A stretch of DNA of 64,000 nucleotides from Cloeon dipterum (lineage: Eukaryota; Arthropoda; Insecta; Ephemeroptera; Baetidae): positions 33,191,681-33,255,680 of the forward strand of contig NC_088786.1 of the NCBI RefSeq assembly GCF_949628265.1, written 5' to 3'. The position numbers were made by a program, and so were the translations under genes. Shown here one piece after another: positions 1 through 64,000 of the stretch (its first letter is position 1; each line of letters starts with the position of its first letter). The notes under the pieces were generated by a model that saw only the letters and a program-made list of their open reading frames with translations, did not search any database and was not told the DNA's origin.

Positions 1-944
1 TTTCTGGTAGAGACACACTAAATGAGAAAAAATTGTTTTACTTTAAAAATGAAGTATATTTTTATAAATTAAAAACTGCTAAAAACCCTAGTAGTTCCCA
101 TTAATCTCCTCTCCAGTTAGATTTATACTTTTGGTTTGTGAAAAAAATCTAAAAAATAATGCGCGCTTTACTATTTTAATTTTTATGAAAATGATTCTAT
201 TAATTGCAATAATTATACGATTTAAAAATGAAATTGAGGAAATTGAATTGCTGTGCACGACACTGGTGTAAAACTGGCGTGGCCATGGTGCGTGCAAGGG
301 GGATCTGTTTGCGTTCGCCGTCCGCATTAACAGTTCACCAGACAGAGACACTCCAGCAGTGAGCTTTAATCGAAGCCGTTTTGCTTGTTGATAAAAGGGC
401 TACAAACATGTGGGCCGACTGAGAGCAGTAAAAGTACTATTTTTAGCTTGAGAGGAACTGTCGACTGCGATTAAAAGATCTGCAACTTTAAAATCTTGTT
501 TATTATGTTCCTCAAAGAAATCCTTTCAATTCAAAGAAAGCAAAGTAATTCCAAACTGTCTCAATTTACTCTGAGAATTTGTGGCGCATAAATCGATTCC
601 AATGAAAAAATAGGTGGAGAAAGTAATAACATCATTTTGTTTCCTTGCAAAAAAAGTTTAAATAAAAAAGCGTTTTGAAGCTTAATGCTAAAATCAGATG
701 ATTATAATAAAAAATGAGAGCAAGCTTTGTACAGGAATGCAGCCTGCTCTTCAGCAAATCAGAGCAGGTTGCCTATACCTTCGCAAAATATTTTTTTAGC
801 CTTATAATTTATGGCTCTTTTTCAACCATTGACAAAAACTGCTATATTTCAATGTCCAAAATTTATTCCATGCAATTAGCACCAAACAAATTTACTATTG
901 TAATTGTTGCTCATGTTGAAGTCGTCGAAGCAGGGTTCAAGAAA
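1..944. other. no gene recognised
   Basis: AT-rich sequence downstream of the minus-strand OBP gene. Short open frames exist on both strands, including about 88-351 and 714-1040, but none shows a recognisable domain or a convincing splice-joined continuation. The stretch around 250-360 is more GC-rich and could be a promoter or untranslated exon of a gene outside the window; that is a guess. Confidence 0.5.
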
Positions 945-2483
945 TTAGGAACGATTGCGTTTCAGTGGCGGCGGTGGGAAGAAGGTGGTGACATTGTTGG
1001 CACACGTCTTGAACGAGTCCGCGATGGAAGTGCATGCTGAACCTAAGGGAAAATTTCCATTTTAGACATGCGTCTACTCACTTTTAAGTAAAATTCTGAT
1101 ATTACTGTTCGACGGGGACGGGCAGTTCTGGAAAATAACTCAATTAAATTAATTTTCAAGAAGAATAATGGAGGGATGGCATACAGCCATGAGTTCGATA
1201 GTAATGCACGTGGAGTACAAGAAGGAGCAAGGTTTGCAGGAAGGTTTGAAGCCGAGGTCCGGCATTGGGGTCGAATCCATTTTAGTGTACAAGTTGTTCA
1301 GGGTAGTAGAACAAATATTTCCAGCAGTGCCGGCCGCGTCCTTCCACGCATCCGGCGCGTACTGGACAACGGCGGCCTTCGCAGCGTCTGTGTCCACGCG
1401 GTTCGCCGTTTCATTGAACTGAAATTGATACAAATAAACAAGCAGTTATTTGGTAAAAAGGTCATTAGCACTGATAATTTAATATGCACATGTTTTTTGG
1501 CGAACATGTACAATTGAATATCTTGCATGACTCATTAAACCGAATTGAATTATAAAATCAATCTAATGTGAATATAAAATAAATATGTATTATGGCAAAT
1601 GATAATATTTTCTCCTCCTTTTTTGCTGACGTATAGTAAAGGAGTAATTTAATATGTTTTTGCACGTGTTACAAAACATTTTGGCGATCAGTTTTTTTCT
1701 ATTCTGAAATATGAATTATTCAGTTAATAGTTACCAATCCCAATTTCTTAAAGACGCATTCCATCTTGCACTGAAAGAGCAATAATTAGTCGAATGAACA
1801 CAATTTTGATATGTGATCTTACAGGCATGGAACTTGCGCTGCGAATACCTCCCATGATGGCCTCTAAAAAACAGCAGTAATTTTATTATCTAAATAATTG
1901 TTTCTGGATTGTACTAACTCATGCCCAATCTACCGTTGCCTCTAAAACTGTTCGAATTTAATTTGCATTCCTTCAGGGTCTCTTCGGGAAGAGTTTTCGG
2001 GAGATTGCAGCAACCGTTGCTCTTCATTTTCTATTTAGAAATAATTTAATGCATTAAAGTTTAAATAAATTTGTGTAGCTTTACAGCCAGAAGCTCCGGG
2101 CATCCTGTATTGAACAAAGGAAAAATAAAATTTAAAAGAAAACGTATATATTCGGATTTTTAGTTTAATCACATACCTGAATCGGTGCGCTAGAATTAAA
2201 AAATATTAATTGGAAATCAAGAGTTTGCTAAAAAAAATTATATAGCAACAAAATTTGGTTTTTCCTATTTTCATTTTCATGGTTTGAAAACAAAGTCAAT
2301 GGAAACAGATGGAAAATCAGTTTTCCGAGTGTAAATATTTGGTGAAGTTTTTGTTTGAGTGCACTTGAGTTCTAGTTCATACACAAATTTATGAAGTACG
2401 CATTAGCTGTGAAAATTTCATACCACCAGAGCCAGAAGGGCGAGAGAAGCCACGAAGCCAAAACCGATCTTGCAGTTCATCAT
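945..2483 (-). CDS. plus-C odorant-binding protein, secreted (211 aa)
   Basis: Nine exons join in phase: 2483-2424, 2189-2177, 2104-2085, 2030-1919, 1863-1823, 1770-1735, 1418-1185, 1127-1106 and 1042-945. Exon 1 encodes a signal peptide beginning MMNCKIGFGF and continuing with a Leu/Ala/Val core. The mature protein shows GCPELLA, a CC followed by NLP, a spaced Cys in LKEC, the OBP signature CKMECVFKKLG (Cys-x3-Cys), more Cys in NICST and CKPC, then NCPSPSNSSAC and FKTC. The extra C-terminal Cys and the Cys-Pro are characteristic of the plus-C OBP class, which binds small hydrophobic ligands in sensillar or other extracellular fluids. Three exons are tiny (13, 20 and 22 bases), which is why the gene is easily missed. 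The tail ends in a PPPP run and basic residues. Exon order and phases match the OBP cluster at the right of the window. The family call is strong; the ligand is unknown. Confidence 0.85.
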
Positions 2484-3774
2484 TGCTGAGCTGAATGAAT
2501 ATCTGTTTCCAGTCCCAGCTACTATATATACTACCTACTATGAATTATGATAGTGTTTTAAGTGCATTTCTTTCAAATGAAAAAATGTATCATCATTTAC
2601 AGCTTAATTTTAATAGTCCAGCAATTTGAAACATGTTTGAAGCAGCAGGGGCTCATCTCTCGCGTGTTAATGCGCAAATGATTGCGTGCGAAACGAGTAA
2701 CAAGAATCCTAAAAATTGCCACGAGAAGAGCTGGCATTTTCATTAACAATGTGTACGTACATGTACATCATTTTATTGTATGTATGTGACATGAGCACGA
2801 ATTAACAAGAATAATATAAAAAAACGAGAGTAATAGGCAACGCCCAAGTCGCTACTGCAACCGCAGTTATCCCAAAATTACAATCAACAATTAATACTTT
2901 GCAAAGATCCCCCACTATTTAAATTGATTTGTATTTTCTAGTTTAAACTCAACTAATATAGTAAGCTAAAATTCCATCCTTTCTGATGTAAGCAACTCCG
3001 GGCTGAACACGTATATTATCTCTTTACTATTTATCTTATTTATTAACTTTTAATGCTATTTTAGCAGTTGGTTCCGTAATTTCAGACAGATTGTTTCAAT
3101 TTTTGAATTTTTAAAATTCCTCTTTAAATAATGTGATAAACAAGACACCAGTGACAAAATAAAATATGAGCTGAAATATAAATTTCGTAATTTTGTAAAG
3201 GTACGACAGAAGTTTAATTAAATTTTTGGTGTCGAATTTGAAGTTCCATTTTTGATCGAAGCAGTTTTATTACAGAATATTTTGATTCTCTTAAAATCTG
3301 TCCAATTTGCGAGCTTTTGGTGTGGTCTTGATCCTCTCTCGTTCCTTTTTCCCCAACTGTTTATCGCGCGTTTCACTCTGATAGTTTCTCGCGAGCGTCC
3401 AGATGGCGTTGTAATTCCCCCCTCCCTCGTAAAATCCCAGCTCGCACAGCCACTCAGCTGGCTTTTGTTTGCCCTTAATGCTTGTAATTCTTGTGTGTGG
3501 AACATCACAAATCACAAACAAAACTTTCACGTCCATCCATTTCTTACGACCTTAATCCTGATATCTCTAAGATTTGTTGCTTCTTTCGTGTTAACTTGGT
3601 CAATTCCTGCGGAATTCCTGTGGAATTGACAAATCCTTCTGCCCGAAAGAACTTTGCCAGGTCCTCGGCATCACTGATTTCTTGCTTTTCGCTGGGCTGA
3701 CTGTTGAATTTTCGAAATCAGCCAGTTTGTTTTAAATAAAACTTTCACCCATTGGCGTTTGACTGGGCAAAATC
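2484..3774. other. divergent intergenic region
   Basis: Spacer between the start codons of the minus-strand OBP gene and plus-strand Ssu72, so it should hold both promoters. Open frames on both strands cover 3218-3629, but they overlap antisense to one another and match no family I recognise. An AGATGGCG motif is at 3401-3408, similar to motifs in a dynein intron. The last 200 bases probably form the Ssu72 5' untranslated region. Confidence 0.4.
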
Positions 3775-4674
3775 ATGCCGGACCAAAGCGAGATGAAAAT
3801 CGCTGTCATTTGTTCGAGCAACATGAACAGAAGCATGGAAGCCCATGCGTTCCTCAGGTGCCTTGATTTATGTTGGATCTTTTAGACCTGAAAGCACCTC
3901 GTATTAATTTCTCCATTCAATTAATGTGGGCTTTCAATTAGAGTCAATTTTTGTTTTGATATTTAGGAATTAATTAACTTCTTAATTACAGCAAAAAAGG
4001 TTTTTGTGTCAAATCGTATGGAACTGGAGACAAGGTTAAATTGCCAGGACCAGCTGCTGACAGACCAAATGTGTACGAATTTGGCGCAACCTACGACGAA
4101 ATTTACAACGACCTTCTTCACAAAGACAAAGTCTTGTAAGAGATTTAATGTACAGCCCTGACAAGAAGCTAACTAATACTTCTTTCTCAGGTACACCCAA
4201 AACGGCCTGTTACACATGCTCGAGAGGAACAGGAGAATCAAACAGCGACCTGAAAGATTCCAGTTAACCAAGGAAAAGTTTGATGTGATCATTTCATGCG
4301 AAGAGAGAGTGTATGACCAGGTCATTGAGTGTAAGATCGCACTATTTGCCTCCTTAGTCGTGGAATAACCAGGAAAGGTAATTTTCAGGTCTGGAAGGCA
4401 AGGATAACGAAACAAACGCACCTGTTCATGTGATAAACATCGACATTCAAGACAACCACGAAGAAGCTACGATTGGCGCCTTTTTGATTTGCGAGTTGAT
4501 TGACTTGGTCAGTTTTTAATTATTCTTATTACTTTTGTACTATCCTGATCCTTCTTTTTATTTGTTTTTCAGATGAGCCACAGTGAGGACCTGGACAACG
4601 ACATCGATGAGCTGCTGCAAGACTTTGAATCCAAAAATGAACGCAGTATCTTGCACAGTGTTTATTTTTACTAA
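3775..4674 (+). CDS. Ssu72: RNA polymerase II CTD phosphatase Ssu72 (195 aa)
   Basis: Five exons join in phase: 3775-3857, 3992-4135, 4191-4330, 4389-4507 and 4573-4674. Ssu72 removes phosphate from Ser5 and Ser7 of the RNA polymerase II C-terminal domain and takes part in transcription termination and 3' end processing. The N-terminus KIAVICSSNMNRSMEAH carries the Cys-x5-Arg phosphatase loop (CSSNMNRS). Further matches are FCVKSYGTGDKVKLPGP, the CEERVYDQV stretch and VINIDIQDNHEEA, which includes the acid-loop region. The C-terminus ends HSVYFY. The length is essentially that of the human protein (194 aa), and every hallmark residue I can check is present, so it should be active. The start is the first ATG giving the conserved N-terminus. 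Intron 1 uses a CAG/gtgcct donor and the others are ordinary short introns. Confidence 0.97.
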
Positions 4675-5542
4675 GATTGTGATGGACAAGGAAAGCATGA
4701 AATATTTTATTCAATTAATTTACTTGAGTCAAATGGTTAATTGCCAAGGAAAATTGGAACTGCGCGCTACTTATTCAGGGCTTAGCCGCATCAAATGAAT
4801 AGCTATTTCAGAGCATTGAAAACTTGCTGAAATATCTGCCTCTTCGTACAAAAAAATCGGTCCATTACTCGTTTATTTATTGAATCCCAATTTAGTGAAT
4901 GGGTTTTCTGAAATTATTTAAAAAAAACTAATAAAAAATAATTTTGGTATTTTACTACTACTACAGATTCAACTTATTGTAAACTTATGCTAAAGTCAAC
5001 TACTTATTCACTGTTATGTGTTAATTTTGTTCCTGTATTAAAAATTTGAGTGTTTACCAATGATAACACGCATCAATTACTTATATTAAAATGCAAGATG
5101 ATCAGTGCAATTAATATAATGCAATTATGTAGCCACTGAGATATATAATATGGCTTTGGTTCACACTATTGAGCTGGTTGTTTGTAACCATCCAGATGCT
5201 GTTATTTCCAAAATTTTCTCAAGCCAATAGCAACAAATCCAACAACCGCGAAATGGTTCACCCCAGGATATTTAAATTGGCCACTTCTTCAAAGATTAAC
5301 TAATCCTCTTGGTTTGTGTAGAAGCATGCATATATGTCTTTTTGATTTATGTGGAATTATTGACGAATTTAAATAAGTCTGTTTTGTATTCCCTGCTCTG
5401 GGAAGTTATTAATTGTATTCTCCTAAGAAATGGACATGATGTGGAAAAACTGTAAAATAAACTGCTTGATTTAAGCCAAATTTACGACAACATATTTACA
5501 TTTATTTTTATACAAATCTTACAGACAATTGATACAACTGAT
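4675..5542. other. convergent intergenic region
   Basis: AT-rich spacer between the 3' ends of Ssu72 and NOSIP. It presumably holds both untranslated tails and polyadenylation signals. I see no coding exon or repeat structure. Confidence 0.5.
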
Positions 5543-6793
5543 TCACGCTTGCAGGACAGGTCTGTCTTTCTTAGACTCAAGTTGTACGTTCGTAATGGCA
5601 TAGCCAGTGCCTCCCTAAATCAGAAATAGTTGTTACAATCAGAAATATTTTAACTCTAAGCATACAAACCCTCTGAATGGGAATGATGTCCTTTTCTGTC
5701 AATTTGTCTCCAGTAATTGGATGAAGCCAGTCCTTCTTGATTATTTTTTCCACGCATTCCATGGTCACAACATCACCCCTGAAAAATGAAAGGCTGAGAT
5801 CGAGGCAAGGAATCTCCTCAGAATCTTACGTCGTCCTGATCAGGGCACATGGAATAGAGTTGTTGAGCACATCACCGGTCACGGGGCATTTGTACCTCTC
5901 AGTTTTAGCTATCAGCGATTTCTTATCACTGGGGTCATTGAATTGGGTGAACTTGACAGGTATCAAGTCTTTCACCTTTAGAGGGTTTCCTGTGATGGGA
6001 CAATATATTGTCTTGTCCTGAAGGAGAAGGGAACAAAATTCAAGGTTAGATCATTTTGGCTGAAAATAAACTAGGCTTGCATACAGGCTTAATTGCAGCG
6101 GTGGGCTTGTTCTCAGGGGTCATCGACGGCACCCAAAAGCTGGGCAGGTGCTTGGCTTTGCCGGACACCATGTTGGAAACTGACGATTCCTTAGAGGTGG
6201 AAGGACCTGCATGAATAAAAATTGTACACTTAAGGTACAATGAAAAAAAACGTATTCACACCTGACACGAACGCTTTCACTGGTTCAGTCACAATGTTTT
6301 TCTCCGTCTTCAAGAACTTGTTAAGCTTTGATTGCTTCTCTGCTTCAGCAACAGCGTCCAACTCTGACTGAAAATACAACAAATATATATGATACACATT
6401 ATGACAAGACACTAATATGAAAAAATACCTGCTCCTTTTTCTTTTGACGTTCATATTCCTTCAGTTTGCGACTGTACTCGTTCTTCTTAGCAATAATGTA
6501 TTTGTAAATTGCCTCCTTATCAAAAATGTGTCCTTCTGACCTGCGGACGACAAAGCGAACGATTGATTAGATTAGCATCATCGGACCAATGTGATAAGAG
6601 ACAGGCTAAAAACTTACGAGATGAGCGGCTCTCTGCACGGCTGAAGGGTCAGAGAGCAGCAGTCAAAGTCCTTGATCGAATCCTTGCCAACCCTTTGGCT
6701 CTGAGTTCCGTAACCTGACGCTTGCGCGTCCTTTTTCTTCTCGTGGTATGTGTAGACGGCTCCGGCCGTGCAGTTTTTGGCATGCCTGGTCAT
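5543..6793 (-). CDS. NOSIP: nitric oxide synthase-interacting protein, E3 ubiquitin ligase (294 aa)
   Basis: Seven exons join in phase: 6793-6618, 6540-6429, 6367-6262, 6206-6085, 6017-5830, 5778-5670 and 5614-5543. The protein starts MTRHAKNCTAGAVYTYHEKK and continues GYGTQ and KDFDCCSLTLQPC, the first half of the split U-box/RING characteristic of NOSIP. A coiled, Lys/Glu-rich middle (YKYIIAKKNEYSRKLKEYER) follows. The second half of the domain is KTIYCPITGNPL, YKCPVTGDVL and the C-terminal VVTMECVEKIIKKDW, closing with GGTGYAITNVQLE. The human protein has 301 residues, so the length matches. NOSIP is a ubiquitin ligase that acts on nitric oxide synthase and PP2A in vertebrates and associates with splicing complexes. 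The start codon at 6793 is chosen because MTRH is the conserved N-terminus; a longer in-frame ATG lies 27 bases upstream. It is head to head with the epoxide hydrolase gene. Confidence 0.96.
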
Positions 6794-7108
6794 TTTTCGG
6801 AAGCAATCACTCTCATGCAAGCATCTGCTGTTTACCTGGGCAGCGTTAGTGGGCGTGTCCTATCCACACTGCCTACAGTAGTGAGCGCTGTCACGCCCCC
6901 TATATACAACCACCTGCGAGGTCAGTACAACTCATTTTTGCCGTCCATAGTTATTGTTCCTGATTGTTCCTGATCTCCTGCGCTTCCCCTGCGCAGGGTA
7001 TTAGGATGCTTCTGTCTGACACGCCACCGATTCGTAGGGGTTTTAATCTTGGCCTCGAAATTTTCTACTGTCTTGTAATTCGGTTGCTTTACTCTGTTTT
7101 TAGAAATA
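6794..7108. promoter_or_regulatory. putative bidirectional promoter, NOSIP / epoxide hydrolase
   Basis: Only 315 bases separate the two divergent start codons, so both promoters and 5' untranslated regions must lie here or overlap the genes. A CG-rich block followed by a TATA-like element (cgccccctatataca) lies around 6893-6907. This is inferred from layout, not measured. Confidence 0.5.
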
Positions 7109-10100
7109 ATGTTTCGGACGAGTCAAGTGATCAAAGAACGGCTGCTGCAAAATACTCACGAGTTCGCCGAGAAGAAGGAGCCCGTTGTGGTTGTTCCTGT
7201 TTTGGAGAGACTAGAATTTTACGCCGTCGGTGCTCTCTGGGCAGTCCTTGCCCTTTTTCAGCTGATTGCTTTTTGGTTTTGGAATGCCAAAAAATACTTC
7301 GCCAGAAAGAAGCGCGACAAACCGGCGCCCAACTGCCTCACCGATTCCTCGCTTGGCACGCATTCCTACATCAAGTTGAAGGTTTTTTCTCGAAATACTT
7401 ACAAAATTTGATTATATATAGTTGAATATTGATTGTATTGCGTTTTTTCACTTCAATATATATTTAACTTTTAAGATGCTAGGAAAATCTCTTGGTGGAA
7501 TTTTTAACCCAAGTTTTCTGCCAACGGCCAGAATATTGATATCTATTTAACGTTTTTTTTTAAATTATTTAATGATTTATTGAACGCAATTTACGTGTAA
7601 CTCTAAATCTATAATTTTATCAATTTTTGCTGCTTTTCGCAGAGTCAGTCAGTTTTCTTGCTGTGCACTATTGAATTATATGATATTTTTCACAAGTCTC
7701 GCCACAGAAATTACATCTACAATCGTTATTAGGTTCATAATGAAACGTTGTATTACTACAGAAAATATAGTGATAGCCATGACAAGCAAATCTTTTAAAA
7801 ATATATCTATCAGGAAAATCTATTAGGCCACGCCAGTTCTCATTAATCATAGATTCAGTCTCAAAGAGTTCTGCACAAATTAACAGTCTACTATTTTTTG
7901 TTTTCTTTGGATCATAAAACTTTTTTAACGCATCAGTCTCTTGTAGGTTAAATATATTTTTTGAGGTCAGTTACATACAAATCGGGAGTCTTTCGCAATC
8001 ATTTCATAAACGTAACAAGATCTATACACTGGCCATAGCCATACAATATTGGAAATTCATAAATACTCATTTCTCAAGAGATTTTATTTTCCTGAACATC
8101 TTAAAAGTTTTACTACCAGTCTAGTCATTACTCCATCAGTTCCTTTATGGGTAAAATTGTAATTTTAATATCCTTGATACAAATTAAATTCAATTTATTA
8201 ATCCATTAATTAATTAAGCAATAAGAGTGAAAATTCTCATAAGATTAGTGCTCTGAAACGAAAATCTAAATTAATAAAAACTGGTTTTGACTTGAATCTT
8301 GTGGTGGTGGTTTTGAAATCTGAGTGAAGCAGTTTTGAGCTCTTCCCGCTCAAAATGATTATCAAAAAGTTTACTCAATACGAAGTTTCAACAAAAATGA
8401 AAAATAGTTTAACTGACTGCAGTTTTGTTCTCTTCAAAACATTTATTTTCAATCAATTTTGAAGCATATTCATTTCCATCAAAACAAGCCGTAATGATGA
8501 ATTAATTTGTATGTTTTCCAATCATCAAATATTCATGATTAAAATAGGCATTACTCTCAATGATTGCTCCCAATGTTAGGGCGCCAAATTGCATTATGTT
8601 GAAGCTGGAGATCGTAACCAACCTTTGATGATCTGCCTTCATGGGTTCCTGGACTGCTGGATTGGATGGAGGTTCCAGATTCCAACTATGGCTCAGAATT
8701 TTCGGTGTGCTAATTTTCTTGCTCAATTATTTAAATCTTCTACAACTTTCAATCCCTCGTCAGGATTGTGGCAGTTGATTTGAAAGGATATGGTGATTCT
8801 GAAAAGCCATTGTCAAGAGGAAAATACGAGATTGAACAAGTTGTCGAGGAGTTGGCGGAATTCATCACTGCAGTTGGTACATCTCTTTGTAAAAAATATA
8901 ATGCTGGTCTAATGAGTAATTTCAAGCTGCGGATAGAAAAGACCAAAAATGCGTCTTGGTCGGCCATGACGTTGGTGCCCTTGTTGGCTGGTTCTTGGTT
9001 TATTCCCATCCAGAACTCATCAGCCGCTTCGTCAGCATTTCTTGTCCCCACCCAAATGTGTTCTGGAACTTGCTTGAGAGCACTGCGCTGTTCAACAAAA
9101 AGTAAGTACTTCAAACATACGTGGGTATTTGTTAAAAATCCATGCTGTTATTTCACAGGATGGTGCAACAGAGCCAGTTTCCTGAAATCATGGAGCGATG
9201 CCTGATGCTGAATGATTTAGCTATAATTGACTCAGTGCACAGCCACGTTCAGGCCCATCCAAACTCAGGAGTCGTCTCCAAAGAAACCTACAAATTTGTC
9301 TTCTCGAGAAAAAGTAGGTAGCCTTTTAGATACAATTTGCCAGACCATTTAGAGAGCTGCAGAAATGATACAGAAAATACTGGAATAAATTTAATTCTTG
9401 CTAATCGACAGTTTAAATTAATTTCTATTCTAGAATAAATTTCAACTATTTATTGAGAGTTAAAATCGCTTCATGCCCAAGAATGACACTTCTTCATATT
9501 TATTTTATCGATACAAATCGTTCGTGCCGCGGAAAAAAGTCCGATCCCGAACTTGCCACTTTGTGACAAAAGTCCGACGGACTTTCTATCCAACGGTAAA
9601 ATTGTCCGATCTCACTATTGTGGCAAAACTTGATTCTGACCACAGCTTCAATTTGAGACCCATGATGAAAAACAGTGAGATCGGACAAATTTACCGTTGG
9701 ACAGAAAGTCCGTCAGACTTTTGCTACAAAGTGGCAAGTTCGAAATTTGACTTTTTTCCGCGCCATGAACGAAATTCTTAAAAAAAATTAATAGAAAATT
9801 GTTATTTTTCAATATGTTAAAGAGGGAAATAAAAATCTAAAAATGGAATGAGATATTATCCAAGATTACTCCGCCAGAAATTTAAATATAATCTAAAAAA
9901 TTTAATTGAGAAAACTTGCTACTGGCCTACGTTTCTATTCCTTCAATCCCTTTGTAGATAAAATTTGAAATTTTAATTATTAATTGATTTTACAACGGCT
10001 ACTCCCATCTGCAATTTATTAAGAATTGTTAAATAATTATAAAAAAACATACTAATATCACATGCTCTCATACCGCACAGTGGCTGTTTCGACCCCATAC

Positions 10101-10804
10101 CCCCCACAGGCCTCATCAGCTTTCAATTCTGATTTATTGCTCATGGGAGTAGTCATTGTAAAATCAATTAATAATTAATGTAACCCCACAAATAGATTTT
10201 TCATTTTTTCAAACCTAAATTTTAATATTGCTGCAAATTTTCTCTAAGAATTCAAATAATGCTAAATTAACGCACCCGTAGTGGATTGGACAGGTGCTTT
10301 GAACTACTACCGCACTCTGTGGAAGGCCCGGATCAACCCTGAGCTGGTCGGCAAGTTGGATGTACCCCTCTTGCTAATTGTTGGCGACAGAGAGCAGTCC
10401 TTCTCGTTGGAGACAGCCATTCGGTCGACAGAACTCGAACCCAAACTGGTTGTCAGGGTGGTGAACGGTGCCGGCCACGCCCCTCACCAAGAAGCAGTGC
10501 CGCAGGTCAACAAGCTGCTCCTCACCTTTCTAGCAGGTAAGGTTTCCACTCTCACGTGTGAGTGTATGAAACGACTTTCACTCAAAAATTAGTTACAGAC
10601 AGCCAGCCTGGGTTCAGGATTTCAGCGATGAAAAGCTCGATCGTGGAGCCGGAACAAAACGGAATTGTCAACAGAATGATTGGAGCTCTGAATTCGACCT
10701 ACAGCTTTGGCAACCAGATGCTCGAGCAGGTCACCAGGAAAAAAGACCCTCTAGCCTTGCCATACCGCACCCGTGGCTGCAATACCCAACTCGCTCCTCG
10801 ATGA
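7109..10804 (+). CDS. epoxide hydrolase 4-like alpha/beta hydrolase, membrane-anchored (433 aa)
   Basis: Seven exons join in phase: 7109-7381, 8580-8704, 8764-8876, 8927-9101, 9159-9313, 10282-10536 and 10599-10804. Residues about 30-60 form one membrane segment (YAVGALWAVLALFQLIAFWF), followed by a basic stretch and CLTDSSLGTHSYIKLK, the block that precedes the hydrolase domain in vertebrate EPHX4. The alpha/beta fold shows HYVEAGD, the oxyanion-hole region LHGFLDCWIGW, VDLKGYGDS, the nucleophile elbow GHDVGALVG with its Asp, a cap Tyr in NYYR, the acid-region VGDRE and the catalytic His in GAGHAPHQE. Epoxide hydrolases convert epoxides to diols; EPHX4 substrates are poorly known. The usual HG-x-Pro motif reads HGFL here, so the oxyanion Pro is missing. 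The Asp and His are kept. The 7382-8579 intron is AT-rich and 9314-10281 holds two foldback repeats. Confidence 0.92.
9518..9772. repeat. foldback repeat, likely non-autonomous DNA transposon (MITE)
   Basis: Two arms of about 99 bases (9518-9616 and 9674-9772) are inverted copies of each other with about a dozen mismatches, around a 57-base spacer. Shared blocks include gaacttgccactttgt, gacggactttct, ccaacggtaaa and ttgtccgatctcact. There is no coding capacity. It sits inside the largest intron of the epoxide hydrolase gene. I could not identify clear target-site duplications, so the exact ends and superfamily are unsettled. Confidence 0.75.
9973..10178. repeat. second inverted repeat in the same intron
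   Basis: Arms of 42 bases (9973-10014 and 10137-10178) match as an inverted pair with about four mismatches, starting ttaattattaattgatttta and including ctactcccat. The spacer is 122 bases. It looks like another small foldback element or an old insertion. Part of the arm is low-complexity AT, but the ctactcccat core is not. Confidence 0.6.
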
Positions 10805-11981
10805 TACTTTGGAGCATCAGGGAAATGTTATTGTGATCAATGTAAAGTTTTGTGACCTATATTTTTGTACCGCGTCTTTTGCAAAGCGATATTCTGCAAA
10901 AGCAGAATTTCGCTTGTTGAATCTCGAAGATTCCTATTTTTCAGATATCTATACTATACACTCACATCACATAATGTTATGTTTCCAATTAAAGTGCTAT
11001 TGTTGTTTTGAAAAATAGCTTTTACCAAAGACCAAAATAACAAAACAGGATTTGTTGTGAAATATATTAAGGGAACTCTGCAGCTTACTTTTTATCAGAT
11101 GGCTGTACAATTTTAAATTTGGTTCTTGCTTTGAATCACTTTAATTTTATTAGCCAAGAATACATTTTAACCACTGATTGAAATTAATTTTCAAGCAATT
11201 CTATTTCAAGTTTTTTCTTAATTTCATTTGTAAGAAATGAAGCAACACCATTAATGATCAGATGATCTGATTGAAGCAAAATTTGATCATTTTAAAGGAT
11301 AAAAACAATAAAAATTTACAAAAATAAAATAGATTTCGCAGATAGTAGAGGTAGCGGTAGAGGTGATTATATCGTAGAGTCGGTAGGGTCTACCTTTTTG
11401 TGCCACTAATAGGACCAGGGAGGAAGTAAAAGATGCCAGATGCTGCTATGTTTAGCTTTTAGCTTATATAATCATAAACGCGACGATTTATATTTTGAAA
11501 ATACTAAATTTTTACCCGGACACTAATTTTGAGACCAAAAACAGAAAAACTTGACTTGTTCGTGTGCCAAGTACCAAGTACATACTTTGTTCCCAAGTAA
11601 AGAGAGTTCTCCCCCAATTCTCAAGCAATTTTTGGATTGGTCGTCGTTTAGGTGACGTAAAAACATCAGCCAATCAGAGCGTTTCCAAGGCCAATCTAGC
11701 GCAGCCGCAGTCAAAGCGCCTCTACCCCGCTTGGATCGTATCGTACCCATCCGCCTCCGGCGAAGTAGGGAGAGTCGGACTACTCGACAACTTGACTGAT
11801 CGACTCCTCATTGTCAGTCATCATATTATAAGCTATAAGCGTAAAGCGTAAACGACTGACGTTTTTAACAGCAGCCAAATTTCATCGCTAATTTCGCTGA
11901 GCCAACGTTGACCACCAGCAAAGCACATCTGGAAGTGAATATCCTGCCTATTTCGCCACTTTCAAAGGGCGGAAAGGGCAC
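10805..11981. promoter_or_regulatory. intergenic region with likely dynein promoter
   Basis: The first 700 bases are plain AT-rich sequence. From about 11540 composition becomes GC-richer. A CRE-like TGACGTAA is at 11653-11660 and a CCAAT box at 11670-11674, which is typical of a broadly expressed gene. An initiator-like TCAGTC lies near 11814. The untranslated leader of dynein probably runs to the ATG at 11982. A short purine-rich stretch near 11343-11385 (gtagaggtagcggtagaggt) is the only local repeat. Confidence 0.45.
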
Positions 11982-35592
<23,611 letters not shown>

Positions 35593-35829
35593 TTGGTGGA
35601 AGTTATTACACTTTTTTGTTATTTTCCAATTTGTTCGTTATTTAAAAATAAATCTCTAGAAACTATCAAGAATATACTTTGCACTCATTAAATTTTTGCC
35701 CGGAGTTTCTTAAATCAGAGATAAAGGTTTTAAGAATGTGAACAAACATTAATATTCATGAGATGGCGAGTAGTTAATATTTTCACGCATTTATTGAAAC
35801 ATAATATATATAAAACATGACAGTTAAAC
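35593..35829. other. convergent 3' ends of dynein and SLU7
   Basis: Only 237 bases separate the two stop codons. An AATAAA for dynein is at 35647-35652. The two transcripts may overlap at their tails. Confidence 0.5.
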
Positions 35830-38695
35830 CTAAAGGTTCTGCATGGGATCGTCGAATTGCTTTCTGTTTTTGTAATAACTTTCCATTTCCTCTTCAGTTG
35901 GAGCCTTAACCTCGTACATGCTGTTATATTTGCGCTTACGCTCATCCAACTCGACATTTTCTTCCTGAAAATAGAAACAATTTATTAACATTCGAATCCA
36001 TATACGTCCTGAGTCAACTTACAGCTTCATTTTCATCATCATCATCTTTAGACTTCTCTCCCTTTTGCTTCTTTGCCTTTCTCAGCAGCTTCTTTTGCTT
36101 CTTCTTCAACTTCTTCCTGATTTTCATCTCCAGCTTCTTCTTCTCTTCCTCGTCAAGATCAACGTCATCAGAGGAAGAACCGCTTGAGTCAGAAGACTCA
36201 CTTCCGCTGTCGGAACGTTTCCTCTTCTTTTCAACTGTCTCCTCGTCCTCCTCCACCTTGCTAGATCCTGCGACTGGCAGTTCCGGCGGTGGCATTGCTG
36301 TTTCCGTGTTTTTACAGCCAGATTCACCAACGCAATATGAATTCTGCAAAAAGAGGCAATTTGTAGAACTTGGAACTATATTCAAAGCTTTGATTACGTG
36401 CAGATAAAAATTTAAAAAAAATGATCACCTTCAAATTAAGTCAAGGCTAATTTTGATTGTAAATATGCATCAATATTACAATTAAACCACACCAAAAATT
36501 GATGGACAAAATTAAAGCAGGAAAACTAGCCTCACAGTAATTCCATTCAACCATAAGTAGTAAGAATTGATTTTTTTGTAAACAGGTAATCTTTATCATT
36601 AATTACCTTAACAAACGAATGACAGCACTTGAAGCCCCAAGCACCGTCCTTCCAGAAAGAGCCCCACACCGTGGTGTGGTTGTTGATCAGCTGGTCCTCC
36701 TGATACCTGGACCTAACGACTGGCTTCTCCTGGCCCTTAACCACACGACCAGAGCGCGAGTACTCAATGTAGGTCTCCGTCTGCGCGAGCAAGAGGGACT
36801 TTGGCGGCGCCTTCAGGTGCTCCTCGCCTCCGTATTTGGCCAGGATCGAGTTTTGCGCTTCAGACTTGTACGAATCTTTCTTGGTCTCGTACTCCTTCTT
36901 CAGCATCTCCAACTTGGTTGGCTCAGCCAACAGGTGCACGTCCACTCCTCGGTGGTGGGCATCCCACGCAAATATCTGCGCCCGTGCGTGACCCTGCGTG
37001 TCGCCCGAGAATCTTACAGCGTTCTCACCAGTGAATTCACCCCTGGAAAATGTTATGTATATTTTAGTTCCTATTTCCATCATATAATTGCGGAGTTTTA
37101 AATTTGCAGCGGATTTTAAATAAATTAAAATGTTAGCCATTTAATAGAAAATATTTGATTTTAATATAAAAAAACTAACAAGAACAAAAAATTACCAAAA
37201 ACAAAATTAAAAACGATGTTTTCAAATAATCAATAATTTATGGCATGTGAGGATGACAAATCAATTTTTTGTTTCAGGCGTGTATGCATGTATCTATTTA
37301 AAATGAGCAATAAACAGTAATTTGACCCTTTCAATTAGCATTGTGAATGAAGAAAAAACAAAACAAAGCTCAAATCATTGTATAAAATAAAAATATACAA
37401 TGCAAAAAGGAGTTTCGTTATAAACTGCAGTTTTTGTTACACGGAAGCAAAATAAAATCAAAAGTTAGAGTAATTGCAGGATTGATCGAGATATTTTTTA
37501 GAAACTAATCAAATTGATAGTTTTTCTTACTCATCAGCCTCCTCAGGGTTACTGGCGTTCGGGTTGTCCCTCATTGAGCGAGTCTTGGGATCGTAGTATG
37601 CAGAATTGGGGTCCAGATTTCTCAGGTACTTGGCAGTGTCTTCTCTGATACGCAAGTTTCGCACCGTGATACGCTGCTTGCTGTCTACTTTGGTGCCGGG
37701 CATGTCGATGTCATCGGCGTACTTGTCCTCGTCTGCTACGTCGTCGTCGTCATCATCGACGTCGTTCCTGTCACCCTGTGATCGAAGTTTATTAATTGAG
37801 TTTCCCATAAAAATGGCAGAAGGCTTACATCCTTGTCCTCCTCTCCGTCCGCCTTCAGCTTTTCAGCTTTGAGTTTGCGTTTCGCGTCCTCCACCTTCTG
37901 GAATTCCTCGACAATGGACCTGTGTTCTGCGGGGTCGTAGCCGTTCCACCTATCCCTTTTGCCGTCGTAATCGATCGCAAGGTTTGGCTGAACGAATTCG
38001 TCAGGTGCGATTTGCATACCCGTGTATCTTGCGCCAATCTGAGAAGGTTTATTAATTAGTCCATGCCTAAAACTTTTTAATGATGGCCTTATACCTTTCT
38101 AGGCCTTTCCACGCAGTCTTTCCTCTTGTGGGTCATTGCGCCGCAATTTTCACACGCACCCTTCCTAAACTTTGTGACAACTTTGCTCTGCAACGCGAAA
38201 TAAATAAAAGATTTCAGTAAAATAAGTCAGAGGAGAGAAGCTAATATTACACACCTGATCAACGCCTCTTCTGTACCACTCGCCAAGCCCGGAGAACTGT
38301 TTTTCTCTGTCCTCCTGTGGCCTCTGATGCTTCAAAGTCGGTCCCTTGGAGCCGTAGTACCACGGAGCGCTGGAAATGTATTGCGGAATGTGGGGGTTGA
38401 TGTCTCGACCCTCTTCATCCACAGCAGCTGGAGCAGTACCAGCCTGGAAAATTCACGATTTAAATTAAATAAAAAAAATATCAAATTTGTGTAAACAGAA
38501 TCAAATCATAACAAGAAAATGATTCAAGAGCAACGTGATTTTAGATTTGTATGATCTCAATTTTCCACTTACTTTTCGCGCTTCTTCCAACTCTTTCGCT
38601 TTTCGCCATTCCTCCCTCGATTTTTTCTTCGGTTCATCATCAAATTCTGTTTTACTTTTTAAAATTTCTGAAACTGTAACTGAGGGTGCAGCCAT
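35830..38695 (-). CDS. Slu7: pre-mRNA-splicing factor SLU7 (583 aa)
   Basis: Eight exons join in phase: 38695-38573, 38443-38255, 38187-38095, 38038-37829, 37775-37531, 37042-36607, 36343-36023 and 35964-35830. SLU7 acts in the second catalytic step of splicing, holding the free 5' exon for correct 3' splice-site choice. The protein starts [15 protein letters not shown] and has [19 protein letters not shown], the conserved [13 protein letters not shown], and a CCHC zinc knuckle [14 protein letters not shown]. Further conserved blocks are [59 protein letters not shown] and WGFKCCHSF. An acidic Ser/Lys-rich segment (EEDEE through the poly-Lys stretch) follows, then the C-terminal [19 protein letters not shown]. 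The human protein has 586 residues. The start is the ATG that gives the conserved short N-terminus; a longer in-frame start exists 33 bases upstream but is unlikely. Confidence 0.96.
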
Positions 38696-39573
38696 GATTG
38701 TATACACTACATACACAACACAGATCACTCAGATCACTAACTTAGCCTCATAGCCTCTTGCAAAAATATCATAGGTGGCGGTGGTGGCGCGTTGTTTTGA
38801 TGTGATTGGTTTGAAGAGAGTCCCGGTAAATCAGAGACATCTAAAAAGTGGCGGCAAATTGTAATTTAATTATTAAAAATGATAATTAATTATAGACCAA
38901 ATTCATTCCTAATTATTCATTCTAGAGGAAATGCATTAATTGGATTTTAAATAATAATCTGATAGCTTCGTTTCGTTACCATTATTTTATTTTGTAGTGT
39001 TGCAAAATCACCAAAACCAAATTAATTTAGAAAAATACGAGGATGTGTTTAGAGTTAAGACGTGTTGCAATCCTCCAATCATGAAGCAGCAAATTTGCGT
39101 ATTCAGCAGGAGTTAAACTGCTTACGTTTACCATTAGAAAGGAGTGATGTGATTGGCTAGGACGGCGTGAATTTGACCCAAGATGCAACATTTTTCCTTA
39201 CACCCCATTCAAAAGTAAAAGTTGGTGTCTGTTTACATGAAATCTGTTGCTCTTCTGTCCATATTTCGCAAGTGTACACATCCGCTGAACTGTCCTGGTC
39301 AGACGGAGACACCAGGTTCAACCAATGAACCCAAGCAGCTGCAAGAAAAGCAGCCGAGGCGTTTTTCGAATGCGTTAATTCGTGCGAACAGCGGGCAGTG
39401 TCGGTCACAAATGGACACGATTATCAGCAACTGACTCAGCCGTCGTGTTTATCTTAGATAAGAGGCCGAAAGGATCAGGTAGTACTCACTAAATACGAAA
39501 AATGCATCTAGTGATCGCCGATCGCTTACCGGCGCACGTTTGTCCACAGAATCCGGAGCGAACGACACTTGCG
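38696..39573. promoter_or_regulatory. divergent promoter region, SLU7 / BTB gene
   Basis: 878 bases between divergent start codons. It contains inverted CCAAT boxes (gattggt near 38802, gattggct near 39152) and GC-richer sequence near both ends. An in-frame ATG at 39502 could extend the BTB protein by 24 residues, but the BTB family normally begins just before QFCLRWNN. No other gene is seen. Confidence 0.4.
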
Positions 39574-42500
39574 ATGGCCGGTTTAGGGGATCAGTTTTGT
39601 CTGCGCTGGAACAACTTCCAGAGCAACATCGTGTCCGTGCTGGACAACCTGAAGGAACAGGAGGACCTGGTGGACGTGACACTCGTGTGCGAGGGCCACG
39701 CGGTCAAGGCGCACAAGGTCATCCTGTCAGCGTGCAGCCCTTACTTCAGAAATGTCTTCAAAGTAACTCGAAAAGCTCACTGCTTGACGGTGACCTAATT
39801 TCGCGCCACTTGCAGGAAAACCCGTGCCAACATCCGATTGTCATCCTGAAAGATGTGCAAAACACGGAACTCGACGCTCTGCTGAGTTTCATGTACCAGG
39901 GCGAGGTGTACATCTCACAGGACAGGCTTTCGTCCTTCCTCAGGACGGCAGAAATTCTGCAAGTCCGAGGACTGGCAGGAGCCACTGCACCTGCTGGCTT
40001 ACTGGTACAAATATAGTCACAGCTCCTGCCGAATTAGATAAAAATCGTTTGTGCCGATTAAAATTTATATTTAGTCAAAACTGAAGTGTCAAAAATTGAA
40101 ATTTCAGTCAGATCTAATGAAAATGAGCAAGAATGGCGGGAAAATAGAGACTGCTCACTTAGTTGTTTCAATCAAAAAATCAGTATCAAAATTCCTCCTG
40201 TTAATTTCAGCAAACGGACCAAACGCAAGCTAAAAATCGGAGTAAAGGTAGCTCAGGTCGAGGCTCGCCGCTGCCCCTGCTAAACCCGATCCAGAAGGAA
40301 GCGACCTCGCCCCCTCAGGCCAAACGAAGAAAAACCACCCCGAGAAGGGTTGTCGAAAACGCCGTTGCAGCTGTGAGTCTTCCCCAGGTGGGGGTGAAAC
40401 AGGAACCTATGGACGATGAGCAACTGGGTATCTGCAGGGAAGAGGACCAGCTCAAGTTGGACGGCGACGATGAGGATGAAGAGCCTGACGATCCGTTTTT
40501 GCCTCCGTCAGGTTCTCAAAGCCCTCTGGCCAGCGATGAGTCAACTAGCATGCTTGCCAGATCATTAACTGCCCCTCGAGATGCCACTGGTGAGTAACAC
40601 TTCACACAGAAATAAATTCATGAAAATTTCCAAAGTTAAGATTTAAAATTAATGAAGTAAATTTAAACAGCAGAATTTAGAGCGTCTGGTCTTGCGTTGC
40701 AGATTTTACTTTTTGTATAATTTAAAATAATAAAAAAACGGAATTCTTTACATTTCTTGTACAAGGATTATTCCAATTCTAAATTTTTTAAATACCATCA
40801 TCTCCGTATTTTTAAATACTTCTTGATATTTCCAAATTCAAAAGTTTTGAACCCTTTTTATTGCCAGATTAGTTTTGGTCAGAGTTTGGCAGAATCAGCA
40901 AATTCCTTCGCGTAGGGGTAGCATTTGAGGGGGTGATCAGGGTGCGCCCTGAGACACTCGACGAGCACCTGCAGAGGTGGTTCGGCCTTAGCCGGGGGCA
41001 GGACACGGTGCTGGGGACGTCTTAGGGGTGTGTAGTGCTGGCTAAGGGCCTCTTTCAGCTCCCTGACGCGCACCTCCAGAGCCACTTGCTGGTGCTGCAA
41101 CTCGCGGAACAGTCCCTCCTCTACGTAGAGGCCATCGGCGCGAAAATCCTGGTGCCGCGCCTCAGGAGGGTCAGGCACAATGGCCACCCTGAAAATATTA
41201 TCTCCGTTAGTGCTCAAATTATTTTTTGTAAACGTGTCACTTAGGATTGACGAGTAAACTGATAAAATAAAGGCGAGTTTTATGAATGTTGTGAATCAGA
41301 ACATTTTTTGTTGTTGATAAAAGTTGCTCAATACCTTGGTGGGTTTTGCGCATACTTTTGGCCGAGCTGCTTGGCCAATTCCTCGGAAACGCGAACTATT
41401 TTCGACTGGCTGATGACCATTACCGCTGTTTATATTTTGCCAAAGTGGAATTTTACTGAATTTGAATTCAACAATACACAACAGTGATTTCTAAAAGTAT
41501 TGTTGAGAGTAAAAAAGCAGCAAAACTTATAAATTAAAATTGCACTTGAAGTAAATAGTTTAATAACAATGTTATCGCTAAAATACTGAAATCTCATTTT
41601 TTATTTCAGGATCAAATTCTCCTCTACAAAATCTCCTTTTAAGCGGAAGCGTGGAAGCGTCATTGTCAATTTCGGATCAGCAACAGCAATTGTCGCCAGG
41701 TGAGTTGAGCTTCAAATTTTTATGTGCATGTGTTTTTGGCCGTTGGATAATTTATTAATAAAAATCGGGAGGAACGCTGCTCTGTCTTGGGCCGAGCTTT
41801 TTTTATCTCTTTTCTTTTTTCTTAGACTAACTCTCTGCTGCTGCCTGCGATAAAATTTAATCAACTTTCGGGTTGGGTTCCATCACACTCGGCTTTATGT
41901 ATGTTCTGTTTATCTCTGATAAAAAGTGGCGTATGCGTGTGTGTGCGTTGTGGTTGGTTGTACATTATTTGGAGCATTTATTTATCATCGAGCAAACAAA
42001 TATTCAATAATTTGTCGTGACGAGTTGGCGCGATAAAACATGGTCTGCAGGAGATTTTTGTTTGTCACTCTTGTCTCGGATACAAAGATCATTATTATTA
42101 TTACTATTATTTTCTCGAGCCGCGAGAAACTCAATCAATTGGCACGTGTATTCCCGTCCGTCCTTCACTCGGATTATAAAATGAACGATTGGGTTGAGAA
42201 AAATGGGCAACCTGAAAGGCGCATTCCTCGCATTGTTGAACAGCAGCGAGTGCCTCTGGTTCTTGGGGCCGAGGTTCGCAGGGCATCAGCAGAATGAGTG
42301 TGACCTGTTCGCAGGGTCGTCGGTGGGCTGCTTCGGGCGGGGCGCGTGCCGCCGACCCCGCGAGTGCCCCCTCTGCCGGCGCACCTTTAGCAACCACTTC
42401 AACATGAAGCAGCACGTGATGAACGTGCACGCGCCGCCCGTGCCGGCGCAGTGCCCCAAGTGCGACTGCGTCGTGCGTAACCGGCTCTACCTGCGCAAGC

Positions 42501-45001
42501 ACCTCGTCAAAGCGCACAACGTGCCGCTCAGACGCGTCTTCGACAGCCACGGCCGCCGCGTCTACGTTCGCTCCCCTCCCTCCTCGCCCTGACCCTCCGG
42601 ACCTCCCCTCTTCCGCCAAGGACCGTAAACGAACTGAAGGATTTTTACTGCCATAACGGAAAACGCGGGCGACCACCCCCCATGGGACCCATTTTAGTCC
42701 TGATGGCTTACCCCGAGTGTCACAATCAATATTTTATTACTTTTTTAGTCTCGTAAATGCTAAGCAAAAAGTAATTCTTTTTTTCTTGTTGCAATAATTT
42801 AAATTTGTCTAAATTTGACCATTTCGTCCTCGGTAAATTCTTTTTATAGGACGAATTAATACTTGAGCTTCCATTTTTTATAATTTCTGCATGAAATATT
42901 TATATATAAAATATTACAATCTTATCGTTCATAAATGAAGTCTTTACAGTACAGTATTTTTTATTTTGAATAACAATATTTTGATTCTTATCATCATATT
43001 ATGTAATACTTACAGAAATTAAACTTAAAATTTAATTGCTATTATTTGGATGTGATGCTCAAGGTTGGTTTTTAAATTCATTTTCAGAAATTACCCCTCC
43101 AGATTCAAGTTTCATTGGGTGGTTAAATCCCAAAAGTGCCAAACCAGATTTACAGTCAACCCCGTTCCTCCACAGTTCCTTGCAATTTCGAATTTAGTAT
43201 CAAACGGAGCCAAATCAAAGGAGAGGCCAATGCATTTGTTCAGTGTACCTTGCGTCAATTCACGCGCACAACAATTTGTTCAGCAGGCTGCACCGCTTGT
43301 CTTCTATATTTGCAAGTGGGTAACAAAAACTGAGTGTGTAAAATTATATACATGTGTGCAATTTAATCAATCTTGCATGAAGATGTGTTCCAAGTACAAA
43401 AGTGCATGACACGGTGAAACTAACATATACAAAAGAGAAAGTTAGCTGTAAAAATACCCTGTATGTGATTTCTAGGGCTCATATCACAGGCCGTAACATG
43501 AGTCTTTGCTAGTCTGTGGTTCATAGAGCTTACACTTGCCCATATTTTGTGTAAATGACGTCTGAATGAAACTAATAAAAGCAACTATATATCTTATACA
43601 ACATTAACCAACTCGCTTCAATACGCTGCATTTCAATGCACCTCTCTTTAACGCACAAACTAATGTTCTTAGCGATTTGACTAATTTTGGTGGAAATTTT
43701 GGTGTTGATCAGTCGCTCAACAGGCAGAAAGCCTTTTTCCAAATAATTTTGACGCCAGAATTTCCACTCTCCGCCAGCAAAGAGCGAATATAATTAACGC
43801 GCAGTGTGGAGCAGAATGCTGGAAAGGGCCACGGTGATTGCGGATTTGAGACGCGCTCGTTTTGCTTTCTAGGGAGCCAGACGACTCGGCCGGCGGGCGG
43901 TCTTCCACGGGTGGCGCAGGGGGGCTCGTGTCCCCACTGCGGCCAGGAGTACGCCAACCAGTCGTCGCTCAAGTACCACGTGCGCCTCGTCCACTCGGAA
44001 ATGACTGACCGTGCCTGCTGCCACCTGTGTCCCAAGTCGTTTCGCACGCGCGAGAGTTTCAAGCTGAAGCAGCACATGAAGGACGCGCACAACGTCCACT
44101 ACTGACCCCGCGCGGAAACCTCGCTTTTGACTGTGCCACACGAACTGTTTCCCCTCAATCAGGGTCCACGGACGAGGTGACTGCCAATAATGCGGCGCAT
44201 GTGACGTCGAGGGAACAATTTTGCACGAAAGTGTCTCTCGTCACAGACTTCGAAGCCGTGAAAAATTGCTTGTTAATATTTTTGATGCGAATTTGGTGTT
44301 AAGGAAAGCCAGTTGATCAAAAATCGAGATTTTAGTAGAGGTCTTGATTCCAATTTCAGGACCACAATTATTTTGTTCTTTGACAGGCCATCGATTCTTC
44401 CACCTGAACATCGATTTTTTTTGTTACATTACGAATTCTCACACTACTCTTCGTTGATAATTATTATTATATTATTTATAAAAGATGTTTATGTTGCATT
44501 TCTTTTTTAACACTCACTTTAATCTATAAGAATAAAAATCTTTCTCTTAAAACAACGCCCAGCTTTTTCCCCGCGAAACTTATTATTTCCTCCAGACCAT
44601 GTCTCGTATTTTTTTTATCATTTCGAAAAGTGAATGAGTTTTACCAGCATGCCGTTTGTCTCTTGAGTTTGCGTCTTTCTTTTCCATGTGCCGTTGGTTA
44701 TTTTTTTTTCTTCAAAGAAAGCAGTGTCATGTGGTGTGCATTTGCAGAAGATGTTCGAAGCTCAGACAGTAACCGAATGAGCAGTCGACCCTGTCCAGTA
44801 TGCCAGAAGATCATCTCGAACAAGTCCAACCTGGTGAAGCACATGCGGATCAAGCACGGTGGCTCGTACCTGCAGGAGGCCTCGTGCCACATTTGCGGCA
44901 AGGTCTTCAAGCACAAGTACTCGCTCTCGGCGCACATGTACTCGCTGCACCGCTCGACGGACGCGCCCAACGAAAGCAACAACCACCACGCTGCCTTCTA
45001 A
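39574..45001 (+). CDS. BTB/POZ transcription factor with alternative zinc-finger ends
   Basis: Shared exons are 39574-39762, 39816-40004, 40211-40589 and 41610-41699. Residues 1-126 form an insect-type BTB domain of the Ttk/Broad group: [63 protein letters not shown] and [16 protein letters not shown] domains dimerise and recruit chromatin factors. A basic, Pro-rich linker (KRRKTTPRR) follows, then a SUMO-site-like VKQEPMD and an acidic run. The shared part leaves the reading frame in phase 1, and three downstream exons each start with an acceptor in that phase and encode two C2H2 fingers plus a stop (42315-42592, 43873-44105, 44748-45001). This is the layout of Broad-Complex, lola and ttk, in which finger choice sets DNA specificity. 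I cannot say which family member it is. A small gene lies antisense in the 40590-41609 intron. Confidence 0.88.
40879..41420 (-). CDS. MIC19/CHCHD3-like protein with degenerate CHCH domain (131 aa)
   Basis: Two exons, 41420-41335 and 41188-40879, lie antisense in a BTB-gene intron. The N-terminus [14 protein letters not shown] resembles the DUF737 start of MICOS subunits MIC19 and MIC25 (human GIRLSENVIDRMK). The C-terminus [19 protein letters not shown] aligns with the CHCH hairpin of human CHCHD3 (LQCYRENTHQTLKCSALA), with the same ten-residue Cys-Cys spacing. MICOS proteins shape mitochondrial cristae. The middle coiled-coil region of normal MIC19 (about 227 aa in human) is mostly missing. 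The first and fourth Cys of the twin Cys motif are replaced (Ala and Ser) while the second and third remain, so only the inner disulfide could form. It could be a short paralogue or a diverged orthologue. No frameshift or internal stop is seen. Confidence 0.7.
42315..42592 (+). other. alternative terminal exon 1 of the BTB gene (two C2H2 fingers)
   Basis: A gttcgcag acceptor leads in phase 1 into a GC-rich exon with fingers [18 protein letters not shown] (ending MNVH) and [18 protein letters not shown] (ending VKAH), then a basic tail with HGRRVYVRS and a stop. Both fingers have normal Cys-x2-Cys and His spacing. Confidence 0.8.
42593..43872 (+). other. untranslated / intronic spacer of the BTB gene
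   Basis: AT-rich sequence that probably contains the 3' untranslated region of the first zinc-finger isoform and then intron. A possible non-finger terminal exon at 43088-43197 (ttttcag acceptor, phase 1, 36 open codons starting EITPPDSS) is weak and not called as a feature in its own right. Confidence 0.4.
43873..44105 (+). other. alternative terminal exon 2 of the BTB gene (two C2H2 fingers)
   Basis: A gctttctag acceptor leads in phase 1 into fingers [18 protein letters not shown] (ending RLVH) and [20 protein letters not shown] (ending KDAH), then NVHY and a stop. In the second finger 14 residues, not the usual 12, separate the second Cys from the first His, an unusual loop. Confidence 0.8.
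44748..45001 (+). other. alternative terminal exon 3 of the BTB gene (two C2H2 fingers)
   Basis: A catttgcag acceptor leads in phase 1 into fingers [18 protein letters not shown] (ending RIKH) and [18 protein letters not shown] (ending YSLH), then an Asn/His-rich tail and a stop. Spacing is regular. The 642 bases before it are AT-rich and otherwise empty. Confidence 0.8.
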
Positions 45002-45304
45002 GCTTTTTGATCAAACAGCTTGCAATACTTAAACTTTTTACAGGAAACACACACGTGCCTTAGAGACTTAAAAGGTATAGTCACGATTTCATACTTGTAC
45101 CGAGTAGTCATTATAGAAACGTTTTATAGCCAAAAATTTAGTATTAATAATTTGTACTTGACAAAGAGAACAGAACAACGAGTTGTGAACTAAATATTTT
45201 ACTGTTGGAATTGAGTAAATTTTAAAGACTGATGTTACAGAATGTTTCCTCTGGTTTTATTGATCTTATTTACAAACTTTTAATTTAGTGATTTCGTAAA
45301 AAAA

Positions 45305-46667
45305 TTAGTATCCGATGCTTTCAACCTTACCAGAGCAGCTCTCGGGCTCAAAGAAGAAGGAATTGTTGAGGGGTTTGTCTTTGAAGCTGATGGCCTTGAT
45401 CACCTCCTGAGCCATAATGCCACCAACGATGGCACAAGACGCTCCCAGCTGACCGACAACGTCGCTGAAATTAAAAATCATTTCAAATTTTCCTGTTACG
45501 GGGATTGAATAGTGATAATGAAATACCAAAATATCTCAGAAGGAAGCTTGGCAGGATCTACACCTAATTCTGGCAAGAGAGAATCTCTGATAGCAGTCAG
45601 GGTTTCCAGGTCTTCTGAGGACCTGTTAGGATACCTTTGCTCCTTTTCCCTGAAAGCCTGGATCACTGAAAATTGAATTTCAGTTATTTTAATTCGCCAA
45701 GTGAAATCAATTGATTATACCTCTCATCAAAAAGTAGCCATTGCTCATCTTTTTAAGTTTCTTGGCTTGGTCACCTGACTTCCAATCAGCGTCAATGAAG
45801 TCTTGGTAAGGAGCAAAAGTAGCTGTGTCCTTTATCATTTGGCTCACAGGAGGTGCTCCTTTCACATTTATTTTTGTCTCGCTGTAAAGAAGAGCAATTA
45901 TGAACTTTTCTTCAAAGTGAATAATTTTAATAGTTCCTACATTGAAAACTCATGCAGCAACAGGTCTGCAAACATGAATCCATAAAAGCCGAAGACGTCC
46001 CCGGCAAAGAACTTGATGTTGTTCAGTCTGCAAATCTGGTCGAGCCTCTGGTTGTGTTTCTTCAGGCAGCCGAGGGCCACCACTACCTCAAACTTGGTGA
46101 AGAACTCGTCAGGCTCTCCGTCGATGGTGTTGACCCTGGCTTGCACATCCACCATGGGGTTGAGCGGCCGAGCCCTTTCCAGCGAACTAACAGCCCTATT
46201 CGCGCCGACTACAGATTCGGACACGAAAAATTGAGACTCCAGGTCGTCAGGGTTGACAGGTTCGTGGTCCATCAGGGTCAGCGCCTTTACACCGGACAGA
46301 ATCAGGTTCTTGGCCACCTCGGCGCCCAGACCTCGGGCACCCACGACCAAAACTCGGGCAGCTCGTAAACTGGAAAGAAATTGCCATGAAATTATGTTTT
46401 CAAAGCAAAAATTGAAATAAAAAGAACCTTTTATTTTAACTTTAAAATTCAGTTAGACATCAATTAGAAACAACAGATCAAGGCTTTGCGCATAATCGCC
46501 ATTTATGTAATTTGCGGGAAATGAAGGCAAAGTATGTAATATTATTATGTATGAAAACGAATTTTGGTTTCATACCGTTTTTGAGAATCAAGACCCCAGA
46601 GCCGGATTTGGCGATCGTAGAGTGTAGCTTCATCCTCGCTGATCTCTTGGATCTTATGCTCTACCAT
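45305..46667 (-). CDS. Aos1: SUMO-activating enzyme subunit 1 (326 aa)
   Basis: Five exons join in phase: 46667-46576, 46369-45941, 45881-45721, 45665-45527 and 45464-45305. The protein is the SAE1/Aos1 half of the SUMO E1, which with Uba2 adenylates SUMO. It shows YDRQIRLWGLDSQKRLRAAR, the nucleotide-fold VVGARGLGAEVAKNLILSGV, LMDHEPVNPDD, SLERARPLNPMVDV, IKFFAGDVFGFYGFMF, a divergent middle and the C-terminal CAIVGGIMAQEVIKAIS with FFFEPE. Aos1 has no catalytic Cys; that residue lies in Uba2. The start at 46667 gives MVEHKI, matching human MVEKEE; in-frame sequence extends upstream to 46739. Human SAE1 has 346 residues, and the difference lies in the middle loop. The 303 bases beyond the stop codon are the converging tails with the BTB gene. 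Confidence 0.96.
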
Positions 46668-47531
46668 TTCGACGGTTCTTTTTTCAACTTCTTCGCGATT
46701 TTGTGTGAAGATTAAATTTTTATTGCACGCTGAGAGCAAATTTGCCGGCAGAACGTCAACACGTCAAACACAAACTCAACAACACGCGTTGTTTATAAAT
46801 TATTGCGGCTACAGCGACCTCAGGCTCGGGTGGTCGTGGTGTGAACTAATTATTAACTTCTCCCTTCATTCATGCTGTTATTTCAGGAGAGTAGAAATCT
46901 TAGAAATATATTCTCCTTACTGCGCTGCTGATCTTTCTCCTCAGTCCACTGCTTCCTCAGGTGGATGGCCTTTTATTTTTCAATTTTGTTTTCAAGAAGT
47001 TTCAATAATTATGCTAAAAAGTTTTGTTTTTCTAATTAATTGTGTATTGGTGCCTATTTTACTTTTTTCTGATGTTTCACTTTTTAAGTTCATTATTTGC
47101 AATAAAATAAAATAGGTGTGAAGTTGTCGAATTTATGGTAAAACACTCAAAAAATAATTCTCAGGACTTTTAATTGAAAAAAGTTGATTTAATTCATTTT
47201 TGTATTTCTCTGGACATAACGTTCACTCATCTCTTCCGTAAAGGAGAACATGGGCTATGCCGCAATATTTAGTCGATCCTAAGTAGATTTAGGACCTTTC
47301 CGAATATTTTGGTTTTAAATTCACATCAAGATGACATGCATTTATTTTATCTTGGAATTTTATTTACTCATAAGCAAAATTCAGTGTCAGGCTGACACAG
47401 ACAGAATTTTCCGAATTTTCATACACCGTTATTTTTAACAATGAAAGAAATTCAGTTTAACTATTTGTTCAAACAGGAAAAAAAATCAAATCAGCTTCAT
47501 CAGCTACACAGCAAATATTGGTAACATTCCT
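46668..47531. other. intergenic region, no gene recognised
   Basis: It holds the upstream region of SAE1 and the tail of the first mini-PARP gene. The open frames here are short, AT-driven and show no domain. Confidence 0.5.
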
Positions 47532-48395
47532 TTAGTAGATAATCAGATATCTAGGGTAGGCCTGGAAAGATAAAATAATTTAGAACAGAATGTTGCAAAT
47601 TTGACAAAATGCCAACCTGTTGCTCATTCATGACCCTGACTTGGGTGCCTGAATCCTGAGAATGGCGGCCTTGATGCCCAACAGCCACCCTGCAGAGGAG
47701 GGCGTAGGCATCCGATCTGGCACCACTCTGCCTGACAAAGCCTTCACACTGGTTTGGCAGCACCGAGAAAACGGTGCCACTACCTATCGGAGTTAAGTAG
47801 TTTGAGTAAAAGTAGCCATAAATTTTTAAATTCGAGTGATTTGAAATTTGACACTCACCCTTGGCTGCTGGGAAGCCAGTTTCGGCCACAGTTTTGGCAT
47901 CTGGGGTGCAGAGGAAGAGGCGCCTCTCACACACCCACTGCTTACCACACTCTCTGAAGATGCGCTCTCGGACCTGCTTATAGTCAGCCCAAGTCTTGTT
48001 GTTGTCAATCTTGAAGACCTATTATATTTCAAGAATTTATAATAAGGAATTAACAGGACAGATAATTTCCGGAGCTCGAGTTTAATTCATTTTAACTGTA
48101 TATATGCTTTAAAATGCTTGAATAAAATTTTAGTTGGAAATTAAAGAAAGAAAATGCATTATTTACGAGTTTACCTTCTTGATGTGGAATGTATTAGCCA
48201 CCTTGCACTTGACGTAGGCGAATCGAGCACCATTCTCAGGCACTTCAGTCAGTCTGAAACCATCGTACCACCCATACCTGCTGAATCCATATGTTAGTTT
48301 TGGGGTTAAGAATAAATTTATTTTTTAACTCACTTTTGATTGCCAGCCGCAGCACCGGCAGTACTGGCAATAGTTGAAGCGAGGGAAGAAGCCAT
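47532..48395 (-). CDS. mini-PARP protein 1: ADP-ribosyltransferase-like fold only (173 aa)
   Basis: Five exons join in phase: 48395-48334, 48277-48175, 48018-47859, 47783-47617 and 47561-47532. After a low-complexity Ala/Ser N-terminus the protein shows VFKIDNNKTWADYKQVRERI, which fits the start of PARP catalytic domains, then ERRLFLCT where active PARPs have LFHGT. SGARSDAYALLCRV corresponds to the Tyr-containing strand, and NEQQAYPRYLIIY is the classic C-terminal PARP strand (YPEYLI). The catalytic His position reads Leu and the Glu position reads Gln, so poly-ADP-ribosylation is unlikely; it may be a pseudoenzyme or a binder of ADP-ribose. There are no WWE, zinc-finger or macro domains. 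A second copy with shared intron positions lies 2.4 kb upstream on the same strand. The PARP assignment rests on motif order, not a search. Confidence 0.7.
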
Positions 48396-50770
48396 GATCG
48401 GAAAACGCTAACCTATAAAAATTAAAGCTTTTAAACTAAAGTTGGGAGTCGAATTATTTCAGAAATCACAAGGCATCGTTCACACACTTCTCGGCTCCAA
48501 GAGGACGCGGGTCCTTTCTGCATGCATTACAATAATTATCATAATAATTATTATTGCATGTTAATCTTATGCGGTGGACAGGGTTGCAAAAAACCAGCAT
48601 TTTGTTTAAATGAAGTGCAGTGTTAAATTTTTGTTCGATTTGTACCGGTTTCTTGCAGGCAAAATGTTTGCACCCATTTTCAATTCGTCAATCGTCACGG
48701 CGAAAAATTGTCGGAGAGAAATACATTTTTGGAGAAAATGAGGCAGCAAAAATAATGGCAAATTTAATGAGAAAATCTGCACAGCAGAGGAAATTTTCGA
48801 AATTTTGACCACTCCGACCGGAAATTTTATTTTTATCAAGGGATTAAATATGGAATAAAGAACATTAATTATTGTTTCTTGCATGTCTTGAGCAAGAAAT
48901 TGGTAAATATTGAGTGTTAAAAATCAGTGGCGAAAAAACCGGGTGGAAAGGCAAAATGCACGATTACATAATATTATGTAATGTAAATAATCTATGTACA
49001 TAATGTGATTTTTGCAGGAATAATATTAAATATAATACATATCTTAAATATAATTATAAGTAAAAATTATTATTTAAAATAATCCAATAAAAATTATGTT
49101 GCATATTTATAATTATGGTGATCAAATGTAACTGGGCAAAAATACTTGGATTATTGTTTTTGTGGTCTATGTACATATGTATGTATGTACATTTAATTAC
49201 GATTTGATAGCGGCGATTACCTGTATGTATACATACATACATAATATTATGTATTATGTATGATATCTACTTACGCAAGAAATGCAGATCGCTTGTGTGA
49301 ATGTGTGATTGTTGATTAAGACTGATCTGATCACCAAAATTCCTCGTTGACCTCTTGTCAATTCCGCAAAGTCTTGTGTTTCCCACTATTTCTGGCTTTT
49401 TGGTGATTCACCAAATTTTAAGAGTTTCTCTTTGCTATTATGCTTAAGTATTACCTACTCTTACTGACGCCGCTTTATGGGAATTTTGGGGACAGAGGGG
49501 GATGCAGAGATGAAAGTTGAGACGTATACGTATGTACGTGTGTTGAGTTGTCTGCGACTCACAATCAGCGTTCTTGCCGTTCTTCTGTTAATAAACGTTT
49601 AGTTTTCCGTTCTTCTCATTCTTATTCCATCTCGGTTTTGTTGCAAGTTTGTCCAAACTTGTTTTCTGTTCCACCTTGAGTTTCAAGACATTCTTTTTGA
49701 GATCTCATGTTTGTCTAAATAATAGGAATTTTACACACATCATGCCACGAGTCACAGTCATTGCCCTGCCGCTCAGATTGCTTATTTTTTTGCTTTTGCG
49801 ACGTATTTTTGATAGTGCACTCAGGCTTATTTATTGTGATATATTACAAAATATTAATACACAATAAAATGCAGTTTTCAGAAATATCTAATTATCAGGA
49901 GAAATTAAATAAAAAGAAATACATTTATGCAAAATTAAATTATATTTTACTATTTCCTTCGTTGCCTAGATTTTTAATTGTGCAAAAATAAATTTAGGAA
50001 ATTTTGCTTGGTCTGGGATAAGTTTTCATCTTTCACCGACACATAAGATCTTTTCGGGGATCGATATAATTATGAAAAATACGGGAAACTAAGTTTGTGG
50101 TTTTTCTAGCTGTTTAGCGCAAAAAACATTCAGTTTTAAAGTGAATTTTTAAAAAAATTGCAAGTGTACCCTGGTTTAGAATGAGCAGTGAATTATTTAT
50201 TTACCCAGATCACTTTTTACAGAAGCTACAAAATAGTTGAAGTCCATTAATTACAGAAATGTCGGCAGCTTTCTAAATACCCTATGATGATTTTATTTAC
50301 AATATAAAAATTAGTAATTCTCTATCTCGAGGGATGTTCAAATTAAAAACAACTTTTCTGAAACCTCTAAAATGACAAACTAAATTAATTTTAAATTAGC
50401 GTAAAATGATCTCAATAAGTTGGTGAGCATTTGAAGTAAAACGTATATTATTCGCTATAAAAAATTGTTTATTCATGAAAAAGCGGAAAACCATACAAAA
50501 TCAGGATTTTGGTGCTTTTTTTTAATTTCAAAACTTTGAGAGAATTCAGCAGGAACATATTTTAATATGGACTTTTAATCATACACATACTTCTGCCGCC
50601 GCGCACCATCAACTAACTGTTAATGTTTATAGTGAGATTCAATTGTATGCAAGCTTTTTTATAGAAAAATGTATGCACAACCTGACAATTTCTCAAATCA
50701 CGAGACACTCATTAAAAATTCAGAAAAATCGCATCGAAATGTCTTAGCTGTTTGAACTTGTTTGCTGACT
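48396..50770. other. AT-rich intergenic region with short repeats
   Basis: No coding exon could be supported. There is an imperfect AT-rich hairpin at 48521-48560 (catgcattac to ttattgcatg). A tatg/catac repeat region follows. The rest is plain AT-rich sequence, with a somewhat GC-richer part near 49360-49600 that has no recognisable gene. Confidence 0.5.
49169..49265. repeat. tatg/cata microsatellite with inverted symmetry
   Basis: Runs of gtatgtatgtac (49179-49190) and gtatgtatacatacatacat (49223-49242) are complementary and flank a short unique sequence, so the region can fold into a hairpin. A further atattatgtattatgta tail follows. Confidence 0.7.
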
Positions 50771-51396
50771 CTAATACTCAATCAGGTATGAAGGGTACGC
50801 CTGTAAAAGCAATCGCAGTTATCAAATTTAGTTAACACCAATATTCAAAAGTTCATACCAGTTTTTCATTATCAATGCAGTATTCACGTACAGAGAGAAC
50901 GAAGCAACTATTGGCAAGCATCACCTTGCAGAGCAGCATTGTGAATTCACTGCCACCATTCTTTCTGGCGTAAGAGTTACTGTAGCTTGCTTGGTCAGAG
51001 AAGAAAACTCCTGCATTTTATTTCAGACAGTAGAAACTTATTAGTGGAATATCTCATGCAAAAGACTAAAACATCATACTGCCTCGTCTGAATCCCTCCT
51101 TAGCGATGGTTTTGGCCCAGGGTGAGCCGTGGAAGAGGTCCACTTCGCTGACAGCGGTGCGAGAGCTCAAAGTCAGGGTCTTTTTCGCTTCCTGGTAATC
51201 TTTCAACAGGGCGTCGTTCTTGATTTTGTACAGCTAATAAATGGAGCCATTGTTTGAAACTCGTAGATGTGTTGCAATTCGGGGAAACACCTACCTTTTT
51301 GATTTTGAATGCGCCTTCAACCTTCGCCAGGACGAAAGCGTACTCCTTGTCGCCAGGTTGCAGCAGCTGCAGCGTGAAACCTTTTTGTCCCGCCAT
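50771..51396 (-). CDS. mini-PARP protein 2: ADP-ribosyltransferase-like fold only (145 aa)
   Basis: Four exons join in phase: 51396-51295, 51233-51080, 51010-50859 and 50800-50771. The order of motifs is that of a PARP catalytic domain: LYKIKNDALLKDYQEAKKTL, EVDLFHGSPWAKTIAKEGF with the catalytic His, GRVFFSDQASYSNSYA with the catalytic Tyr region, MLLCKVML, and AYPSYLIEY. The third triad position (four residues before the Pro) is Lys and not Glu, so mono-ADP-ribosylation or no activity is expected. The protein starts directly with MAGQKGF and has no other domain. Like its paralogue, it has an intron right after a KIKK motif and ends with a 30-base exon starting AYP. Both genes are probably the product of a tandem duplication, with this copy keeping more of the active site. 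Confidence 0.75.
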
Positions 51397-53156
51397 CTTC
51401 TCCGTACAACCCTGTCGTAAACTTCAGTTCTCAAAATACGGAGCAAAATTTAGACTGCTCGAGAAGTTTCTTTGATGGAGAGTGAGCGGTCCAGCAGGCA
51501 ACCACTGGGCACTGACATATTATACATTGATTCCCCTTTCTTGCCGCTGCTTCTCACCGCTCGGGTTCTTTTTTCGAACAGAGGAAATGGAAAATGGAAA
51601 CCACAACCAGTGGTTGGATCAATTCACAGTCACAGCCGCTTTCGGTAAATTTATCTTTGGGAACGATTTTCATAACTCTAACAGAGTTCGCAATGAAGAT
51701 TGTGTCGATGTCGTTGAGTAAAATGGCTAAAATATCTACAAATCAAATTAACAAGGAAAAATTAGACGCAAATTTACCAAAAACGGAAGTATTATTAAAG
51801 AATTAATAATATGCTGTTTTATCAATTTATTTTTACAATTAGATCTGCTGTTTCCCAATTGGTTTAAGCTCTCCTTCATAGCCGGCTTGTGAGTGATTCG
51901 TGTTCATTCGAATTAATTCAGGCTCCAAAGAATCCACACAAAAATGTTACCTTAATTTTGACGCGATAAATTAACCTTATTGCAAATAAAAGGATACGTT
52001 TGGTAGACAACATAAAAACATAAAACGCCTTTTTTAATTATCATCAGTAGAGCACGCAATTTACTTTAACTAAACATTTAGGAATTTTAATCCCTGTTCC
52101 ATTGAATTAGATGGCTATAAAAGTTAATTCATAAAAATGATAATAATTTTTACTAAAAAAATACAATAGCTCTACTCATCTACTCCATGTGGCTCTTTGA
52201 CTCTAGATGGGTTGCACGAAGTAGAAAAAACAATTGCACGTGTTCCCTTACTGAACAGCAGCAGCGTTTTGGCTTCTCAAGCTTCATCAGCAGTACTTTT
52301 CCTGTAAAACAAACCCCACGCTGCAAGGAAAAATGAATTTTGAGCGAATAGCCACACTCAACTGCCAAAGCAGTGAGTTTAAATCAATATGTTCAAGTCA
52401 ATTTCGATGATTTTGCTTATATTTAGTCATTCAAAATAAAAGAAATGTTCGCATTGAAGCTAGCAGTTAAAATGCTGATGATCAATCCGCAAAGAATAAT
52501 GATGCGGATATTAAATTAAAAGGGCACTCATCTTCAATTCTTCATTGATGGCCAGCGCACATCATTGAAACAAACGAACATATGACGCTTATGCAACCCG
52601 CTTGAAGGATAAGCATGCTGGCTTAGTATAATCTCCCACACTGAAGACAACTCGCTCCTTGGCTCTCGGTGATCACTTATAATTATGATTTTAATTTATA
52701 TTTTAGAGGTGTATAAAATTGTAAAAATTAATGTGAGTCAACAGTTAATTGAAGTTTAAAATACAACTCATAAATTACGATCGTCTCTAACTAAGTTACG
52801 AATGTATAAAGTTTTCCACAAACAGTATTCGACTGACAAACACGTTTTTAACTATTCCACGGCAACTGACAACTGCGAATAAACTTTTTGTTTGGCTCGT
52901 TTATGCAGATCCTGCTTGTCATTTTATGCCTTAATTTGTTCATGTCATTTTTTATTTTTCTGACTTTAATTTGAACGAATCATGAACAATAAACAACAAT
53001 ATATCAGTTGATGAAGTTTTGCTCGGTCGGATGGTATTCAAATTTAAAATTATTAGGCTATGCAGTGTTGTGAATTTGATGCCAAGGCCACAGGAAGATG
53101 AACAGAACCATTTTGATTTCATTGCGTTTTGGTGCAGATCATTGGCGAACGTCAAA
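51397..53156. other. intergenic region, no gene recognised
   Basis: AT-rich sequence between the mini-PARP pair and the OBP cluster. A Cys-rich open frame on the minus strand (52180-52368) has no domain or splice partner. The last few hundred bases should hold the promoter of the first clustered OBP gene. Confidence 0.45.
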
Positions 53157-54999
53157 ATGATCGCACGGCGGCCGTTTCTCCACTGCTTATGCATCATTGC
53201 AACTGTGAGTTTTAAAAATAACTTTTTTTGCACAATAAATAATAAAAAAATCTACTTTGCTCTCTCCCATATATATAAAAAAATTAGCTAACTGTGTCAC
53301 GCGCTTTGGCGGAAAATGGAGTGCAGCAAGGAAATGATCTGAGTATGAAACTTTTAATTTATCAAAAATCAAGATCTTTAATTTCATTTATAGTAGATGA
53401 TCAGAGATAATTATGTTTTAATTTTTATTAATAAGAGCAATTTCAAGCGATTTGATTAACCAATCGTACCTTATTCATTTTACGGAATGTTCGATTGTCA
53501 TGTGTCTCAGGTCGGGTTCGAGTTCGCAGACAGGCAGATAACTCAAGTAAAATTTCAGGTTTATTAATTAATAAATGAACTTAAGTTAATGGTTACTGAG
53601 CAGCTACCACTACGACGCCCACAACTACGACGACCACACCTACGACAACCACATATTCGACAACCACAACCTCCGCAACTACAAGTGAAATTGAATTTTC
53701 ATTTCAAATTCTAATTTTTGGTACAAACCTTTTTCCATTAGCAAAGTCCACCACTACCACAACAGCAGGGAAATCCACGACAAAGAGCAAAACAGAGCAA
53801 TATGCCAAAGTTCCGTGTTCTGGGGTCAATCCCAAAGTAAATTATTCAAAGTTAAAGCGTGAATGAAGAATTGAAATTTTCTTCCAAGCTTTTGACCTCT
53901 TGCTGCGAGTCTCCAATCGCGGACTTCTTTACGGATGATCAGAAACTGAATTGCAGCGAAAAGAAAAGGAAACCACTTTTGTTTTCCGCCACTCGCGAGT
54001 ACATGCTGAGCAAATTCCAGGACACGAAAACCGGATTGATTGACTTCAGCACGAAGCGTTTTGGTGAGAGTGCATTTAAATTTGCTGTCGAGGCGACGAA
54101 AAAATAATTTTAAACATTTTTGCAGCCGCACAAATCGGGCCACGGGCAGTAATAAAAATTCATATTCCTTAAAAAAAAGACAGTAATGATTTTTATTATT
54201 TTTTATGCGAGGTTCTTGCCCAATGTCTTTTCCAAGAGACGAAATTGGTGAGAAAACCATGGCTTAGCTCATTGTCAGCACCAAACCTAAAAAAATTAAC
54301 GTTTATTTAGATGGATGAGAGCGGCAATATTGACGAGGAGGCTTTGATTTCTTTTATGACTGAGAACCTTGATGCGGAATGGCAAACGTTGATCTCAGAT
54401 GCGATTACCAACTGCAAGAGTGAAGTTGAAGGTTAGAAATTTCAATGACCTTTTTTTAAAAAAAGTATTTTCTACAAAAACGCACCATTAATTATTTGTA
54501 ACTTGAAGTAAAAAGAAATAAATTGTTGCTTGCTTATTTACTTTAAAATAATTTCAGGTGTGCAGACGGAAACGATGGACGTGGTTATAAAGCCAAGAGT
54601 CACAAAAACAAGCTCAACAATGCCGTTCCTATATCTTCAATGTGTCATAAGACGAGCAAATGCGGTAAAGGAAAGCTTTAATAAATTGATTCCGAAATTA
54701 ATTTTTTTTAAAAAAGAACTGCCCGACGTCTTTGCAAAAAAGTAAGACAAAAATTGTCCAATCATTTTAATTTTTATTATCCGCTGCTAGCTAACGGAGC
54801 TTGCAAGAGAGCATTCAGCGTAATGGGAAGGTGCAGCGTTCAGGAGAAAAGCAGCGGCAAAGCGGCCCGAAGCGCTCGCAGGTCAAACAAAGCGAAGAAG
54901 CAGTCCAAATTTGAGAGGCCTCCAGGCCACTGGGGACCAGTGCTTAAGACGGACCTCAAATCGTCTTCCGCTAATCTTGACACCGCGTCAGTGGCCTAA
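53157..54999 (+). CDS. OBP cluster gene A: secreted Thr-rich plus-C OBP (324 aa)
   Basis: Eleven exons join in phase: 53157-53204, 53288-53342, 53604-53684, 53742-53836, 53889-54063, 54126-54148, 54212-54247, 54311-54431, 54558-54664, 54717-54741 and 54791-54999. Residues 1-24 form a signal peptide split over two exons, ending SRALA. A Thr/Pro-rich mucin-like stretch covers about 36-75. The OBP part shows VPCSGVNPK, SCCESPIADFF, LNCSEKK, VLAQCLFQETKL, a helix MDESGNIDEEALISFM, YLQCVIRRA, NCPTSLQKT and ACKRAFSVMGRCS. The usual Cys-x3-Cys pair has lost its first Cys (V-L-A-Q-C). The last exon adds about 50 basic and Ser-rich residues beyond the OBP fold. The Thr-rich exon has a gagcag (NAGNAG) acceptor, giving proteins that differ by one residue. 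The role in odorant or other small-ligand binding is inferred from the family. Confidence 0.8.
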
Positions 55000-55831
55000 T
55001 TAAATCCACATCCACAATAAATTTTGTTGTTAAATAAAGGGTGACATTGTGCAAAGATAAATTAAAATGGAATCGTGCTCGTTGGACACGTTGAGTTCAT
55101 TCATACCAACCTGGAAGATTTTGTTATTCCTGCAGTCCTATTCATGAGCCCCTTCAGTTCCCATAAGATAAAAATGAGTTAATTTCACCTTCAGCTTTAG
55201 AGCCGAGGCAAATGGGAATTACCTTCTCATGAAAAGGGCTGCAGTAAAAGTCGATATGTTCCAACGAGGACAAGTCCATATTAATTCATCTACGGGTTTT
55301 TACATTTTGTTAAAAACTAGTTATAAACTGCAGAGTGCAAAATAAAAGTTTTCAACACAAATTTTACACGTCTGTTTCTGAGATTATTTTGATATAATAT
55401 TAAGTTGGAAATACTAGCTTCTTAAAATGATCTACGAGAGTGATTTTTTTAAATTAATATAATAATAATAATAGTGGTAATTATCTCATCTATCGCTGTG
55501 TGTGTGGTATGTAGTACACCGAATATGGAATTTTCTAATCTAAAATTTGCATATTTAAATGCTATAAAGTCTTCTATATTCTAGAAGGTTCATAATTTGA
55601 ATATTCATGCATAGGTTCTGTCAGTAGTAATGTATCTGTCGGACTCTATACGCTCCTAGTTGATGCATGTGGGAAACGCATGACAGATTTATGGTTGGTT
55701 GTCCCACATATGCGCTGGCAGTGGTTTTTGAATGGCAGATAGGAAGGTCTTTTTTGTCTTTGTCAATGTCAGCTAACAAAATGGTTGAAAAGCGCAAGCA
55801 AACGTTTCATTTGCTGTTCTGCGTGCGAAAC
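55000..55831. other. spacer between OBP genes A and B
   Basis: AT-rich, with a poly-A-like end to gene A (aataaa near 55017) and the likely promoter of gene B. An in-frame ATG at 55781 could extend gene B upstream, but that would spoil its signal peptide. Confidence 0.45.
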
Positions 55832-57078
55832 ATGAAAGTTAAAAATTTTAGTTTGGTTATTTCTTGCGTCTGTTTCTCTCTTTCAGTACAGGTGAGTATT
55901 TCAAATAAATTTATTAATAGCATGAGCATCTGATATTTTTTTATTTATTTGCAGGATACGAACTCCAAAAATAGTATTATAATCTATAATTATTATATAT
56001 TTTGTTTTACTTATATTTTAAATTAAATAGCAAATAAAGCAACAGCAAAGCAATCAGTGGTTTCTGCCAAGAAAGTAGTATGCAGAGCATTGAACGGGAA
56101 AGTAAGCTTCATTCTCTGTCAAAAAAATATTGAACCGAGCAGCATTAAACGAGCCTGTTTGATTTGAAAGATTTTAAACACCTGTTGTACCGGATCACCG
56201 ATCTCTGATTATTTCTCGGCTGGTCAGAAAACAGTATGCAACAGTTACACAAAAAATGCAGCGCTGTTCTCCTCGACAAAAGAGTACAAGCTTCACAAAC
56301 TGGCAAATGCCAAAAACAACAGTATCCCGCTCTCTACTTCAACTTTTTGTAGGTTTTGCATGGCTTTAAAAATTTGAATACTTATATTTTACAATCTTCA
56401 TGATTTCATAGTGACAATGGGAACTGAAGCGGTATTATTTCAATTAATGGTTTATCAGAAGAGAGATTAAATTCTAACATTTTTATCAGTGCTTCATAGA
56501 ATGTCTTTTTTCAAATGCTAAGCTGGTAATGTGAAAATATTTTCGTTGATCAACATCCTTACTAATTTAAAATGTTTTTTTTTCTAAGATCGCCGATGAT
56601 GAAACAGTCAGCGCAGACTTGGTTTCGACCTATTTATCGGAAAATCTCGATGAAACGTGGGCGAGCGTTGTACAAACAGCAGTAACAGACTGTGCCACAA
56701 ATATCGCTAGTAAAAGATACTTTCTTTATAAAAAAAACGTGGATTTGGAACCTTTTTACAGCAATTGTGGAAGCCGTTCCGTCGGTTGACGTGACTATCA
56801 AGCGAAGAGTGATCAAAACTTGCAGCATCGCGCCTCTTCTATACATACATTGCGTCATCAGGGCGGTTAATTTGGTAAATTTTCGTGGTGTTTTCTTTTT
56901 CGAAATACTGTTGAATTTTTCGTTTGCAGGATTGTCCGTCAAGTGCTCAAAAGAGTATTTAAAATTTTAATTATTAATTATTTAGTGCTAGGTAAAAACT
57001 TACGATTTTTCAGACACCACAGCTTGCAAGAAAGTTCTGGAGTCGTTCACAACTTGTGATCCTTTTGCAACTTCTTAA
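55832..57078 (+). CDS. OBP cluster gene B: compact plus-C OBP (235 aa)
   Basis: Ten exons join in phase: 55832-55891, 55955-55973, 56031-56101, 56171-56348, 56412-56431, 56490-56525, 56589-56709, 56762-56874, 56930-56954 and 57014-57078. The signal peptide MKVKNFSLVISCVCFSLSVQ is encoded by exon 1. Next come VVCRALNGK, TCCTGSPISDYFS, TVCNSY, the Cys-x3-Cys pair CFIECLFSNAKL, a Cys in VTDCAT, KTCSIAP, IHCVIR, DCPSSAQKN, and ACKKVLESFTTCDPF with a short tail. This is the version without a Thr-rich segment: exons 2 and 3 carry only a few linker residues. It therefore shows the base architecture of the cluster, with the plus-C Cys set complete. The same exon sizes recur in its neighbours (36, 121 and 25 bases). 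Function is inferred from family. Confidence 0.85.
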
Positions 57079-57349
57079 AAATAATAAAAGAGATGGTTAT
57101 AACGCTCTGTTTTAATTGAACAAATAAACAGCAGCTTTTTCGCATTTTTAGTCTTGCATTGCATGCAGTTGTGTATCATTAGGACTAGCATTTTAAGCAC
57201 AAAAGCGGCAAAAATGTGCCACATCAAATTATAAACGCATTAGCACCAGACCGTATAGGTGCGCGATTTAAAATGATGCGATTTTAAGTGAAAGAAATGG
57301 GAAGAGCAATAATGGCAAGTATTGAGGCTCTCAGAAGAGGCACAGCATC

Positions 57350-59530
57350 ATGAAGCGCTGGCTGCTTTTGCTCGTGATCCAATACTTTGTAACATTTTTT
57401 ATTTAAATATTGTGACAAGTAATATTTTAATATTTAAAACAGATTTGCACTCAATTATATTTCATTTTAAAAAATGTTCACTCAAATCATGGTAAAAATT
57501 AAGGTTTCCGCTGGAATTATTTGTTAAATAAAACTCTTTATTTGGTGGCTGAGACAGAAGAAGTGCACTCCCGATTCATTCGTTCCGTTGACGACAATAC
57601 AACAACTACAACTACAGATCCTGTAACGACAACAACAGCACTGTCTACGTCAACAGGTAAACGCTATAATATAGCATACAATTTAAATGTTAAGGAAAAT
57701 CGGTCCTCGACAATGGTCACACATATAGCAACTTTTTGTATGCCATTTCGCTTTTTAGCTGTAGAAAATTCAACTGTTGAGCCTTCAACAACAGTCACAA
57801 CAACGATGACGACGACGACTACAACAGAAGAGTCAACCACAAAAGCACCAACAACTACCCCTACTGTCACAAGTAATGAGTTGATTCTTCTGGGTATAAC
57901 AGCATTATTTTATTAAATGTTAGCAGCCTCGACTACAATTATAACTACCACAACAGCAGCCACAACTAAAGCACGTACACAAATCATTTTTCGTTTAGCG
58001 CTGCTTGGAAATAAATTTGCATTATTTTAAGCCACTGCAACAACTACTACGATGACAACAACAGCAACTAAGGCAGCAACAGTGACAACAACGGCAACCT
58101 GTTAGCTTTCATTCATTGTGGTTGGAAAAAATAATAATTTCTTTGGCTGTAGATACGAGCACAGACACAACTACCACAATTGCGGGTAAAAATTGCAAAA
58201 TTATCTCTAAAGAAAGCAATTAAATGCCATCTCATTTTCTGTACATTATTTATTTAGCAGGATCTTCTGCAACAACAACAATTACAACAACAACAACAGC
58301 AGCGAACACAAAATGTGATCTTATAGTAAATCAGTGTGTCATTTATAAATTAAAATATGAATAAATTAACAGCATCAAGTTCGACATATAACTCAACAAC
58401 TAAAACATCGACTAGTATATAAATGCGATGCAAATCGACTCTGCTTACTTAATTTGATGAAATTTTAGCTTCTGGAAGCACAAAGACAACTACGAGCCTT
58501 CGATATATCGTGTGCAGCACTCTGAATGAGAGAGTTAGTCAGATTAGAACACTCGAGGTGCAAATGATTGATTATATTTTATTCAGATTCTGACATCATG
58601 CTGTAAAAGTCCGATTTCTGATTTCTTTACAAGAGAGCAGATGTTTGCTTGCAACGCGCAGAAATTTGACAGGGAAAAGTTTCTGATATCCAACGAGTAC
58701 TTTTTGCACTCGCTGCAGAGTCAGCGGACGAATCTGATCGACTTCTTGTCATACAATACAGCCCAGAAGCTTGGCTACTCCGCAGTATGAGATAAATTAA
58801 TTTGTTTAGATTAACCGTTGCAATTAATACTCTACAATTTTCAGTGCTTCAGCGAGTGTCTGTTCAAAAATGCGAGGATCGTAAATATATATTTTGTTAC
58901 CAAACGAAAATCTTTTTTAAAATTTGGTATTTTGCTTGCAGATTCGTAATGATGCGATCAATGAAACTGCATTTACTGAACTAATTGTGAGCAATCTGAA
59001 GAAAGATTGGAAGAATACGGCAAGTATTTCTGCGTCGCATTGTTTGGAGTCGATGTCGAGTTAATAATGGTAATTTGGAACGATTAAACACCTAGTTGTA
59101 TTTTTGGGATATTGCAGATGTGAAAGTGAACAATGCTGTTCGACTGGGAAATGTTAAAAAGTGCTCCATTCTCCCTACTCTGTTGCTGCAATGTGTTTTA
59201 AAAGACATTAGAGCGGTATGAATAATTTTATGTAAAAATATAGTTTAATAATATTAAGATTTGTTAACAGAACTGCCCGTCAAATTCGCAAATATGTTAG
59301 TAGCGTTCTTATCTTTTTAGATTAGTTTTTTCATCAATATTCAATGCTTTTTAGCTACGTATGTGTGCTCAAGATCGAGGTCAAATTTCAACTACTGTGA
59401 CGCTTTCGCCTCAAACGAGTACGGCGGCACCAGCGGCAGAATATACAACAACGTCCGAAGGGTGTACTCCTCTAGAGGATACTCCCGCCCCAAATTGTCT
59501 ACCTACATTATCGGATTTGCCGGGAAATAA
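57350..59530 (+). CDS. OBP cluster gene C: plus-C OBP with long multi-exon Thr-rich region (421 aa)
   Basis: Sixteen exons join in phase: 57350-57388, 57443-57491, 57558-57656, 57759-57872, 57924-57974, 58032-58100, 58153-58185, 58261-58314, 58373-58414, 58469-58533, 58587-58784, 58845-58880, 58942-59059, 59118-59215, 59271-59295 and 59355-59530. A hydrophobic N-terminus (MKRWLLLLVIQYF) is the likely signal peptide; exon 2 is the least certain. Exons 3-9 encode about 150 residues dominated by Thr with Ala, Ser and Pro (TTTTTTDPVTTTT, TTVTTTMTTTTTTE), all in phase 1 at both ends. The OBP domain follows: IVCSTLNER, SCCKSPISDFF, FACNAQ, CFSECLFKNARI, HCLESM, KKCSIL, LLQCVLK, NCPSNSQIS, VCSRSRSNFNYCDAF, and a Tyr/Arg/Ser-rich tail. 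Heavy O-glycosylation is expected. Exon 11 spans what are two exons in genes A, B and D, an intron loss here or gain elsewhere. Confidence 0.78.
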
Positions 59531-59742
59531 ACCATTCAAAAATAAAGAGATTTTAAATTTTACGCTCTTTGATTGATTTCCAAAAGCGAGGAGTTAATGA
59601 AATAACTGAAAGCACAAATACAAACTTGGATATGAAATATTCGTTGCAATAAATAGATGTAAATGCTTCTCATGAATCACATACAAGGCAGTTTATTTTA
59701 AATGAAATATATAAGTTAGTCCTCAGGTTGGATTGCCAATTT

Positions 59743-60749
59743 TTAACTGTGGCGTTGAGCCCTTCTCACGACATCCTCCATATCATCGAGTCTCTTTTTC
59801 TTGAACGACTTTGCCAAGCAGATGGAGAAAATACCAGCAACCAGCTAAAATTGTATAGGGATCGATTATATTTCCTTCTGTGAAAATACGGCAGCAATGA
59901 TAGCATTACCTGCACCAAGCCAAAAACTATGCCAACAGATGCAATCGAATTTGAGTTGATAAGGCCAAGAATGCCAGACACTAAATTTAGCGCGCAAGAG
60001 ATGAACAGGATGGCGGCATACTGCGAAAATTTAATCAAATGACAAAAATTATATTATTAGAAAACAATCCAATTTGGAAGACGCGGCACCCAATAATCCC
60101 AACACAAATAAAAGAAAATAATAAACTCGCAGATAATTATATGAAATTAAAATTTACGAAGCTTTGTTTGCGTGGATTTACTAAGGATGGATATATTACT
60201 TTAACAGCTTTCCTCAAGAATTAAATTATAAATATCATTCCTTGAGTAAATTCACGTAGAACATTATATTATAGCCATTATCGTCAATTTAAAATTCATA
60301 AATAAAATTATTTATATATAATTTTCCTCAGTGGATAGGGGCTTAAAATGTTAATTACCGTCTTCATCAAAGTTGGAGAGCCCTTCAGTGTTCCGCAGCA
60401 GCCTATAAACGCGATCGTGACAGCTATTAATCCACTGACTAATAAAATAGCTCCAACCAAATCAGGTTCCGACTAGACCAACATACGAAAAGTGAACTCT
60501 TTTGTTAATCGGGAAACTTGGCGAATGCTCACAATGTTTTCTAATCCTGCAATATCAAGCCGAGCCAGAAGCGCAATGCCAAAGAAAATTACAGTTCCTC
60601 CAAAGATCTGAAAAAACAGTTTAGTGAAAACAAAGTCGAATTCATAAGCACCGCGCCCTTACCACATTCAGGAAATTCACAATGAAGATGACCCATCGGA
60701 AGGAGCAGAGGATGCACCCTCCCACACAATTGCAAAGACAGCAACCCAT
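59743..60749 (-). CDS. tetraspanin-like protein lacking the large extracellular loop (162 aa)
   Basis: Five exons, all phase 0: 60749-60663, 60607-60533, 60472-60359, 60020-59910 and 59844-59743. The N-terminus MGCCLCNCVGGCILCSFRW is Cys-rich, as in palmitoylated tetraspanins. Four membrane segments follow: WVIFIVNFLNVIFGGTVIFF, AILLVSGLIAVTIAFI, YAAILFISCALNLVSGILGL and IVFGLVQLVAGIFSICLA. Between segments two and three is the tetraspanin signature FIGCCGTLKGSPTLMKTY. Between three and four only about eight residues (INSNSIAS) remain, where normal tetraspanins have a loop of some 70-130 residues with the Cys-Cys-Gly motif. The tail is basic. It is a membrane protein probably able to form tetraspanin-like packing but without the usual partner-binding loop. 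The 60021-60358 intron holds only an AT-rich unrelated frame. It is antisense to the surrounding OBP genes. Confidence 0.78.
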
Positions 60750-62038
60750 TTTTTGGTACTTTTACCGAAGGACTCGCTTCGTTTCTTTCTGGCCAGATAT
60801 CAGAGCAGTTGACTCTTGGTCTGCTTTTATATATTTGTCGTGATTATTAAAAATGTATAGATAAGAAGCTTATGATAGTAAAAAATCAATTATGACACAC
60901 CTGATTATTGTTGAGCGATGACGCTCGCCCGCTGGGAGAGCGCAAAGCAAGTAAAACGTAAACTCCCATTTTCAAGTGGGTATATAATCACGTGTATTGA
61001 ATAAAAAAATGCAAGTGGCCATAACATTGAGTTTTATCTTAAACACGTATATATATCAAGACAATACTTTAAATAGCCAGAGCACTTCATCGATCGAAAA
61101 GTGACTCACGGTGCAGATAAAGAATATCAAAATGTCAGATTTGCTGATTACAGAAAAAGGAAAAAATTTAATTATTAATATGCTCTGAGCAACATTTTCT
61201 GCATCGGAACAAATATTCAAAATAAGCCCAAGTCAACATGTTTCAAAATGACGAAATTTAATTTTAAATCAATCCGCTCTTTTGTTGATAAGTATAGTTT
61301 CATGAGTGCTAAACAAAGTACAGGAAAAGTCAGTGTTGGGGGCCGACCAGTCTCATACTGCGGTGATTCTGCAGCCAAGAGGATGAGAGATTTTTCCATG
61401 CAGGAAAATTTCATATAAATCAAAAACTAACTACTAGATTTTTTAATTGTCTTTTATTGGTCAGATCCTATCATTCTGTGCAACTTTTGGCAATCCAATT
61501 TTTTTGAGCTAGAATTTTATTATACTTGTTTATTGTTGCTCTTGTTAAATACAATAATAAATACATTAAATATGCACAGTAAAATATATTCAAATCAAGA
61601 GAGGGTGAACAGAAATAGCGATAGGAAGACAAGTAAGCGCAAGGGAGACACATATTAAATATTTTTGCCGATAAAAATTTTGAAATTTTCTACCGTTGGA
61701 AAAATTCAATGCAATTTTCTTTGTAAATTTTACAATACTTTGAAAACTATCAATGAGGGAAATTTTCACATTCGAATTATCTCTTTGGTCAGAAGCCAAA
61801 TTAAAACACCCTTCGTGGTAAATATTTTCAGTAAAGGCGAGACCATCAAGTCTTCCTAGCTGGACACATCTCATTAGCGCTCAGTATTGACGTTGTTCAC
61901 TGTCATTAACGCTGCACTACGGACGAGCGGACTTCCTCTATTTTCGAAATCCCCGCAGTGACGCACGTGATTGATGCTCTACAGCGACTAACTAAAAATC
62001 TAGAAGCAAATTTTCATTCCGTATCAAACCATCATGAC
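60750..62038. other. divergent spacer between the tetraspanin-like gene and OBP gene D
   Basis: AT-rich. A TATA-like ttttatatattt lies at 60825-60836, reading toward the tetraspanin-like gene on the minus strand, with an initiator-like tcagagcagt near 60799. The last 150 bases are GC-richer and probably hold the gene D leader. No further gene is seen; a minus-strand open frame at 61217-61423 has no recognisable domain. Confidence 0.45.
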
Positions 62039-63977
62039 ATGAGGGTCTCCAAAAAAGCTCGATTGGTTCTCGTCCTCACTCTCTTTTCGCAGGTAGAAAG
62101 TTTTATTTTCAAAATTTACTTATTATAGGCTTAATATAATTTTCTAAAAATCAGATTTGGGCTATTCATGGCCTTGAGCTGGTTCGCAATGCTGGTAATG
62201 TGACGCAAAACACATTTTTAAATGCGTGCATGTAAATTAAATTCCACCCGCAGGCCCCCGAGTGCGACGACAGGCCGCGGACACAACGACCACCGACACG
62301 ACCACTTCCACTGATACAACTTCAACAACAGACTCGACAACTACAACTGACACGACGACGCCGACGACGTCGACAACGGCTGGTAGCTCTAGTGACTCCT
62401 CAACTGCATCAACAGACGCAACCACCACTACAACGGAAACAACTACTGAAACAACCACAGACACCAGCACCACTGGGACAGGTGGTTTATCTTTAAAACA
62501 ACAATTTTGTGTTTATTAAGATTCATAAAAAAGTCAACCCAGACTAAAATGTAAAAGTTTAACAGTAGTGTATATTACTATAATTTATTTGCACATTATA
62601 AACACGTGCAAAATCTGATAAAACACCATTTTACACATTATATTGAGCAGTACGAGACTCTCAGTGCACCTTTTTCAATATCCCTGTTAGTTTATAGTCC
62701 TTAAATATATTTTTATTATCATCATGAATCATGAATAGCAGTTTGTTACTTAAATTCTAATTTTTCCACGACAAATACATTCTAGATTCCCCATCAAGTG
62801 CGTCTTCTACTGGTAAGAAATGATTATTCATTCCCTGCAAAGTATAACAGAAACAAATCGACGAAGCCACTACAGCTTTCGTAACAAATACAAAAACCAC
62901 CACCAAAGCAACTCAGAACAAAGTGCAGTGCAGCAAACTCAGCTTCAAGGTAAACATTGCTGTTTTTCGTTTTATTCTACGCACACAAATCAATTTTAAC
63001 AATTTAGAATTTGGAAGGCTGCTGCGACAACCCGAAATTCGACTTTTTCGTACAGAGCCAAAAATTGGCGTGCAATGAGCGGCACCACGACTCCGCTTTG
63101 TTTTCCAACACGCTTATTTACAAGCTGCACAAGTTTCAAAACTCAAAGACAAATCTGATTGACTATGCAGGTTTTACGATGTGGTGGTGCTAAATTTATA
63201 AATTTTAACTTCAATAACTGTTCATTTAGTTCGAGCTCTTTCTTATCCAGCCGTAAGAACAAACTTTTAGAATTTTTTAATACTTACTCTGAGAACAATT
63301 GAATTTTGCAGTGCTTCACGGAGTGCTTATTCAAGAACATCAATGCTGTATGAAAAATAATTACAAAATTAATCTCGATGACTGACTATGATCAAAAGTT
63401 TCCCAACAAAGCCTTGGACAATGTGACCCTGGTGGCATATTTTGCCAATAAATTGAACTCGAAAAACAATACAGCTTGGGTTGATGCATACGCTAATGCG
63501 ATTGGCGCTTGCGTCTCAATGTTCAAAGGTGAAACTCAAAAGAAAATAAAGTGCACTCTGTCAAATTATTGAACACTATAGGTTTGCCAAGGAAAAAGAC
63601 CGTGCGAGTGAACTTGCGGGGCAGAGTGGCTGGCGAGTGCGAACTGGAACCGTTTTTCGTGATGCAATGCGTTTTAAAGACAGTTAGCGAGGTAATAGAG
63701 GCATATTTTGTGTTTTAATATATAAAATAAAATGAGTTTTAAGGACTGTGATGCATCTACTGCAACTGGTAATTAAATGATGCAAGAATATGATTGAATA
63801 TTTAATTGATATTACTTCACTCCTGCAGCAAACGCCACATGCAAGGCGACACGAGAAAAATTCTCTTTGTGTAATCCTGATGGGTCGGCAAAAAGGAAAT
63901 ACATAAAATATTTCAAGATCGTTTATGAACGAAATCGCCCAGTCGTCATTCCATTCTTCGGCAAAAGAGCCGGATGA
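62039..63977 (+). CDS. OBP cluster gene D: Thr-rich plus-C OBP (355 aa)
   Basis: Twelve exons join in phase: 62039-62092, 62155-62194, 62254-62481, 62786-62812, 62867-62949, 63008-63170, 63230-63252, 63312-63347, 63399-63528, 63582-63691, 63744-63768 and 63829-63977. The signal peptide is MRVSKKARLVLVLTLFSQIW. A 76-residue exon is nearly all Thr, Ser, Asp and Glu (DTTTTDTTTSTDTTSTTDST and so on), more acidic than in the other copies. The OBP part shows VQCSKLSFK, GCCDNPKFDFF, LACNERH, CFTECLFKNINA, GACVSM, GECELEPFFVMQCVLK, DCDASTATANATC and FSLCNPDG, then a basic, hydrophobic tail. The Cys-Pro of the plus-C class has become Cys-Asp. Two acceptors (cgacgaag before exon 5, atcaaaag before exon 9) lack a good pyrimidine tract and were chosen by frame and by comparison with the paralogues, so those two starts are the least sure. 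Confidence 0.78.
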
Positions 63978-64000
63978 TATCGTGATGAAGTTCTATATTT

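Follow-up and report, generated by a model that had tools for sequence, protein, structure and literature searches.

The four plus-strand genes A to D, which lie between positions 53157 and 63977 of the 64,000-nucleotide stretch of DNA analyzed here (the window), are tandem paralogues of a Plus-C odorant-binding protein (OBP), judging by their hand-spliced models, and three of them (A, C, and D) place a threonine-rich arm between the signal peptide and the OBP domain, behind a furin-like site. We hold with moderate confidence that these three are mucin-like proteins whose secreted ligand-binding domains would be tethered by the arms to a gel or surface, and that a phase-1 intron would serve the family as a socket for modules. 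The source of the window is the mayfly Cloeon dipterum, in keeping with the aquatic insect that the original prediction had in mind. All four genes splice cleanly, every intron being GT-AG with compatible phases:

53157..54999, plus strand: gene A, 12 exons, 336 amino acids (spliced model, NCBI identity, Pfam PBP_GOBP)
55832..57078, plus strand: gene B, 10 exons, 235 amino acids (spliced model)
57350..59530, plus strand: gene C, 16 exons, 422 amino acids (spliced model)
62039..63977, plus strand: gene D, 12 exons, 352 amino acids, 355 in NCBI (spliced model)
54212..54247 (A; VLAQC, first Cys lost), 56490..56525 (B), 58845..58880 (C), and 63312..63347 (D), plus strand: 36-base Cys-x3-Cys exon (spliced models)
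54717..54741 (A), 56930..56954 (B), 59271..59295 (C; Cys-Pro in all three), and 63744..63768 (D; DCD), plus strand: 25-base C6 exon (spliced models)

The common exon sizes that had been predicted were recovered, with exons of 36 and 25 bases in all four genes and a further one of 121, 121, 118, or 130 bases. The cluster of related genes is likewise real: the four models are coherent, and the one for A equals the NCBI protein LOC135944995 (P0001) letter for letter, which together rule out a chance arrangement or pseudogenes. Since the cores of B, C, and D are 30 to 37% identical to that of A, they are old tandem paralogues and not chance resemblances. The genes had been called adjacent; they are indeed neighbors on one strand, but a tetraspanin-like gene on the minus strand sits between C and D. 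In the 20 kb downstream (L039 and L040), the profile listed no further tandem members.

By cysteine spacing and profile matches, the C-terminal domains are Plus-C odorant-binding domains, that of A being derived, which bears out the identity originally proposed. The published Plus-C formula reads C2-x3-C3-x39-47-C4-x17-29-C4a-x9-C5-x8-C6, with a C1-C2 distance of 8-41, a proline after C6, and C6a after 9-11. From C2 on, B, C, and D fit this spacing (x3; x41, x40, and x44; x25, x20, and x24; x9; x8), while upstream of C2 the nearest cysteine, which is not necessarily C1, lies at 43, 44, and 40 residues, respectively. The distance from C6 to C6a is 10 residues in all four. The claim of a shared cysteine pattern stood in part: Cys-x3-Cys and Cys-Pro are each found in three of the four genes (A has VLAQC, D has CD), and the core holds 12 cysteines in B, C, and D but 10 in A. 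Because A has lost C2 and C4a, it was filed as a derived Plus-C relative and not as a strict member. This joint loss suggests a disulfide bond between C2 and C4a; a literature search on the pairing of these two cysteines found no source.

A alone matched the structure of AgamOBP47 (3pm2; E 3.9e-5). A profile of the four cores matched it at E 1.1e-6 and AgamOBP48 (4ij7) at E 2e-5, and with the core of a fifth locus, L051 (see below), the values were 1.1e-8 and 6.6e-8. Pfam family PBP_GOBP (PF01395, cut-off 22 bits) scored A over the cut-off at 25.8 and B under it at 18.2, with C and D unlisted; OBP47_like (PF22651, cut-off 27) scored A, C, and D below it, at 20.5-22.5, with B unlisted. A cysteine domain without an OBP fold had been named as evidence that would speak against the original prediction. 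The fold predicted here, at low confidence (mean pLDDT 50.8), resembles OBPs, with AgamOBP48 first and the D7 salivary proteins 7tx8 and 7u1n among the matches; Foldseek gave no match to this model at E 0.001 or better. The structure predicted for full-length D had a mean pLDDT of 40.7 and was set aside. With AgamOBP47, AgamOBP48, and OBP47_like, then, the cluster shares C2-x3-C3-x40-44-C4-x20-25-C4a-x9-C5-x8-C6-x10-C6a in B, C, and D, the Cys-Pro of A, B, and C, and the profile matches, along with a resemblance of the fold predicted at low confidence. It differs in that a long Thr arm and a furin-like site precede the domain, in the extra basic or Arg-rich tails, in the lack of C2 and C4a in A and of the proline in D, and in the OBP47_like scores below the cut-off.

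The Thr-rich segment between signal peptide and OBP domain was present in three of the genes, as had been claimed:

53511..53546, plus strand: exon 3 of gene A, phase 1-1, with the furin-like site RVRVRR↓QAD before the Thr arm (spliced model)
53604..53836, plus strand: Thr arm of gene A, spread over a phase 1-1 exon and the greater part of the exon after it, in which the first core Cys also lies
57558..58533, plus strand: Thr arm of gene C, spread over seven phase 1-1 exons, of which the first contains RFIR, and part of the exon that follows
62254..62949, plus strand: arm of gene D, starting PRVRRQAAD and covering two phase 1-1 exons plus the greater part of the exon after them

Behind a signal peptide, predicted in all four from N-terminal hydropathy alone, A continues with a propeptide containing RVRVRR, the Thr arm, a 10-Cys Plus-C-like OBP domain, and a basic C-terminal tail. 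C has an RFIR site, the Thr arm, a 12-Cys Plus-C OBP domain, and an Arg/Tyr-rich tail, and D has an RVRR site, an arm rich in Thr, Ser, and Asp, a 12-Cys Plus-C OBP domain (CD for CP), and a basic tail. In B, a short linker without a Thr arm leads to the 12-Cys Plus-C OBP domain, so members of the family can do without an arm. We take RVRR, RVRVRR, and RFIR to be furin-type motifs at which cleavage is putative; RVRVRR is also kept in protein P0005. Between residue 21 and the core, serine and threonine make up a fraction of 0.47 in A, 0.56 in C, and 0.55 in D, against 0.26 in B, and the longest arm, that of C, holds 79 threonines in 179 residues of this region. The arms, encoded mainly by phase 1-1 exons, are probably heavily O-glycosylated and mucin-like. 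They use a mixture of threonine codons (entropy 1.57-1.98 out of a possible 2 bits), which argues that they are not plain microsatellites; together with the tandem repeat finder, which reported only short arrays, in A and D, with scores of 57-78, this rules out a simple microsatellite for most of their length. Matches to (ACN)8 were rarer genome-wide than those to a reversed control (959 versus 2173), so threonine runs as such are not enriched in the genome. Against Pfam models of glue and mucin proteins, the A arm scored 28.2 and 22.8 bits, below the cut-off; these scores, and the matches of P0001 to chemokine-binding proteins via its arm, were taken as composition effects.

In public annotation these armed OBPs are hidden. 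The NCBI counterpart of D (P0002), which departs from our model only at one splice acceptor, where 3 residues differ, is named "serine-rich adhesin for platelets-like," which is a misnomer. The model for C (P0003) comprises the last 198 residues and lacks the first 224, including signal peptide and arm, and for B a search of database proteins with E up to 0.01 found no protein. All five relatives returned by the protein search for the cluster came from C. dipterum; a search with the D core as query stayed within this species too, its matches being D and the C. dipterum relative of D.

The layout of the three armed genes (signal peptide, short propeptide ending in a furin-type site, Thr arm, and disulfide-rich ligand pocket) is consistent with a protein that would be secreted and then trimmed at the basic site. 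Its bulky and probably heavily O-glycosylated arm may anchor it to a secreted surface or in a gel (mucus, cuticle, or peritrophic), and hydrophobic ligands would there be captured by the OBP pocket, making the protein a tethered carrier or scavenger as opposed to one that diffuses freely. The job in mucus, egg coat, or cuticle that had originally been proposed is conjectural. In front of the OBP exons, the phase-1 intron could act as a socket that accepts further phase-1 modules by splicing, which would explain a trypsin-arm-OBP gene at C1:10.35 Mb (L051) and similar arrangements elsewhere in the genome.

At L051, exons for a trypsin-like protease, for a Thr-rich arm, and for an OBP domain with 12 Cys can be spliced in silico into one frame: the trypsin exon closes with the donor GTGAGT in phase 1, the phase in which the arm exon starts. 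With its OBP part as query, no annotated protein of about 330-1050 amino acids was matched and no other species was reached. The genome yielded 49 OBP-like loci, and at 10 of them the last exon of a trypsin lies upstream in the same orientation, at a distance of 193-672 bp. According to the match reports alone, trypsin and OBP matches share one frame at C1:32.65 Mb, each within a 192-amino-acid open frame, and at C4:10.128 Mb a single alignment covers trypsin and then OBP with no intervening stop codon. At another locus, a classic OBP domain lies beside C-type lectin exons; neither the second lectin-like frame of L047 nor the joined pieces of L049 matched a Pfam family. It thus seems, on these predicted joins, that OBP domains are linked to digestive-type proteases elsewhere in the C. 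dipterum genome. Since a Plus-C-type domain seems to be joined to proteases as well, insect OBP domains may be mobile units from which larger secreted proteins are built. More tentatively, we propose a mobile Plus-C module that uses a phase-1 intron to plug in after a signal peptide, after mucin exons, or after a whole trypsin-like protease, with a classic OBP in a C-type lectin gene, the OBP pocket of such chimeras possibly being the part that senses ligands for secreted gels and enzymes or targets them, outside olfaction. A literature search by title and abstract start found no mucin-like, lectin-domain, protease, or threonine-rich OBP fusions.

It is conceivable, but in our view rather unlikely, that A to D are plain nymphal OBPs with a chemosensory task in head or gill sensilla, still ferrying odorants to receptors, with the arm only altering solubility or preventing loss to the water. 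Such a role would fit the expression of many C. dipterum OBPs in gills, some of them in HRP-positive clusters, reported by Almudi et al. 2020 (PMC7250882); it sits less well with long arms in three of the four genes, that of C exceeding a whole classic OBP, and with similar domains behind trypsin exons. An improbable alternative is that the arms are neutral low-complexity expansions beside an OBP domain that works as usual. From one C. dipterum protein to another their length does differ (8 and 10 gap columns), and the lack of (ACN)8 enrichment can be counted on the same side. Against it stand the mixed codons, an arm composition shared by the three paralogues and retained in the two other C. 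dipterum proteins found, a position at one and the same phase-1 junction following a basic site, and the similar arm that links trypsin to OBP in L051.

We regard it as very improbable that the Thr or trypsin exons belong to separate neighboring genes and that the armed and fused models are splicing artifacts, as might be read from the armless annotation of C and from the lack of an annotated counterpart of L051. The NCBI models of A and D join Thr to OBP exons, on the very point at which the original prediction had expected to be vulnerable, the phases of L051 join, and the matches at C1:32.65 Mb and C4:10.128 Mb run in the same frame and free of stops, respectively.

OBPs are usually pictured as small, single-domain carriers. 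Tethered domains as favored here would recall secreted insect enzymes such as chitinases and proteases, in which a catalytic or gel part is connected by a Thr-rich linker to a small, Cys-rich chitin-binding domain; here, the binding domain is an OBP. D7 salivary proteins, too, are secreted proteins of several domains built on the OBP fold, but they duplicate the fold and are not known to carry a mucin arm. If our reading is true, the OBP fold is a building block of larger secreted proteins, mucin-armed or protease-fused, and the sequence offers a handle on the roles of nonolfactory OBPs. A further comparison, within the same species and domain family, is the expanded C. dipterum repertoire of Almudi et al. 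2020 (PMC7250882), whose main text contains no occurrence of mucin, threonine, or Plus-C. The paper reports 191 OBP genes, with expression in heads and in HRP-positive gill cells, some in clusters; 82 of 167 are expressed in gills and 25 are gill specific. Armed and fused OBPs might account for part of this large count.

The window (C1:33191681-33255680, C1 being contig NC_088786.1) lies in a genome of 190 Mb and 10 contigs (G000), and its four Plus-C odorant-binding protein (OBP) paralogues, A to D, could be spliced by hand on the plus strand with every intron GT-AG and every phase consistent. The resulting model of gene A is identical to NCBI LOC135944995 across 336 residues, and that of gene D differs by three residues, at one acceptor, from a 355-aa protein (P0002) whose public name is "serine-rich adhesin for platelets-like". 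For gene C, the NCBI protein (P0003) corresponds to the last 198 residues, the first 224 being absent from the NCBI model. When proteins were searched with a profile built from the four cores, i.e., the C-terminal Cys-rich OBP domains, five were returned, all five from Cloeon dipterum, and no database protein was found for gene B. Public annotation of the four genes is exact in one case, misnamed in one, truncated in one, and not found in one. Since introns and phases fit and A, D, and the end of C match NCBI proteins, the exon chains of the original prediction hold. Between C and D lies a tetraspanin-like gene (59766-60658, minus strand; 37.7 bits, above cut-off, with pieces joined by eye).

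The Thr-rich segment that the original prediction placed between signal peptide and OBP domain, here called the arm, is present in A, C, and D and absent in B. From residue 21 to the core, the Thr+Ser fraction is 0.47 in A, 0.56 in C, and 0.55 in D, compared with 0.26 in B. Thr codons are mixed in all three arms, and each arm is preceded by a basic site (RVRVRR in A, RFIR in C, and RVRR in D) that is retained in the other C. dipterum proteins matching A (P0005) and D (P0004). Most arm exons have phase 1 at both ends; the final one is phase 1 in and phase 0 out and contains the first core Cys. Between the two C. dipterum protein sets, core identity is 89% for D and 93% for A (part), without gaps, whereas arm identity is 82% for D and 84% for A, with 10 and 8 gap columns, respectively, which argues that the arm is retained while its length drifts. 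Thr-run enrichment as such was not supported genome-wide, (ACN)8 giving 959 matches versus 2173 for the reversed control.

Genome searches using the cores of C, B, and D and two Pfam families found weak places outside the window. Eighteen 10-kb regions were examined, two directly downstream of the window and the others at or next to OBP-like matches, and three of them (L047, L048, and L051) contained a Thr-rich open frame, defined as one with a Thr content of 50% or more across 24 residues:

L051:4650-7396 (G000:C1:10.35 Mb), minus strand: one-frame splice of a trypsin-like protease to a 12-Cys OBP domain through a Thr-rich arm; 600 aa, not counting the upstream end with the signal peptide
L047:1-6860 and L048 (G000:C4:31.08 and 31.18 Mb), two inverted copies: a Thr-rich exon near C-type lectin exons and a classic OBP domain

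Plus-C-like OBP exons were also observed at L049:4690-6355 (plus strand) and L050:2150-5363 (minus strand), neither region having a Thr-rich open frame as defined above; the L049 pieces, once joined, gave no Pfam match.

In the L051 model, all 12 introns are GT-AG with consistent phases, and a trypsin-like part is followed by one Thr-rich exon and the OBP domain. The protease part scores 144.6 bits with Pfam Trypsin and contains the motifs TAAHC, NDVALL, and GDSGGP; Gln directly precedes IVGG, and Ala stands two residues before the Cys of CQGDSGG. Its OBP domain has 12 Cys spaced nearly as in the window's cores, without Pro, and reaches 22.1 bits with the OBP family OBP47_like, below the family's cut-off. 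Speaking against a trypsin-OBP fusion, a search of proteins of ~330-1050 aa with the L051 OBP part returned nothing at E 10 or better.

A similar arrangement seems to recur in the genome. The 100 listed matches of the last trypsin exon of L051 were compared by position with all OBP-like matches listed; the latter, counted with weak matches up to E 10, comprise 108 distinct places in 49 loci, four of which are the window's genes. At least 10 of these 49 loci (counts are lower bounds) are preceded on their own strand by a trypsin exon at a distance of 193-672 bp, and none has an opposite-strand trypsin exon within 3 kb among the places listed. By chance, roughly 0.00026 would be expected per locus; three of the 10 loci are located within 17 kb on C5 and are not independent. 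Besides L051, the loci are as follows:

C1:32.65, C1:33.04, C4:1.18, C4:10.13, C4:14.31, C5:6.45, and C5:32.764-32.781 Mb (three), same strand: nine further trypsin last exons 193-672 bp ahead of OBP-like places

In the C5 array, a trypsin exon belonging to the neighbouring locus lies ~2.3 kb downstream of two loci, either in addition to an upstream one or alone. The trypsin and OBP matches at C1:32.65 Mb share a frame, each reported within a 192-aa open frame; in a check of 12 rows on the window, such reported lengths equalled the stop-to-stop run in all four rows that were stop-free and alone in frame, and five of the 12 exceeded it. A single stop-free alignment spans trypsin into the OBP part at C4:10.128 Mb (query 1-104), and a similar one at C5:6.453 Mb (query 1-100) has an internal stop. 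Elsewhere, a trypsin end continues into the query's linker part at C2:7663482-7663724 (minus strand), where the open frame is reported as 867 aa; this may be a trypsin carrying a very long arm. Seven tandem loci matching the L051 OBP CC exon occupy C2:9142093-9177521 (minus strand), with no trypsin exon nearby among the places listed.

L048 is an inverted copy of L047, three aligned pieces being 93-97% identical. Their classic OBP domain scores 33.5 bits with PBP_GOBP (query joined by eye) or 28.9 bits (shorter query), both above cut-off. One scanned lectin-like frame matches Lectin_C at 33.6 bits; the second has no Pfam match. The Thr, lectin-like, and OBP exons may belong to a single gene.

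Insect secreted enzymes in which a Thr-rich linker joins the enzyme to a small binding domain are a familiar design; the L051 model has a comparable layout, except that its binding domain is an OBP. Starting from the observed gene structures, domain identities, arm compositions, and co-orientation of trypsin and OBP exons, the most economical account would be that a phase-1 intron ahead of the OBP exons takes in modules: in B only a signal peptide, in A, C, and D mucin exons, and in L051 a protease together with a mucin exon. Armed OBPs would then be secreted, cleaved at the basic site, O-glycosylated along the arm, and tethered in gel, with the OBP domain capturing hydrophobic ligands. Alternatively, A to D may have a purely chemosensory role, because OBPs are reported by Almudi et al. 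2020 (PMC7250882) in C. dipterum gill cells marked as neural.

Plus-C OBPs and the large OBP repertoire of Cloeon dipterum were already known; among the titles and abstract starts listed in literature searches, we found no report of mucin-armed Plus-C OBPs or trypsin-arm-OBP genes. The terms mucin, threonine, and Plus-C never occur in the main text of Almudi et al. 2020, and the 10 OBPs described for another mayfly in a survey from 2026 (PMC13205551) are without exception Classic or Atypical and no longer than 252 aa.

Elsewhere in the window, an OBP profile matches weakly at 1152-1445 (minus strand; E 0.0018, profile 90-164), which may be chance. A dynein heavy chain gene with several Pfam dynein domains occupies 12868-34887 (plus strand), and BTB domain and C2H2 zinc-finger frames at 39483-44998 (plus strand) perhaps constitute a single gene.
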